Positions 1 through 64,000 of a stretch of 64,000 nucleotides of DNA are shown here, in pieces. The notes under the pieces are model-generated. The model did no database searches and was not told the DNA's origin. It saw nothing but the letters and a program-made list of their open reading frames with translations. Source of the stretch: Bradyrhizobium sp. NP1 (GTDB lineage Bacteria; Pseudomonadota; Alphaproteobacteria; Rhizobiales; Xanthobacteraceae); contig NZ_CP127385.1 of the NCBI RefSeq assembly GCF_030378205.1, positions 2,892,001 through 2,956,000 on the forward strand, in the 5' to 3' direction. The stretch's first letter is position 1. The number at the start of each line of letters is the position of its first letter. Position numbers and translations under genes: made by a program.

Positions 1-1
1 A

Positions 2-2932
2 GAGCTCGCGCAGTTCTATTACGACCGGGCCAATGCGCGCTCGCAGCTCGGCCGGCTGGCCGATGCGATCGCCGACGCCAACAAGGCCGCCGAGGTCGGC
101 CGCGGGGTCGTCGACTTCAATATGATGGGGCGGCTCATGCTGTTCGCCGGGCTGCAATACGCAACCGCCGGCGACCCCAAACATGCGCTCGAAATCTATC
201 AGCGTGTGCTTCGCGAAGCCGCCTCGATGCCCGGCGCCAAGGGCTTTCAGTTCAGCACCTATCGACAGATGGCCGGCGTCGTCGTTCAGATGGGCGATAT
301 CGCCCAGGCCGAAGGCTATCTGCAGCGCGCCCTTACCGGCATCCGCGAGGCGCGAACCAGCGGCCATCCCGCGTGGAGGGCATCCTACGCCAAATACGGA
401 CAGGCCTGGGAATCCGACATCGACTACACCCGGGCCATCATTGCCGAGGCGAGGGGGCGGTTCGCCGAGGCGGAGGCGGCCTATCGCACGGCGGAGCAGC
501 GCAAGCGGGCCAGCATGAAGGCCTTGCTGGCCTCGGAGAATCCGCCGACCGAATCCACGCTGCTGCAGGCGATCGATACGACGGCGGTCTGTCAGGCGCG
601 GATGAAGGCCGCCCAGGGCAGGCTCGCCGAAGCCGAAGTGGACGCGCGCCGCGCGCTGCTGGCACGGCTGAAGGATGTCGGCAAGTACAATGGCATGATG
701 CCCTATTATGTGACCGGGCTTGCTTCCATCCTCGTCGAGCAGGGCCGCTACCCGGAGGCCGAGCAGCTCGCGCGGGTGGCGCTCGAGATCAACAAGACGG
801 TCGGTTCGGCCGACAATTCGCAATCCAGGGTGCAACTGCTGGCCCGGCTCGGCGGCGTCCTCTATCTGGAGCGCAAGAACGACGAGGCAGGCCTGGTCTA
901 TGACGCGATCGACAAGGCGATCGCCGATTGGGAACCGCAGCGGCGGCTGGTCTTCGAACTCAACCCGTCGCGGATTCTGTCGCTCTATGCTTCCGGTCAG
1001 ACTGCGGCCGGAATCGCCGCCGCCGAAGAGTTGGTGAAGAAGCTGACGGCCCGGCTCGGCGAAAGTCACGCCGATACCGCAGGGGCGCGCGCTGTGTTCG
1101 CGATGGGCCTGGCGCGGGCGGGGCGGAACGCCGATGCGGCCCGCGAGTTCAGGGCCGCGATCCCGGTCATGATATCGGCCTCCCGCGAGGGCGCCGATGA
1201 CGAGGGCTCCGGCTCGGTCGCTGCGCGCAGCCTGCGCCTGCAGGTGTCGGTCGAGAACTATCTCGCCATGCTCGCGCGGGACAAGGACCGCACAGGTGAG
1301 ATCGGCGAGGAGACGTTCGGTCTTGCCGACGCGGTGCGCGGTCACGCGGTGCAGCAGGCGCTGGCAGCGTCGAGCGCGCGGGCCGCGGCCAGGGATCCGG
1401 CCCTTGCCGAGCTGGTGCGCAAGGAGCAGGACCTCGCCAAGCAGGTGAACGCGCAGCTTGGACTGCTGAACAACGTGTTGTCGCAGCCATCATCGGAGCG
1501 CGACGAAAAGGGCGTGCAGGCCATCAATGCCTCGATCAGCAGCCTGCGCGCCGAACGCGAGACGGCGCGGCGGGAGATCAATCAGAAATTCCCGGTCTAC
1601 GCCGATCTGGTGTCGCCGAAGTCCCCGACCGTCGCCGAAATTAGGGCGACGCTGGCGGATGGGGAGGCGATGCTGTCCTTCTACTTCGGCCAGACCGGAA
1701 GCTTCGTATGGGCGGTTCCCAAAAGCGGCGGGGTGGCGTTTGCGGAGATCAAGGCAAAGAGCGCCGAGATCGAGGACAGGATCCGCAAGCTGCGCGAGGC
1801 GCTCGAACCGCAGGCGGCGATGGTTTCGGACATCCCCGCTTTCGACCTCAAGCTCGCCTACGAGCTCTATGGGTTGTTGCTGCAGCCGGTCGAGAGCGGA
1901 TGGAAGCCGGCCAAGAATCTGATCGTCGTGACCAACGGCGCGCTCGGCCTGCTGCCGCTGTCGCTGCTGCCGACCGCGCCGGCCGAGGTGGCGCAGGACG
2001 ACGATCCGCTGTTTGCCGGATATCGCAAGGTGCCATGGCTGGCACGCACGCATGCGGTGACGACTGTCCCGTCGGCGGCGGCCCTGCGCACGCTCAGGCA
2101 GCTTCCGCCGGGCAAGCCCGGCCGCGGCGAACTGGTTGGATTCGGCGATCCCTATTTCAGCAAGGAGCAGGAGGCCGAAGCGGCCTCGGCCGAAAGCACT
2201 GTCCGGGTGGCCGATGCCGGCACCACGACGACGCGGGGCCTGCCCCTGAAGCGCCGGAGCAGCCCGAAGCTGGAGGGCGTCGACAGCGCCGAACTGGGGC
2301 TCTTGCCGCGTCTTCCCGACACCGCCGACGAACTGAAATCGATCGCGCTGGCGCTGCAGGCCGATCCTTCGAAGGTGCTCTATCTCGGCAAGGACGCTTC
2401 GGAGGCGAAGGTCAAGTCGCTGGACCTCTCCGGCTTCAAGGTGCTGGCGTTTGCGACCCACGGCCTCGTTCCAGGCGAGCTGAACGGATTGAGCCAGCCG
2501 GCGCTTGCGCTGTCGTCGCCGGCGATTACGGGCGAGGAAGGCGATGGCCTGCTGACCATGGAGGAAATCCTCGGTCTGAAGCTCGATGCCGACTGGGTGG
2601 TGCTGTCGGCCTGCAACACCGGTGCGGGCGCAGGCGCCGGCGCCGAGGCGGCGTCCGGCCTCGGGCGCGCGTTCTTCTATGCTGGTACAAGGGCATTGCT
2701 GGTCACGAACTGGTCGGTGCATTCACAGTCGGCGCGTCAACTGGTCACGGACCTGTTCAAGCGGCAGGCCGACGATCCGAAGCTGGGGCGCGGCGAGGCA
2801 TTGCGGCAGGCGATGATGGCGCTTGCCGACGGACCAGGCTACGTCAACGCCGAGGGCAAGACTGAATTTGCCTATGCCCATCCGCTGTTCTGGGCGCCTT
2901 ACACGATCATCGGAGACGGCGGCGTCCGCTGA
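2..2932 (+). CDS. TPR-CHAT caspase-like protein, 5' end outside window
   Basis: The frame is open from base 2, well before the first internal ATG at 122, and the upstream codons read as another TPR helix pair, so the gene begins outside the window. Residues about 1-350 (counting from ATG 122) are tetratricopeptide-like repeats; a coiled stretch near 430-490 leads into a C-terminal CHAT domain (about 500-936). The caspase-type dyad is visible: His780 in FATHG and Cys831 in LSACNTG. CHAT domains are caspase-fold peptidases often joined to TPR protein-interaction repeats. It is the first visible gene of a tight operon with a secreted protein and two zinc-ribbon proteins. Substrate and trigger are unknown. 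No CRISPR effector lies nearby, so a Craspase role has no support here. Confidence 0.88.
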   Translation, partial: ELAQFYYDRANARSQLGRLADAIADANKAAEVGRGVVDFNMMGRLMLFAGLQYATAGDPKHALEIYQRVLREAASMPGAKGFQFSTYRQMAGVVVQMGDIAQAEGYLQRALTGIREARTSGHPAWRASYAKYGQAWESDIDYTRAIIAEARGRFAEAEAAYRTAEQRKRASMKALLASENPPTESTLLQAIDTTAVCQARMKAAQGRLAEAEVDARRALLARLKDVGKYNGMMPYYVTGLASILVEQGRYPEAEQLARVALEINKTVGSADNSQSRVQLLARLGGVLYLERKNDEAGLVYDAIDKAIADWEPQRRLVFELNPSRILSLYASGQTAAGIAAAEELVKKLTARLGESHADTAGARAVFAMGLARAGRNADAAREFRAAIPVMISASREGADDEGSGSVAARSLRLQVSVENYLAMLARDKDRTGEIGEETFGLADAVRGHAVQQALAASSARAAARDPALAELVRKEQDLAKQVNAQLGLLNNVLSQPSSERDEKGVQAINASISSLRAERETARREINQKFPVYADLVSPKSPTVAEIRATLADGEAMLSFYFGQTGSFVWAVPKSGGVAFAEIKAKSAEIEDRIRKLREALEPQAAMVSDIPAFDLKLAYELYGLLLQPVESGWKPAKNLIVVTNGALGLLPLSLLPTAPAEVAQDDDPLFAGYRKVPWLARTHAVTTVPSAAALRTLRQLPPGKPGRGELVGFGDPYFSKEQEAEAASAESTVRVADAGTTTTRGLPLKRRSSPKLEGVDSAELGLLPRLPDTADELKSIALALQADPSKVLYLGKDASEAKVKSLDLSGFKVLAFATHGLVPGELNGLSQPALALSSPAITGEEGDGLLTMEEILGLKLDADWVVLSACNTGAGAGAGAEAASGLGRAFFYAGTRALLVTNWSVHSQSARQLVTDLFKRQADDPKLGRGEALRQAMMALADGPGYVNAEGKTEFAYAHPLFWAPYTIIGDGGVR

Positions 2933-2964
2933 CATGGTTCGTCTCTCGCTGGAGAAAAAGAGTC

Positions 2965-3417
2965 TTGAGTAGACATGTTGCAAGAACGATATCGCTGGCG
3001 TGCATGGCAGCGGCCGTCCTGGCATTCAGCGAGGCCTATGCGACGCCATTGATCACCGAGGAGGAGGCCAAGCTGCCGCCGCCGAAGGGGGCGGTGGCGG
3101 TGGATCGGCGCGGCATCCTGCGGGGTCCCAAGGTCGATCTTGTCTCGCCCGGCGACACGGTGCGATCTCCGGTGCATCTGCAGCTCAAGTTCGAATCCTT
3201 TGGCGGTACCAAGATCGACCTCGAGTCGGTGAAGATGACCTTTCTGCGCACGCCGAATGTCGACCTCACGGCGCGGATCAAGCCGTTCATGCAGCTCAGC
3301 GGCGTCGATATGCCAAACGCCGAGCTGCCGCCCGGCGAATATATCGTCCGGGTCGACGTGAAGGACAGCGAGGGTCGTCCCGGTAGTGCCAGCTTCATCC
3401 TGAAGGTTTCGCCCTGA
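2965..3417 (+). CDS. Small secreted protein of unknown function
   Basis: A 150-residue protein starting with TTG; GGAG at 2951-2954 lies about 10 nt upstream, and the TTG start gives a complete signal peptide (basic MSRHVAR, hydrophobic core, cleavage near EAYA-TP at about residue 26). The ATG at 3004 would remove the positive N-region. The mature part is about 120 residues, lacks cysteine, and is rich in alternating hydrophobic residues with a C-terminal PPGEYIVRVDVKDSEG stretch, suggesting a single beta-sandwich of CopC or Ig-like type. It lies 32 nt after the CHAT gene and 7 nt before the next gene, so it is almost certainly co-transcribed. I do not recognise the family. Confidence 0.75.
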   Translation: MSRHVARTISLACMAAAVLAFSEAYATPLITEEEAKLPPPKGAVAVDRRGILRGPKVDLVSPGDTVRSPVHLQLKFESFGGTKIDLESVKMTFLRTPNVDLTARIKPFMQLSGVDMPNAELPPGEYIVRVDVKDSEGRPGSASFILKVSP

Positions 3418-3424
3418 TACGAGC

Positions 3425-3625
3425 ATGGATTGTCCGTACTGCCTGTCCACCAATGCCGAGGGCGCCCTGGTTTGCGCAGCCTGCTCGCGCGACATCGCGG
3501 TACCGGCGACGCTGATCGCCGAGCGGGACGATCTGCTCCGCAAGCGTGATCTCCTCCGCAACCAATTGCAGCAAGCGAGGAAGCAGCTCGAGATGATCGT
3601 CAAGCGTCGCAGAAAATCCGGCTGA
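3425..3625 (+). CDS. Small zinc-ribbon coiled-coil protein
   Basis: A 66-residue protein opening with MDCPYC and a second pair CAAC at residues 17-20, a four-cysteine zinc-ribbon pattern (CPxC-x12-CxxC). Residues about 32-62 form an uninterrupted charged helix with heptad-like leucines (DDLLRKRDLLRNQL) ending in a basic tail RRRK, which suggests a coiled coil for dimerisation or nucleic-acid contact. There is no signal peptide, so it is likely cytoplasmic. The next gene opens with a nearly identical zinc ribbon, so the two probably arose from one module. It starts 7 nt after the secreted-protein gene and ends 6 nt before the membrane protein. Confidence 0.7.
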   Translation: MDCPYCLSTNAEGALVCAACSRDIAVPATLIAERDDLLRKRDLLRNQLQQARKQLEMIVKRRRKSG

Positions 3626-3631
3626 CCGGCG

Positions 3632-4396
3632 ATGGAATGTCCGTTCTGCGCCGAAACCATCAAGAACGAAGCGGTCGCGTGCAAGCATTGCTCGCGCGAT
3701 CTGCGCGTCGTGCGGCCGGTGCTGCTGGAAATCCACGAGATCGTCGCCGAGCTGGAAGGGCTGCAGCGCGACCTTGACCGCGTCAATGCGAGGCTCGAGC
3801 GTTATCAGCACCCGCTGCGCTACATTCTCACCCACGCCGTCGCTTATGTCGCGATTCCCGCGCTGCTGCTCGTGGTTGCGCATGTCATCGTCACCATCGT
3901 GCTGGATGCGTCCCAGCTTTGGCTGCGCCTGGCCTCGGTGATCATTCCGCTGCTGTTCGGGTTCGCGGCGCGTGCGCTGAACAAGATCTGGATCGAAGAG
4001 GCGCTCGCGCTCGGCGTGGCGACGGCCGCCGTCAGCGTGACGTCGATGCTCACCGTCACCGGCCTTCACGATCACGTGCCGATATTGCCTTCTGTTCCGG
4101 TCGAGTGGCGTGAGGTGATCGAATATGGCACCAGTATTCTGCTTGCCTTTGTTTCGGGCAACATTCTCGGCATGCTGGTCTTCCAGGTATTGCCGAAGGT
4201 GCTTTCGGAAGGCGGCAAGCCGAACCCCGCCGCATTCAGGATTGCCCGTCTGCTGGGACAGCATGTCGGAGAGGAGCAGTTGCGCCGCCGCGCGCGCCTG
4301 ATCCAGGACCTGATTCAGACCGCGGGGCCGCTGGCCGGCGTCGCGATCACGGCGGTCGGTTCGATCTATACCGGTCTGCGCGGAATTCTGGGCTAG
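3632..4396 (+). CDS. Zinc-ribbon membrane protein
   Basis: This 254-residue protein begins with MECPFCAETIKNEAVACKHC, a complete zinc ribbon, followed by a coiled stretch at about 30-57 and then by four hydrophobic segments (about 68-92, 95-115, 122-145 and 165-190). The C-terminal third is amphipathic and ends in a glycine-rich helix. The layout is a cytoplasmic metal-binding head on a multi-pass inner-membrane anchor. Its ribbon resembles that of the preceding 66-residue protein, so the pair may interact. It closes the CHAT operon; its TAG stop is part of the CTAG that opens a degenerate palindromic repeat. Family unknown to me. Confidence 0.75.
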   Translation: MECPFCAETIKNEAVACKHCSRDLRVVRPVLLEIHEIVAELEGLQRDLDRVNARLERYQHPLRYILTHAVAYVAIPALLLVVAHVIVTIVLDASQLWLRLASVIIPLLFGFAARALNKIWIEEALALGVATAAVSVTSMLTVTGLHDHVPILPSVPVEWREVIEYGTSILLAFVSGNILGMLVFQVLPKVLSEGGKPNPAAFRIARLLGQHVGEEQLRRRARLIQDLIQTAGPLAGVAITAVGSIYTGLRGILG

Positions 4397-4463
4397 GCGC
4401 TCAGTCCGCATCCGCAAAAGGGCCTGCCGTGACGGGATGCGAATGTTAGAATCGGACCACCAG
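4393..4463. repeat. Degenerate A-type palindromic repeat
   Basis: The loop and right arm closely match the A palindrome at 12909-12984 (loop about 22 of 23 bases, right arm GCGAATGTTAGAATCGGACC identical). The left arm is eroded: CTAG is followed by an unrelated stretch before CATCCGC. The terminal CTAG is CCAG on the right. It sits between two convergent genes and its first bases provide the TAG stop of the zinc-ribbon membrane protein. Confidence 0.8.
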
Positions 4464-4469
4464 CGTTCG

Positions 4470-5057
4470 TCAGCGCTTCCGGGTCGGCGCTTCCGCCTGC
4501 TTGGCCGGCGCCTCCGTCTGCACCTTGCAGCTTGCGGTGGCGAGTGAGGCGCGCGCCTGTGGCATCAGGCCCGGCTCCGGCGCCAGCGCCTTCATCACGA
4601 TCAACCCGGTGGCGGTCGGCGAATCGATGATCAGCCGGTCGGCCGCGGTGACTTCCTCGTCCTCCGGCAGATCGTTGTGCTGCGCCTCGGTCATCAGGTC
4701 GAGCTCGATCACCTTGCGCCCCGCCGAGCGGTCGTTGATCGCGTAGTAGGCGATCTCGTTGCGGGTATAGAACGACACCGAGGTGTAGGCCTGGCTCACA
4801 GGGACCGCGAGCTTGATCGGTCCGGTGGACAGATCGTAGCGGCAGATCGCGGTCGCAAACGCCGGGTCCATGAACGGCATCGGCGAGTTGCCGGGCTCGG
4901 CGAGCGGCAGCGGCGTCACCGCGTTGAGCTTGGTCATCGGAGTGAGGCGTGAATAGGCGTCCTGGGTCGCGATCCGCGGCAATGCGAGCACGCTGACCAG
5001 ATGCACCACGCCGCCGAGCAGCACGCCCGCGATGATCGTGAACACCAGCCGGATCAT
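4470..5057 (-). CDS. DUF1254-type membrane-anchored protein
   Basis: A 195-residue protein with one N-terminal transmembrane segment or signal anchor (about residues 4-24), followed by a domain that reads like DUF1254: conserved-looking PMPFMDPAFATAICRYDL and VSFYTRNEIAYYAINDR. The C-terminus is low-complexity (QTEAPAKQAEAPTRKR). Its ATG overlaps the stop of the upstream DUF1214 gene by 4 nt (ATGA), so translation is coupled. DUF1254 and DUF1214 usually occur together in one polypeptide; here they are two adjacent proteins, consistent with a complex. Function of the family is not established. Confidence 0.8.
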   Translation of the reverse strand: MIRLVFTIIAGVLLGGVVHLVSVLALPRIATQDAYSRLTPMTKLNAVTPLPLAEPGNSPMPFMDPAFATAICRYDLSTGPIKLAVPVSQAYTSVSFYTRNEIAYYAINDRSAGRKVIELDLMTEAQHNDLPEDEEVTAADRLIIDSPTATGLIVMKALAPEPGLMPQARASLATASCKVQTEAPAKQAEAPTRKR

Positions 5058-5632
5058 GGGCAGCCCACCGTCGCGATCGAGGGCATCGGCGCGTCGCGCT
5101 GCGTCCGCGTCGCAACCCCGACCGGCGTGTCGTAGAGCCGCAGCATCAGCGCATAGCGCTCGATGCCGCCGGTGGGCAGCCAGTTGCCGGCGCGCGAGCG
5201 CGAGGCGACGCGGATCTCGAAGGAGCCGTCGGAGCCGCGGATGATCTCCTGGCTGGTGAAGCCGTAACGCTGCAGCGCGTTGGCGACGAGATGGCCCTTC
5301 TGGTCGTAGAGCGTCAGCGTCCAGAACCGGGCAGCAGGCGTCACGCCGCTCACCACGACGTCGCAGCGCCCGTCGAGCGGCTTCTTCCTGTCGTCGGTGG
5401 TGGCGGTGAACGCGACGCCGTCGCCGGTGCCGATCGGCAGCTCGCCGTTGCGCACGATGGTGGCGCGCGAATAGGGATCGATGTCGGAGGTGCCGCTCTT
5501 CGGCCGCGCGGTCCAGGCGCCGATCGTCAGCGTGCCGAGATCGGTGCCGCGCGTCGCCGTCATCCAGGTTGAGCCGACGCCGACGAAGGCGGCGAGCAGG
5601 AGCGCGAGCAGGGTGATGAGGACGAGCCGCAC
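5054..5632 (-). CDS. DUF1214-type membrane-anchored protein
   Basis: The frame is open further upstream, but the GTG at 5632 gives a start 4 nt beyond the penicillin-binding protein stop and yields a clean N-terminus: a transmembrane segment (RLVLITLLALLLAAFVGVG) and then a DUF1214-like domain ending in RLYDTPVG. Earlier residues are arginine-rich and overlap the PBP gene, so I reject them. Length is 192 residues. Conserved-looking features include DPYSRATIVRNGELPIG and WTLTLYDQKGHLV. It is co-transcribed with the PBP upstream and with the DUF1254 protein downstream (4-nt overlap). Role unknown; the context suggests the cell envelope. Confidence 0.8.
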   Translation of the reverse strand: MRLVLITLLALLLAAFVGVGSTWMTATRGTDLGTLTIGAWTARPKSGTSDIDPYSRATIVRNGELPIGTGDGVAFTATTDDRKKPLDGRCDVVVSGVTPAARFWTLTLYDQKGHLVANALQRYGFTSQEIIRGSDGSFEIRVASRSRAGNWLPTGGIERYALMLRLYDTPVGVATRTQRDAPMPSIATVGCP

Positions 5633-5636
5633 GGGT

Positions 5637-7925
5637 CTAGTTCTTGCGTGGCGCCGCCGACGGGGTAGCGCTGCCCGGTGCCGCCGACGCAAGGCTTTCC
5701 GGGAAGGCCAGCGAACTCGACGAGACCGGCTTGGTCGGTTTGGTCGATTCCTCCGTGGTCTTGGTCGCGGTCTTGGCGGCTTCGTCGAGCAGCTTCTCGA
5801 CCCGCACCAGGATGTCGGCGCCGCGCCGCGTCAGCACCGGCGGCGGTCCCGGCTTGATCTCCGGCGGCTTCGGCGCGCCCGCCGCGGCGACGGTCGCCGG
5901 CGTCGTCGGCTGCGGCAGCTTCTGGCCCATGCCGATGCCCGCGATTTCCTTGATCTCGACGCCCTGATGCGCCACGGTCATGATGTCGTGCCAGGTCTGT
6001 GCCGGCAGCGAGCCGCCGGTCATGCGGTTGGTCGGCGAGTAGTCGTCATTGCCGTACCAGACCGCGCAGGTGAAGTTGCCGGTATAGCCGACGAACCAGG
6101 CGTCGCGATAGGCATTGGTGGTGCCGGTCTTGCCGGCGGTCGGAATGCCGTCGAGCGCGGCGCGGCGCGCGGTGCCTTCGCTGACGACGTGGCTCATCAT
6201 GCCCGCCATGTCGGCGGCGGTCGCAGGCGGAATGGCCTGCTTGGGCTTCGGCCCGTCGCGATCCCAGCGCCACACCAGATCGCCGGTGCCGGTTCGCACC
6301 TCGAGCACCGAATGCGGCGTCACCGACTTGCCTTTGTTGGGGAAGGTGGCGTAGGCGACCGCGTGCTCGATCACGGTAACTTCGTCGGAGCCGATCGGCA
6401 GCGACGGCGTGTCCGGCAGCGGCGCCTTGATGCCGAAGCGGCGCGCCACCTCGACGATCTTGGCGCGGCCGACCTTGGCCGGGTTCGGTGACTTGCCGCC
6501 GAGCGCGATCGAAAGCTTCACCGGCACCACGTTGATCGAGCGGGTGATCGCCTGCGTCAGCGTCACCGCGCCGGAATAGGAGTGGCCGTAGTTCTGCGGG
6601 CACCAGTTGCCGATGCAGACCGGGCCGTCGACCACGATCGAGGTCGGCTTGAAGCCGTTGAGCAGCGCCGTGGTGTAGACATAGGGTTTGAACGACGAGC
6701 CGGGCTGGCGGTAGGCGTCGGTGGCGCGGTTGAACTGGCTCGCGCCGTAGTCGCGGCCGCCGACCATGGCGCGGATGCCGCCGTCGAGGTCGGCGACGAC
6801 GGTCGCCGCCTGCGTCGCGTGATAGTCGCGGCCGAACTGGCGGAGCTGGTTCTCGATCGCCTCTTCGGCGGCGCGCTGCACGTTCATGTCGATCGCGGTC
6901 CGCACCACGAAGACGCGCTCGGTATAGGACCTCGGGAAGGTGTCGACGAGCTTGCGCATCTCGTCGAAGGCGTAGTCGAGATAGTAGTTCGGCGAGTTTT
7001 CGTCACGGCGGTCGACCGCGAATGCCGGGTTGCGGCGGGCGCCGAACACCTGGCCCTCGGTCATGAAGCCGGCATCGACCAGGTTGTCGAGCACGACGTT
7101 GGCGCGGGCGCGCGCCGCCGGCAGGTTGATGTGCGGCGCGTATTTGGTCGGCGCCTTGAACAGGCCAGCGAGCATCGCGGCTTCCGCGAGATTGACGTCG
7201 CGCACCGACTTGTTGAAGTAGAAATGCGCGGCGCCGTCGACGCCGAAGGTGCCGCCGCCCATATAGGCGCGGTCGAGATAGAGCTTGAGGATCTCGTTCT
7301 TGGTCAGTCGCGTCTCGAGCCAGACCGCGAGGAACGCTTCCTTGATCTTGCGCTCGATGGTGCGCTCGTTGTTGAGGAACAGGTTCTTGGCGAGCTGCTG
7401 GGTGATCGAGGAGCCGCCTTGGCGCACGCCGCCGGCCTGGGCGTTGGTGACGAGCGCGCGCGCCGTGCCCGCGATGTCGATGCCGAAATGGTCGTAGAAG
7501 CGGCGGTCTTCGGTGGCGAGCGTCGCCTTGATCAGGTTGTCCGGAAAATCTTCCAGCGGGATCGAGTCGTTGTGCTTGATGCCGCGGCTGCCGATCGGGT
7601 TGCCGTAGCGGTCGAGGAAGGTCACCGCGAGGTCGGATTTCTTCAGCCAGTCCTCGTCGGCGGTCTCGCGAAAGGCGGGGATCGCGAGGGTGAGCATCAA
7701 GAGCAGGCCGCCGAGCCCGATGGTGGCGGCTTCCGAGAGGGGCTCGATGAACACCCAGCGCTTCCAGCGGCCGACATAGAAGCGGTCCATGAAGGCCGAA
7801 TAGCGCTCATAGAGCTCGCGCGCGCCGCGCAGCGAAGAGAACAGCCCGGAATCAAAGCGCGCATCCAGATCCAGGCGGAAATTGTTGATCCGCCGCTTCC
7901 AATCCTCTGGGATGATCGTGCGCAC
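5637..7925 (-). CDS. Bifunctional penicillin-binding protein 1A-type
   Basis: This 762-residue class A PBP polymerises glycan strands and cross-links peptidoglycan in the periplasm. A cytoplasmic N-tail precedes one transmembrane segment (about 63-84). The GT51 glycosyltransferase carries the catalytic Glu139 in ATEDRRFYDHFG and the GGSSITQQLAKN motif. The transpeptidase has Ser410 in SSFK, a SIN motif near 470 and Lys599 in KTGTT. The C-terminal 90 residues are Pro/Ala/Thr-rich. Length is typical for the family. It heads a - strand operon with DUF1214 and DUF1254 genes. Which PBP1 subtype it is cannot be settled by eye, so I give no symbol. Confidence 0.95.
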   Translation of the reverse strand: MRTIIPEDWKRRINNFRLDLDARFDSGLFSSLRGARELYERYSAFMDRFYVGRWKRWVFIEPLSEAATIGLGGLLLMLTLAIPAFRETADEDWLKKSDLAVTFLDRYGNPIGSRGIKHNDSIPLEDFPDNLIKATLATEDRRFYDHFGIDIAGTARALVTNAQAGGVRQGGSSITQQLAKNLFLNNERTIERKIKEAFLAVWLETRLTKNEILKLYLDRAYMGGGTFGVDGAAHFYFNKSVRDVNLAEAAMLAGLFKAPTKYAPHINLPAARARANVVLDNLVDAGFMTEGQVFGARRNPAFAVDRRDENSPNYYLDYAFDEMRKLVDTFPRSYTERVFVVRTAIDMNVQRAAEEAIENQLRQFGRDYHATQAATVVADLDGGIRAMVGGRDYGASQFNRATDAYRQPGSSFKPYVYTTALLNGFKPTSIVVDGPVCIGNWCPQNYGHSYSGAVTLTQAITRSINVVPVKLSIALGGKSPNPAKVGRAKIVEVARRFGIKAPLPDTPSLPIGSDEVTVIEHAVAYATFPNKGKSVTPHSVLEVRTGTGDLVWRWDRDGPKPKQAIPPATAADMAGMMSHVVSEGTARRAALDGIPTAGKTGTTNAYRDAWFVGYTGNFTCAVWYGNDDYSPTNRMTGGSLPAQTWHDIMTVAHQGVEIKEIAGIGMGQKLPQPTTPATVAAAGAPKPPEIKPGPPPVLTRRGADILVRVEKLLDEAAKTATKTTEESTKPTKPVSSSSLAFPESLASAAPGSATPSAAPRKN

Positions 7926-8212
7926 CGGGACCTAAGACCTTGCCAGTTCGAACCGTTCGATCGCCCCGGCCGGGCGTCGCCAGAACGTCTTGCTGGAGTG
8001 TTGCGGCAAACCCAAGGCGGTTTGCTCGCCTCCGGGAGACTCATCCCTATCTAGCCGAGCGGGCTTGATAAACCAATGGTCTGGCTCGCGATTTTAACCG
8101 CAAAGCCTAACGCCGCCCCTTGTGGGCGCAGCATTCGCCCCCACTTGCAGGCGGCCTTGGCCTGCTCCTAGAAGGGTTCGATGCAAAACCTCATCGATCA
8201 GCACATTCAGCC

Positions 8213-8728
8213 ATGACCGCGCCGCCCAAACGACCCTCGGACCAAGCCGGATTTTTCTGGAAAACCAAGGCGTTGGAGGAAATGTCTGACGCCGAATGGG
8301 AAAGCCTGTGCGACGGCTGCGCGCGCTGCTGCCTGGAAAAGCTGGAAGACGAGGACACCGGCCGGATCTATTTCACCCACGTCGCCTGCCGGCTTCTGGA
8401 TGCGGGCCTGTGCGCCTGCAAGGACTATCCGAACCGATCTGACAAGGTTTCCGACTGCGTCCGGCTCACCCCGGAAAACGTGCGCACCCTCAACTGGCTG
8501 CCTCCAAGCTGCGCCTATCGCCTGGTGGCGGAGGGGCGCGACCTCTATTGGTGGCATCCGCTGGTGTCGGGCGATCCCAACACGGTCCATGAGGCCGGCG
8601 TCTCCGTGCGGGGCCGGGTGCAGGGAACCGAGGAAGAGATCGCGGTTGCCGATCTCGAAGACCACATCGTGCAATGGCCTGCGCAATTGCCGAAGCGCGC
8701 CCGCCTCAAGAAGCGCCCAAAGCCGTAA
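8213..8728 (+). CDS. UPF0260 / YcgN-type cysteine-cluster protein
   Basis: A 171-residue soluble protein. I chose the ATG at 8213 over the longer open frame from 8120 because family members start shortly before the [20 protein letters not shown] segment. The cysteine cluster [14 protein letters not shown], then [14 protein letters not shown] and DCV is typical of the UPF0260/YcgN family, which is thought to bind a metal or Fe-S centre through these cysteines; no enzymatic role is established. It stands alone between the PBP operon and the MFS gene, with a hairpin at 8826-8847 behind it. Confidence 0.9.
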
Positions 8729-8825
8729 GCGTTCACGTTTCCGCGAATTCATGGGCACAGCAGCGGGACGCACCTATGCGCTCAACCCGCTGCCGCAGCA
8801 GCGCTTTGCCGCCTAAATATGGAGG

Positions 8826-8848
8826 AAGCCGCGATTCCCCGCGGCTTT
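8826..8848 (+). terminator. Hairpin, possible terminator
   Basis: AAGCCGCG (8826-8833) pairs with CGCGGCTT (8840-8847) around a 6-nt loop, followed by a short T tract. It lies about 100 nt after the UPF0260 gene and just before the MFS gene, so it probably ends the upstream transcript. The weak T tract keeps confidence moderate. Confidence 0.5.
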
Positions 8849-8876
8849 CTGCTGCGCAGCAATAAAAAAATCGCCC

Positions 8877-10456
8877 ATGAACAAGTTCGAACGGCAGAGC
8901 CGTCGACCTGCCGATGAACAGACATTGCCCGAAGAGCTCGCCGGCGAGCTCTCGCATCTGTCGACCGAGGTGATCGACATCGGCGATGCCCCGCCGATCG
9001 CGCCGCGCGCGCCACTGTCTCCCGAAGAGGTCCGCACCATCCTGGCCAGCCTGATGCTGACCATGTTCCTGGCGGCGCTCGACCAGACCATCGTCGCCAC
9101 CGCGCTGCCGACCATCGGCCGCCAGTTCCATGACGTCACCAATCTGTCCTGGGTGATCACGGCCTATCTTCTGGCCTCGACCGCGGTCGCGCCCGTGTTC
9201 GGTACGCTGAGCGACATCTACGGCCGCCGCGCCATGATCATCGTCTCGCTGAGCCTATTCCTGTTGGGCTCGGTGCTATGCGCGGTGGCGCCGAACATGC
9301 CCGTGCTGATTCTGGCGCGGGGCCTGCAGGGGCTCGGCGGCGGCGGCATCCTGCCGCTGGTGCAGACCATCATCTCCGATCTGGTCACGCCGCGCGAGCG
9401 CGGCCAGTACCAGGCCTATTTCAGCGGCGTGTGGGTCGCCGCCGGCGTCGGCGGCCCGATCCTCGGCGGCGTGTTCGCCGAACATCTGCACTGGTCGATG
9501 ATCTTCTGGATCAACGTGCCGCTCGGCCTTGCCTCGCTCGGGATGCTGCTGCCGAAGATGGCCAAGATCCCGACCTATCACCGTCGGCGCAAGGTTGACT
9601 GGCTTGGCGGCGTGCTCCTGATGGCCTCCGCCGTCGTGATCATGCTGGTGCTGACCTGGGGCGGCAATCGTTACCTCTGGCTGTCGCCGACGATCCTTGC
9701 GATGGTCGGTGCCTCGATTGCGCTCGCATTCGCCTTCGTCTGGTACGCGCGGCGGACGGACGAGCCGTTCCTGCCGCTGCCGCTGATGGGCGGCTCGGTG
9801 GTGCCCTATGCCATGGGTGCTGGCGGCTGCGCGCTCGGCGCGATGATGGGTCTCACCGTGCATCTGCCGCTCTATTACGAGGTCGTCTATCGCCTGAGCG
9901 CCAGTGAGGCCGGGCTTGCGCTGATCCCGCTCGCGGCGATCTCGACCGGCGGGGCCGCGATCGCCGGCCGCACCATGGCGCGCGCCAGGCACTACAAGCG
10001 CGTCGCGGTGGTCGGCACGGCGGTTGCCGCCGTGTGCGGCGCCATCATGGCGCTGACGACGCTGCCGCTGTGGGGGCTGCTCGTGCTGCTGTCGGTGTAC
10101 GCGCTCGGCTCGGCACCGCATTCCCGATCAGCGTGGTTTCGCTGCAGAACGCGGTGGTGCGTTCGCAGGTCGGCACCGTCACCGGCGCGATGAATTTCTT
10201 CCGCGCCCTGATGGCTTCACTGATGGTCGCGGTCTTCACCGCCATCCTGTTGATGGCGCTCGGCGCGGATATCTCGCTTGCGGGTGAACATCGCGGCCCG
10301 GTGAGCTCGATTCCGGTCGCCGACATGGTCATCGCGTTCCGCTACGTGTTCGGTGCGGCTGCGGCGCTGATGGTCGGTGCCATGCTGTGCATGATCGCGA
10401 TGGAGGAGCGGCCGCTGGCCGGCCCCGCATCGCGGCCGATGGAGATGGCGGAGTAG
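8877..10456 (+). pseudogene. DHA2-family MFS exporter, frameshifted
   Basis: The first frame encodes about 415 residues of a 14-TM drug:H+ antiporter (EmrB/QacA type): motif LDQTIVATALPTI in TM1, GRRAMII after TM2, and a basic/polar 50-residue cytoplasmic N-tail. Near 10108-10118 homology leaves this frame and resumes one base earlier as GTAFPISVVSLQNAVVRSQ, continuing through two more membrane segments to a stop at 10456. The sequence CTCGGCTCGGCACC looks like a single-base loss from CTCGGCATCGGCACC or similar. No slippery heptamer is visible. It is either a recent pseudogene or a sequencing error; if corrected the protein would be about 525 residues, normal for the family. Confidence 0.85.
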
Positions 10457-10700
10457 GGGTGTTCCAACCCCGGCGCTCGATTCCCGGAAATGACTGCTCT
10501 GGAAGGTGATCCACAGCGGACGTTCGCTCGGCATCTGCTGAGTTCAGGGAAATCCCGCAGTAGGCGGCTTGCACGCCTATGCGGCCGGGCGGTCTCTGTA
10601 TCTTTTTTGCGACTTGCGCTCGTAAAGAAGAATTTATTGGGTTCGGCACGGCGCCTGCTTACTTCAAGCATACAGCATACTGGATGCCCGGAGGGCAGGC

Positions 10701-10994
10701 TTGTCCGCGACCGACCCGGTCGTGGCCGCTGGTGTGCTTGCCACACGAGCGGACAGCAAAGCCGTGTCGAACCAGGACCCTTCTTCTCCAGCAAACGAGC
10801 GGCGAAGGCCCGATGCCGGCAAGAACGAGCAACCGGTTTCGAACCGGGCCAAGGCCATTTTCGTCGCCGTCCTCGGCGCAATTCTTGTACTGGGCTATCT
10901 GCTCATGACCGAGCTGGCCGACGACACGAGCGCGGAGCACTGCATGATGGCGCACCGCAAGAATTGCGGCGCAATCGAATGGCCCTCGAAGTGA
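10701..10994 (+). CDS. Possible small single-pass membrane protein
   Basis: A 97-residue frame starting with TTG, with GGAGGG at 10690-10695 giving a fair ribosome-binding site. About 50 polar, disordered residues precede one transmembrane segment (AIFVAVLGAILVLGYLL, about 53-70) and a short tail with two cysteines (HCMMAHRKNC). No family is recognised. The start is uncertain; a GTG at 10763 would shorten the polar region. The 10457-10700 stretch before it holds no other coding signal that I can see. Confidence 0.45.
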   Translation: MSATDPVVAAGVLATRADSKAVSNQDPSSPANERRRPDAGKNEQPVSNRAKAIFVAVLGAILVLGYLLMTELADDTSAEHCMMAHRKNCGAIEWPSK

Positions 10995-11185
10995 CGAGGG
11001 CGGGCCCCAAACGCGTTATCGACGTCGATACGCTGCTTGTCACGCCTTCGGATCTTGGCGTCGAATCTCGACACTTGCTTTGGCGTCTGCTGCCTGGGGT
11101 AAACCGGACGTCGTCGGGGCATGACCCAGTCGACGCGAATGGCGTCTGAAAAGACCATGCGGCCAGCGTGCGGCGTGCCGCGTCT

Positions 11186-12736
11186 TTACCACCAGCGCTG
11201 TTGCATCGGTTGATAGTATTGGCCGGCGCGCGGACGCGTATTGCCAGGTTGGTTGCCAGGTTGGGAGTTCCAGTTGCGCTGGAAAAAGAAGCCGAAGCCG
11301 TCATTGCCCCAGTCGTTGCCGCTTGCAACGGGGACCTCGACCGTAGGCCGGCGCGTCACGAAGCCGCCCTGGGGCTGGTTGTTCAGCACCGCCACAAACT
11401 CGGTGCGATAGTTGGTTTCGCGGCTCAGCGGCTCGTCCGAGACGATGATCGAGGATCGCGGCAATGCCGTTGGCGCGATGCGGTCGAGCACATCCTGCGG
11501 GATAGTAATGCGGTCGAGCGCGTCCTTGGCGTCGTCCCCGTCGTCGATCGTGACCGCGGTCCAGCGCAGGCCGGCATCGTTGCGCGCCATCGCCGTGAAC
11601 ACATGCGTGCCGATTCGCCTGTCGGGATTGCGGATCGTGACCGGAACCTCAATGGTCGCATCGAACACCTCGCCCCCGTCCGGCCACTGCTTATGCGTGT
11701 TGCGCCGCACGTAAAGCTTCTGCGTCGCGCGGCTGATGTAGAGCGAGACCGGCTCGAGCGCGAGCTTCGCCTCGCGCGCCGCCTTGGCGGTGTCGGCCTT
11801 CCTGGTCTGGGCCGCTTTGGCGGCGTCCTTTGCGGCGGCGGCGGCGTCGAGTTTCGACTTCGCGTCGGCCTTGGCGGTGTCGAACTGCGTCCCAACTTCC
11901 GCGGCCCGAACGGCGGCCTTCTGCTTCTGCTCCTCGGCCCGCGCCTTGGCCTGGTCCGTCTTTGCGGCGGCGAGCGTCTTGTCGGCGAACGCGAGCTCGG
12001 CGTCGGCGCGGGTCTTGAGCCACTCCAGCTTGCGCAGCGACGCCGTGAGCGATGCCGTCTCGCGCGCCGTTGTCGCGGCGGCTTTCTTCGCCTCGTCGGC
12101 TGTCCTGGCCGCTTCCTCGGCCTCGCGGGCGAGCGTTTCGGCGCGCGCCGGAGCAGCCGCGATGGCTTCCGCGCGCGGCACGAATAGCGCCGGGTGGGAA
12201 AACTCGACTGGGGCGGCGTCGTTCGGCGCGATGATCACCCGCATACCGATCCACGTCTTGTCGAACAAGTTCTCCGCAAAGTCGTAGGGCATTCGCACGC
12301 AGCCGTGCGAGGCCGCATAGCCGGGCAGCGGCCCGCCGTGCAGCGCGATGCCGTTCCAGGTGATGCGCTGCATGTTCGGCATCCAGGCATCGTCATAGAG
12401 GGTCGAGTGGTGGTCCTTGTCTTTCTCGATGACAGCGAAGACGCCGGCAGGCGTCTCGCGTCCCGTGGTGCCGGTCGACACCGGCGCGCGCAGGATCCAA
12501 CCCTCGGCGTCGTAGAAAGTGACCTGCTGAGTCTTGATCGACACGATCGCCATGATCGGCTCGCCTGCATCGCGCGGCGCCGTCGCCTCGACGGGTGATG
12601 CGGTGCGCGCCTGTCTCGCCGCGGCGTCGGAGGTCAGCGCCGCAAGTAGCGCCATTGCCGCGAGCGTCACAACGGCGGGAAATCCCCAATGTCGTATCGC
12701 CACGGGGGATTGCGCCGTCATGAGTCGATTTACCAT
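11186..12736 (-). CDS. L,D-transpeptidase (YkuD) with coiled coil and degenerate second domain
   Basis: This 516-residue envelope protein has an N-terminal signal/anchor (about 18-35) and a YkuD domain (about 62-175) whose active site is complete: HGGPLPGYAASHGCVRMP with His133, His144 and Cys146. Such enzymes form 3-3 peptidoglycan cross-links or attach proteins to peptidoglycan. Residues about 190-330 are an Ala/Lys/Glu-rich coiled coil. Around 335-400 a stretch (VSLYISRATQKLYVRR ... RIGTHVFTA) looks like the start of a second YkuD fold but has no His/Cys catalytic motif. The tail is Gln/Asn/Pro-rich and ends QQRWW. The second-domain reading is inference. Upstream lies the palindrome pair at 12818-12984. 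Confidence 0.88.
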   Translation of the reverse strand: MVNRLMTAQSPVAIRHWGFPAVVTLAAMALLAALTSDAAARQARTASPVEATAPRDAGEPIMAIVSIKTQQVTFYDAEGWILRAPVSTGTTGRETPAGVFAVIEKDKDHHSTLYDDAWMPNMQRITWNGIALHGGPLPGYAASHGCVRMPYDFAENLFDKTWIGMRVIIAPNDAAPVEFSHPALFVPRAEAIAAAPARAETLAREAEEAARTADEAKKAAATTARETASLTASLRKLEWLKTRADAELAFADKTLAAAKTDQAKARAEEQKQKAAVRAAEVGTQFDTAKADAKSKLDAAAAAKDAAKAAQTRKADTAKAAREAKLALEPVSLYISRATQKLYVRRNTHKQWPDGGEVFDATIEVPVTIRNPDRRIGTHVFTAMARNDAGLRWTAVTIDDGDDAKDALDRITIPQDVLDRIAPTALPRSSIIVSDEPLSRETNYRTEFVAVLNNQPQGGFVTRRPTVEVPVASGNDWGNDGFGFFFQRNWNSQPGNQPGNTRPRAGQYYQPMQQRWW

Positions 12737-12817
12737 GCCATGCCCCGGTTGAAATGCCTGTCTGCGCTTGCGTCGATCAAGATTGGCGACGAGCTTATTT
12801 GACTCACCCCGAAACGG

Positions 12818-12895
12818 CTAGTGGAGCGGATTTGACGTTCGCTACCCCTTCACCGCGATTCCTGGATGCGAACGTCAAATCCAAAGCTCCACTAG
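12818..12895. repeat. B-type palindromic repeat (copy 1)
   Basis: The left arm CTAGTGGAGCGGATTTGACG plus TTCGC pairs with the right arm, which reads the same on the other strand except for three extra T after CTAGTGGAGC. The loop is 25 nt. The same asymmetric palindrome, in reverse orientation and with a related loop, is at 25594-25670. Confidence 0.9.
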
Positions 12896-12908
12896 AAACA
12901 ATCATTTG

Positions 12909-12984
12909 CTAGTGGTCCTTTGATTCTAACATTCGCAAAAGAGCCTGCCGTGACGGGATGCGAATGTTAGAATCGGACCACTAG
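12909..12984. repeat. A-type palindromic repeat (copy 1)
   Basis: Arms start CTAGTGGTCC and end TCTAACATTCGC, with a 3-nt TTT insertion in the left arm only. The loop is 23 nt. It is separated from the B palindrome by 13 nt. The matching copy at 25505-25580 is inverted, and a decayed copy lies at 4393-4463. A and B arms are related to each other (shared CTAGTGG and TTCGC ends). Confidence 0.9.
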
Positions 12985-13087
12985 ACCGATCCGATATCGC
13001 CTGCCGGCCCGTTTTCCGACGTCACACGATGTCCGGCTTAAGTCCGGAATGGGGCACCAAGGCGGACGTCTGCGGATCATTCTGAAT

Positions 13088-13492
13088 CTATCGGTTCATG
13101 CCATGGCCCGGCGGCGCGAGCCTTGCGTCGATCTCCTCGCGCAACTGCGCAAAGTCGATCGGCTTGGTCAAAAGCCCCTGCGCGCCGCTTTCGAGCGCCT
13201 TGCGCCTGGTTTCGGCATCGCCATAGGCCGTGATCATGATCACCGGCACCTCGGGCCTGATCTCCTTGACCTTGGGCAGCATTTCGAGCCCCGTCATCCC
13301 GGGCATGTTGATGTCGGACAGGACCAGGATCAGCGATTGGCCGATCGAGGAGGCGATGCGCGACAGCGCGTCGGCGGCGGAATTGGCAAAGTCCATCACA
13401 AAGCGTTGCGCGCGCAGGTCGCGCCGGAATTGCTGGCGGAACAGGGCCTCCACGTCGGGCTCATCATCCACCACAAGAACAAGAACGCTCAC
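13088..13492 (-). CDS. Single-domain response regulator (CheY-like)
   Basis: A 134-residue receiver domain with the acidic pocket in VVDDEPD (residues 8-13), phospho-acceptor Asp60 in LSDINMPGMTG, Thr/Ala at MITAYGD and Lys111 in LTKPID. It has no output domain. Its start is 2 nt after the stop of the six-GAF histidine kinase, so the two are co-transcribed and almost surely partners. It may pass phosphate on or act by protein contact. Typical receiver length, with a short C-terminal tail. Confidence 0.92.
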   Translation of the reverse strand: MSVLVLVVDDEPDVEALFRQQFRRDLRAQRFVMDFANSAADALSRIASSIGQSLILVLSDINMPGMTGLEMLPKVKEIRPEVPVIMITAYGDAETRRKALESGAQGLLTKPIDFAQLREEIDARLAPPGHGMNR

Positions 13493-13494
13493 GT

Positions 13495-16400
13495 CTAACC
13501 CCTGGTCCTATTTGAAAAATTGCTGGTTCGCGGCAATAGCAGGATGAATTCGGTGAATTCCCCCGGAGCAGTATCGACCTCGATCGTGCCACTGTGCTGT
13601 TTTACGACGATGTCGTGGCTCATCGACAGCCCAAGCCCGGTGCCTTCGCCGGCCGGCTTGGTGGTGAAAAAGGGATTGAACATCCTTTCCTTCACCTCGG
13701 GTGGAATTCCCGTGCCGTTGTCGCGAATCCGGATCTCGACATGGCTGCCACGGTTTCGCGTCGTGGCGCGGACGGTGGGCTCGAAGACAGGCTCGCCCTC
13801 GGCCTTGCGCTTGGTCACCGCATAGAAGGCATTTGCGATCAAATTCAGGAGCACCCGGGTGATTTCCTGCGGGAACGCCTCGATCGTGCCGGCATCGGGG
13901 TCGAGGTCGCGCTGCAGCGTGACGTTGAATTGCGGCTTCTCGGCGCGGGCGCCGTGATAGGCGAGGTTGATGCTTTCGTCGACGAGCGCGTTGACGTCGG
14001 CAGGGCGGTGCTCGCCGGAGCCTTCGCGCGAGTGCAGCAGCATGCTTTTCACGATGGAATCGGCGCGCTTGCCGTGCTGCACCACCTTCTCGAGGTTGTC
14101 CTTGAGCAGCCCGGTCAGCTCGTCGACATCAGCGCGGATTTTCCCGGCAAGTGTCGCCTGCGCGAGCACGTCGTTCAGTTCGTCGGTCAATTCGGCCGAC
14201 AGCGCCGCGAAATTGTTGACGAAGTTGAGCGGGTTCTTGATCTCATGCGCGATGCCCGCGGTGAGCTGGCCGAGCGAAGCGAGCTTCTCGGTCTGGATCA
14301 GGCGGTCCTGCGCGGTGCGCAGCTCTTCGAGAGATTTCGCGAGTTCCCGGGTGCGCGCCTGCACCTCGTCGAACAGGCGGACGTTCTCGATGGCGATCAC
14401 CGCCTGGTCTGCGAAAGTCTGGACCAGCTCGATCTGCTTGTCGACGAACGGCTCGACTGTTTCGCGGCCGAGAAACAGCACCCCGATGGGGTCCCCTGAT
14501 CGAAGCAGCGGAACGCCGAGCAGCGTGCGAAAGCCGCCGGCCTTTTGCACTTCGGGATATGCGTATTCGGCATCAGCCAGAACGTCGCCGATTTGCACGG
14601 CCTTGCGCGCCAACAGGACGCGTCCGACCAGACTGCCGCGCTCAGGACGCAGTCGAAAGGCATCCGAGACCGCCGCCCACTGCGCGGGAAAGTTGTATCT
14701 GGTGGCGTGGTGGTAGCTGCCGTCGGCCTCCTGTCGGACGATCGCAGCCATGTCCGCACGGCAGAGCCGCGCCGCCGATTCCGTCAGCGTGTCGAGGACG
14801 ATCTGCAGGTCGAACGCCGAGCGGCTGATCACTTTCAGCACGTCGGCGGTCGCCGTCTGCTGCTGCAGGGACTCGCTCAAATCGTCCGTTCGTTCGCGCA
14901 ACTCGCGAAGCAGCCGCGTGTTCTCGATGGCGATGACGGCTTGCGCTGCGAACTGCTGCAGGAGCGCGATCTGCTTTTCCGAAAACGGCAGTTGCTCCTG
15001 CCGGAAGATCATGACGTTGCCGACCACGCGCTCGTCCTTGAGCAGAGGAACCGCGAGCAGGCTGCGCGCACCCCCGATGTCGACCAGGGCGCGGCGGTTG
15101 AGGTCGCCGCGGCGATACGCCTCGGTGTCGACAAGGTCGACGATTTCGACGAATGGTTCGCCCTCCAGCAGGCGAGCCGGCGCGGTGCCCGGGGCGTAGT
15201 TGAGCGGCTGGCTTCGCCGGAACTCGTCATAGGCTGGCGGGAGCCCGTGGGTGGCCGCAGTGTGAAACTGCGTACCGTCGAAGGTGTTGAGCACGCCGAA
15301 ATTGGCGGTGCAGAGCTGCATCGCCTTGCTGAGCATCGCGTCGAACACGGGAGCGAGATCGCCGGCCGAGCTCGAGATGACGCTCAGGACCTCGGAGGTC
15401 GCGGTCTGCTGCTCCAGCGCTTCGGAAAGTTCCTGCGTCCGCGCCTGCACTTCGTCGAATAGGCGGACATTCTCGATCGCGATCACCGCCTGGTCGGCGA
15501 AGGTGGTAACGAGCTCGATCTGCTTGTCGGTAAAGGGCCGCACCTTTCGACGCAACAGCACGAGCGCGCCGACGGGCTTTCCTTCGCGCAGCAGGGGTAC
15601 ACCGAGAAACGTGCGGGGGTCGCCGCTAAGCCTCTGGGCTTCCGAAAAGGTGTAGTCGGGGTCAACGTGCACGTCGGGCACATGGGTCACCTTGCCGTCG
15701 AGCAAGGTCCGCCCGGTAATGGTCGAACGTTCAGGCTTGACCGGGATGTCCTTGACATAATCCATGAACTGCGGACCAAACCCGTATGAACCGGCACGGA
15801 AATACTCGCCGCCCTTTTGACGGGTGATCGCTGCCATATCCGCCTCGCACAGACGCGCCGCCGACTCGACGAGGGTATCAAGCACGATCTGTAGATCGAA
15901 TGCCGACCGGCTGATGACCTTCAGCACGTCGGCGGTCGCGGTCTGCTGTTGGAGGGATTCTTCCAGGTCCGCCGTTTTCGCCTGTACCTCCTCGAACAGC
16001 CGCGCATTCTCGATCGCGATCACTGCCTGGTCGGCGAAGGTTTGCAGCAGCTGCACGTGATGTTCGGCAAAAGTGCCTGGCTGGACGCGGGTCACCGCGA
16101 TCAATCCGATCGAGGTGCCCTTGTTCACCAGCGGCGCGAACAGCATGCTGCGGAAGCCGCGTGCCCGCGCAATCGCCAGGATTTCGCCCGTCAAGGCCTC
16201 GGTATCGGTGATCTGCGTGACTTCGCCGGCCTGCGCCACCTTGAACGGTTCGAAATAGGCGACTGGAAGCGGGAAGGTTGATTTGAGGATTTCATCCGCC
16301 TCCGGCGTCGTTGGCGTGAACGCCGCGAGGTGAGTCTGGCCCTCGATGAAGCGGTAGACGGTGCTGGAGAAGCCGCCAAGCAGGCGCTTCGCACTTTCCA

Positions 16401-17649
16401 CGATCGTCTCGAAAACCGGCTGCACGTCCGATGGCGAGCTCGCGATCACCTTGAGCACGTCGGCGGTCGCGGTCTGGCGTTCCAGTGCTTCCCGGGTTTC
16501 GTTGAACAGCCGCGCATTCTCGATCGCGATGACCGCCTGGTCGGCGAATGTCTTGAGGAGCTGGACGTGGTTGTCGGCGAACGGCCCGGGTTTTGCGCGC
16601 GTCACGCTGATGATGCCGATCGGCTCGCCGCGGTTCATCAACGGCGTGAACAGAACGCTGCGGAAACCGCGCAGCCGTGCCAGGTCCCGGTTGGCAGGCG
16701 GCACATCGGGGGCCTCGGTATCCGGAAATTGCACGGTCTGGCCGTCGCGGACCAGCGCAAAGACCTGAAACTCGGCGAGGGACCGCGGGAATGCCCTGCT
16801 GAGCGCCGCGTCCGCCGTCGGCGTGGTCGGCGTATAGGCCACCAGGTGCAGCTCGTCGCCGATGAAGCGCAGGACCGTGGTCGAAAAGCCGCCGAGCAGG
16901 CGCCTGGCGCTCTCGGCAATGGCCGTAAACACCGGCTGCACGTCCGAGGGCGAGCTTGCGATCACCTTCAGGATGTCGGCCGTCGCGGTCTGCCGTTCCA
17001 GCGCATCGCGGGTCTCGTTGAAAAGACGCACATTCTCGATCGCAATCACTGCCTGGTCGGCGAAATAGCGCAATAAGGCGATCTGGGAATCAGAGAACGG
17101 CCTGACCTCCTTGCGATAGATCGTTATCGCGCCGCGCAACGATCCGCTTCGGCGAAGCGCAACCACCAATGCGGATCGCGCGCCGCCGAGATCCACCACG
17201 GCTCGGCGCCACGGATTTCCCGCTCGATAGGCGTCCTCGTCCTTCTGATCCAGATTGTGAATCAGGTCCTCACCGCCCAGCAAACGCCAATGCGCATCTC
17301 CCGGCCGGGGTTGATCCGTTCCCGCGGCGAAATACCGGGCGAGCTCCAGCGGCACCCCATGCTGCGCCGCGACCTCAAATTGCTCGCCGTCATAGGTTGT
17401 CAGAAATCCGAACGCCGCTTCGCAAAGATGCAACGCCCGATCGAGGATCTCATCGAACACCGGCTGTACGTCGGCGGGGGAGCTCGCGATCATTTTCAAA
17501 ATGTCGGACGTTGCATTCTGGCCGTCGATCGCGGCGCGCAGCGCGGTCCGCAGCTCGGCGTTCTCGGCCGCCTCCGACTTGAGCTTCCGTTCCAATTCGG
17601 CGAGCTGCCGCCTGAGGTCGGCCACCTCGTCCTGGGAGAGTGCAGTCAT
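13495..17649 (-). CDS. Six-GAF-domain sensor histidine kinase
   Basis: A 1384-residue cytoplasmic kinase with no transmembrane segment. After a 40-residue coiled start, six GAF modules begin near residues 46, 221, 393, 571, 750 and 933, with a period of 172-183 codons; most end in a form of [15 protein letters not shown]. Modules 2 and 3 share [10 protein letters not shown], 4 and 6 share [14 protein letters not shown], and 1 and 5 share a YRxG..RRA.VD.GGARS pattern. The transmitter follows: His1135 in [12 protein letters not shown], then an ATPase domain with [17 protein letters not shown] and [11 protein letters not shown] domains bind small molecules, but the ligand cannot be told. The kinase is probably paired with the receiver protein encoded 2 nt downstream. 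Confidence 0.93.
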
Positions 17650-17791
17650 TCGGTTTGTCAGCCCTTTGCCGGCTGCCGGCTGGCAGCGCAGAGGTCCGGA
17701 CCGCCGGGTCCTGTATGCATTATCCCATCAGCCGGCTCCCGCGGCCAGCGCTCGGTGCGGCTGTTTCGCCGGCGCCGGCCGCCGGCGGGGC

Positions 17792-19426
17792 TCAGGTGCC
17801 CGGCCGGGAGACCTCGGTCTCCTTGCTGGTGATGAATTCCAGCAGCGTGGGCACGCCCTGGCGGGTCTTCTCGATGCCCCGCCTGATCGCCGGCACGATG
17901 TCTTCCGGCCGCATCACCCGCTCGCCATGGCCGCCGAAGGCGCGCGCCATCGCGGCATAATCGCCGGAGATATCCGTGGAGCGATATTTCTCGGTCGAGA
18001 CCGGCATCACCTTCAATTCGATCGCCATCGAGAAGTTGTTGAGCAGGATCGACAGGATCGGGATGCGCTCGCGCACGGCGGTCTCGAAATCCATGCCGGT
18101 GAAGCCGATCGCGGCATCGCCCCACACGTTGATGCAGAGCTTGTCGGGTTTCGCGAGCTTGGCGCCCATTGCGAGCCCGAGGCCGTAGCCGAGCTGCGTG
18201 GTCTTGCCCCAGCCGAGATAGGACAAGGGCTCGACCGACTTCCAGAATGGCGAGAGCTGGTCGCGCGGACTGCCGGCGTCATGCGTGATGATGGTGTTGC
18301 TGATGTCCACGGTGTGCTGCAGATCCCAGAGCACGCGGTAGGGATTGAGCGGCGCATCGTTGCTGGTGAGCTTCGGCATCCACTTTGCCAGCCATTCCCT
18401 GTGGTGGGCTGCGATCTCGGCTGCGACCGCCGACGCGTCGCGGTTCGCGGTGACGCTCTTGCCGATCTCTTCGAGCAGCGCATCGAGCACGAGACCGGCA
18501 TCGCCGACGAGGCCGACCTTGGCCTCGACGTCCTTGTTGAGATGGCTGGGATCGAGCGTCGAATGGATGATGGTCTTTCCTTTCGGCATAGTGATGCCGA
18601 AATTGGTTTCGGTGAAGGAGCAGCCGATGCCGAAGATCACGTCGGCTTCATCGAGGAATTTCGGCACCGCGCGCGGCACCGCCAGCCCGCCCGAGCCGAG
18701 CGAGAGCGGGTGCGTCTCGGGAAAGGACGATTTGCCCCCGAGGCTGGTGGTGACCGGGATCGCCAGCCGCTCGGCGAGCCGCTTCAGTTGCGGCCAGGCC
18801 TGCGCATAATGCACGCCCTGGCCGGCATAGATCACCGGCCGCCTGGCGTCGATCAGGAGCTGCGCGGCCTCTTTCACATGCACGGGATCGGCGCCGTAGC
18901 GGGTGCGCAGCGCCGGGGTGTAGGCGAGCGGTTCCGGGACCTCCTCATTCCACATGTCGGCCGGGATTTCGACGATCACGGGGCCGCCGCGGCCGTTCTT
19001 CAGCCTGGTGAAGGCGCGGCGGAAGATGTTGCCGACCTCGGCGGCAAGGTTGATCGGCTCGCTGGATTTCGCGAACGCCTTCATGGCCTGGCTGGAATTG
19101 AAATTCGGCTCGATATTGGAAAGCCGGCGCGGATAGCCCATCGGCAGCACCAGGACCGGCACCGACTCGCCGAAGCACTGGGCGACGCCGCCCATCGCGT
19201 TCTCCGCGCCGGGACCGTGCTGCATGCAGAACGCGCCGATGGACCGGCCCGAGCTGACGCGCGAGATCGCGTCCGCCATGTGCAGGCCGATGCGCTCCTG
19301 GCGCACCATCACCGGGCGGATGTCGGCCTTGGCCGCATGTTCGATCAGGTGGTTGACGGGATAGCCGCAGAGGATCTCGATCCCCTCGCGCTTCATGATT
19401 TCCGCAATCGCGGTGCCGAGCTTCAT
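17792..19426 (-). CDS. Thiamine-diphosphate-dependent enzyme, substrate unknown
   Basis: A 544-residue protein with the three-domain layout of the acetolactate synthase / benzoylformate decarboxylase superfamily. The N-terminal pyrimidine domain has the catalytic-type glutamate in VMVRQERIGLHMADA and QHGPGAEN. The central domain contains VIYAGQGVH. The C-terminal PP domain has a GDAAIGFTGMDFETA metal/TPP motif followed by LNN. The fit to acetolactate synthase or to oxalyl-CoA decarboxylase is not specific enough for a name. An SD-like GGAGGT lies 5 nt before the ATG. It is apparently monocistronic, 142 nt upstream of the GAF kinase on the same strand. Confidence 0.88.
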   Translation of the reverse strand: MKLGTAIAEIMKREGIEILCGYPVNHLIEHAAKADIRPVMVRQERIGLHMADAISRVSSGRSIGAFCMQHGPGAENAMGGVAQCFGESVPVLVLPMGYPRRLSNIEPNFNSSQAMKAFAKSSEPINLAAEVGNIFRRAFTRLKNGRGGPVIVEIPADMWNEEVPEPLAYTPALRTRYGADPVHVKEAAQLLIDARRPVIYAGQGVHYAQAWPQLKRLAERLAIPVTTSLGGKSSFPETHPLSLGSGGLAVPRAVPKFLDEADVIFGIGCSFTETNFGITMPKGKTIIHSTLDPSHLNKDVEAKVGLVGDAGLVLDALLEEIGKSVTANRDASAVAAEIAAHHREWLAKWMPKLTSNDAPLNPYRVLWDLQHTVDISNTIITHDAGSPRDQLSPFWKSVEPLSYLGWGKTTQLGYGLGLAMGAKLAKPDKLCINVWGDAAIGFTGMDFETAVRERIPILSILLNNFSMAIELKVMPVSTEKYRSTDISGDYAAMARAFGGHGERVMRPEDIVPAIRRGIEKTRQGVPTLLEFITSKETEVSRPGT

Positions 19427-19627
19427 GCCGACCTCCCAGAAGCGCCGGGGCGCAGGCCCGGCCTTTTGGGCGCTAGTTGGAACAGAGATCGGCGGATCGG
19501 TAAAGCGCGGGCGCCAGCGCGTCCGGGAAGCTCTGATATCCCGTTTTGCATTTCGCTCCTTGCCCGCTGCCCACCGGCGAAGGTCTGGCCAGCGTGGTAC
19601 GAGGGTTGAATATCGCGCCGACCACCC

Positions 19628-19698
19628 GGTGACCGGGCGTATGGCCAGCCGGTGACCAGACGCATGACCGCCCGGTCACCGCCGCCCGCCCGGTGACC
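19628..19698. repeat. Four GGTGACC motifs, one inverted
   Basis: GGTGACC occurs at 19628-19634, 19651-19657 and 19692-19698, and as its complement GGTCACC at 19674-19680. The first three are spaced exactly 23 bp, about two helix turns; the last step is 18 bp. Most copies are embedded in CCGGTGACC. It may be a protein-binding array for the divergent TPP-enzyme gene, but this is inference. Confidence 0.5.
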
Positions 19699-19935
19699 GG
19701 CTGGACGAGAAGACTCGATGGCACGCCGCTCCTGGGGGCGCCGCTCCTTGGCCTTGTCGCTCCTTGGGCTTGTCGCAGATGAGATTGACAGGATCTTTCC
19801 GGTGCCGTTGCGGTTCAACCGCAAGGCGAGCCGGCTCTTTGCCGGCAAATCGGACCTAGGTCGCAAGGCAGGATCGGGCTTTCGGGGATCTCACCGGCCT
19901 GGACCTCTCCGAAACATCGGCGCGATGGGTCGATC

Positions 19936-19950
19936 TTAACGAATGATTCA
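19936..19950 (+). promoter_or_regulatory. CtrA-like site upstream of Flp pilin
   Basis: TTAACGAATGATTCA matches the CtrA pattern TTAA-N7-TTAA with one mismatch (TTCA). It ends 98 nt before the pilin ATG. In Caulobacter the pilin gene is CtrA-activated. The site is a prediction only. Confidence 0.35.
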
Positions 19951-20048
19951 GCCTGTTCATGAACGCGCCTGCAACATGTCCAACCCTAGATTGCGCATCC
20001 GGGATGGGCGGGCGAAAATCCCGCGCGATCCGTTGACAGGAGCCTTCC

Positions 20049-20213
20049 ATGCGCCGGCTGCTTGCTGGATTCTGGGCCGATCAGTCGGGTGCGACTGCGA
20101 TCGAATACGCCATCATTGGCTGTGGGATCAGCATCGTGATCGTGGCCGCCGTCAACGGCATGGGCACCAAGCTGAGCGGCACTTTCTCCACGGTCAGCAC
20201 GTCGCTGAAATAG
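20049..20213 (+). CDS. Flp/Fap-type pilin subunit
   Basis: A 54-residue protein, MRRLLAGFWADQSG then ATAIEYAIIGCGISIVIVAA, matching the Flp family: a short basic leader, the G-ATAIEYA processing region with the conserved Glu at +5, a single hydrophobic helix and a short polar tail. The prepilin would be cleaved after Gly14 and assembled into Flp/Tad pili at the inner membrane. AGGAG at 20038-20042 lies 6 nt before the ATG. No tad or cpa assembly genes are in the window, so this is an isolated copy. It is followed closely by the convergent Ku gene. Confidence 0.92.
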   Translation: MRRLLAGFWADQSGATAIEYAIIGCGISIVIVAAVNGMGTKLSGTFSTVSTSLK

Positions 20214-20248
20214 CCTTCCCGCCAGATCGAAACCTTTGAACCACGACG

Positions 20249-21205
20249 CTAGCCGGCCTTTTTGGAGCGGGCAGGGGCGCGCACCGGCTTCTCCGCCTTC
20301 TTCGGCGTTTCCTTCGCGGCACGCTTGCCGCTGCCGCTGCCAGCGATCGGCAACAGCATTTCGCGCTGGCCCTCGACACGCTTGTTCGCCTTGCGGCCCT
20401 TCGCCTTTGCGGCCGGCTCCGCCTTCCGCTCGCTGGCGAGGCTCTTCTTCAGGGCGTCCATCAGGTTGATGACGTTGCCGCCGGTCTTCGGCGCCGCCTT
20501 CGGCTCGATCCGCGCGCCGCTGCGCTTCTTGTTGATCAGGTCGATCAGCGCGGTCTCGTAGTGATCCTCGAAATTCTCCGGCTCGAAATCCGCCGATTTC
20601 TGCTCGACGATGTGCTTGGCGAGCTCGAGCATGTCCTTGGTGATTTTCACGTCCTGGATGTCGTCGAAATATTCCTTCTCGCTGCGCACCTCGTAGGGGT
20701 AGCGCAGCAGCGTGCCCATCAGGCCCTTGCCGAGCGGCTCGAGCGCCACGATGTGCTCGCGGTTGGTCAAGACGATGCGGCCGATCGCGACCTTGTTCAT
20801 CGTGCGAATGGTCTCGCGGATCACGGCGAACGCGTCGTGGCCGACCTTGCCGTCGGGCACGAGATAATAGGGCCGGATCAGGTAGCGGTTGTCGATCTCC
20901 GATCGCGGCACGAACTCGTCGATCTCGATCGTGTGCGTCGATTCCAGCGCGATGTCGTCGAGCTCGTCCTTGCTGATCTCGATATAGGTGTCGGTGTCGA
21001 CCTTGTAGCCCTTGACGATGTCCTCGGAGGAGACTTCCTCGCCGGTCTCGGCGTCGACCTTGGAATATTTGATCCGGTGGCCGGTCTTGCGGTTGATCTG
21101 GTTGAACGAGACCTTCTCGGTATCCGACGTCGCCGGATAGAGCGCCACCGGGCAGGTGACGAGCGAAAGCCGCAAAAAACCCTTCCAGTTGGCGCGCGGG
21201 GCCAT
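20249..21205 (-). CDS. ku: Ku protein of non-homologous end joining
   Basis: A 318-residue bacterial Ku. The core (1-250) contains the typical opening MAPRANWKGFLRLSLVTCPV, then SFNQINRKTGHRIKY, EIDEFVPRSEID and RPYYLVPDG. Bacterial Ku forms a homodimeric ring on DNA ends and recruits LigD. The last 60 residues are Lys/Ala/Pro-rich, a basic C-terminal extension common in rhizobial Ku proteins and likely to thread on DNA. No ligD gene is in the window. GGAG sits just before the ATG. Convergent with the pilin gene. Confidence 0.96.
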   Translation of the reverse strand: MAPRANWKGFLRLSLVTCPVALYPATSDTEKVSFNQINRKTGHRIKYSKVDAETGEEVSSEDIVKGYKVDTDTYIEISKDELDDIALESTHTIEIDEFVPRSEIDNRYLIRPYYLVPDGKVGHDAFAVIRETIRTMNKVAIGRIVLTNREHIVALEPLGKGLMGTLLRYPYEVRSEKEYFDDIQDVKITKDMLELAKHIVEQKSADFEPENFEDHYETALIDLINKKRSGARIEPKAAPKTGGNVINLMDALKKSLASERKAEPAAKAKGRKANKRVEGQREMLLPIAGSGSGKRAAKETPKKAEKPVRAPARSKKAG

Positions 21206-21481
21206 GGGACTACTCCGGAACGCTACAGACGATCGCAGACGATAACACGCGGGCGGCCCATTTGGGCATGCGGGCGCAAGGGAATCTCCGGTTGGCGTTA
21301 ACCGTCGCTGCTTGGCGCGGTGGCAGGGCGGGCCCGCCGGTAGCCGGCAACGGGCAGCTGCGGTGCCGAATGGGGGGCCTGTGGCGGCCGGAACATCGGC
21401 CGATTTCAGGCGTTGCTTCCGTACCTTAGGCCGCTAGGAGCGCGCGGGGGATTCGCACGGCACCAAGCATTCGAGGTCACC

Positions 21482-21637
21482 ATGGCAACGACCAAAGAAG
21501 AGCACCGGATCGTCGAAACCCCCACCGAAGCACGGCAGGCCGAGCCCGGCCCGTCGGTGTTCGCGCTGCTGACGATCTCCACGGGGCTCGCGGTCCTGAT
21601 CCTCGGCGTGATCTGGTTCGCGTTTTTCCGGACCTGA
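21482..21637 (+). CDS. Small single-pass membrane protein
   Basis: A 51-residue protein: about 27 polar residues (MATTKEEHRIVETPTEARQA) and one transmembrane helix (ALLTISTGLAVLILGVIWFAF) ending in RT. GAGGT at 21473-21477 lies 4 nt before the ATG, a good reason to prefer this start over the longer open frame from 21413. No family is recognised. It lies between divergent ku and the feuPQ-like pair and may be transcribed on its own. Confidence 0.6.
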   Translation: MATTKEEHRIVETPTEARQAEPGPSVFALLTISTGLAVLILGVIWFAFFRT

Positions 21638-21743
21638 TGGAGGCGCCGGCAGCGACGATTGGCCGCGAGGCGGGAAACGGGCTTTCGATGATTGGCTTGA
21701 AGAACCCGCCGCTGGGGGCTAGTGGCATGGCCTCCTGCCGGGC

Positions 21744-21773
21744 CAAAAAAGACTGACCCAAAAAAGACTGACC
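21744..21773. repeat. Two exact 15-bp tandem repeats
   Basis: caaaaaagactgacc occurs twice in direct succession (21744-21758 and 21759-21773), starting 138 bp before the GTG start of the response regulator. It may be a duplicated operator half-site or a slippage product. Confidence 0.8.
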
Positions 21774-21881
21774 ATTGTGAAGAAAAAGTAAGGTTCGCGG
21801 TGTTGCTCTGTTCATGGGCGGTTCACGCCGGCAGGCATCATCTGGCGGCTGCTATCGTGCAAATTATTTCTGGAGACCACC

Positions 21882-22553
21882 GTGCGCCTGCTCGTTGTTG
21901 AGGACGATCCCGATCTCAACCGTCAGCTCACCACCGCGTTGTCCGATGCCGGCTACGTGGTGGACCGCGCCTTCGACGGCGAGGAGGGGCATTATCTCGG
22001 CGACAGCGAGCCCTATGACGCGGTGGTCCTCGACATCGGCCTGCCAAAGATGGACGGCATATCGGTGCTGGAGGCGTGGCGCCGCAACGGGCGTTCGATG
22101 CCGGTCCTGATCCTCACCGCGCGCGATCGCTGGAGCGACAAGGTGCAGGGTTTCGACGCCGGCGCCGACGACTATGTCGCAAAGCCGTTCCACCTCGAGG
22201 AGGTGCTCGCGCGGATGCGCGCGCTGCTGCGCCGCTCCGCCGGCCACGCCCAGAGCGAACTGACCTGCGGGCCGGTGACGCTGGACACGCGCACCAACAA
22301 GGTCACGGTGGCGGGCAATCCGGTGAAGATGACCTCGCACGAATACCGGCTGCTGCAATACCTGATGCATCATGCCGGCCGCGTGGTGTCGCGCACCGAG
22401 CTGGTCGAGCATCTCTACGACCAGGATTTCGACCGCGACTCCAACACCATCGAGGTGTTCGTCGGCCGCATCCGCAAGAAGCTCGAGGTCGACATCATCC
22501 AGACCGTGCGCGGGCTGGGCTATCTCCTGACGCCGCCGACGGCCGGCACCTGA
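21882..22553 (+). CDS. feuP: OmpR-family response regulator, FeuP-like
   Basis: A 223-residue regulator with a GTG start. The receiver has Asp7-Asp8-type acidic residues (VVEDD), phospho-acceptor Asp51 in VVLDIGLPKMDG, and Lys in VAKPFH; the C-terminal winged helix contains LLQYLMHHAGRVVSR and NTIEVFVGRIRKKL. It closely resembles alphaproteobacterial FeuP. FeuPQ and cycHJKL are linked in rhizobia, and the same ccm genes lie 3.6 kb downstream here. FeuPQ is tied to iron uptake in R. leguminosarum and to cyclic-glucan export in S. meliloti; which applies here is unknown. Two 15-bp repeats precede the gene. Confidence 0.85.
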   Translation: MRLLVVEDDPDLNRQLTTALSDAGYVVDRAFDGEEGHYLGDSEPYDAVVLDIGLPKMDGISVLEAWRRNGRSMPVLILTARDRWSDKVQGFDAGADDYVAKPFHLEEVLARMRALLRRSAGHAQSELTCGPVTLDTRTNKVTVAGNPVKMTSHEYRLLQYLMHHAGRVVSRTELVEHLYDQDFDRDSNTIEVFVGRIRKKLEVDIIQTVRGLGYLLTPPTAGT

Positions 22554-22617
22554 TGACCGCGCTGGCAAGCGGCCACTAGCCGTGGCCGATGCGAATGCTT
22601 TCGACTATCCTGCGCTG

Positions 22618-23994
22618 ATGCGCGCCTCTTCGCTCGCCACCCGCCTGTTCCTGTCCGCGACCGCATGGGTGGTGGTGATCCTCGTCATCACAGGCTTCGT
22701 GCTGTCCTCGGTCTACCGCAACGCGACCGAGCGCGCCTTCGATCGCCGCCTCAACCTCTATCTGCGTACCCTGGTCGCCGAGGTCGCGACCCCCGACGAG
22801 CCGCCCGACCGCCAGTTCCAGTCGCTCGGCGAGCCCCTGTTCGAGCTGCCGCTGTCAGGCTGGTACTGGCAGATCACGCGCACCGACACCGAAAAGGGCG
22901 ACACCCGCGCCTCCCGCTCGCTGTGGGACAAGAAGCTGCCCAAGCTCGACGAGCACGGCGCCGAGCTGACCGCGGCCGGCGTTCGCCTCGGCTACGTCGA
23001 AGGTCCGGAAGGGCAGACGCTGCGCATGGTGGAGCGCCCGGTCGATCTCGGTGCGGACGGCAGATATCTGGTCAGCGTGGCGGGCGACGCGACCGAGATT
23101 TTCGACGAGACGCGCAGCTTCGACTATTACCTCGGCGGCACGTTCGCCGCGCTCGGCATCGTGCTGCTGCTGACCACGATCTTCCAGGTCCGGTTCGGCC
23201 TCGCGCCGCTCAAGCGGATCTCGGAAGCGATTGCCGATATCCGTTCCGGTCGCGCCGAGCGGCTGGAAGGCGACTTTCCGGTCGAGATCGCGCCGCTGGC
23301 GCGCGAGACCAACGCGCTGATCGACGCCAACAGGGAAATCGTCGAACGCGCGCGCACCCATGTCGGCAATCTCGCCCATGCGATCAAGACGCCGCTGTCG
23401 GTGATCGTCAACGAGGCGTCCTCCCATGCCGCCGATCCGTTCGCGGACAAGGTGCTGGAGCAGGCCGACGTGATGCGCAGCCAGGTCGCCCATCATCTGG
23501 AGCGCGCCCGCATCGCGGCGCGGGTCACCATCGTCGCGGCGGTGACCGATGTGGCGCCGACGGTCGAGGCGCTGCGGCGGACCATGGAAAAGATCCATCG
23601 CGACCGCGGCGTGATCATCGAAGCCAAGGTCGACCCGAACGCCCGGTTTCGCGGCGAGCGGCAGGATCTCGAGGAAATGGTCGGCAACCTCGTCGACAAC
23701 GCCTGCAAATGGGCAGCCTCGCGGGTTTTCATCGAGGTGCTGACGGAGCGGCCGGCCGCGCCCGGCGCGGGTCCCATGCTGCGGATCATCGTCGATGACG
23801 ACGGCCGGGGCCTCTCGGCCGCCGAGCGCGCCCAGGTCGCCCGCCGCGGCCAGCGGCTCGACGAATCGAAACCGGGGTCGGGGCTCGGGCTTTCAATCGT
23901 GATCGACCTTGCCTCGCTTTATGGCGGCAACCTTACCCTTGGCGATGCGCCGACCGGCGGATTGCGAGCGGAACTGCTGCTCCCGGCAGTGTGA
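22618..23994 (+). CDS. feuQ: Sensor histidine kinase, FeuQ-like
   Basis: A 458-residue inner-membrane kinase. I prefer ATG 22618, which begins at the membrane segment (RASSLATRLFLSATAWVV); a GTG at 22582 would add 12 residues. Two transmembrane segments (about 12-37 and 175-200) flank a periplasmic sensor domain. The HAMP-like region is followed by the PhoQ/FeuQ-type box NLAHAIKTPLSVI with phospho-acceptor His254, then an ATPase domain with N-box DNACKWA, DDDGRGL and GSGLGLSIV. It lies 64 nt after the FeuP-like regulator, its likely partner. Confidence 0.87.
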   Translation: MRASSLATRLFLSATAWVVVILVITGFVLSSVYRNATERAFDRRLNLYLRTLVAEVATPDEPPDRQFQSLGEPLFELPLSGWYWQITRTDTEKGDTRASRSLWDKKLPKLDEHGAELTAAGVRLGYVEGPEGQTLRMVERPVDLGADGRYLVSVAGDATEIFDETRSFDYYLGGTFAALGIVLLLTTIFQVRFGLAPLKRISEAIADIRSGRAERLEGDFPVEIAPLARETNALIDANREIVERARTHVGNLAHAIKTPLSVIVNEASSHAADPFADKVLEQADVMRSQVAHHLERARIAARVTIVAAVTDVAPTVEALRRTMEKIHRDRGVIIEAKVDPNARFRGERQDLEEMVGNLVDNACKWAASRVFIEVLTERPAAPGAGPMLRIIVDDDGRGLSAAERAQVARRGQRLDESKPGSGLGLSIVIDLASLYGGNLTLGDAPTGGLRAELLLPAV

Positions 23995-24107
23995 ACGGGC
24001 CTATTCCTAAACGGGTTCTTAACGCGGCGGCTCCTATAGTAGCCGGCGGACACGTCATTATTGCCATTTTTGCCGTCCGCGCGACGGAACGTGCTTAGCG
24101 GGCGCGC

Positions 24108-25508
24108 ATGAACCAGGCCTCAGTTGAGCGGTTGAAGGAATATCTCGCGCAGCTGCCGCCGCGATCGCAGGCGCTGCTGATGCGGGAGTTCGAGCGCGCC
24201 CTCGAACGGGGCGAGGATGTCGCGGTCGCCAACTTCGTGCTCGAGCAGCTGCGCAGGATCGTGCGCGCGGCCGACGATGACGGGCAGCCGCGCACCAATG
24301 ATCCGGTGCGGCTGCTGTTCCATCCGATCGAGCCGTTCCTGATCGACGGCAATGGCGAGGCGCGTCCCGGACAGATCCGTCGTGGCTCCCTGACGTCGGT
24401 GTGGCGATGGCTGATCCGCGACGGCGCGCCCGAACAGGCGCGGGCGTTCGAGACGATGCTGGCGGGGATGTCCGACAGCGCCGCGGAGCGCGATCTCGAG
24501 CCGCATGTGCGCAAGCTGCAGGCCGCCACCGCCGACGCCGTCCTGAAGCTTGCAACGCCCGTTCCCGGCCATGACCTGCAGCGCACGCTGGCGCGGGTCG
24601 GGCCGCCCGAGCTGGTCGAGGACCTGCTGGCGATCGGGTCGATCCTGCAGGCCCGTGACGCCCTGGAGGCGCTGGGCAACCGCCTGCCGAGCTTCGCGCG
24701 CGTGTTCGGCGATTCCCAGATCGCTTCAGTGACCGCGGCGCTCAATGTTCCTTCGCTGCAGACCGGGCAGATGCTGCCTTTTGCGCTGTCGCTCGTGATG
24801 CAGCGTCTCGCCGCGCCCTGGCAGATCATCCGCCTCGCCATCCGGATGGCGGCGTCAGACGACGAACTCCGCGTCGCGGCGACGCCGTACGGCGTCGCCG
24901 TCTCCATTGCGCTGCATGATCTGGCGGTGCTCGCGGCAGACCTCAGGCTCGATATCAAGCGCGGCCGGTTCGAGGGCGTTGCCGAGAGCCTGAAGTCGCT
25001 TCATGACGGCGTGCGCGGCCTGCGCACCGAGCTCGATCTGCGCCAGGATTCCGCCTGGGGCCGGCAGCTTGCCGCGATCCGGGCCGACATCTCCAACGCC
25101 GTGCAGTCGGAAATCGACAGCGTGCCGGGCCGGGTCCGCCGCCTGCTGCGCCAGCGCCCGGACAAGGACATTCTGCCGGGTGCGCGGATCGACCCCTCGG
25201 AGGTCGACGAGGCGGCCGCGCTGATCGATTTCGTCGCGGTGTGCCGCACCTATGCAAGCGAGCTTGCGATCAACGAAGTCACGTTGCGGACCTATTCCGA
25301 TCTGCAGCACTATGTGGAGCAATCCACCGAGGGGCTGGTTGAATCGCTGCGCAGCGCCAGCCCGAAAACGCGCGCCTACCGCCAGATGCAGGTGTCGGCC
25401 GCGATCCGCTTCTGCGAGGTCTTGTTCGGGCACGATTATGCTTCGCTGATGAACAGGGCCGCCGAAAACGCCATTACCGGCGAGCGCAAGGCGACGCGCG
25501 CCAGCTAG
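24108..25508 (+). CDS. Conserved helical protein of unknown function
   Basis: A 466-residue soluble protein starting MNQASVERLKEYLAQLPP. It has no signal peptide or clear membrane segment and appears almost entirely helical, with repeated leucine-rich helices and a coiled region near 320-350. No catalytic motif is recognisable. Proteins of this kind occur next to ccm/feuPQ loci in related bacteria as far as I recall, but I cannot confirm this. Its TAG stop (25506-25508) lies inside the CTAG that opens a palindromic repeat, so the last codons border a repeat insertion. Confidence 0.75.
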   Translation: MNQASVERLKEYLAQLPPRSQALLMREFERALERGEDVAVANFVLEQLRRIVRAADDDGQPRTNDPVRLLFHPIEPFLIDGNGEARPGQIRRGSLTSVWRWLIRDGAPEQARAFETMLAGMSDSAAERDLEPHVRKLQAATADAVLKLATPVPGHDLQRTLARVGPPELVEDLLAIGSILQARDALEALGNRLPSFARVFGDSQIASVTAALNVPSLQTGQMLPFALSLVMQRLAAPWQIIRLAIRMAASDDELRVAATPYGVAVSIALHDLAVLAADLRLDIKRGRFEGVAESLKSLHDGVRGLRTELDLRQDSAWGRQLAAIRADISNAVQSEIDSVPGRVRRLLRQRPDKDILPGARIDPSEVDEAAALIDFVAVCRTYASELAINEVTLRTYSDLQHYVEQSTEGLVESLRSASPKTRAYRQMQVSAAIRFCEVLFGHDYASLMNRAAENAITGERKATRAS

Positions 25509-25580
25509 TGGTCCGATTCTAACATTCGCTACCCATTTCGGGAGGCACGTTTGCGAATGTTAGAATCAAAGGACCACTAG
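25505..25580. repeat. A-type palindromic repeat (copy 2, inverted)
   Basis: Same 76-nt length and same arm sequences as 12909-12984, but the arm with the extra TTT is now on the right, so the element is in the opposite orientation. The 23-nt loop is related when reverse-complemented. It provides the stop codon of the preceding gene. Confidence 0.9.
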
Positions 25581-25593
25581 CAACTTATTGATG

Positions 25594-25670
25594 CTAGTGG
25601 AGCTTTGGATTTGACGTTCGCATAATGGATCGCGGCAAATGGGTAGCGAACGTCAAATCCGCTCCACTAG
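25594..25670. repeat. B-type palindromic repeat (copy 2, inverted)
   Basis: 77 nt, matching 12818-12895 in reverse orientation: the TTT-containing arm is now on the left. A 13-nt spacer separates it from the A element, the same length as at the 12.8 kb locus. The loop is similar after reverse-complementing (shared CCGCGAT). Confidence 0.9.
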
Positions 25671-25763
25671 AAAATAGAATAACGTTCCATTTGCAATTTC
25701 TGGTTGACCAGGGTGCCGTGGAAACGTACCGTCCGCGCGCTGGTTTCCGGACTGTCCCCGCGC

Positions 25764-26033
25764 ATGAATGCCTTCATCAACTTCGTCGAGTTCGAAAATC
25801 GTGTCATTGCCGCCACCTATCGCAACCTGATGATCCGCGCGAAGGTCATCCTGGTGGAACAGGCCACTGGCGAGCCGCTTTCCGATCCCACCACGACCAT
25901 CACGTCGCCGGCACCCAATGGATCGCTCCGGATTCGGCTGCCCGAAACGGTCAGGCCTGGCCGCTACCAGCTTCGCGCGCTCAATCTGCACGGCGAACCG
26001 GTGGCCCAGAGCGTCGAATTTCTGATCGACTAA
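25764..26033 (+). CDS. Small conserved beta-rich protein
   Basis: An 89-residue protein from ATG 25764 (MNAFINFVEFENRVIAATYR). The frame stays open to a TTG at 25704, but the extra residues are basic and lack a good ribosome-binding site. The sequence has alternating short strands and a turn-rich middle (SDPTTTITSPAPNGSL) ending in VAQSVEFLID, suggesting a small beta-sandwich like carboxypeptidase-regulatory folds. It lies between the repeat pair and ccmI. Function unknown. Confidence 0.5.
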   Translation: MNAFINFVEFENRVIAATYRNLMIRAKVILVEQATGEPLSDPTTTITSPAPNGSLRIRLPETVRPGRYQLRALNLHGEPVAQSVEFLID

Positions 26034-26163
26034 GGTGATCATTTTCCTGATGTTTCAGCTCCCGTGGCAATCCCGGGAAATTGAGATTTGTCAATTGCCG
26101 CGTTGCTTCATGGTGGTGTAAAGCGGCGCATCGGCGCCCGTCGCGCCGCCGGGAACCCGCTCG

Positions 26164-27270
26164 ATGGCCTTGTGGTTTGTGTTCGCGCTGATGACGGCCG
26201 CGGCGACCTTCGCCGTGCTTTGGCCGCTCAGCCGCGGTAACAAGCCCCCAGTCGGCGGCAGCGAGACGGTTGTCTATCGCGACCAGCTTGCGGAGATCGA
26301 TCGCGACCTGACGTCGGGCTTGATCGGCAGCACCGAGGCGGAAGCCGCGCGCGTCGAGATCGGCCGCCGCCTCTTGGCCGCAGCCGAAAGCGAGCAGCAG
26401 GAGCCACCGGCACGACCGAACATGCGCTGGCGCCGCACCGCGGCGGTCGTGGCGCTGATCGGCCTGCCGCTGCTGGCCGTTGCCACCTATCTGCCGCTCG
26501 GTTCGCCCAACCTCGGCGATTTTCCGCTTGCTGCGCGTGCCCGTACTCCCGACGGCACGCAGCCGATCGACAATCTGGTCGCGCAGGTCGAGCGGCATCT
26601 GGAAAAGAATCCCAGCGATGGCCGCGGCTGGAGCGTGCTTGCTCCGGTGCTGGCGCGGCTCGGGCGCTATGACGACGCGGTCCGCGCCTATCGCAATTCG
26701 CTCACCTATAACGGCGAGAGCGCTGCGCGCCGCGCCGATCTCGGCGAGGCGATCGCGGCCGCAGCCGGCGGCGTCGTCACGGCGGAAGCCAAGGGCGAGT
26801 TCGAGCGCGCGCTGGCGCTTGACGCCGACGAGGCCAAGGCGAGCTACTATCTCGGGCTTGCCGCCGAGCAGGACGGTCGCGGCGCGGATGCGGCGGCGAT
26901 CTGGCGCGCAATCCTCGCGAAGGCGCCGGCGGAGGCGCCATGGCGGCCGCTGGTCGAGGCGGCACTGGCGCGCCTCGACGGTTCTGCCGCGCCCGCGCTG
27001 TCCAATGAAACCATGGCCGCGGCCAAGGAGATGAACGAGACCGATCGCAGCGCGATGATCCGCGGCATGGTCGAGCGCCTCGCCACCCGCCTGAAGCAGC
27101 ATGGCGATGACGTCGATGGCTGGCTGCGGCTGGTGCGGGCCTATATGGTGATGGGCGACCGCGACAAGGCGAAGAGCGCGCTCAGCGATGCGCGCCAGGC
27201 GGTCGCGGGCGACGCCGAGCGGCTGCGCCAGCTCAACGAGGGGCTGAAGAGCCTGGGGCTCGACGGATGA
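26164..27270 (+). CDS. ccmI: Cytochrome c maturation protein CcmI (CycH)
   Basis: A 368-residue protein of System I cytochrome c biogenesis. Two transmembrane segments (about 2-20 and 94-115) are separated by a cytoplasmic loop containing [17 protein letters not shown], typical of CcmI. The periplasmic part carries TPR-like repeats (about 140-250 and 290-340) that hold apocytochrome c for haem attachment. It is the first gene of ccmIEFH (cycHJKL in rhizobia) and lies 28 nt before ccmE. Confidence 0.94.
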
Positions 27271-27298
27271 ACGCGGAAAGGCGCAAGAGAGCAGGGAC

Positions 27299-27811
27299 AT
27301 GACGCGCAGGCAGCGGCGATTGACTGTTATCGGCGGCTCGCTCGCGGTGCTTGCGCTCGCGGCGGCGCTGGTGCTGAACGCGCTGCGCGATTCCATCGTG
27401 TTCTTCTCGACGCCCTCGATGGTCGCCGAGAAGCACCTTGCACCCGGCCGGCGCTTCCGGCTCGGCGGCCTGGTGCAGCCCGGCTCGCTCAAGCGCGGAG
27501 ACAACCTCGCCGTCACCTTCGAGGTGGCCGATGGCGGCGCGAAGCTGCCGGTCGCCTATCAGGGCATTCTGCCCGACCTGTTCCGCGAAGGGCAGGGCGT
27601 GATCGCAGAAGGTGCGCTCGATGGGTCCGGCGTGTTCCGCGCCGACACCGTGCTTGCCAAGCATGACGAGACCTACATGCCGAAGGAGGTCGCCGACGCC
27701 CTGAAGAAGCAGGGGCACTGGAAGGACGATTACGCCAAGGGCGCTTCCGACGTTTCGCGCAACGCGCGCGACGCGCAGGCGACGCCCGCAGCGCAGGGGG
27801 TGACGCGGTGA
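27299..27811 (+). CDS. ccmE: Haem chaperone CcmE (CycJ)
   Basis: A 170-residue protein with a short cytoplasmic tail (MTRRQRR), one transmembrane anchor and a periplasmic OB-fold domain. The haem-binding motif AKHDETYMP with His122 and Tyr126 is intact; CcmE binds haem covalently through this histidine and hands it to CcmF/H. Starts within the ccm operon and overlaps ccmF by 4 nt (GTGA), so translation is coupled. Confidence 0.96.
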
Positions 27812-29790
27812 TCGCGGAGTGCGGCCATTATGCGCTGGTGCTGGCGCTGGCGCTGGCGCTGATCCAGTCGACGGTGCCGTTGCTCGGCGTCAGGCTGCGC
27901 GACGAGGCGCTGATGAACGTCGCGCGCTCGACCGCGCTGGCGCAGCTCCTGTTCGTGGCGACGTCGTTCGCGGCACTGGTCACCCTGCACGTGATCTCGG
28001 ACTTCTCGGTCGCCAACGTGTTCGAGAACTCGCATTCGCTGAAACCGCTACTCTACAAGATCACCGGCGTGTGGGGCAATCACGAGGGATCGATGCTGCT
28101 CTGGGTGTCGATCCTGGCGCTGTTCGGCGCGCTGGTCGCGGCCTTCGGCAGCAACCTGCCGCTGTCGCTGCGCGCGCATGTGCTCAGCGTGCAGGCCTGG
28201 ATCGCCAGCGCCTTCTATCTCTTCATCCTGGTCACCTCGAACCCGTTCCTGCGCATCGCCAACCCGCCGATCGAGGGCCGCGATCTCAATCCCGTGCTGC
28301 AGGACATCGGCCTCGCGGTGCATCCGCCGATGCTCTATCTCGGCTATGTCGGCTTCTCGATCTCGTTCTCCTTCGCGATCGCGGCGCTGATCGAGGGCCG
28401 GATCGACGCGGCCTGGGCGCGCTGGGTGCGGCCGTGGACTCTCGTCGCCTGGATCTTTCTGACGCTCGGCATCGCCATGGGCTCGTACTGGGCCTATTAC
28501 GAGCTCGGCTGGGGCGGCTGGTGGTTCTGGGATCCGGTCGAAAACGCCTCGCTGATGCCGTGGCTGGCCGGCACGGCGCTGTTGCACTCGGCGCTGGTGA
28601 TGGAGAAGCGCAACGCGCTGAAGGTCTGGACCATCCTCTTGTCGATCCTCACCTTCTCGCTGTCGCTGCTTGGCACCTTCCTGGTGCGCTCGGGCGTCCT
28701 CACCTCGGTGCACGCCTTCGCCACCGATCCGACGCGCGGCGTGTTCATCCTGCTGATCCTCTGCCTCTTCATCGGCGGCGGGCTGACGCTCTATGCCTGG
28801 CGCGCCTCGGCGCTGAAGCAGGGCGGGCTGTTCGCCCCGGTGTCGCGCGAGGGCGCGCTCGTGCTCAACAATCTGTTCCTCACCACCGCCTGCGCCACCG
28901 TGCTCATCGGCACGCTCTATCCGCTGGCGCTGGAAGTTCTCACCGGCGAAAAAATCTCGGTCGGCGCGCCGTTCTTCAACCTGACCTTTGCGCCGCTGTT
29001 CGTTCCGCTGCTCATGGCGGTGCCGTTCGGACCGATGCTGGCGTGGAAGCGCGGCGACCTGCTCGGCGCGTCACAGCGGCTGATTGCCGCCGGGATCACC
29101 GCGCTGGTCGCGATCGCGCTGGTGTGGGGCTTCACCCGCGGCGGACCTGCGCTCGCGCCGCTCGCGATCGGGCTTGCCGTGTTCGTCATTGCCGGCGCCC
29201 TGAGCGATCTCGCCGAGCGGATGGCGCTGTTCCGGGCGCCGTTCGCGACCGCGTTGCGGCGGGCGCGCGGCCTGCCGCGCTCGGTCTGGGGCACCGCGTT
29301 TGCGCATGCCGGCCTCGGCATCGCCCTGCTCGGCATCGTCTGCGAGACCACCTGGAACAGCGAATACATTGCAACCATGAAACCGAACGACGTCGCCAGC
29401 GTCGCCGGCTACGCGCTGAAGCTCGATGGCCTGACGCAGCGCCAGGGCCCGAACTTCCGCGAGATGGTCGCGCAGTTCAGCGTGAGCGAGGACGGCCAGC
29501 CGCTCAGCGTGATGACGCCGTCGAAGCGCAGCTTCACCACCCGCGGCGCTTCGACGACCGAAGCGGCGCTGCTGACCCGCGGCGTCAGCCAGCTCTACAT
29601 TTCGCTTGGCGACATCGGAAGCGATGGCGCGATCGCAGTCAGGATCTATCACAAGCCGCTGGTGCTGTTGATCTGGTTCGGCCCGGTGCTGATGGCGTTC
29701 GGAGGCCTGTTGTCGCTGTCCGACCGGCGTTTGCGCGTTGGCGCGCCGAAGCCTGCCAAGGCCCTGCGCGCGCTGCAGCCGGCGGAGTGA
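27808..29790 (+). CDS. ccmF: Cytochrome c haem lyase subunit CcmF (CycK)
   Basis: A 660-residue polytopic inner-membrane protein with about 14-15 membrane helices. The haem-handling WWD motif [18 protein letters not shown] lies near residues 230-250, and histidines that serve as haem ligands flank it. CcmF transfers haem from CcmE to apocytochrome c together with CcmH and CcmI. GTG start overlapping ccmE by 4 nt. The length and topology are normal for the family. Confidence 0.97.
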
Positions 29791-29794
29791 GCGA

Positions 29795-30289
29795 ATGAAG
29801 CGGCTGCTGGCCCTGATCGTCGTGTTCGCGCTTGCCGGATCGGGTGCGGCGCTGGCCGTGCAGCCCGATGAGATCATGGCGGACCCGGCCAAGGAAGCGC
29901 GCGCGCGCAACCTGTCGCGCGAATTGCGCTGCATGGTCTGCCAGAACCAGTCGATCGACGATTCCGAAGCGCCGCTGGCGCGCGACCTGCGGCTTCTGGT
30001 GCGCGAACGGATCGCCGCCGGCGACAGCGATTCCCAGGTGATCGATTTCCTGGTGGCGCGCTACGGCGAGTTCGTGCTGCTGAAGCCGCGCTTCGAGCGC
30101 CAGACCCTGCCGCTCTGGTTGTTGACGCCGCTCGCGCTCCTGGGCGGCGGGCTCGTGCTGTGGCTGAACGTGAGGCGGCGGAAATCGGCGGTGCCGGAAG
30201 AGGCCGGATCGGGCGCGTTGAGCGCCGAGGAAGAAGCGCGGCTGCGGCAATTGATGGCGACCGATCCGACCCCGGAGAAGCCGGCCTAG
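29795..30289 (+). CDS. ccmH: Cytochrome c maturation protein CcmH (CycL)
   Basis: A 164-residue protein beginning at ATG 29795, just after ccmF. It has a signal peptide (MKRLLALIVVFALAGSGAALA), a periplasmic three-helix domain with the redox motif LRCMVCQNQSI (Cys46, Cys49), one transmembrane helix (about 104-124) and a cytoplasmic tail. CcmH reduces the haem-binding cysteines of apocytochrome c. This is the short form without the fused TPR part, which is supplied by separate CcmI. Confidence 0.96.
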   Translation: MKRLLALIVVFALAGSGAALAVQPDEIMADPAKEARARNLSRELRCMVCQNQSIDDSEAPLARDLRLLVRERIAAGDSDSQVIDFLVARYGEFVLLKPRFERQTLPLWLLTPLALLGGGLVLWLNVRRRKSAVPEEAGSGALSAEEEARLRQLMATDPTPEKPA

Positions 30290-30496
30290 CCGCCCGCGGC
30301 CTGGCGTTCCGGTCGGCGTGCCCGGGGATTCCGGCCGGCAGGGACCGCCTGCGATAAACTGCCGCATTCGGCAGGGCCTTTATTACAAAAGTTTAACTCC
30401 GCCGCCAGCGCCCCGTAAGGCGGAAAACCCCATCTTGCCCCCTATCAGGGTGCTGACCCCCCGCACCATCAGCTTCAAGGCTCTGGAGAATTCTTT

Positions 30497-32089
30497 ATGA
30501 CTGAACGTCCGATTGATCTTTCCTCGCTGCCCTCCTACCGGCAACCCCGCTCGCTCCTCTCGTTCCGCAAGCTGGCGCTGATGGCCTCCGTCGTGGCCGG
30601 TCTCGGTGTCGCCGCCTACGGCTTCAGTCCGTCGGGCGGACCAGCCGATCTGTTCACGACCCCCGCGCATGCCCAGGTCAACAACGAGGTCCGGAAAGTT
30701 CAGCAGCCGGTCGGCTTTGCCGACATCGTGGAGCGCGTGAAGCCCTCGGTGATTTCGGTCAAGGTCAACATCACGCAGAAGCTGGCCAAGGATGACAGCG
30801 CCGACGATAATGACACGCCGTTCCAGCCGGGCTCGCCGATGGAGCGCTTTTTCCGTCGCTTCGGCGGTCCTGACGGGTTGCCGCCCGGCCTTCGCGGCGG
30901 ACCGCGCGGACGCGGTGGTGGCGCGATCACCGGCCAGGGTTCCGGCTTCTTCATCTCGCCCGACGGCTATGCGGTGACCAACAACCATGTGGTCGACGGC
31001 GCCGACAAGGTCGAGGTCACCGCCGATGACGGCAAGACCTACAGCGCGAAGGTGATCGGCACCGATGCACGCACCGACCTCGCCTTGATCAAGGTCGAGG
31101 GTGGTTCCAATTTCCCGTTCGCCAAGCTGTCCGACAGCAAGCCGCGGATCGGCGACTGGGTGCTCGCGGTCGGCAATCCCTTCGGTCTCGGCGGCACCGT
31201 GACCGCCGGCATCGTCTCGGCCAGCGGCCGCGACATCGGCAACGGCCCGTATGACGACTTCATCCAGATCGATGCGCCCGTGAACAAGGGCAATTCCGGC
31301 GGTCCGGCCTTCAACACCGAAGGCGAGGTGATCGGCGTCAATACCGCGATCTATTCGCCCTCCGGCGGCAGCGTCGGCATCGCGTTCTCGATTCCCGCAG
31401 CGACCGTGAAGAACATCGTCGCCCAGCTCAAGGACAAGGGCTCGGTGAGCCGCGGCTGGATCGGCGTGCAGATCCAGCCGGTCACCCCCGACATCGCCGA
31501 CAGCCTCGGCATGAAGAAGGCGGAAGGCGCGCTGGTCGCCGAACCGCAGGCCAACGGCCCGGCTGCCAAGGCCGGCGTCGAATCCGGTGACGTGATCACC
31601 GCGGTCAATGGCGAGCCGGTCAAGGATGCGCGCGAGCTCGCCCGCACCATTGGCGGCATCGCGCCCGGCTCGGCTGTGAAGCTCAACGTGCTGCACAAGG
31701 GCCAGGACAAGGTCTTGAACCTCACGCTCGGCACCTTGCCGAACACGGTCGAGGCCAAGGCCGACAACGACAATGGCGACCGCGGCAGCCTGAACCGCGG
31801 CACCGACGTGCCGAAGCTCGGCCTGACGGTCGCGCCGGCCAACAGTGTCGCCGGCGCCGGCAAGGACGGCGTCGTGGTCACCGAGGTCGATCCCAAGAGT
31901 GCGGCTGCCGAGCGCGGCTTCAAGGAAGGCGACGTGATTCTGGAAGTCGGCGGCAAGACCGTGGCGAGCGCGAACGACGTCCGCGACGCGCTCAGTGCCG
32001 CGAAGAACGACAACAAGAACAGCGTCCTGATGCGCGTGAAGAGCGGCGGCCAGTCGCGCTTCGTCGCGCTGCCCCTCGCCAAGGGCTGA
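30497..32089 (+). CDS. degP: Periplasmic Do-type serine protease (DegP/MucD)
   Basis: A 530-residue HtrA-family protease. An N-terminal signal anchor (about 26-45) is preceded by 25 cytoplasmic residues. The trypsin-like domain has the triad His164 (NNHVVDG), Asp194 (RTDLALIK) and Ser267 (GNSGGPAF). Two PDZ domains follow (about 320-410 and 430-525). It degrades or refolds damaged periplasmic proteins. A glycine/arginine-rich loop (LRGGPRGRGGGA) precedes the protease core. The position after ccmH and before a two-component pair is a common rhizobial arrangement. Confidence 0.95.
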   Translation: MTERPIDLSSLPSYRQPRSLLSFRKLALMASVVAGLGVAAYGFSPSGGPADLFTTPAHAQVNNEVRKVQQPVGFADIVERVKPSVISVKVNITQKLAKDDSADDNDTPFQPGSPMERFFRRFGGPDGLPPGLRGGPRGRGGGAITGQGSGFFISPDGYAVTNNHVVDGADKVEVTADDGKTYSAKVIGTDARTDLALIKVEGGSNFPFAKLSDSKPRIGDWVLAVGNPFGLGGTVTAGIVSASGRDIGNGPYDDFIQIDAPVNKGNSGGPAFNTEGEVIGVNTAIYSPSGGSVGIAFSIPAATVKNIVAQLKDKGSVSRGWIGVQIQPVTPDIADSLGMKKAEGALVAEPQANGPAAKAGVESGDVITAVNGEPVKDARELARTIGGIAPGSAVKLNVLHKGQDKVLNLTLGTLPNTVEAKADNDNGDRGSLNRGTDVPKLGLTVAPANSVAGAGKDGVVVTEVDPKSAAAERGFKEGDVILEVGGKTVASANDVRDALSAAKNDNKNSVLMRVKSGGQSRFVALPLAKG

Positions 32090-32426
32090 GATCAGGAGGT
32101 TTGACGAGATGGAGGGTGTCGCCGGCTTTAGTCGCCCCCGCCGACGGCTCTTTCCGGGGAGCGGGCCAAAAGTCCGCTCCCGCCCGGTTGTCCCGGTTCT
32201 GGCATTCGCGCCCCGCCGTGGCGGGCCTTCCCCGCGAACGCCGGAATCAGGGGGACGACAGTGAATACGCGTTACCTTCCGGTGGAATACGCCCCCCTCC
32301 GTCGGAAGGGTCTAAGGGCGGTGAGGTCCCCCAGCTTCACCGCCCGCTTTTTCGTTCGATGGAGACGCGTCCGGTTGTCTTGCATGAGAGCGCCGGCCGC
32401 GCCATGGTGATGGAAAGCTTACGCCC
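32090..32426. other. Intergenic region with terminator
   Basis: These 337 bases between degP and the response regulator contain a hairpin GGAGCGG/CCGCTCC near 32157-32180 and a clear intrinsic terminator at 32316-32352. I see no gene in it. Confidence 0.6.
32316..32352 (+). terminator. Rho-independent terminator after degP
   Basis: GGGCGGTGA (32316-32324) pairs perfectly with TCACCGCCC (32337-32345) around a 12-nt loop, followed by GC and five T. It lies 227 nt after degP and about 75 nt before the response-regulator start, so it separates the two transcription units. Confidence 0.85.
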
Positions 32427-33128
32427 TTGACCGCAACCGCCCCCGAGATGCGCCTGCTGATCATCGAAGACGATCGCGAATCCGCCGACTACCTCGTCAA
32501 GGCGTTTCGCGAAGCCGGCAACGTCGCCGATCTCGCCATCGACGGCGAGGAAGGTCTCGCGCTGGCCGAAAGCGGCGACTACGACGTGCTCGTCGTCGAC
32601 CGCATGCTGCCGAAGCGCGACGGGCTGTCGCTGATCGGCGCGCTCCGCGAGAAGGGCAACCGCACGCCGGTCCTGATCCTGTCCGCGCTGGGGCAGGTCG
32701 ACGACCGCATCAAGGGCCTGCGCGCCGGCGGCGACGACTACCTGCCGAAACCCTATTCCTTCGCCGAACTGCTCGCCCGCGTCGAGGTGCTGTCGCGCCG
32801 CCACGGCGGGCCGGCCGAGGAAACCGTCTATCGGGTCGGCGACCTCGAGCTCGACCGGCTTTCGCACAGGGTCATCCGCGGCAAGGAGGAGCTGACGCTG
32901 CAGCCGCGCGAGTTTCGCCTGCTCGAATATCTGATGAAGCACGCCGGCCAGGTGGTGACGCGCACCATGCTGCTCGAAAACGTCTGGGACTACCATTTCG
33001 ATCCGCAAACCAACGTCATCGACGTGCACATCTCGCGGCTGCGCTCCAAGATCGACAAGGGGTTCGAGCGGCCGCTGCTCCATACCATCCGCGGCGCGGG
33101 ATACATGATCCGTGACGGCATTCGGTAA
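32427..33128 (+). CDS. OmpR-family response regulator
   Basis: A 233-residue regulator. A TTG at 32427 or ATG at 32448 could start it; the extra seven residues precede MRLLIIEDD. The receiver has phospho-acceptor Asp58 (TTG numbering) in VLVVDRMLPKRDG and Lys in LPKPYS. The DNA-binding winged helix contains RLLEYLMKHAGQVVTR and NVIDVHISRLRSKIDKG. It overlaps the sensor-kinase gene by 17 nt, so both are coupled. The signal is unknown; the location between degP and glnE is conserved in related bacteria. Confidence 0.92.
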   Translation: MTATAPEMRLLIIEDDRESADYLVKAFREAGNVADLAIDGEEGLALAESGDYDVLVVDRMLPKRDGLSLIGALREKGNRTPVLILSALGQVDDRIKGLRAGGDDYLPKPYSFAELLARVEVLSRRHGGPAEETVYRVGDLELDRLSHRVIRGKEELTLQPREFRLLEYLMKHAGQVVTRTMLLENVWDYHFDPQTNVIDVHISRLRSKIDKGFERPLLHTIRGAGYMIRDGIR

Positions 33129-34572
33129 GCTGATCCGGACCACCGCGTTCCGGCTGACGCTGGTCTATCTGTTCCTGTTTGCGCTGTTCGCGGCGTCGCT
33201 GCTCGGCTATTTCGCCTGGAATACGCGGCGGCTGATCACCGAGCAGATCACCAGCACCGTCAACGCCGAAACCTCCGAGATCAGCGACATCTACACCCGC
33301 AGGGGCCTGCGCGGCCTCGTCTTCACCATCGAAAACCGCGCGCTGCGGCCGGGCGCCAACCTCTACCTCGTGACCACGCCGGCCGGGCAGGCGATCGCCG
33401 GCAATGTCGGCTCGCTGGCGCCGGGCGTGATGGGCACCAATGGCTGGAGCGAGACCGCCTATCGCCGGCTCGACGAGCAGGACAACACCGATCACCGCGC
33501 GCTCGTGCATGTCACGCAGCTCAGCAGCGGCTTCCGGCTGCTGATCGGGCGCGATCTCGAGGAGCGGCGGCGGTTGTTCGGCATCGTCGCCAAGGCCGCG
33601 CAATGGTCGATTCTCGTGGTCGTGGTGCTCGGCATCGGCGGCGGCATCTTCGTCGCCCGCCGGGTGCTGCGGAGGATCGACGCCATGACCGGCACGACCC
33701 AACGCATCATGGCCGGCGATCTCACCGGACGGCTGCCGGTCGGGCGCAGCGGCGACGAGCTCGATCGTCTCGCCAGCAACCTCAACGCCATGCTGGAGCG
33801 GATCGAGGCGCTGATGACGGGCCTCAAGGAGGTCTCCGACAACATCGCCCACGATCTCAAGACGCCGTTGACGCGGTTGCGCAACCGCGCCGAGGAGGCG
33901 TTGGCCCGCTCGAGCAGCGAGGCCGACTACCGCGCGGCGCTGGAGCGCACGATCGAGGAATCCGACGGCCTGATCCGCACCTTCAACGCACTGCTGATGA
34001 TCGCGCGCGCCGAGTCCGGCCAGGCGCGCGGCGACATGGACGATTTCGACGCCGCCGACGTCGCCAACGGCATCCACGAATTGTACGAGCCGCTCGCCGA
34101 GGACGGCGGCATGAGCCTGCGCGTGAAGACCTCGCCGGCACCCATTCACGGCAACCGTGAATTGATCAGCCAGGCGCTCGCCAACCTGGTCGAGAACGCG
34201 ATCAAATACGGCAAGCCGCTCGGCGCGCCGCAAGGGCAGGTGGTCAGCCTCGATTCCAAGCAGATCCTGATCGAAGCGCGGCGCGAGGGCGATTCCGTGC
34301 TGCTCAGCGTCACTGATCATGGCCCGGGCATTCCCGAAGCCGACCGCAAGCATGCGGTGGAACGCTTTGTCCGGCTCGAGGCCAGCCGGACGCTGCCGGG
34401 CTCCGGCCTGGGCTTGAGCCTCGCTTCGGCGGTCGCGACGCTCCATGGCGGCGAGCTGCGGCTCGGTGACGCCAGTCCTGGCCTGGTGGCCACGCTCGCG
34501 CTGCCGGTGCGGAAGGACGCGGCCGACAGGCTTGCAGCGCAAACACAGGATGTGCCACAGAAGGTGGCATGA
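33112..34572 (+). CDS. Sensor histidine kinase
   Basis: A 486-residue inner-membrane kinase with two transmembrane segments (about 10-37 and 165-185) around a short periplasmic sensor of about 125 residues. A HAMP domain (about 185-235, RRIDAMTGTTQRIMAGDL) precedes the H-box DNIAHDLKTPLTRL with phospho-acceptor His247, and an ATPase domain with NLVENAIKYG, DHGPGIP and GSGLGLSLA. It partners the overlapping response regulator. Its ATG-TGA overlap with glnE (4 nt) shows the three genes form one transcript. Confidence 0.93.
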   Translation: MTAFGKLIRTTAFRLTLVYLFLFALFAASLLGYFAWNTRRLITEQITSTVNAETSEISDIYTRRGLRGLVFTIENRALRPGANLYLVTTPAGQAIAGNVGSLAPGVMGTNGWSETAYRRLDEQDNTDHRALVHVTQLSSGFRLLIGRDLEERRRLFGIVAKAAQWSILVVVVLGIGGGIFVARRVLRRIDAMTGTTQRIMAGDLTGRLPVGRSGDELDRLASNLNAMLERIEALMTGLKEVSDNIAHDLKTPLTRLRNRAEEALARSSSEADYRAALERTIEESDGLIRTFNALLMIARAESGQARGDMDDFDAADVANGIHELYEPLAEDGGMSLRVKTSPAPIHGNRELISQALANLVENAIKYGKPLGAPQGQVVSLDSKQILIEARREGDSVLLSVTDHGPGIPEADRKHAVERFVRLEASRTLPGSGLGLSLASAVATLHGGELRLGDASPGLVATLALPVRKDAADRLAAQTQDVPQKVA

Positions 34573-37538
34573 CTTCATCCGCGCCGGGAAACGCGGACCG
34601 ACATCGTCCAGTGCTGGCCGCGCGATTTGCGGACGGTCCGCGTGTCGCCGTTTCCGACCATGCCGAACGCCGCCTCGCCGACTGGCTTGCCGAACTCGAG
34701 CCCGCGCAGGCGGCCGCCATCGGCGAGCTTCTCGACCATCCGTTCGCACGGGCGATCCTGCTCGGCATCGCGGAATTCTCGCCCTATCTTTTCGACCTGG
34801 TCCGTGCCGACGCCGTGCGTCTGGTCCGGCTGCTCAGATCCGATCCGGATCAGCATCTCGCCGCCCTCATCGAGACGACCTCCCGCGACGTGTTCGCCGC
34901 ATCGAGCGAGGCCGATGTCATGCACCTGCTTCGCCGCATGAAGTCGGAAGCCGCGCTGCTGATCGCGCTGTGCGACATCGGCGGGCTCTGGCCGGTGATG
35001 CGGGTGACGGCAGCTCTGACCGAGGTCGCGGTCGCCTCCGTGCAGGCGGCGCTGCGTTTCCTGCTGCGCCAGGAGGCCGTGCGCGGGCGGCTGTTGCCGC
35101 CAAATCCCGATCGGCCCGAGGAGGGCAGCGGCCTGTTGGTGCTCGCCATGGGCAAGATGGGCGCGGGCGAATTGAATTATTCGAGCGACATCGACCTGAT
35201 CGTGTTCTTCGACGCCGCGGCGCCGACGCTGGCGCCCGACATCGAGCCGCAGCCCTTCTTCGTGCGGGTGACGCAAGGCATGGCGCGCATCCTGCAGCAG
35301 CGCACCGGCGACGGCTACGTGTTCCGGGTCGACCTGCGGCTGCGGCCCGATCCGGCCTCGACGCAGGTCGCGATGTCGACCGACGCCGCCTTGCACTATT
35401 ACGAGCGGGAAGGGCGCACCTGGGAGCGCGCCGCCATGATCAAGGCGCGGCCGTGCGCCGGCGACCTGGTGGCGGGCGAGGCCATGATCGGGGAGATCGC
35501 GCCCTTCGTCTGGCGCAAGCATCTCGATTTCGCGGCGCTGGCCGACGTGCACGACATGAAGCGGCAGATGCAGACCTACCGCGGCCAGAGCGAGATCGCG
35601 GTCGAGGGCCACAACGTCAAGATCGGCCGCGGCGGCATCCGCGAGATCGAGTTCTTCGCCCAGACCCAGCAGCTGATCGCCGGTGGCCGCCATCCCGAGC
35701 TGCGGGTGCGCTCGACGCTCACGGCGCTCAACGTGCTCGCCTCCAGCAACTGGATCAGCTTCCAGGCCTGCGACGAGCTCACCGCGGCCTACGAGTTCCT
35801 GCGCCGCGTCGAGCACCGGCTGCAAATGATCGCGGACGAGCAGACGCACGCGCTGCCCGGCGACGTCGAGGCGGTCGAGCGCTTTGCGCGCTTTCTCGGT
35901 TACGCGGATCGTGCCGCCTTCGCCAGGGACCTGCTGCATCATCTCGAGATCGTGCAGGGCCACTATGCCAAGCTGTTCGAGGGCGACGACCCCACCGGCA
36001 CGGCCAGGCTGCCTGATATCGACTACGGCGCCGGCCCCGATGACGCGCGGCTGCTGGAGCATCTCGCCGCGCTCGGCTTCAAGAAGCCGGCCGCGGCCGC
36101 CGATACGCTGCGGGAGTGGGTGGCGGGCGACTACCGCGTGTTCAGGACGGAGACGACGCGAAGCGCCTTCATCGAATTCGTCCCGGCGCTGATCCAGGGA
36201 CTCGCCAAGGCGGACGAGCCGGATCGCGCGGTCGCAGCCTTCGACCATTTCCTGCAGGCGCTGCAGCGGGGCGGGCGGCTGATCACGCTGCTCAGCCAGA
36301 ACCGCGACCTCGTCGCGCTGGTGGCGCTGGTGCTGGGCGCGGCGCCCCGGCTCGGCGACATGCTGGCGCGGCAGCCGCAGCTCATGGACGGGCTGATCGA
36401 TCCGCGCTTCTTCGGCGCGATGCCCGACCAGCGCGAACTCTCCGAGCGGCTCACCGCGACGCTCGGAGACGCGGATTCCTATGAGGAGTTTCTCGATCGC
36501 CTGCGCCTGTTCGGCCAGGAGAGCCTGTTTCTGATAGGCACGCGGATCCTGTCCGGCACGGTGTCGGCGCAGCAGGCGAGCACCGCGTTTGCCGACGTCG
36601 CCGAAGGCATCGTGCATACCGTGCACGGGCTCGTCACCGGCCGTTTCGCCGCGCAGTACGGCCGCATCAAGCGCCAGGAGACCGCGATCCTGGCGATGGG
36701 CCGGCTTGGCAGCCGGGAGATGACCGCGTCATCCGATCTCGACCTGATCATCCTCTACGATTTCGACGAGGATCATCCGGATTCCGACGGCACGCCCTCA
36801 CTGCACGGCGCGCAATATTTCGCGCGCTTCACCCAGCGGCTGATCAGCGCGTTCACGACCCGCACCAACTATGGCGTGCTCTACGAGATCGACATGCGGC
36901 TGCGCCCGTCGGGGCGCGCGGGGCCGGTTGCCTCGCACATCAAGTCCTTCGCCGAGTATCAGGAGGGCGAGGCCTGGACCTGGGAGCACATGGCGCTGAC
37001 CCGGGCGCGGGTGATCTCGGGGCCGCCGGAGTTTCGCTCGCGCATCGAAGCGGTGATCCGCGCCGTGCTGACGCGGCGGCGCGACCGGGCGGCGGTCGCG
37101 GCCGACGTCGCCGACATGCGCGGCGCCATCGCGCAGGAAAAGGGCGAGGGCGATCTCTGGGACCTCAAGCACGCCGCCGGCGGCCTCGTCGATATCGACT
37201 TCATCGCCCAGTACCTGCAGCTCGTCCACGCGCACGACAAGCCCGACATCCTGAGCGTCTCGACCCGCGAGGTGATCGACAATGCGGCGCGGCTCGGCGT
37301 GCTGCCGCAGGCCGCGGCCGAAACCTTGCGCACCGCGGTGCGGCTCTATCACGACCTGACCCAGATCCTGCGGCTGTGCGTGACCGACAAGTTCAATCCG
37401 GATACCGCGGGCGAGGACCTCTTGCGCGTGTTGGCGCGGGCGGGCGATGCGCCGGACTTCTCCTCGCTCGAGGCGAGGGTGAAGGAAACCCAGGCCGAAG
37501 TGCGGCGCGTGTTCAAGGCGAGTGTCGAGGGCAACTAG
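34569..37538 (+). CDS. glnE: Glutamine synthetase adenylyltransferase/deadenylase
   Basis: A 989-residue bifunctional enzyme that adenylylates and deadenylylates glutamine synthetase in response to PII and glutamine. Two nucleotidyltransferase domains are visible: GAGELNYSSDIDLIVFFD near residue 200 (the deadenylylase half) and GSREMTASSDLDLIILYD near 715 (the adenylylase half), each with a downstream RLRP segment and a helical linker. Full length for GlnE. Translationally coupled to the sensor kinase upstream. It is convergent with the formate dehydrogenase operon: its TAG stop overlaps the opposite TAG stop of fdsD in a shared CTAG. Confidence 0.97.
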   Translation: MTSSAPGNADRHRPVLAARFADGPRVAVSDHAERRLADWLAELEPAQAAAIGELLDHPFARAILLGIAEFSPYLFDLVRADAVRLVRLLRSDPDQHLAALIETTSRDVFAASSEADVMHLLRRMKSEAALLIALCDIGGLWPVMRVTAALTEVAVASVQAALRFLLRQEAVRGRLLPPNPDRPEEGSGLLVLAMGKMGAGELNYSSDIDLIVFFDAAAPTLAPDIEPQPFFVRVTQGMARILQQRTGDGYVFRVDLRLRPDPASTQVAMSTDAALHYYEREGRTWERAAMIKARPCAGDLVAGEAMIGEIAPFVWRKHLDFAALADVHDMKRQMQTYRGQSEIAVEGHNVKIGRGGIREIEFFAQTQQLIAGGRHPELRVRSTLTALNVLASSNWISFQACDELTAAYEFLRRVEHRLQMIADEQTHALPGDVEAVERFARFLGYADRAAFARDLLHHLEIVQGHYAKLFEGDDPTGTARLPDIDYGAGPDDARLLEHLAALGFKKPAAAADTLREWVAGDYRVFRTETTRSAFIEFVPALIQGLAKADEPDRAVAAFDHFLQALQRGGRLITLLSQNRDLVALVALVLGAAPRLGDMLARQPQLMDGLIDPRFFGAMPDQRELSERLTATLGDADSYEEFLDRLRLFGQESLFLIGTRILSGTVSAQQASTAFADVAEGIVHTVHGLVTGRFAAQYGRIKRQETAILAMGRLGSREMTASSDLDLIILYDFDEDHPDSDGTPSLHGAQYFARFTQRLISAFTTRTNYGVLYEIDMRLRPSGRAGPVASHIKSFAEYQEGEAWTWEHMALTRARVISGPPEFRSRIEAVIRAVLTRRRDRAAVAADVADMRGAIAQEKGEGDLWDLKHAAGGLVDIDFIAQYLQLVHAHDKPDILSVSTREVIDNAARLGVLPQAAAETLRTAVRLYHDLTQILRLCVTDKFNPDTAGEDLLRVLARAGDAPDFSSLEARVKETQAEVRRVFKASVEGN

Positions 37539-37750
37539 GCCTTCTTCAACGTCTCGATCGCGTCGCGGACGTCGGGATCAAGTCCGCTGCCGCCGGCATC
37601 GAGATGGGCGAAGATCGCCTTGCGCATTCGCGGATCCCAGAACTTCCGGATGTGCTCGGCAATGCCAGGCACCGCCTTGTCGTGGCCCTGGCTCTGGAAG
37701 AATTTCCCGATCTGGTTGGCCATGTGGACCAGGCGGTCAGGCGACGACAT
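37535..37750 (-). CDS. fdsD: Formate dehydrogenase delta subunit FdsD
   Basis: A 71-residue protein from ATG 37750 (MSSPDRLVHMANQIGKFFQS), matching the small FdsD subunit: MANQI and the C-terminal helix HIRKFWDPRMRKAIFAHL. The longer frame upstream overlaps fdhD and is arginine-rich, so I reject it. FdsD has no cofactor and is needed for a stable or active FdsABG complex in the NAD-dependent enzyme. Last gene of the operon; its start overlaps fdhD by 14 nt. Confidence 0.93.
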   Translation of the reverse strand: MSSPDRLVHMANQIGKFFQSQGHDKAVPGIAEHIRKFWDPRMRKAIFAHLDAGGSGLDPDVRDAIETLKKA

Positions 37751-38576
37751 AGGCAGTCTCCGGGGCGCAGGCAGGCGCGGCGATACGTTGCGGGTGCGTG
37801 AAGACCTCAAATCCGTCGGCGCGCGCAACCGCCGCCAGTGTCATCCCGGCCGCGTCCGCCATCCGCACCGCAAGTGCGGTCGGCGCCGAGACTGCGACCA
37901 CCATGGCCGCGCCCATGACGGCCGCCTTCTGCACCATCTCGACCGAGACGCGGCTGGTGAGAAGCACCATGCCCTCGCTTGCGCGGACTTGCTGAAGGGC
38001 CAGGCTGCCTGCGAGCTTGTCGAGCGCGTTGTGGCGGCCGACATCCTCGCGCAGCGCGACGATGCCGCGACCCGGCGTCCAGAATGCCGCCGCATGCACC
38101 GCGCGTGTCTCGATGTTGAGCGCCTGGCGCGGCGCCAGACTCGCCATCGCGGCGAGGATGTCATCGGGGGCAAGGGCCTGGCCGTTCGGCACCGGCGCCG
38201 GCCGGCGCATCGCCTCGGTGATGGATTCGATGCCGCAAAGGCCGCATCCGGTCGGGCCCGCGATATGCCGCCGCCGCTCGCCGAGGCGCGCAGCGCGATC
38301 GGGCGCAAGCCACATCCTCACCTCGACGCCTTCGTCGAGCGGCACGATCTCGCACGAGCCGATCTCACCGGGCGAGCGCACGATACCCTCGCTGAGGCTG
38401 AAGCCGACCGCGAAATCGTGGAGGTCGAGCGGCGTGCCCATCATCACGGCATAGGTGCCGCCATTGTAGGTCAACGCGATCGCAGTCTCCTCGGGGATCA
38501 GGCGCGCGCCACGGCTCGTGACGCCCTCGCGCCACGCCTGCCGATCGACGCGTCGGACCGCCTCTGGCATCCTCAT
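37737..38576 (-). CDS. fdhD: Formate dehydrogenase accessory protein FdhD (FdsC)
   Basis: A 279-residue sulfurtransferase/chaperone that sulfurates the Mo-bis-MGD cofactor before insertion into the alpha subunit. The functional loop TGCGLCG with the CxxC pair is near residues 130-136; EDVGRHNALDK and SRVSVEMVQKA are conserved FdhD segments. Normal length. Its ATG overlaps the stop of fdsA by 4 nt. Known as FdsC in the NAD-dependent systems with this gene order. Confidence 0.95.
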   Translation of the reverse strand: MRMPEAVRRVDRQAWREGVTSRGARLIPEETAIALTYNGGTYAVMMGTPLDLHDFAVGFSLSEGIVRSPGEIGSCEIVPLDEGVEVRMWLAPDRAARLGERRRHIAGPTGCGLCGIESITEAMRRPAPVPNGQALAPDDILAAMASLAPRQALNIETRAVHAAAFWTPGRGIVALREDVGRHNALDKLAGSLALQQVRASEGMVLLTSRVSVEMVQKAAVMGAAMVVAVSAPTALAVRMADAAGMTLAAVARADGFEVFTHPQRIAAPACAPETAYVVA

Positions 38577-41452
38577 TCCGCGGCCTCGATCGACGGCACG
38601 ATGCGGCGCGACTGCCGCGCCTGCGCGTCATAGGCCTTCTGCCAGTCGGAGGGTCCGTTCGAGGGGGAGACCTGCACCGCGGTCACCTTGTATTCAGGGC
38701 AGTTGGTGGCCCAGTCGGAATAATCCGTCGTGATCACGTTCGCCTGCGTGTCCGGGTGATGGAAGGTGGTGTAGATCACGCCCGGCGCGACGCGCTCGGT
38801 GATCAGCGCGCGCAGCGTCGTCTCGCCGGCGCGGCTCTTCAGCCGGACCCAATCGCCGTCGCGCACGCCGCGCTGCTCGGCATCGTGCGGGTGGATCTCG
38901 AGGCGGTCCTCGTCGTGCCAGACGACGTTGTCGGTGCGGCGGGTCTGCGCTCCGACATTGTACTGGCTGAGGATGCGTCCCGTGGTCAAGAGCAGCGGGA
39001 AGCGGGGGCCGGTGCGCTCGTCGGTCGGAACATATTCGGTCATGACGAACTTGCCCTTGCCGCGGACGAAGCCGCCGACATGCATGACCGGCGTGCCCTC
39101 CGGCGCCTTCTCGTTGCAGGGCCACTGCACCGAGCCGAGTTCGTCGAGCTTCGCATAGGAGACGCCGGCGAAGGTCGGCGTCAGCGCGGCGATCTCGTCC
39201 ATGATCTCCGAGGGATGGTCGTAATGCATCGCGAAGCCCATCGCCTTGGCAAGCCTGATCGTCACTTCCCAGTCGGCGAGGCCATTGCGCGGGGTCATCA
39301 CCTTGCGCACGCGCTGGATGCGGCGCTCGGCGTTGGTGAAGGTGCCGTCCTTCTCCAGGAAGGTCGATCCCGGCAGGAAGACGTGGGCGTAGTTCGCGGT
39401 CTCGTTGAGGAAGAGGTCGTGGACGATGACGCATTCCATGGCGGACAGCGCCGCCACCACATGCGTCGTGTTCGGGTCGGACTGCAGGATGTCCTCGCCC
39501 TGGACGTAGAGACCCCTAAAGGTTCCGTCGATCGCGGCATCGAACATGTTGGGGATGCGCAGGCCCGGCTCGGGGTTGAGCTTGACGTTCCACAACGCCT
39601 CGAACTGGTCGCGCACCGCCTCGCCGGAAATATGCCGGTAGCCGGGCAGCTCGTGCGGGAACGAGCCCATGTCGCAGGAACCCTGCACGTTGTTCTGGCC
39701 GCGCAGCGGGTTCACACCGACGCCGGGGCGGCCGATATTGCCGGTCGCCATCGCCAGGTTGGCGATCGCAATGACCGTCGTCGAGCCCTGGCTATGCTCG
39801 GTGACGCCGAGGCCGTAATAGATCGCGGCGTTGCCGCCGGTCGCAAACAGCCGCGCCGCGCCGCGCAGCTCGCGCGGGTCGACGCCGGTCATGATCGCGG
39901 TCGCTTCCGGGCTCTTGCTCGGCTGGCTGACGAAGGCGGCCCATTCCTCGAACTCGCTCCAGTCGCAGCGCTCGCGCACGAAGGCCTCGTTGGCGAGGCC
40001 CTCGGTGACGACGACATGCGCCATGGCGGTCAGCACGGCGACGTTGGTGCCGGGCATGAGCGGCAGATGGTGCTGGGCCGCGATGTGCGGCGAGCGCACG
40101 ACGTCGGTGCGGCGTGGATCGACCACGATCAGCCTTGCGCCGGCGCGCAGCCGCTTCTTCATGCGGGAGGCAAATACCGGATGCGCGTCGGTCGGGTTGG
40201 CGCCGATGATCATGACGACGTCGGAATGCTCGACCGAGTCGAAATCCTGCGTTCCGGCGGAAGTGCCGAACGTGGTCGCAAGCCCATAGCCGGTCGGCGA
40301 GTGACAGACGCGGGCGCAGGTATCGACATTGTTGTTGCCGAAGCCGGCACGGATCAGCTTCTGCACCAGATAGGTTTCCTCATTGGTGCAGCGTGACGAG
40401 GTGATGCCGCCGACGGCGTCGCGGCCATATTTCTGCTGGATGGCCTTGAACCTCGCTGCGGCGAAGTCGAACGCTTCATCCCACGACACCTCGCGCCAGG
40501 GCTGGTCGATGGTCTCGCGGATCATGGGCTTCAGGATGCGCTCGCGGTGCGTCGTATAACCCCAGGCAAAGCGGCCCTTGACGCAGGAGTGCCCGCGATT
40601 GGCCTTGCCGTCCTTGTACGGCACCATGCGCACCACTTCCTCACCCCGCATCTCCGCCTTGAAGGCGCAGCCGACGCCGCAATAGGCGCAGGTGGTGACG
40701 ACCGAATGCTCGGGCTGGCCGATCTCGATCACGGATTTTTCGGTCAGCGTCGCGGTCGGGCAGGCCTGCACGCAGGCGCCGCACGATACGCATTCGGAGC
40801 CGAGAAAGCCCTCGCTCATGCCGGGCGAGACACGGCTGTCGAAGCCGCGGCCCGAAATCGTCAGCGCAAAGGTGCCCTGCACCTCCTCACAGGCGCGCAC
40901 GCAGCGCGAGCAGACGATGCATTTCGAGGGATCGTAGGTGAAATAGGGATTCGACTCGTCCTTGGGCAGGAAATCCGGGTTGGCTACAGCGCCGGATCTG
41001 GCGAAGACGTGGTTCTCGCCCTCATAGCCGTAGCGCACGTCGCGCAGGCCTACCGCGCCGGCCATGTCCTGCAATTCGCAATCGCCGTTCGCGGCGCAGG
41101 TGAGACAATCGAGCGGATGGTCGGAGATATAGAGCTCCATCACACCCTTGCGCAGCTTCTTCAGCCGCTCGGTCTGGGTATGCACGACGAGGCCGGGCAT
41201 GACCGGCGTCGTGCAGGAGGCCGGCGTGCCGGCGCGCCCATCGATCTCGACCAGGCACAGCCGGCAGGAGCCGAAGGCATCGACCATGTCGGTCGCGCAA
41301 AGCTTCGGGATCTGGTGGCCGGCTTCCATCGCCGCGCGCATGATCGAGGTGCCTTCCGGCACGGTGACGCTTTGGCCGTCGATGGTCAGCGTGACCAACG
41401 TCTCGGATTTGGAGCGCGGGGTGCCGAAATCGGTTTCCTGGATCAGGGACAT
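38573..41452 (-). CDS. fdsA: NAD-dependent formate dehydrogenase alpha subunit FdsA
   Basis: A 959-residue catalytic subunit that oxidises formate to CO2. The N-terminus holds a [2Fe-2S] ferredoxin-like domain and a His-Cys cluster, followed by two [4Fe-4S] clusters (CIVCSRCVRAC and CVSCGACVQAC), another [4Fe-4S] near CAYCGVGC, and the Mo-bis-MGD domain. The selenocysteine position is Cys383 in CARVCHSPTGYG, so this is the cysteine form. The C-terminus has the molybdopterin-dinucleotide binding fold (about 835-950). Cytoplasmic, oxygen-tolerant type by similarity. Central gene of the fds operon. Confidence 0.97.
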   Translation of the reverse strand: MSLIQETDFGTPRSKSETLVTLTIDGQSVTVPEGTSIMRAAMEAGHQIPKLCATDMVDAFGSCRLCLVEIDGRAGTPASCTTPVMPGLVVHTQTERLKKLRKGVMELYISDHPLDCLTCAANGDCELQDMAGAVGLRDVRYGYEGENHVFARSGAVANPDFLPKDESNPYFTYDPSKCIVCSRCVRACEEVQGTFALTISGRGFDSRVSPGMSEGFLGSECVSCGACVQACPTATLTEKSVIEIGQPEHSVVTTCAYCGVGCAFKAEMRGEEVVRMVPYKDGKANRGHSCVKGRFAWGYTTHRERILKPMIRETIDQPWREVSWDEAFDFAAARFKAIQQKYGRDAVGGITSSRCTNEETYLVQKLIRAGFGNNNVDTCARVCHSPTGYGLATTFGTSAGTQDFDSVEHSDVVMIIGANPTDAHPVFASRMKKRLRAGARLIVVDPRRTDVVRSPHIAAQHHLPLMPGTNVAVLTAMAHVVVTEGLANEAFVRERCDWSEFEEWAAFVSQPSKSPEATAIMTGVDPRELRGAARLFATGGNAAIYYGLGVTEHSQGSTTVIAIANLAMATGNIGRPGVGVNPLRGQNNVQGSCDMGSFPHELPGYRHISGEAVRDQFEALWNVKLNPEPGLRIPNMFDAAIDGTFRGLYVQGEDILQSDPNTTHVVAALSAMECVIVHDLFLNETANYAHVFLPGSTFLEKDGTFTNAERRIQRVRKVMTPRNGLADWEVTIRLAKAMGFAMHYDHPSEIMDEIAALTPTFAGVSYAKLDELGSVQWPCNEKAPEGTPVMHVGGFVRGKGKFVMTEYVPTDERTGPRFPLLLTTGRILSQYNVGAQTRRTDNVVWHDEDRLEIHPHDAEQRGVRDGDWVRLKSRAGETTLRALITERVAPGVIYTTFHHPDTQANVITTDYSDWATNCPEYKVTAVQVSPSNGPSDWQKAYDAQARQSRRIVPSIEAAE

Positions 41453-41466
41453 GACGATGCGTCCTC

Positions 41467-43017
41467 TTATTCTGCGGCCTCAAGCCGCGTCGGCACGGGA
41501 CCGAAATCCTCGCGAAAATGTTTCAGCGCGCTCATGACGGGGTAGGGCGTGAAGCCGCCGAGCGCGCACAGCGAGCCGAACTTCATGGTGTTGCAGAGGT
41601 CCTCGACCACGGCGATGTTTTCGGGCACGCCCTCGCCGCGCCTGATCTTCTCGATGGTCTCGACGCCGCGGGTCGAGCCGATCCGGCACGGCGTGCACTT
41701 GCCGCAGGATTCGATGGCGCAGAATTCCATGGCAAAGGCCGCCTGCTTCGCCATGTCGACGGTGTCGTCGAACACGACGATGCCGCCGTGGCCGATCAGG
41801 CCGTCGCGCGCGGCAAAGGCCTCGTAGTCGAACGGCGTGTCGAACAGCGCGCGGGGAAAATAGGCGCCGAGCGGGCCGCCGACCTGCACCGCGCGCACCG
41901 GGCGGCCGGAGAGGGTGCCGCCGCCGACATCATCGATGAGCTCGCCGAGGGTGATGCCGAAGGCGGTCTCGAACAGGCCGCCATGCCTGATGTTGCCGGC
42001 GAGCTGGATCGGCATCGTGCCGCGCGAGCGGCCCATGCCGAAATCGGCATAGGCCTTCGCGCCCTCGGCGAGGATGAAGGGCACGGCCGCAAAGGACAGC
42101 ACATTGTTGACGACGGTTGGCCGGCCGAACAGGCCGTGATGCGCGGGCAGCGGCGGCTTGGCGCGCACGATGCCGCGGCGGCCCTCCAGGCTTTCCAGCA
42201 GCGAGGTTTCCTCGCCGCAGACATAAGCGCCGGCGCCGACGCGCACCTCGAGATCGAAGCCGTGGCCGCCGATCTTGCCGCCGAGGAAGCCGGCGCGCTT
42301 TGCCGCTGCGATCGCCGTGTTCATGGCCTCGACGGCGTGCGGATATTCCGAGCGGATATAGATGTAGCCCTTGGTCGCGCCCACGGTGATGCCGGCAATC
42401 GTCATGCCCTCGATCACCACGAACGGATCGCCTTCCATGATCATGCGATCGGCGAAAGTGCCGCTGTCGCCCTCGTCGGCATTGCAGACGATGTATTTGC
42501 GGTCGCTCGCCGCCTGCGCCACCGTCTTCCATTTGATGCCGGTCGGAAAGCCCGCACCGCCGCGGCCGCGCAGGCCCGATGCGGTAACCTCAGCAATGAT
42601 GGCGTCCGATCCCAGCGTCAGAGCGCGTTCCAGGCCCCTAAAGCCGCCATGGGCGCGATGGTCGTCGACCGAACCGGGATCGATCACGCCGCAACGGGCA
42701 AACGTCAGCCGCGTCTGCCGCTTCAGCCAGGGGATTTGCTCCGCGAGCCCAAGCCGCAGCGGATGCGGGCCGTTGGTCAGGATCGCGGCAAGCAGCGACG
42801 GCACGTCAGACAGCGTAACCGGACCGAACGCCACGCGACCCTCTGGCGTTGCGACCTCGACCATCGGCTCCAGCCAATAGAGGCCGCGTGAGCCGGTGCG
42901 CACGATGTCGAGCGGTGCGCCTGATTTCGCGGCTGCCGACTCGAACGCCAGCGCGAGCTCGTCGGCGCCGACCGCGACTGCTCCGGCATCGCCGGGGATA
43001 TGGAGACGCACGCTCAT
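41467..43017 (-). CDS. fdsB: NAD-dependent formate dehydrogenase beta subunit FdsB
   Basis: A 516-residue flavoprotein from ATG 43017, which overlaps the fdsG stop by 4 nt; the longer frame runs into fdsG and is rejected. Features are the FMN/NAD site GRGGAGFPTGIKWK, the GAYVCGEETSLLESLEG segment, and the [4Fe-4S] binding site SCGKCTPCRIGSTRG near the C-terminus. An N-terminal domain of about 110 residues precedes the NuoF-like core. It passes electrons from FdsA to NAD+. 14 nt separate it from fdsA. Confidence 0.96.
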   Translation of the reverse strand: MSVRLHIPGDAGAVAVGADELALAFESAAAKSGAPLDIVRTGSRGLYWLEPMVEVATPEGRVAFGPVTLSDVPSLLAAILTNGPHPLRLGLAEQIPWLKRQTRLTFARCGVIDPGSVDDHRAHGGFRGLERALTLGSDAIIAEVTASGLRGRGGAGFPTGIKWKTVAQAASDRKYIVCNADEGDSGTFADRMIMEGDPFVVIEGMTIAGITVGATKGYIYIRSEYPHAVEAMNTAIAAAKRAGFLGGKIGGHGFDLEVRVGAGAYVCGEETSLLESLEGRRGIVRAKPPLPAHHGLFGRPTVVNNVLSFAAVPFILAEGAKAYADFGMGRSRGTMPIQLAGNIRHGGLFETAFGITLGELIDDVGGGTLSGRPVRAVQVGGPLGAYFPRALFDTPFDYEAFAARDGLIGHGGIVVFDDTVDMAKQAAFAMEFCAIESCGKCTPCRIGSTRGVETIEKIRRGEGVPENIAVVEDLCNTMKFGSLCALGGFTPYPVMSALKHFREDFGPVPTRLEAAE

Positions 43018-43490
43018 CGCTGCGCCTCCCTGACCAGCGCGTCGAGGCGCGCTTCGTCGAGCCGCCCGATCACGCGACCGTCCAGCATGGCCGACGGCGC
43101 CGTGGCGCAAAGACCGAGGCAATAGACCGGTTCGAACGTAACGCGGTCGTCCGGCGTGGTGCTGCCGATGGCGATGCCCAGTCTCTGTTCCGCGCGGGCG
43201 GCGAGCGCGTCGCCTCCCGCGGCCTGGCAGGCCTCGGCGCGGCAGAGTTTCAGCACGTGCCGGCCTGCGGGCTTGTCGCGGAAGTCGTGATAGAAGGTGA
43301 AGACGCCGTGGACCTCCGCGCGGGACAGGTTGAGCGCGGAAGCAACCATCGGGATTGCTGCCTCCGGCACATAGCCGAAGGCGTCCTGCAGCGCATGGAG
43401 GATCACGAGCGTGCCGCCTTCGCGGGCAACATGCGCCGCGATGATCTCGGCGCCACGTATCGCATCCCAGGGTTCGTGTGGCGCTGTCAT
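43014..43490 (-). CDS. fdsG: NAD-dependent formate dehydrogenase gamma subunit FdsG
   Basis: A 158-residue NuoE-like subunit with a thioredoxin fold and one [2Fe-2S] cluster bound by four cysteines: CRAEAC and YCLGLC. The YHDFRDKPAGRHVLKLC segment is typical. It is the first gene of the operon fdsG-fdsB-fdsA-fdhD-fdsD, whose members overlap or nearly touch, so it is one transcript. A divergent LysR gene lies 244 nt away and probably controls it. Confidence 0.95.
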   Translation of the reverse strand: MTAPHEPWDAIRGAEIIAAHVAREGGTLVILHALQDAFGYVPEAAIPMVASALNLSRAEVHGVFTFYHDFRDKPAGRHVLKLCRAEACQAAGGDALAARAEQRLGIAIGSTTPDDRVTFEPVYCLGLCATAPSAMLDGRVIGRLDEARLDALVREAQR

Positions 43491-43734
43491 ATCTTCAACT
43501 CGATCGAATGATTTTTACTCTGTCGATCAGTATTGGAATGGCTCAAAACATCAATAAAGCCGTCCCATGCTGCGATCCGGAAAGGCGATCGATCGGGTTG
43601 GAAAATCGAGCGATATCGAAATGCAATGAGCGGTAAACGGCCTGCGCCGACGGTGTTTTTTTGACGTGTAGCCCGGCCGCCCGACGTGATATTCATGTCA
43701 GCCTCGGGAACGCGCCTTCGAAAGGTCACCATTT
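43491..43734. promoter_or_regulatory. Divergent fds/LysR promoter region
   Basis: These 244 AT-richer bases separate fdsG from the divergent LysR gene. A dyad TCGAGCGATATCGA lies at 43606-43619, with more GATC/CGAT repeats around 43590. This is the expected place for a LysR operator. The exact sites are not resolved by eye. Confidence 0.4.
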
Positions 43735-44628
43735 TTGATCGACAAGCTCGAACTTCTACTGGCGCTGGCCAAGGAGCGGCATTTCGGTAGGGCCGCGGAA
43801 GCCTGCGGCGTCACCCAGCCCACGATGTCGACGAGCCTGAAGCAGCTCGAGGAGTTCCTCGGCGTCATGCTGGTGCAGCGTGGCTCGCGGTTTCAGGGCT
43901 TCACGCCGGAGGGCGAGCGCGCGCTCGACTGGGCGCGGCGCATCGTCGGCGATGCGCGCGCGATGCGCCAGGAGATCAACGGGCTGAAGGACAAGCTGTC
44001 GGGCGAAATCCGGATCGCGGCGATCCCGACCGTGCTCGGCATGGTGGCGGCGCTGACGACGCCGTTCCGCGCGCGTCATCCCGATGTGCGGTTTCAGATC
44101 CGATCATGCACCTCGGCCGACGTGCTGGGGCTGCTCGAAAATCTCGAGGTCGATGCCGGGCTCACCTATATCGAGAACGAGCCGATCGGCAAGGTCCGCA
44201 CCATCCCGCTCTATAACGAAAGCTACCGGCTTTTGACGGCGCCCGATGCGATGTTCGGCGATCGCAAGGAGGTCACCTGGACGGAGGTCGGCCAGGTGCC
44301 GCTCTGCCTGCTGACGCCGGACATGCAGAACCGACGCATCATCGATCGCGCGCTGCGCTCGGTCGGCGCCGAGGCGACGCCGACGCTGACGTCGAACTCG
44401 CTGCTCGTGCTCTATACGCATGTGAAGACCGGGCGCTGGGCGAGCGTGATGCCGGCAAAGCTCGCCGAGACGCTCGGGCTGAAGGACACCGTCCGCAGCA
44501 TCCCGATCGTCGATCCCGTGGTCGACTATTCGATCGGCATGGTGATTCCGCAGCGCGATCCGATGACGCCGCTGATCGCAACCCTCGTGCAGATCGCGCG
44601 CGAGGTCGCGCCGACCTTGCGCTCGTAG
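43735..44628 (+). CDS. LysR-family regulator, probably of formate dehydrogenase
   Basis: A 297-residue LysR protein with a TTG start. The winged helix is at about 1-60 (AKERHFGRAAEACGVTQPTM) and the effector domain follows (GEIRIAAIPTVLGMVAAL). It is transcribed away from fdsG, the usual place of FdsR, which senses formate or a related signal; function is inferred from this position. It ends exactly where the convergent PAS kinase ends, leaving no room for a terminator. The start could be checked against a longer frame, but the TTG fits the family N-terminus well. Confidence 0.9.
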   Translation: MIDKLELLLALAKERHFGRAAEACGVTQPTMSTSLKQLEEFLGVMLVQRGSRFQGFTPEGERALDWARRIVGDARAMRQEINGLKDKLSGEIRIAAIPTVLGMVAALTTPFRARHPDVRFQIRSCTSADVLGLLENLEVDAGLTYIENEPIGKVRTIPLYNESYRLLTAPDAMFGDRKEVTWTEVGQVPLCLLTPDMQNRRIIDRALRSVGAEATPTLTSNSLLVLYTHVKTGRWASVMPAKLAETLGLKDTVRSIPIVDPVVDYSIGMVIPQRDPMTPLIATLVQIAREVAPTLRS

Positions 44629-46953
<2,325 letters not shown>

Positions 46954-47056
46954 GCCTTAGACCCCCACCGAATTGTTCTTGTACACCCGATTTGGAAGAA
47001 CCCCATGTGCTTCCGAATCACAGCGATTTGAATCCAGTTTTTGCGGCGTGTCGAGA

Positions 47057-47072
47057 GTCAACGAATCGTTAA
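47057..47072 (-). promoter_or_regulatory. CtrA-like site upstream of the PAS kinase
   Basis: On the - strand TTAACGATTCGTTGAC fits the CtrA consensus TTAA-N7-TTAAC with one mismatch (TTGA). It lies about 104 nt upstream of the PleC-type kinase start. A prediction only. Confidence 0.35.
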
Positions 47073-47143
47073 TGCGAAATAAATCTTATCCAACGCGTAA
47101 TCGTGAACGCGAAACTGAGTCCGAAACGGGAACGAGGCAGTAT

Positions 47144-48520
47144 CTAGCTGCGCGGCGGCTCGGTGTGGCTGATCACGCGCTTCACGCTCGGAAAGGCGCG
47201 GCGCAGCGCGCGCTCGATCCCATCGACGTTCTCGTGAACCCTGATCACGCTCATCGATGGCTCGGCGCGGCAGTGGAAGTTGACGATCTCGCCGGCCTCG
47301 GTGTCGCGGACGCGCACATTATGGATGTCGTGGATCGGGCTGTCGGCGGCAAATCGCGTCAGCGCGGCCTTGATGGTCTCGACTCGCTCGGGTGCGGCGT
47401 CGGTGCCGAACGGCAATTCCGGCTCCAGCGGCTCGACATGGGTGTCGACCTCGACGTCCTCGCCGAATTCCTCCCGGATGCTGGCCTCGAGCCGCTGGGT
47501 GACGGCGTGCGCGGCGGTGAGCGGCATCGCGCCGTCGACCTCGAGATCGATGCTGACGGTGAGCTTGCCGCCGAGGTCGTGCACGGTGACGTGATGCACC
47601 GCGAGCCCCGAATTGCGCGCGATCACCATGATGCGCTCGCGCACGGTTTCGTTGTTGCGGGCGACCGGCACGGTGGTGAAGGTGAGGTCGGCACCGCCCA
47701 GCGCCTTGCCGACGGCTTCTTCCGCCTTGCGCTTGATCTGGTCGACGCGGTCGATCGGCAGCGTGCGCGGCACCTCGACCACCGCATCGACGAAATGAGT
47801 GGGGCCCACCGTGCGCACGCGCAGCCGCTCGATGCCGACGACGCCGGGCACCGTGCGGATGGCGGCGTCGGCCTTCTCGGAGGCGCCTTCCGGCGCGCGG
47901 TCGAGCAGGGTTTCCACGGTCGCGCGCGTCATCTTCAGGCCCAGGAACCCGATCATGACGGCGACCGCGATGGCGGCTGCGGTGTCGCCCCACCAGAAGC
48001 CGAAGGCCGCGAGGATGAGGCCGGCGATCACCGCGAGGGAGCCGAGCACGTCGGAGGCGAAATGCAGCGCGTCGGCCGCGAGCGCCTGGCTCTTGGTTTC
48101 GCGCGCGGCGCGGTGCAGTGCGCCGGCGCGCCACCAGTTTACGGCGATGTCGATGACGAGCACGACGAAGGCGACGGCCGAGATGGTCGGCGGGGGCGCG
48201 CCCTCGCGGAGGCGGCTATAGGACTCGACCAAAATGCCGCCGGCGAGCACGTAGAGGAGTGCCGTCACGCCGAGCGCCGACAGGCTCTCGAACTTGCCAT
48301 GGCCGTAATGGTGTTCTTCATCCGCCGGGCGGTCTGAGATCCGCACCACCACCCAGGTGATGATGGTCGCGACCAGGTCGATCGAACTGTGCAAGGCCTC
48401 CGAGATCAGCGCCAGGCTGCCGATCATGACGCCGACCACGAACTTGGCCGCGGCCATGCTGCCGCTGGCGACGATCGAGATCGCCGCGACGGATGATTTG
48501 CTGGTGGAGGGACGGCTCAT
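47144..48520 (-). CDS. CDF-family cation efflux protein with extended cytoplasmic part
   Basis: A 458-residue cation diffusion facilitator with six membrane helices (about 10-215). Metal sites HSSID in TM2 and HFASD in TM5 indicate a Zn2+-type pump driven by H+. After TM6 the cytoplasmic part is about 240 residues instead of the usual 90, and reads as three consecutive ferredoxin-like dimerisation repeats (about 220-290, 295-370 and 375-450). The usual partner or metal is not evident from neighbours. It lies downstream of the PAS kinase's upstream region on the same strand, as a separate unit. Confidence 0.93.
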   Translation of the reverse strand: MSRPSTSKSSVAAISIVASGSMAAAKFVVGVMIGSLALISEALHSSIDLVATIITWVVVRISDRPADEEHHYGHGKFESLSALGVTALLYVLAGGILVESYSRLREGAPPPTISAVAFVVLVIDIAVNWWRAGALHRAARETKSQALAADALHFASDVLGSLAVIAGLILAAFGFWWGDTAAAIAVAVMIGFLGLKMTRATVETLLDRAPEGASEKADAAIRTVPGVVGIERLRVRTVGPTHFVDAVVEVPRTLPIDRVDQIKRKAEEAVGKALGGADLTFTTVPVARNNETVRERIMVIARNSGLAVHHVTVHDLGGKLTVSIDLEVDGAMPLTAAHAVTQRLEASIREEFGEDVEVDTHVEPLEPELPFGTDAAPERVETIKAALTRFAADSPIHDIHNVRVRDTEAGEIVNFHCRAEPSMSVIRVHENVDGIERALRRAFPSVKRVISHTEPPRS

Positions 48521-48635
48521 GGCCCGCGCTTTAGCAGGCCGTCACACGACATGAAAGTACGATGCGGGCACTGTCACCATGCATTCGCCAAGCCAACTGA
48601 GATTGCGAATTATTCCGATTTAGATTTTCCCGACA

Positions 48636-49604
48636 TCAAAGCGTCACGACGATCTTGCCGAGGTGCTTGTTGGCTTCCATGTGCGCAAACGCCTTGCCGA
48701 TATCGTCGAAGGCGAAGACCTTGTCGACCGGCAGCGCGAGCTTCCGGCTCTCCACCGCCGGCCAGATGTCCTTCTTGACGGCGTCGAAGATCGCGCGGAT
48801 CTCCTCGATCGTGCGGGTGCGGAAGGTCACGCCGACATAGGTGATGCGGCGCACGGCATGCAGGTCGAAATTGAACTCGGCGCGGGTGCCGCCGAGCCGG
48901 CCGACATTGACGATGCGACCCTTGATCTTGGTCGCCGCAAGATTCTGGCTCGCGACCTTGCCCGAAACCTGATCGACGATCAGGTCGACGCCTTCGCCGC
49001 CGGTCGCGTTCAGCACCTGATCGACCCAGCCGGGATCGGAGGAATCGATCGCGAGATCGGCGCCGAATTCCTTCAGGCGGCCGCGGCGCATCGCATCGGT
49101 CGAGGAGCCGATCACGGGCTTCGCGCCCTTGAGGGTGGCGATCTGCATCGCCATCAGGCCGACGCCGGAGCTCGCGCCCTGGATCAGGACGCTCTGTCCG
49201 GCCTGCAGGCGGCCTTCGGTAACGACCGCATTGTGCATGGTGGCGAGCGCGACGGGGAGGGTGGCCGCCTCCGGAAAGCTCATTGCGGCGGGTATCTTGA
49301 ACAGCCGGCCGTGATCGGCGAGCGCATACTCGGCAAAGGCGGCCGCGCCCGAACCCATGACGCGGTCGCCGATGGCGACGCCCTTGGCCTCCGGTCCGAG
49401 CTCGGCGACCTCGCCGGCCCATTCCATGCCGAGAACGCTGCCGACCCCGCCGGCGCTGCCGTGCCGGTGGCCCTTGGTCATGCCGAGGTCGGCGCGGTTG
49501 AGGCCGCAGGCGCGCACGCGCACCAGCACTTGCGTGCCCTTCGGCGCGGGGCGGGCGACATCGGCAATAGCCGGGCCATCGGGACCGTAGATATAGGCTC
49601 TCAT
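48636..49604 (-). CDS. Zinc-independent MDR-family quinone oxidoreductase
   Basis: A 322-residue member of the medium-chain dehydrogenase/reductase family. The GroES-like part (1-125) lacks the zinc-binding cysteines; the Rossmann domain has the NADPH site QGASSGVGLMAMQIA near 145-160. Such proteins reduce quinones or enones. It follows the nitronate monooxygenase gene by 23 nt and is likely co-transcribed with it. Substrate unknown. Confidence 0.9.
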   Translation of the reverse strand: MRAYIYGPDGPAIADVARPAPKGTQVLVRVRACGLNRADLGMTKGHRHGSAGGVGSVLGMEWAGEVAELGPEAKGVAIGDRVMGSGAAAFAEYALADHGRLFKIPAAMSFPEAATLPVALATMHNAVVTEGRLQAGQSVLIQGASSGVGLMAMQIATLKGAKPVIGSSTDAMRRGRLKEFGADLAIDSSDPGWVDQVLNATGGEGVDLIVDQVSGKVASQNLAATKIKGRIVNVGRLGGTRAEFNFDLHAVRRITYVGVTFRTRTIEEIRAIFDAVKKDIWPAVESRKLALPVDKVFAFDDIGKAFAHMEANKHLGKIVVTL

Positions 49605-49627
49605 GGTTTCATCCCCGCTGCTGATGT

Positions 49628-51562
<1,935 letters not shown>

Positions 51563-51566
<4 letters not shown>

Positions 51567-52588
51567 GCGAGAGCAGGGGTAGGGGCCTTCGCCGTGGCCT
51601 GCTGGATCATGCCGTCGTAGAGGCCGGCGATCTTCGCCCGCTGCGCGACCAGCGCCAGCACGGTGTCGAGCGCCGGCGTCGGAATGCTGGTGAGGCGTCC
51701 CATCTCCTGCACGACGGTCACCAGCGGATCGATCTCCATCGGGCGGCCGCGCTCGAGATCCTGCAGCATCGAGGTCTTGTGCGCGCCGACCTTGCGCGCG
51801 CCTTCGATGCGGCGTTCGACATCGACGCGGAACGCCACGCCGAAGGTCTCGGCGATCGCCTGGGCTTCCAGCATGATCGCCTTCGACAGTGCGCGCGTCT
51901 CGGGGTTGGAGCAGATCACGTCCAGCGTCGCATGGGTGAGCGCGCTGATCGGGTTGAGGCAGACATTGCCCCACAGCTTCAGCCAGATCTCGTCGCGGAT
52001 GCGGTCGAGTACCGGCGCCTTCATGCCGGCCGCGACGAGGAGTTCGGCCAGCCGTTTGACGTCGGCGGTGGTCTCGCCGGAGGGTTCGCCCAGCGGGAAC
52101 TGGTTGCCATAGACATGGCGGATCACGCCGGGGGCCTCGATCTCGGTCGCGGGATAGACGATGCAGCCGATCGCGCGCTCGGGTCCGATCTCGCGCCACT
52201 GGCGGCCGCCGGGATCGATGCTTTCCAGCGTCGCGCCCTCATGGCGGCCGCCATGCTTGTAGAAGTACCAATAGGGAATGCCGTTGACTGCGGTGACGAC
52301 GCGGGTGCGACCTCCCAGCAGTGGCTGCATCTGATCGAGCACGCCGGTGATCGAGTGCGCCTTCAGGCAGATGATGACGTAGTCCTGCACGCCGAGTTCG
52401 GCCGGATTGTCGGTGCAGCGCGGCCGCACCACATGCGTCTCGCCGCCGACCAGGAGCTTCAGCCCGTTCGCGCGCATGGCGGCCAGATGCGGGCCGCGCG
52501 CCACCAGGCTGACCTCGGCGCCGGCCCGCGCTAGCTGAACACCGAGATATCCGCCGATCGCGCCGGCGCCATAGATGCAGATCTTCAT
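51563..52588 (-). CDS. 2-dehydropantoate 2-reductase family protein
   Basis: A 341-residue protein of the PanE/ApbA family, with an N-terminal NADP-binding Rossmann motif (GAGAIGGYLGVQLARAGAEV), the conserved Lys in CLKAHS and an all-helical C-terminal domain with KLWGNVCLNPISALT. It could make pantoate, but the FAH-type neighbour suggests a role in a degradation pathway instead. First gene of a two-gene unit with the FAH protein. It is slightly longer than typical PanE. Confidence 0.9.
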
Positions 52589-52706
52589 CGCAGTCCCTCG
52601 ACGTCAGGGGTGAAGTTCGGCACGCATCGACCCGCTGCTTCGGCGCAACAGGCCGAAGCAGGGAGGAAAGCCATGCGTAATGAAGGCGCCCCGGCGGGGC
52701 GTTGCG

Positions 52707-53132
52707 TCAGGCCGCCTTGGGCGCGCCGCTTGCAGCCTCGTCGAAGGCGGCGGACACGTCGCGCATGCTGATCACGCCCGCGAGTGCAAAATTATCGATC
52801 ACCGGCAGATGGCGGATGTGATGCACCTTCATCAGGTGGCGGACGTGCTCCAGCGTATCCGACGACGAGCAGGCGACGAGGCGCTGCACCGGGACCAGCT
52901 GCGAGACCTTGAGGTTGACGCCAGCGGCGCCGTGTTCGGCGATCGCGCGCACCACGTCGCGTTCGGTGAACATGCCGACCGCGGTGTTACCCTCGGAGCG
53001 GACAACGTCCTTGACCACGAGCGCGCTGATATTGTTGGCGCGCATCAATTGCGCGGCAATGCCCACGGTCTCATTCATTCGCACCGTCACCACGCGCGGC
53101 GTCTTCCTGCGCAGGATGTCTCCGACTTGCAT
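52707..53132 (-). CDS. CBS-pair protein
   Basis: A 141-residue protein composed almost entirely of two CBS domains (about 10-65 and 75-128), with the patterns ALVVKDV, VGMFTERDVVRA and HLPVIDNFALAGVISMRDV. Stand-alone CBS pairs bind adenosine nucleotides or other ligands and act as energy sensors. It lies alone on the - strand. The region upstream carries an inverted repeat at 53181-53199. Confidence 0.93.
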   Translation of the reverse strand: MQVGDILRRKTPRVVTVRMNETVGIAAQLMRANNISALVVKDVVRSEGNTAVGMFTERDVVRAIAEHGAAGVNLKVSQLVPVQRLVACSSSDTLEHVRHLMKVHHIRHLPVIDNFALAGVISMRDVSAAFDEAASGAPKAA

Positions 53133-53494
53133 CGCAACCTCCTTTGATCGGCATTGTGGATCACCATGACGGCTATTAGATTGGTATACATTATGCCAAT
53201 TGTCAATTTGGTCGCGAATAGTTTTTTGGCCGTGCCTGGCTAAGAAAGCGGCAGTATTATTGACGTTCCGTGCCAGGCGGGCGAGGGCGGGTTTTGGCCT
53301 TACAGCGCTTTGAAGCCGTGGCCCAGCCGCCGTGGTATTTGGGATACAATAATTGGCGGCGCGCCCGCGATGGTCGGCGATGCTCGCGGCTTCCGAAAGG
53401 GAAGCCGCAAATTGCCAACGGGAAAAGTTAGATCATCTCGCAGTGAGAATAGCGGCGGCCATTCGAGCAGCGCGAGTATGCGGCAGCGCGAATG
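53133..53494. other. Intergenic region with operator-like dyad
   Basis: These 362 bases hold a dyad (53181-53199) next to the CBS gene and a hairpin GCGGCTTCC/GGAAGCCGC at 53386-53408, about 90 nt after the small secreted gene's stop. No gene is evident. Confidence 0.5.
53181..53199. promoter_or_regulatory. Inverted repeat upstream of CBS gene
   Basis: TTGGTATACATTATGCCAA is an imperfect dyad (TTGGtAT...ATgCCAA) about 49 bp upstream of the CBS-protein start. On the - strand a TTGACA lies next to it (53201-53206), so it may overlap the promoter. GntR-family operators have this look. Confidence 0.45.
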
Positions 53495-53776
53495 TCAGAA
53501 CGCATTCCTAAATTGCGCGAGATAGTCGGCGCTGCCATAGGCCCACATGGGCTCATCACATTGTTGTGGGCCTTGATCGTTGATGCAGGCGAAGCTCCAG
53601 GGCGGAGCTGCGATCTCGCGGCCCTCGATCCCGTATCCCTGCGACCAATTGTCAACCGTCGGTCGAGTGCCGACCTGCGCTTGATAGCTGCTTCTGTTGG
53701 TTCGCACGTGAGCTGCGGCTTGCGTCGCGAAAGTTGGCACAAGCAGTAACGCAGCCAGAAGGCATGTGATCTTCAT
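53495..53776 (-). CDS. Small secreted protein of the CDxPxWxYGS family
   Basis: A 93-residue protein from ATG 53776, with AAGGAAG upstream as ribosome-binding site; the much longer open frame is not credible. A signal peptide (MKITCLLAALLLVPTFATQAAA) is followed by a polar stretch and a conserved C-terminal block GREIAAPPWSFACINDQGPQ then CDEPMWAYGS. The two cysteines probably form a disulfide. A paralogue (54156-54407) shares this block and another (60437-60739) its end. No function is known to me. Confidence 0.75.
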   Translation of the reverse strand: MKITCLLAALLLVPTFATQAAAHVRTNRSSYQAQVGTRPTVDNWSQGYGIEGREIAAPPWSFACINDQGPQQCDEPMWAYGSADYLAQFRNAF

Positions 53777-54155
53777 CGTTCGCTTCCTTGATTGAGCCTC
53801 GCGCCAGCGGCGGCATGTCAGTCTCTGCAGGGATGACCGACATTGGAGGCTGGATATTTCCCGATCACGCGAATGTTCGGCAGTCTTGCAAGTCTGTTGC
53901 GAGTAAGTCTGTTGCGAGGAGGCAGATAGCGCCGATGCACATCGGGTGGACGACCGACGGGTGCGCACCACGCCATCCACGGGGCAGCCGCGGTTCGAGG
54001 CGCTTCCACTCCGCGTCGCTCAACTAAAGTTGCTTGCGCATCAAGGCCTCCTCGAATCGGAGGCTTTGAATCACGATTGAGCTCGCGTCAGAATCCTTGC
54101 TGAGTACGAACCCCAGCAGACATTGACCGCTGGCTTTATCCGGCCCGCCTCCGCA
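53777..54155. other. Intergenic region with tandem repeat and hairpin
   Basis: These 379 bases lie between the two small secreted genes. A 14-bp unit aagtctgttgcgag occurs twice with period 15 (53890-53918), and a hairpin GCCTCC/GGAGGC with loop TCGAATC lies at 54046-54064. No further gene is evident. Confidence 0.5.
53890..53918. repeat. 15-bp-period tandem repeat
   Basis: aagtctgttgcgag occurs at 53890-53903 and again at 53905-53918, separated by one base. It lies 114 bp upstream of the secreted gene that ends at 53495. Confidence 0.75.
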
Positions 54156-54407
54156 TCAAAAGGCACTCCTGTATCGCGACACTGCCGCAGGACTGCCGTA
54201 GACCCAGACGGGCTGGTCGCATTTGCTGGGACCCTGATCTGTCATGCAGGCAGCGCTCCAGCTTGGTGCCGCAACCTCGCGACCGGTTTCTGACGGGGTG
54301 TTGAAGGTGCCGACTGCTTCACGCGCACTGGCGGGGCCGATGAACGACACTGCCAGCAGCATCGAAGTCACCAGCAACGTGGCAAACGAAAAAGATGTCT
54401 TGATCAT
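54156..54407 (-). CDS. Small secreted protein of the CDxPxWxYGS family
   Basis: An 83-residue protein from ATG 54407, with a strong AGGAGGT Shine-Dalgarno sequence just upstream. A signal peptide (MIKTSFSFATLLVTSMLLAV ending near ASA) precedes the family block GREVAAPSWSAACMTDQGPS and CDQPVWVYGSPAA. It is the closest relative of the neighbouring 93-residue protein, so the pair looks like a tandem duplication. Function unknown; the export signal and disulfide-type cysteines point to the periplasm or outside. Confidence 0.8.
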   Translation of the reverse strand: MIKTSFSFATLLVTSMLLAVSFIGPASAREAVGTFNTPSETGREVAAPSWSAACMTDQGPSKCDQPVWVYGSPAAVSRYRSAF

Positions 54408-54895
54408 TGTGAACCTCCTGTTTCGCAATTCAGGTAGGTCGAGCCGATCGCACGGACCATTAAACGGATCGTGAGAAGCTATAAATTCGGATTTAATGAC
54501 TCTCGCAAGCAAGCTGCGAGATCGCGGCGCCGCGGAAGTGAAGCGGCTCCGTGGCTCGTTTTCGAGGCTGCCTCAGGAGGCTGGCTTGGACGTCGGGCTC
54601 GGCGAGCGAACGAAACCCGCCATGCCATGTTCCACGTCGTCGGCGGCAGGTAGGCGCCGGCACGATCGACGGCCAGGCCAGCCGGGTCTGCGATGGGCGT
54701 GATCGTCTGCGTCAAGAAGACGTGCAACATCTTGGACCATGCCTGAGGGGGTACTAAGCCTGTGAAAGGCATTGACGGCAATTGTGCTTGTCGCGATGCT
54801 TATGCTGCCGTTATTGAGTTCGCTCGCGCCGCGCGCGAACGACTATTTGCGGAGTGTGAAGCAAAGGAACATTCAGGCGGGGCGCGCGTCGGCCG
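54408..54895. other. Intergenic region, nothing clear
   Basis: These 488 bases contain the promoter side of the 83-residue secreted gene and open frames on both strands. One (from TTG 54772) has a hydrophobic N-terminus but runs into the YkgJ-type gene in another frame and has no ribosome-binding site. I see no convincing gene. Confidence 0.5.
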
Positions 54896-55363
54896 ATGCA
54901 AAGCGGAAAGGCGAGAGACTGCGGCGACTGCACCGCTTGCTGCGGTGGTGCGCTGCGCATCGAGGTGCGCGGCCATGAGGTCCGCCCGGGCAAGCCGTGT
55001 CCCTTCCGCATCGCGCATGGTTGCTCGATCTATGACGAGCGCCCGCAGCATCCTTGCCGCGAGTTCGTGTGCGGTTGGTTGGTCGCCTCAAGCCCGCTGC
55101 CTGATTGGATGCGGCCCGACAAATCGGACCTGATCCTGCTCCCCGCCAACTTCGTCTGGCGCAACCTTCCTGTCGATGTCGCGGTGGCAGTCGGCTCCGC
55201 GCCGAAGATGAAGGCGCTCGATTGGCTGAAGCGGTTCAGCATCGAGCGACGCAGATGCTTGATGTACCAGATCGACAACGAGTGGTTTGCGTTCGGGCCG
55301 CCGGCTTTCCAGGCGGAAATCGTGGAACGCATCCAGCGCGGCGATACTGCATGGACAGACTAG
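54896..55363 (+). CDS. YkgJ-type cysteine-cluster protein
   Basis: A 155-residue soluble protein. The N-terminal half has the cysteine cluster CGDCTACCGG, CPFRIAHGCSIY and PCREFVCGW, a spacing typical of YkgJ-family proteins that probably bind a metal or Fe-S centre. The second half has no recognised motif. The ATG lies within a short open stretch lacking a strong ribosome-binding site, so the start could shift slightly. It is unrelated in detail to the UPF0260 protein at 8213, though both carry CxxCxxCC-type clusters. Confidence 0.8.
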   Translation: MQSGKARDCGDCTACCGGALRIEVRGHEVRPGKPCPFRIAHGCSIYDERPQHPCREFVCGWLVASSPLPDWMRPDKSDLILLPANFVWRNLPVDVAVAVGSAPKMKALDWLKRFSIERRRCLMYQIDNEWFAFGPPAFQAEIVERIQRGDTAWTD

Positions 55364-55540
55364 AGCGGGACCGCGCGCTCCCGCGTTCCTCGCATGCAAC
55401 TTCTGGTTAGTAAAATGGCCGTCCAGCATGCCGTCTTGGTTGCCGCGCCCTATGCGGGAACTGATGCCAGGCTTCCACTAGACTGACGTCAAAGTGCGAC
55501 ATTTTGCTGCACCGCAGCAGTACTCCTGTACCATTTTTGT

Positions 55541-55572
55541 AACAGGGTTACGGAAAGTTCATTAACCCTGTT
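55541..55572. promoter_or_regulatory. Perfect 10-bp inverted repeat upstream of porin
   Basis: AACAGGGTTA (55541-55550) is matched exactly by TAACCCTGTT (55563-55572) with a 12-nt spacer, centred about 105 bp before the porin ATG. Either an operator dyad or an mRNA hairpin near the transcript start. Confidence 0.6.
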
Positions 55573-55661
55573 GAGAGGGCTTCCGCTTGGCATCTGGCAT
55601 ATCTTAGGCTCGCCTCGCCCGAAAGTTGAGTCGGCTTCGTAAGGGTGGGGGAAAAAGCGCA

Positions 55662-57356
55662 ATGAAAACCAAGCTTCTGTCCGGCACGGCCTGCGCCGCG
55701 CTTTGTCTGCTTTCGTTCAGTGGCTCGGCACGCTCGGCGACACTCGATGACGTGATGGCGCGCCTCGACAAGATCGAGAAGGAGAATGCCGAACTGCGCG
55801 CGAAAGTCCGCGCGATGTCCGCGGCGAAGCCGGCAGCGGCGGCACCAGCCCCAGCCGCGGCTGATCCAGGCAAGTTCAAGGGCAATCCGGTCATGCACGA
55901 GGCCGTCGCGACCTCGCCGAAACCGCCGCCGGGCCCGACCATTGGTGGCATGCCGGTCAAGGCGGGGCCGCTGGCGCCACTGGTCGACAACACCACGGTC
56001 ACGCTCTACGGCTCGATCGATCTTTCCGGCGACATCTTCAATCCGTCGGTCTTCGACCAGGGCACGAAACTCGGAGTCTCGAGCAACATTTCCAGCTTCG
56101 GTGTTCGCGTCAGGCACAATCTCGCGCCGTACGGTTGGGACGGCTGGGCGGCGGTGGCGCAAATTGAATCGCAAGTGGACTTTGCGGCTGCTCCGACCGA
56201 GCGCGCATCGTTCGGGACGCGCGACAGCTATCTCGGCCTCGAGGGTCCGTGGGGCGCGATCAAGGCCGGCAAGAGCGATACGCCTTACAAGAAGGCTACG
56301 GCCGCGTTCGACCCGTTCACGCGAACCGTCGCTGATTATAATTCCATCATGGGCAACACCGGCGGCGACAACCGCGCCGAGTTCGATTGGCGCATGAACC
56401 ATGCGGTCTGGTACGAGTCGCCGATCTTCAATGGCTTCCAGTTCAGTGCGCTGATTTCGCCGGGCCAGAACTACGCCAAGGACAACAGCGATTATTCCTT
56501 CGGCGACTACTTCCAGTGCAACGGCGCCTCGACCCGTGGCAGCGGCAGCAATTTCCCGGGCACTGGCGGCGCCGTGGCTGGAAACATTGGCGGCAACGGA
56601 TGTACCGACGGCTCTTACGGCAACGCCTACAGTGCCGCTTTGATCTACAAGAACGGCCCGTTCACCGGAATCGCCGCCTACGAGCTGCACGAGCAGGTCA
56701 ACCGCCACGGCGATGATGGCCTGCAGCCAACCTTGCCGGGAGCCCCGGTTTTGTTCAATCAGCTATTCCTGCCGGATGGCTCTGCGGTCTCGACCGGCGT
56801 TCACAACGAATGGGCGGCCAAGATCGGCGGCGGCTATCGGGTCAACGACGGGATCGGCGATCTGCAGTTCTACGCTTACTACGAATGGATGCGCCGCGAG
56901 GTGTTGCCCTTTGAACAGCCCTTCAACGAGCGCTCGCGCGATGGCGTCTATGCCAGCGTAACGCAATTCATCGGCAAGCAATGGTCGGTGAGCGCATCCT
57001 ATGCCCATGCCTTCAAGACGCCCGGCAATCCGGCATGCCTCAGCCTGAACAACAGCAATGCCGCGATCGCTTGCGTCGCCGATGGTACGGTTAACCCCGT
57101 CGTTCAGATAGGACAATATCAGGCCAATCTGTTCGACGATTCCGCCTCTCAATATTCGATCGGCGCTCGCTATTACTTCAACCAGTGGGCAAGTTGGTAC
57201 GTTGTGGGCACCTATCTCACGCAGGGACCGGGGGCGCATTACTGCCTCGGTGCAAGCGGCCATGGCTATCAGATATGCTCGCGCGACGCCGCCAACGACA
57301 CGATCGGGGGAGCCTCGCTCAAGGCGGCCTCGACTGGCATGACGTTCAACTTCTGA
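55662..57356 (+). CDS. Outer-membrane porin
   Basis: A 564-residue precursor starting at ATG 55662 (MKTKLLSGTACAALCLLSFS). After the signal peptide, a short coiled coil (LDDVMARLDKIEKENAELR) and a Pro/Ala linker precede a beta-barrel that opens VTLYGSIDLSGD and ends with the C-terminal Phe in GMTFNF needed for BAM insertion. This layout is typical of rhizobial trimeric general porins with an N-terminal peptidoglycan-facing coil. A strong terminator follows. The upstream dyad at 55541-55572 may control it. Pore specificity cannot be told. Confidence 0.9.
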   Translation: MKTKLLSGTACAALCLLSFSGSARSATLDDVMARLDKIEKENAELRAKVRAMSAAKPAAAAPAPAAADPGKFKGNPVMHEAVATSPKPPPGPTIGGMPVKAGPLAPLVDNTTVTLYGSIDLSGDIFNPSVFDQGTKLGVSSNISSFGVRVRHNLAPYGWDGWAAVAQIESQVDFAAAPTERASFGTRDSYLGLEGPWGAIKAGKSDTPYKKATAAFDPFTRTVADYNSIMGNTGGDNRAEFDWRMNHAVWYESPIFNGFQFSALISPGQNYAKDNSDYSFGDYFQCNGASTRGSGSNFPGTGGAVAGNIGGNGCTDGSYGNAYSAALIYKNGPFTGIAAYELHEQVNRHGDDGLQPTLPGAPVLFNQLFLPDGSAVSTGVHNEWAAKIGGGYRVNDGIGDLQFYAYYEWMRREVLPFEQPFNERSRDGVYASVTQFIGKQWSVSASYAHAFKTPGNPACLSLNNSNAAIACVADGTVNPVVQIGQYQANLFDDSASQYSIGARYYFNQWASWYVVGTYLTQGPGAHYCLGASGHGYQICSRDAANDTIGGASLKAASTGMTFNF

Positions 57357-57373
57357 GCGTCGCCGCATATCGC

Positions 57374-57408
57374 AGGGAGGGGGGACTTGATGAGGGTCCT
57401 CCCTTTTT
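57374..57408 (+). terminator. Rho-independent terminator after porin
   Basis: AGGGAGG (57374-57380) pairs with CCTCCCT (57398-57404) and is followed by a T run to 57408. It lies 18 nt after the porin stop. Confidence 0.85.
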
Positions 57409-57541
57409 GCGCTTGCTTCGGTGCGGCGGATAACCTCAGTTATCGCTGGAGGGTGGCCGCGTAAGCCCGTGAAAAATCGATTTGCCGGCAGCCTGCCGCG
57501 ACCGAATTTGGTAAGGTTGTGTCCCTCACAGGGAACAAGCC

Positions 57542-57862
57542 ATGGATCTGCAGCCGCCAGCCATTGTGCAACTTGCACAGGCCGAAGCGCCGCCGGAGGC
57601 GCCCGTCGAGCCGACCCCGATCAAGGTCGACGTTTCGCAATACATTCCTGAATCGGCGACCGGGGTGACGATGATTGTAACCCTTACGCCTCCGACAGGG
57701 CAGGCCGTCATCTATGCCGCCGGCCATGAGAACGATGGCACCTTGTTCAAGGGGCCGCGCTCGATCGACGAGGTCAAGCTCGATGGTCCCATCGTCTATG
57801 TGAAACTTTACGGCGCAACGAGTTTTAATATTCAGTACACCAACTATCGATCGCCGTATTAG
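57542..57862 (+). CDS. Small protein of unknown function
   Basis: A 106-residue protein starting MDLQPPAIVQLAQAEAPP, with a weak AGGGA ribosome-binding site. The first 30 residues are Pro/Ala/Glu-rich; the rest (TGVTMIVTLTPPTGQAVIYA ... VYVKLYGATSFNIQYTNY) alternates strands and looks beta-rich. No signal peptide or known domain. It ends 35 nt before the GT41 gene, so the two may be co-transcribed and functionally linked. Confidence 0.6.
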   Translation: MDLQPPAIVQLAQAEAPPEAPVEPTPIKVDVSQYIPESATGVTMIVTLTPPTGQAVIYAAGHENDGTLFKGPRSIDEVKLDGPIVYVKLYGATSFNIQYTNYRSPY

Positions 57863-57897
57863 GTGCGGCGGCTCGATGCCTGAGAGCGAACGACGCC

Positions 57898-60384
57898 GTG
57901 GGACGTTCGACAGCAGAAACCCTCCTGGAAAACGCCCTTGCCGCGCATCGGCAGGGCGCGATCGAAGAGGCCAAGGCGCTTTATCGGGAAGTCTTGCGCG
58001 TCGACCCGCACAATGCGGCGGCGAACGGCAATCTTGCGATCATCGCAGCGCGGCAGGGCGATCTCGCCGGCGCCGAAAGCCTTCTTCGCTCGGAAATCGC
58101 ACACTGGTCGACACCGCCCGCGTACAACAACCTCGGCCTGGTCCTGCAACAGCAAGGCAGGTTCGCCGACGCGATCGCCGCGCATCGCCACGCGCTGGAA
58201 CTCAACCCTGGTTATGCCGAGGCATTCCTCGCGCTCGGCAATGCGCTCAAAGAGCAGCGCGATGTCGACGGCGCGATGCAAGCATACCGCTCGGCCGTCG
58301 CCGCCAGGCCTTCCTATGCCGAGGCGCACAACAATATCGGCGTGCTCCTGCAGATGCAGGGGCGTTTCGAGGAGGCTGCGTCGGCCTATCGTGCCGCCGT
58401 GGCGGCGCAGCCGGCCTATCTGGAGGCTCAGTTCAACCTTGGCGCGGTCCTGCACGACATGCACGATCTGGAGGCCGCAGAGAACGCGTACCGGCGCCTT
58501 ATTGCCGCGAACCCCGCTGTTGCGGTCGCGCATAACAATCTGGGGGCGGTGCTCAGGGATCGCGGTCTGCCCGACCAGGCGTTGGCGGCGTTCGACACGG
58601 CGATCGGGCTGCAGCCCGACTACGCGGAGGCGCTTCACAACCGCGCCGTGGTCCTGCAGCAGCAGGCGAGGCTGGAAGAATCGCTGGACTCCTATGGTCG
58701 CGCCCTGATGCTGCGGCCGGACTATCTCGATGCCGCCAACAATGCCGGCATTGTGCTGCAGGAGCTGGGGCGCGCGCGTGACGCCATCAACCTGTACCGC
58801 CGAATGGTCCGGCCCACGGCGGCCCATGCGGACAGCTACAACAATCTGGGCACCGCGTTACTGGCCGATGGGAGCGTCGACGAAGCGAAAGCGGCGTTCG
58901 AGCAGGCGCTGGCCCTGAGGCCCGCCTTTCCGGAAGCCGCCTACAATCTCGGCAACGCGCTGCGCGAGCAGGGGCATCTCGATCAGGCGATCGCCGCCTG
59001 GCGCGACGCTTTTCGGCTGCGGCCCGGCTATCCCGATGCGGTTGCCCAGCTCGTCTTCCATCGCGCGCTCGTCTGCGATTGGGCCGACCACGCCGCGGAT
59101 CAGGACAGCCTGCTCCAGTTGGTGAGGGGTGGGGTGCGTATCCCGCCGTTTTACCTGTTCCCGACACAGGCCGCGCCATCAGACCAGTTGCGCTGCGCGC
59201 AGCAGTGGATCGGGCCGACGCTGCCGAAGGAAGCTGCCTTTACGCATCGCCCGCCCGATCAGGACCGGCGGATCCGGCTCGGCTATCTCTCGGGCGATTT
59301 CCATCAGCACGCGACGGCGCATCTGATCGCCGAACTGTTCGAGCACCATGATCGCACGCGCTTCGAGGTGTTCGGCTATGGCTATGGTCCTGACGATGCG
59401 AGCCCGATGCGCGATCGGATCGCCCATGCCTTCGATCGCTTTGTCGATGTCAGGGCATTCTCGCATCGCGATGCGGCAGGGCAAATCCACGCCGACCAGA
59501 TCGACATCCTGATCGATCTGAAGGGCTATACCCATGACGCGCGGCCAGCGATTGCAGCACTGCGGCCGTCGCCCATCCAGGTCAGCTATCTCGGCTATCC
59601 CGCAACCATGGGCGCCGACTTCATCGATTATGTCCTGGTCGACCGCTTCGTCGTGCCGGAGAGCCAGCAGGCTTTCTTCCCGGAACGGCTGGCGCAGCTT
59701 CCCGGCTGCTATCAGGTGAACGATCGCGAGCGCGCGATTGCGGCGCACGAGACCGCCCGCCAGGACTGGGGACTGCCGGCCGAAGGCCTGGTGCTGTGCT
59801 GCTTCAACAACAGCTACAAGCTTTCGCCTGCGCTGTTCGACATCTGGATGCGGGTGCTGAAGTCGGCGCCGCACAGCGTGCTTTGGCTGCTGGCGCCGAA
59901 CCAATGGGTTCGCGACAACCTGCAGGGCGAGGCCACGAGGCGCGGCGTTGATCCGCAGCGCCTGGTCTTTGCCCCCACGGTGCCGTCTGCGGAGCATCTC
60001 GAGCGCCACCGCCATGCCGACCTGTTCCTCGATACATGGCCCTGCAACGCCCACACGACCGCGAGCGACGCGCTGTGGTGCGGACTGCCGGTTCTGACCT
60101 TGACCGGCGAGACATTTGCAAGCCGCGTGGCCGGCAGCCTTTTGACCGCGAGCGGCTTGCCGGAACTGGTGATGGCATCGCTTGCCGAATACGAAAACAC
60201 GGCCTTGCAGCTCGCCTCCGACCCCTCGCGTCTCGATGCGTTGCGAAAGCGCCTGTTGGCCACGCGCGACAGCAATCCGGTCTTCGATCTGGCGCGAACA
60301 GCCGGACACATCGAGGCGGCGTATCTGCGCATGTGGCAAAACTGGCGTGACGGGAAGAAGCCGGTCGCATTCGCGATCGAGTGA
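57898..60384 (+). CDS. TPR / GT41 O-GlcNAc-transferase-like protein
   Basis: An 828-residue protein with a GTG start. Residues about 5-385 are about ten tandem TPRs. The C-terminal half is a GT41 domain similar to O-GlcNAc transferase/SPINDLY: the catalytic-type His471 in SGDFHQHATAH, IDLKGYTHDARPA, QVSYLGYPATMGADFIDYV, Lys641 in FNNSYKLSP, and the nucleotide-sugar-binding DTWPCNAHTTASDALWCG with ETFASRVA. It would transfer a sugar to Ser/Thr of proteins held by the TPRs. Cytoplasmic, no signal peptide. Donor sugar and target are unknown. A second GT41 gene lies 367 nt downstream. Confidence 0.92.
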   Translation: MGRSTAETLLENALAAHRQGAIEEAKALYREVLRVDPHNAAANGNLAIIAARQGDLAGAESLLRSEIAHWSTPPAYNNLGLVLQQQGRFADAIAAHRHALELNPGYAEAFLALGNALKEQRDVDGAMQAYRSAVAARPSYAEAHNNIGVLLQMQGRFEEAASAYRAAVAAQPAYLEAQFNLGAVLHDMHDLEAAENAYRRLIAANPAVAVAHNNLGAVLRDRGLPDQALAAFDTAIGLQPDYAEALHNRAVVLQQQARLEESLDSYGRALMLRPDYLDAANNAGIVLQELGRARDAINLYRRMVRPTAAHADSYNNLGTALLADGSVDEAKAAFEQALALRPAFPEAAYNLGNALREQGHLDQAIAAWRDAFRLRPGYPDAVAQLVFHRALVCDWADHAADQDSLLQLVRGGVRIPPFYLFPTQAAPSDQLRCAQQWIGPTLPKEAAFTHRPPDQDRRIRLGYLSGDFHQHATAHLIAELFEHHDRTRFEVFGYGYGPDDASPMRDRIAHAFDRFVDVRAFSHRDAAGQIHADQIDILIDLKGYTHDARPAIAALRPSPIQVSYLGYPATMGADFIDYVLVDRFVVPESQQAFFPERLAQLPGCYQVNDRERAIAAHETARQDWGLPAEGLVLCCFNNSYKLSPALFDIWMRVLKSAPHSVLWLLAPNQWVRDNLQGEATRRGVDPQRLVFAPTVPSAEHLERHRHADLFLDTWPCNAHTTASDALWCGLPVLTLTGETFASRVAGSLLTASGLPELVMASLAEYENTALQLASDPSRLDALRKRLLATRDSNPVFDLARTAGHIEAAYLRMWQNWRDGKKPVAFAIE

Positions 60385-60436
60385 TTTGTCGGCGTTCAGC
60401 ATCACCGCTATGGTCGAGAACAACAGGAGCAGGCAC

Positions 60437-60739
60437 ATGTCCCGGCAGGCAATCGTCGCAATGATCATGGTCCTCGTGTGCGCCGACAGCGGCCAGGCGC
60501 TTGCGGGCCATGCACGAAAGCACCGCCATCACCGCGCTGTGGTTCCGGCCTATGCGGTCGAACCTGCGCCGGTTGCGCCCTATCATGGCCCCACGCTCGT
60601 TCTGCATCCCGCCTCGAACATCGCCTGCGATACGATCTACCGCGCGACGCGCGCGCTCCCTTGCGACCAGCCGGTCTGGGTCTATGGCAGCCCGTGCGAG
60701 ATCGACCTCGGTCTCGGCCGCTCGCGCCCCTGCGAGTGA
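60437..60739 (+). CDS. Small secreted protein with CDQPVWVYGS motif
   Basis: A 100-residue protein starting at ATG 60437, with AGGAG at 60425-60429 before it. A signal peptide (MSRQAIVAMIMVLVCADSGQ) is followed by a histidine-rich stretch (GHARKHRHHRA), then a polar/Pro-rich middle and the block CDTIYRATRALPCDQPVWVY continuing GSPCEIDLG. It shares the CDQPVWVYGSP signature with the proteins at 53495-53776 and 54156-54407. It lies between two GT41 genes, so it could be a partner or substrate, but this is inference. Confidence 0.75.
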   Translation: MSRQAIVAMIMVLVCADSGQALAGHARKHRHHRAVVPAYAVEPAPVAPYHGPTLVLHPASNIACDTIYRATRALPCDQPVWVYGSPCEIDLGLGRSRPCE

Positions 60740-60751
60740 TCCTGGTCCCGC

Positions 60752-62962
60752 ATGGCGCGTTCCGAGCAGCTCCTGTCGGCGGCGATCGCCCATCATCGCG
60801 CGGGGCGCCTGCCGGAAGCCGAGCGGCTCTATCGCCAGGCGTGCGAGGCGGCGCCCCATGATGCGCGTGCGTTCCACCTTGCGGGCGTCGTCGCCCATCA
60901 ACTGCGGCGTCCGGATGCCGGCGCGCTGATCGGACGGGCGCTGGCCTTGCGTCCGGATTTTGCCGAAGCGCATAACGACTGGGGCGTCATGCTGGCCTCG
61001 ACCGGCCGGCTTGCCGAGGCGTTGCCGTGCTTTGCGAGGGCGGTGGAGATCAACCCTGATTACGCCGAGGCGCGCCACAACCTCGCGCGAGCCTTGCGGT
61101 CGCTCGGACGCGCCGACGAGGCCGCGCTGCAATTCACGCAGCTTTTGAAGGCCGATCCGAATTCGCCGCTTGCGCATTTCAACCTTGCGACTGTCCTGGA
61201 AATGGCCGGTCGTACGGCAGAAGCGGAGCAGCATTATCGCGAGGCGGTCGTGTTGCGCGCGGATTTCTTCGATGCCCATCTTCATCTTGCCGCCTTGCTG
61301 CAACGAACCGGCCGTCTGCCTGAAGCACTGGCCGCCGCGCAGCATGCGGCAAGCGTCGCGCCGCGCGAGGCCGGCGCGCGGAACAATCTCGGCAACATGC
61401 TGCGCGCCATGGATCGCCATGGCGAGGCGTTGCAGCAATACCGCGCGGCGCTCGAGATCGATCCGAACTCGTTCATCGCCCGTTACAATATCGGGATGGC
61501 GCTGCGCGGCGAGACGCGGATTGCCGAGGCGAAGGAGCATTTCGCGCGCGCGGTCGCGCTGAAGCCGGATTTCCTCGAAGCGGCGCTGGCGCTGTGCATG
61601 GCCGAATTGCCCGCGCTTTATCAGACCTCAGCCGAGATCGCGGAGCGCCGCACCGCCTATGCAGGCCGGCTTGCGGAGTTCACGGCAAAGCTCGAGCGAG
61701 CCGCCTCGCCGGGGGCGCTTGCGGAAGTGGTCGGTTCGCACCAGCCGTTCTATCTGCCCTACCAGGGCGAGAACGACCGCGCGCTGCAGGTGCAGTATGG
61801 CGCCGCGGTCTGCAAGGTCATGACGGCGCGGTTCGGTGCGGCGTCACCGGCGCCGCCGCCGGCGGCCCATGAGCCGATCCGGCTCGGGATCGTCAGCGGG
61901 TTTTTCCGCCAGCACTCGAACTGGAAGATTCCAATCAAGGGCTGGCTCAAGACGCTCGATCGATCGCGCTTCCGCCTGTTCGGCTATCACACGGGCATTG
62001 AGCGGGACGGCGAGACGGAGGCAGCCGCAGCGCTCTGCGAGCGCTTCGTGGAAGGACCATTGCCACTCGATGGCTGGCGTCATGCCATCCTCGAGGACGC
62101 GCCGCATGTGCTGCTGTTTCCCGAGATCGGCATGGACAAGGTCTCGGCACAGCTCGCGGCGACGCGGCTGGCGCGAGCGCAGTGCGGCTCCTGGGGACAC
62201 CCGGTCACATCAGGATTTCCGACGATCGACTATTTTCTGAGCAGCGATCTCATGGAGCCGCCGGAAGCGGATGTGCATTATTCGGAAGAGCTGATCAGGT
62301 TGCCCAACCTGTCGATCTACTACGAGCCGGCGGAAGGCGCGCCGGCGCGTGTCGATCGCGCCGAGTTGGGTCTGCGGCAGGATGCCGTGATCTATTGGTG
62401 CGCGCAGTCGCCGCCAAAATATCTGCCTCAGTTCGACGAGGTTTTTGCGCGGATCGCGCGGGAGGTGCCGGCGTCCCAGTTCGTTTTCATCGAATTCGGC
62501 GGGGGCAGGGGGGTGACCGAGCGGTTCCGTGAGCGACTCGACCGGGCGTTCGAGGCCTTCGGCCTCGATGGGCGCGCCCACTGCATCGTCCTGCCGAGGC
62601 TCCCGCCAGAGCGTTTTGTCGCAGCGATTGGTCAGTGCGACGTGCTGCTGGACAGTATTGGTTGGTCGGGCTGCAACTCGGTGCTGGAGAGCCTCGTCCA
62701 CAACATCCCGATCGTCACCCTGACCGGCACGATGATGCGCGGCCGCCATAGCACGGCGATCCTGAACATGATGGACGTCCGCGGGACAACCGCGCAAACG
62801 ATCGATGAGTATGTTTCGATTGCCGTTGCGCTCGCGCGCGACAGCGCGAAGCGCGCCGAGGTCGCCTCGCAGATTGCCGCCGGCAAGCATCGCGTCTACC
62901 GCGACCGTGCGTGCATCGTGGGGCTCGAAGAGTTTCTGGAACGGGTAGCGCGCGCTTTGTGA
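60752..62962 (+). CDS. Second TPR / GT41-like protein
   Basis: A 736-residue protein with about eight TPRs (residues 3-285) and a more divergent GT41 domain. The catalytic-type His388 lies in VSGFFRQHSNWK and a Lys at 556 in CAQSPPKYLPQ aligns with the FNNSYK position of the first protein. The sugar-binding part differs: IGWSGCNSVLESLVHNIPIV and GRHSTAIL replace AHTTASDALW and SRVAGSLL. It may therefore use another donor or acceptor. Its ATG is 12 nt after the small secreted gene, so both are co-transcribed. Cytoplasmic, no signal peptide. Confidence 0.85.
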   Translation: MARSEQLLSAAIAHHRAGRLPEAERLYRQACEAAPHDARAFHLAGVVAHQLRRPDAGALIGRALALRPDFAEAHNDWGVMLASTGRLAEALPCFARAVEINPDYAEARHNLARALRSLGRADEAALQFTQLLKADPNSPLAHFNLATVLEMAGRTAEAEQHYREAVVLRADFFDAHLHLAALLQRTGRLPEALAAAQHAASVAPREAGARNNLGNMLRAMDRHGEALQQYRAALEIDPNSFIARYNIGMALRGETRIAEAKEHFARAVALKPDFLEAALALCMAELPALYQTSAEIAERRTAYAGRLAEFTAKLERAASPGALAEVVGSHQPFYLPYQGENDRALQVQYGAAVCKVMTARFGAASPAPPPAAHEPIRLGIVSGFFRQHSNWKIPIKGWLKTLDRSRFRLFGYHTGIERDGETEAAAALCERFVEGPLPLDGWRHAILEDAPHVLLFPEIGMDKVSAQLAATRLARAQCGSWGHPVTSGFPTIDYFLSSDLMEPPEADVHYSEELIRLPNLSIYYEPAEGAPARVDRAELGLRQDAVIYWCAQSPPKYLPQFDEVFARIAREVPASQFVFIEFGGGRGVTERFRERLDRAFEAFGLDGRAHCIVLPRLPPERFVAAIGQCDVLLDSIGWSGCNSVLESLVHNIPIVTLTGTMMRGRHSTAILNMMDVRGTTAQTIDEYVSIAVALARDSAKRAEVASQIAAGKHRVYRDRACIVGLEEFLERVARAL

Positions 62963-63023
62963 GCAAAACGCGTCATCTGAAAGCGGGCAACGATCGTTTT
63001 CCCGAGGCCGTGTCGCAAAAAGA

Positions 63024-63053
63024 AAAGCGCCCATCCCGAAGGATGGGCGCTTT
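63024..63053 (-). terminator. Intrinsic terminator between convergent genes
   Basis: AAAGCGCCCATCC (63024-63036) pairs with GGATGGGCGCTTT (63041-63053) around loop CGAA. The T-rich tail (TTTTCTTTTT) is on the - strand side, so it ends the MFS transporter transcript; it may also stop + strand transcripts from the GT41 operon. Confidence 0.9.
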
Positions 63054-63077
63054 CGGTGTTGGCAGCGAACGCTCGTC

Positions 63078-64000
63078 TCAGGAAGCGGGGGAAGCGGCGA
63101 TAACGGTCCTGCGCCAAGGCTTCAAAACCAGCAGCGCCAGCAGCGACGCCAGGATGTTGGCGCCGGCCGCAATAAGGAAGACCAGATCCCAGCTTCCCGT
63201 GAATTGCTGCACGTAGTTCGCAACCGGCACCAGCAGGGCGGCGGTGCCCTTGGCCGTATAGAGCAGGCCGGCATTGGTGGTTGCGAATTTCGCGCCGAAG
63301 GTATCGGTGCAGGTCGAGGGGAACAGGGAGTAGATTTCACCCCAGGCGAAGAAGACAATGCCTGAGAGCACCACGAACCAGACCGGGTTGTGGCCCAGCA
63401 TGTAAAGCGCCCAGATGCCGACGCCTTCGATGCCGAACGCGATAAACATCGTGTTTTCGCGGCCGATCATGTCGGAGATCCAGCCGAAGAACGGCCGCGT
63501 CAGGCCATTGAGGATACGATCGATGGTCGCCGCGAACGTAACGGTCGTCATCGTCAGGCCGATCAGGCTGACCGACACATTGTCGAGCTTCCAATCGACG
63601 GCAATCGGCTTGAGATTGGCGGTGACCATCAATCCGCCGGCGCCGACAATCACGAACATGAAATACATCAGCCAGAATATCGGGTTGCGAATGACTTCAG
63701 TCGGCTGGTAGTTGCGCCGGCTTTGAATGATCGCGGCAGTCTGGACGACGGCTGGAATCTGCCCGGCCTTCGGCGCGAACAGGAAGAAGGCGAGGATCAC
63801 GATGATGATGCCTTGGCCGAGTCCGAAATAGAGGAACGTGCTCTGGAAACCGGAATCCTTGATCATGGCCTGGATCGGCGCGACGGTCAGCGCCGAGCCG
63901 GCGCCAAACCCCGCAGCCGTGATGCCGGCGGCCAGGCCGCGCTTGTCGGGAAACCATTTCAGCGCATTGCCGACACAGGTACCGTAAACGGCGCCGGCGC
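63078..64000 (-). CDS. Oxalate/formate antiporter-type MFS transporter, 5' end outside window
   Basis: The last 306 codons of an OFA-family MFS protein; the frame stays open to the window end, and the upstream codons read GAVYGTCVGNALKWFPDKRG, the typical family segment, so the gene starts beyond 64000. About eight membrane helices are visible, with the long central loop (AAIIQSRRNYQPTEV), GGLMVTANLKPIAVD and FFGWISDMIGREN. OxlT-type carriers swap oxalate and formate or related carboxylates. Whether it is functionally linked to the formate dehydrogenase operon 20 kb away is only a guess. A strong terminator follows the gene. Confidence 0.88.
   Translation of the reverse strand, partial: AGAVYGTCVGNALKWFPDKRGLAAGITAAGFGAGSALTVAPIQAMIKDSGFQSTFLYFGLGQGIIIVILAFFLFAPKAGQIPAVVQTAAIIQSRRNYQPTEVIRNPIFWLMYFMFVIVGAGGLMVTANLKPIAVDWKLDNVSVSLIGLTMTTVTFAATIDRILNGLTRPFFGWISDMIGRENTMFIAFGIEGVGIWALYMLGHNPVWFVVLSGIVFFAWGEIYSLFPSTCTDTFGAKFATTNAGLLYTAKGTAALLVPVANYVQQFTGSWDLVFLIAAGANILASLLALLVLKPWRRTVIAASPAS

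What the first reader, a model, noticed from the sequence alone, without database searches (positions are those of the whole stretch)
2..4396. TPR-CHAT operon with secreted and zinc-ribbon partners
Seen: four genes spaced 32, 7 and 6 nt, encoding a caspase-like TPR-CHAT protein with intact His/Cys dyad, a secreted beta-type protein, a zinc-ribbon coiled coil and a zinc-ribbon membrane protein. Known: CHAT is a caspase-fold peptidase family, and TPR-CHAT proteases act in defence (Craspase) or remain uncharacterised. Inference: the ribbon proteins may sense or recruit, with CHAT as effector. I do not know a described system with this set.
Basis: partly seen in the sequence, partly recalled or inferred. 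Interest (0 to 1): 0.72.

Follow-up and report, generated by a model that had tools for sequence, protein, structure and literature searches.

The report
Exported caspase-like protease with membrane partners
A set of neighbouring bacterial genes pairs an apparently exported caspase-like protease with a small exported partner and a membrane protein carrying a zinc ribbon or a TIR domain; the pairing recurs in distant bacteria and looks like an undescribed way of signalling across the cell membrane.

Summary
The four genes are as described, but the CHAT gene starts 461 bases before the window. The full protein (1130 aa) begins with a signal-peptide-like stretch, so the protease is probably periplasmic, unlike cytosolic Craspase. 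CHAT-SEC-ZR66-ZRM is a real unit: 73 of 80 database loci found with ZRM carry CHAT beside SEC-ZRM, and 5 of the other 7 carry a Peptidase_C14 caspase instead. Outside the family, SEC-ZRM lies by a CHAT or C14 gene in 6 of 7 lineages seen, one of them a betaproteobacterium. The membrane protein varies too: in some genomes a TIR domain replaces the zinc ribbon on the same four-helix core, whose outward loop keeps a P..P.....W motif in nearly all copies read. In Afipia and some relatives the block lies between clpP and clpX. Best reading: SEC plus the membrane core is a coupler across the inner membrane, with an exchangeable caspase-fold protease outside and an exchangeable head inside. Against it: 8 of 29 SEC loci in the family sample have no caspase-fold gene nearby. 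Direction of signalling, substrate and role are not shown; structure prediction never ran. Searches of an open-access library found no paper describing this set.

The parts
1..2932 (+). TPR-CHAT protease, 3' part of a 1130-aa open frame that begins 461 bases before the window; signal-peptide-like N-terminus and four-Cys domain lie outside the window
2965..3417 (+). SEC: small exported protein, only sub-threshold Ig-like similarities, no Pfam family over cut-off; start codon uncertain (TTG 2965 or ATG about 3004)
3425..3625 (+). ZR66: 66-aa zinc ribbon plus helix, paralogue of the N-terminus of ZRM
3632..4396 (+). ZRM: zinc ribbon, helix and four-helix membrane core with a basic C-terminus
4067..4129 (+). 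ZRM residues 146-166: loop between helices 3 and 4, inferred to face the periplasm, with the P..P.....W motif

Best explanation
The block encodes a transmembrane coupling device. Shown by sequence: a membrane-core protein (ZRM, or TIR-TM elsewhere) and a small exported protein (SEC) are the constant pair; beside them usually lies a caspase-fold protease with a signal-peptide-like start, either TPR-CHAT or Peptidase_C14; the head of the core protein is either a zinc ribbon (often with a soluble ribbon paralogue, ZR66) or a TIR domain. Inferred: in the periplasm the protease and SEC dock on the conserved outward loop of the core protein. A periplasmic event (envelope damage, a foreign protein or phage entry) activates the protease; cleavage of SEC or of the loop changes the core protein, and the cytoplasmic head passes the signal on: the ribbon by recruiting or releasing a partner, plausibly a substrate or adaptor of ClpXP or Lon, the TIR by enzyme activity or TIR-TIR contacts. 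The opposite direction (head senses, protease acts outside) is not excluded.
For: Unit: CHAT with SEC and ZRM in 73 of 80 loci. Flank control: distances over 600 nt in 5 of 73 CHAT-SEC pairs (one a split gene) and 0 of 78 SEC-ZRM pairs, against 10 of 38 pairs across the upstream and 8 of 10 across the downstream boundary. Genome level: of 149 family genomes, 19 of 21 with a close CHAT have SEC, against 7 of 128 others, p 2.6e-16. Protease replacement: C14 within 5 kb in 10 of 20 SEC/ZRM loci without CHAT, in six arrangements; expectation 0.0165 per locus. Distant lineages: G893, G1076, G043 with C14, Variovorax with CHAT. His-Cys dyad in 15 of 16 C14-type partners read; signal-peptide-like starts. 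Exchange in place: CHAT of L010 and L038 groups with Afipia, their ZRM with Bradyrhizobium. Head exchange: CHAT-SEC-TIR-TM in L149, TIR_2 over cut-off; a profile of TIR-type cores without any ZRM finds the window's ZRM at 1.3e-21. Loop motif in 74 of 74 ZRM of 240 aa or more and 16 of 16 TIR-TM clusters, in 23 of 5000 shuffles of the window's ZRM.
Against: No experiment and no structure model. Export rests on N-terminal pattern, not on a trained predictor; the crude test passed 65 of 69 CHAT frames, but the hydropathy value alone also rises in cytosolic controls (Lon 2.16). 8 of 29 SEC loci of the family sample have no caspase-fold gene nearby (two on contigs under 6 kb; one, L133, has a C14 fragment about 7.8 kb away), nor do both Magnetospirillum loci. 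In G044 CHAT is about 3.5 kb away with an unrelated gene between. Close CHAT without SEC exists (G389, G514). L147 and L134 core proteins lack the full loop motif. No cleavage site is recognisable.
Confidence: 0.5

Rival explanations
1. Envelope protein quality control: the exported protease with SEC removes or marks damaged periplasmic proteins, and ZRM/ZR66 link it to ClpXP and Lon; a housekeeping stress unit without dedicated signalling.
For: In 13 loci with CHAT and 3 without, the block lies on the same strand between clpP and clpX; present in 12 of the 14 same-genus genomes listed in the order sample, not patchy as mobile defence genes tend to be.
Against: The window's own block is not near tig, clpP, clpX or lon; TIR heads fit signalling or immunity better; the clp position may be one inherited insertion.
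Confidence: 0.2
2. Anti-phage or cell-death system: phage entry or envelope damage activates the exported protease, and the head (TIR or ribbon) kills or arrests the cell.
For: TIR, CHAT and caspase domains are frequent in conflict systems (recalled; PMC7159879 and PMC8195603 seen in passages); some relatives' parts hit PADLOC models (ThsB 7.3e-6 for the L149 TIR protein; caspase models for the three C14 proteins tested); SEC with CHAT also on one conjugative plasmid.
Against: No PADLOC hit at 1e-3 for the full window CHAT and none significant for the other three proteins; SEC not found in 50,697 phage records and in only 2 of 72,556 plasmid records; nearly constant within the genus.
Confidence: 0.2
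3. Neighbours without joint function: an old gene cluster kept or moved together, the proteins working apart.
For: Loci without protease and CHAT genes without SEC exist.
Against: Protease exchange between two families at the same place, six arrangements, flank controls and distant lineages.
Confidence: 0.09
4. Craspase-like RNA-guided protease.
For: TPR-CHAT architecture with dyad.
Against: No RAMP protein in the genome; signal-peptide-like start.
Confidence: 0.01

Closest known systems
Craspase / type III-E CASP: Csx29 TPR-CHAT with Cas7-11, Csx30, Csx31 and a sigma factor (PMC10028731, passages seen)
   Same: TPR-CHAT protease with His-Cys dyad and small partner genes; its authors compare Csx30 control with the DegS-RseP-ClpXP handling of RseA
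   Different: RNA-guided and cytosolic (the latter recalled); here no RAMP protein, the protease looks exported and the partners are a membrane protein and an exported protein
Bacterial metacaspases (Peptidase_C14) in operons (PMC3501461, passages seen)
   Same: many have an N-terminal helix that may be a signal peptide; operons are common and 70 of 217 had no known function
   Different: the passages seen name no SEC or zinc-ribbon membrane partner; the word CHAT does not occur in the text
NucA-multiple-peptidase conflict systems of Alphaproteobacteria (System 3 of PMC7159879, section 32 read)
   Same: several peptidases in one locus, same class of bacteria, membrane segments
   Different: core is a NucA endonuclease with a trypsin-like peptidase; no such gene was recognised beside the window's block, and trypsin-like genes were seen only near distant SEC genes (L122, L123, L126)
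DegS-RseP-RseA-ClpXP regulated proteolysis (recalled; mentioned in a passage of PMC10028731)
   Same: the logic proposed here: periplasmic protease, membrane protein, cytoplasmic ClpXP
   Different: other protein families; a link to a sigma factor was not searched for

Membership tests
CHAT peptidase family (PF12770) | CHAT domain over the curated cut-off with His-Cys dyad | tested here: met
   167.7 bits against 24; His974 and Cys1025 in 68 of 69 rows
Craspase / type III-E CASP | Cas7-11 (fused RAMP proteins) in the genome | tested here: not met
   PF03787: 0 matches in the own genome; 4 of 14 control genomes ring
Craspase / type III-E CASP | cytosolic TPR-CHAT | tested here: inconclusive
   signal-peptide-like N-terminus speaks against it; by pattern only
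Craspase / type III-E CASP | Csx30, Csx31 and CASP-sigma partners | not tested
   no search with these families; the three partners have no significant NCBIfam or PADLOC hit
Known anti-phage systems in PADLOC-DB | significant model hit of the window's proteins | tested here: not met
   none at 1e-3 for the full CHAT; best for the others 0.08. Relatives' TIR and C14 proteins do hit ThsB and caspase models
Zinc-ribbon proteins | two CxxC knuckles | tested here: met
   C3, C6, C17, C20 in 80 of 80 ZR66 and 77 of 78 ZRM rows; Pfam models below cut-off for the window's proteins
Ig-like fold (SEC) | beta-sandwich fold | tested here: inconclusive
   only sub-threshold Ig-like hits; structure prediction did not run
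TIR NADases (head of relatives only) | TIR_2 over cut-off and catalytic Glu | tested here: inconclusive
   TIR_2 40.7-42.8 bits against 28 in L149, L147, L146; a Glu (E89) invariant in alignment A5 lies where the catalytic Glu is recalled to be; activity not testable here

The most novel reading that the evidence does not exclude
An undescribed class of transmembrane signalling in Pseudomonadota: a constant coupler (SEC plus a four-helix membrane core with a conserved outward loop) onto which evolution plugs interchangeable caspase-fold proteases outside (CHAT or C14) and interchangeable heads inside (zinc ribbon or TIR), so that a caspase outside the cytoplasm controls, or is controlled by, TIR- or ClpXP-type machinery inside.
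Probability: 0.4. Interest if true: 0.87.

Novelty: new variant of a known kind. Interest (0 to 1): 0.72.

Why it matters
CHAT and caspase-like proteases of bacteria are mostly discussed as cytosolic defence or death enzymes (recalled). A conserved partnership in which CHAT and C14 proteases stand in for each other at an apparently exported position, next to a membrane protein that carries either a zinc ribbon or a TIR domain, would tie caspase-like cleavage to signalling across the inner membrane, and it gives named partners and a loop to test for a group of exported bacterial caspases whose role is unknown.

Tried and rejected
Structure prediction of ZRM and SEC (alignments A3, A4) was asked for 15 times and never started, so no fold search was made. 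A first C14 profile was wrong because minus-strand loci were read antisense; it was rebuilt and the counts come from then on. An Ig-like stretch in the C14 protein of L125 looked like a fused SEC, but the SEC profile scored it only 2.0 bits: not claimed. Hydropathy of the N-terminus does not by itself separate exported from cytosolic proteins: export rests on the whole N-terminal pattern, a lipobox-like start of the CHAT in L120 and signal-like starts of the C14 partners. In one search the G893 coordinates were off frame; its loop was seen. The upstream lipoprotein (L003 8490-9251) was considered a fifth member and rejected: found in 38 of the loci together with CHAT, and over 600 nt from CHAT in 10 of these. 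Craspase was considered and rejected.

Choices that affect counts: one search kept 80 of 86 loci, mostly Bradyrhizobium and Afipia, so they are not independent. The limit of 1000 bits for a close CHAT was chosen after seeing the table. The C14 background is that of the own genome only (11 in 7.7 Mb). Seven further genomes with matches of 23-28 residues to the ribbon alone, and G659 (45 residues), were dropped; in the stretch of G659 no SEC or caspase gene was found. The trees used 28 chosen rows.
Full report
What was checked. The window is 2892001-2956000 of a single-contig 7.7 Mb genome. The window edge cuts the CHAT gene: upstream sequence (L003) shows an open frame of 1130 aa with a signal-peptide-like start, then four conserved cysteines (residues 39, 51, 64, 75), TPRs and the CHAT domain. 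Of 69 CHAT frames of 1000 aa or more, 65 passed a crude signal-peptide test; that test alone does not exclude cytosolic proteins. The second CHAT hit of the genome overlaps a Peptidase_C14 hit; the genome has 11 C14 matches, and one SEC and one ZRM.

Is it a unit? With ZRM as query, 80 loci with flanks were kept of 86 found. CHAT, SEC and ZRM lie together in 73; 5 of the other 7 carry C14 instead (L041, L044, L062, L067, L077), and 2 (Magnetospirillum) show no caspase-fold gene in the stretch fetched. As a control for plain shared synteny, distances over 600 nt occur in 5 of 73 CHAT-SEC pairs (one a split gene) and 0 of 78 SEC-ZRM pairs, but in 10 of 38 pairs across the upstream boundary and 8 of 10 across the downstream boundary.

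Samples drawn without regard to the finding. In 149 genomes of the family, SEC occurs in 26 (29 loci) and ZRM in 25, all of them SEC genomes. Of the 29 SEC loci 17 have CHAT beside them by coordinates. The other 12 were fetched: 4 have C14 (L129, L140, L141, L142; L140 looks like the same place as L067), 8 have none nearby (L130, L133, L134, L135, L136, L138, L146, L147; the last two on contigs of 5.6 and 5.2 kb; L133 shows a C14 fragment about 7.8 kb away). At genome level 19 of 21 genomes with a close CHAT have SEC, against 7 of 128 others. In 385 genomes of the class SEC occurs in 10 and ZRM in 11, of which 4 are long matches; in 398 of the phylum SEC occurs in 12, nine of them outside neither the genus nor doubt: 10 are of the own genus, G043 and G1076 are not.

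Distant lineages with both SEC and ZRM, as far as handles and record titles tell. G043: C14 divergent from ZRM. G044: a CHAT with a lipobox-like start, divergent, about 3.5 kb away with one unrelated gene between. G893: ZRM-SEC facing a TPR-C14 gene. G1076: SEC-ZRM-C14-SEC on one strand with a second, divergent C14. Variovorax paradoxus CP063167.1, a betaproteobacterium: CHAT divergent from SEC and a gene annotated zinc ribbon domain-containing protein. Hyphomicrobiaceae L069: CHAT. Magnetospirillum: none. That is 6 of 7. More distant SEC relatives without ZRM (L122-L127) lie in 4 of 6 cases within about 5 kb of a C14 or C14-like gene: L125 with C14, and in one genus L122, L123 and L126 with a caspase-like gene (L123 is 0.1 bit over the Pfam cut-off and lacks the His motif; L122 and L126 judged by eye) and a trypsin-like gene. 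L124 (contig end) and L127 show none.

Exchange of the protease. Of 20 SEC/ZRM loci without CHAT, 10 have C14 within 5 kb, in six arrangements; with 11 C14 genes in 7.7 Mb the expectation is 0.0165 per locus. The script gave P 1.3e-11 for at least 9 of 20 and, counting arrangements only, 6.5e-7 for at least 6 of 20. Fifteen of 16 C14-type partners read keep His and Cys; the exception is L123. The C14 proteins that lie where CHAT would be in L041, L044 and L141 share its four-Cys N-terminal domain, which was found in none of the 11 C14 loci of the own genome. Trees of 28 chosen rows show exchange of CHAT inside the block: CHAT of L010 and L038 groups with Afipia (100*, quick tree) while their ZRM groups with Bradyrhizobium (100/97*); L050 is a second case.

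Exchange of the head. In G529 (L149) the genes read CHAT-SEC-TIR-TM, and in G500 (L146, L147) SEC-TIR-TM. TIR_2 is over its cut-off in all three. A search with the membrane part found 17 clusters, 15 with a precomputed TIR_2. A profile of TIR-type cores without any ZRM finds the window's ZRM at 1.3e-21, so the cores are homologous. Hydropathy shows a long first segment (70-112, read as two helices) and segments at 127-143 and 170-183, with a weaker one near 236-246; with four helices and the basic C-terminus inside, the loop 146-166 faces out (topology is my reading). That loop carries P..P.....W in 74 of 74 ZRM of 240 aa or more, 16 of 16 TIR-TM clusters and in G043, G1076 and Variovorax, but not in L147 or L134; in G893 it was seen.

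The clp location. In 13 loci with CHAT and 3 without, the block lies on the same strand between clpP and clpX of a tig-clpP-clpX-lon cluster; three more loci show one side only (113 loci and the window scanned). No tig, clpP, clpX or lon was found in L003 or the window. Three other family loci lie near tgt and queA. That clpP and clpX are normally adjacent is recalled.

Mobility. SEC was found in 2 of 72,556 plasmid records (one a 2.5 Mb replicon of Variovorax, one a conjugative Bradyrhizobium plasmid with CHAT and SEC but no ZRM) and in none of 50,697 phage records. In the order sample 12 of the 14 same-genus genomes listed have the core.

Reading. The constant pieces are SEC and the membrane core; protease and head vary. 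This favours a coupler across the inner membrane with a caspase-fold protease outside. Shown: co-conservation, exchange, homology of cores, motif. Inferred: export (by pattern), topology, contact, direction, substrate, link to ClpXP. Not known: signal and outcome.

Literature. Searches for CHAT domain with Bradyrhizobium, with clpX and clpP, and with zinc ribbon returned no paper; CHAT domain with TPR, periplasmic and caspase returned two, one of which (PMC10907252) was seen in passages and is about other systems; a six-term search gave four papers, three of them seen in passages. The library is open-access PMC only, so a description elsewhere is possible. Csx29 facts are from passages of PMC10028731, metacaspase operons from passages of PMC3501461, NucA systems from section 32 of PMC7159879.

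Noticed in passing
L146 1790-2683 (G500): The four-helix core seems to be inserted inside a TIR domain: the first half of TIR precedes it and a WxxxE-bearing second half follows it. One metagenomic contig, so it could be an assembly error.
   Followed up: no
L043, L046, L048, L049, L050, L052, L054, L055, L058, L065, L071, L073, L151, L133, L135, L138: Genes of this block separate clpP from clpX in tig-clpP-clpX-lon clusters.
   Followed up: partly
L059 4776-5351 and L084 8586-9161: An open frame with the four-Cys N-terminal domain but no protease domain lies between CHAT and SEC (in L059 the domain looks doubled).
   Followed up: partly
L050 and L065: Two tandem CHAT domains upstream of SEC; L065 also has a C14 gene about 6 kb downstream of ZRM.
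   Followed up: no
L122, L123, L126: Distant SEC genes of one genus near an exported caspase-like protein (no His motif in L123), a trypsin-like protein and a TPR-like protein.
   Followed up: partly
L125 9846-16871: SEC relative at the end of a same-strand run with a TPR-Ig-C14 protein and lipoprotein-like genes.
   Followed up: partly
window 4470-5692, minus strand: DUF1254 and DUF1214 genes that overlap, beside a PBP1A-family gene (5637-7925); they lie next to the block here but were found in only 10 of the 80 loci, mostly kilobases away.
   Followed up: partly
L170 (Bradyrhizobium japonicum plasmid NZ_CP126014.1): CHAT divergent from SEC without ZRM on a conjugative plasmid near transposases.
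   Followed up: no
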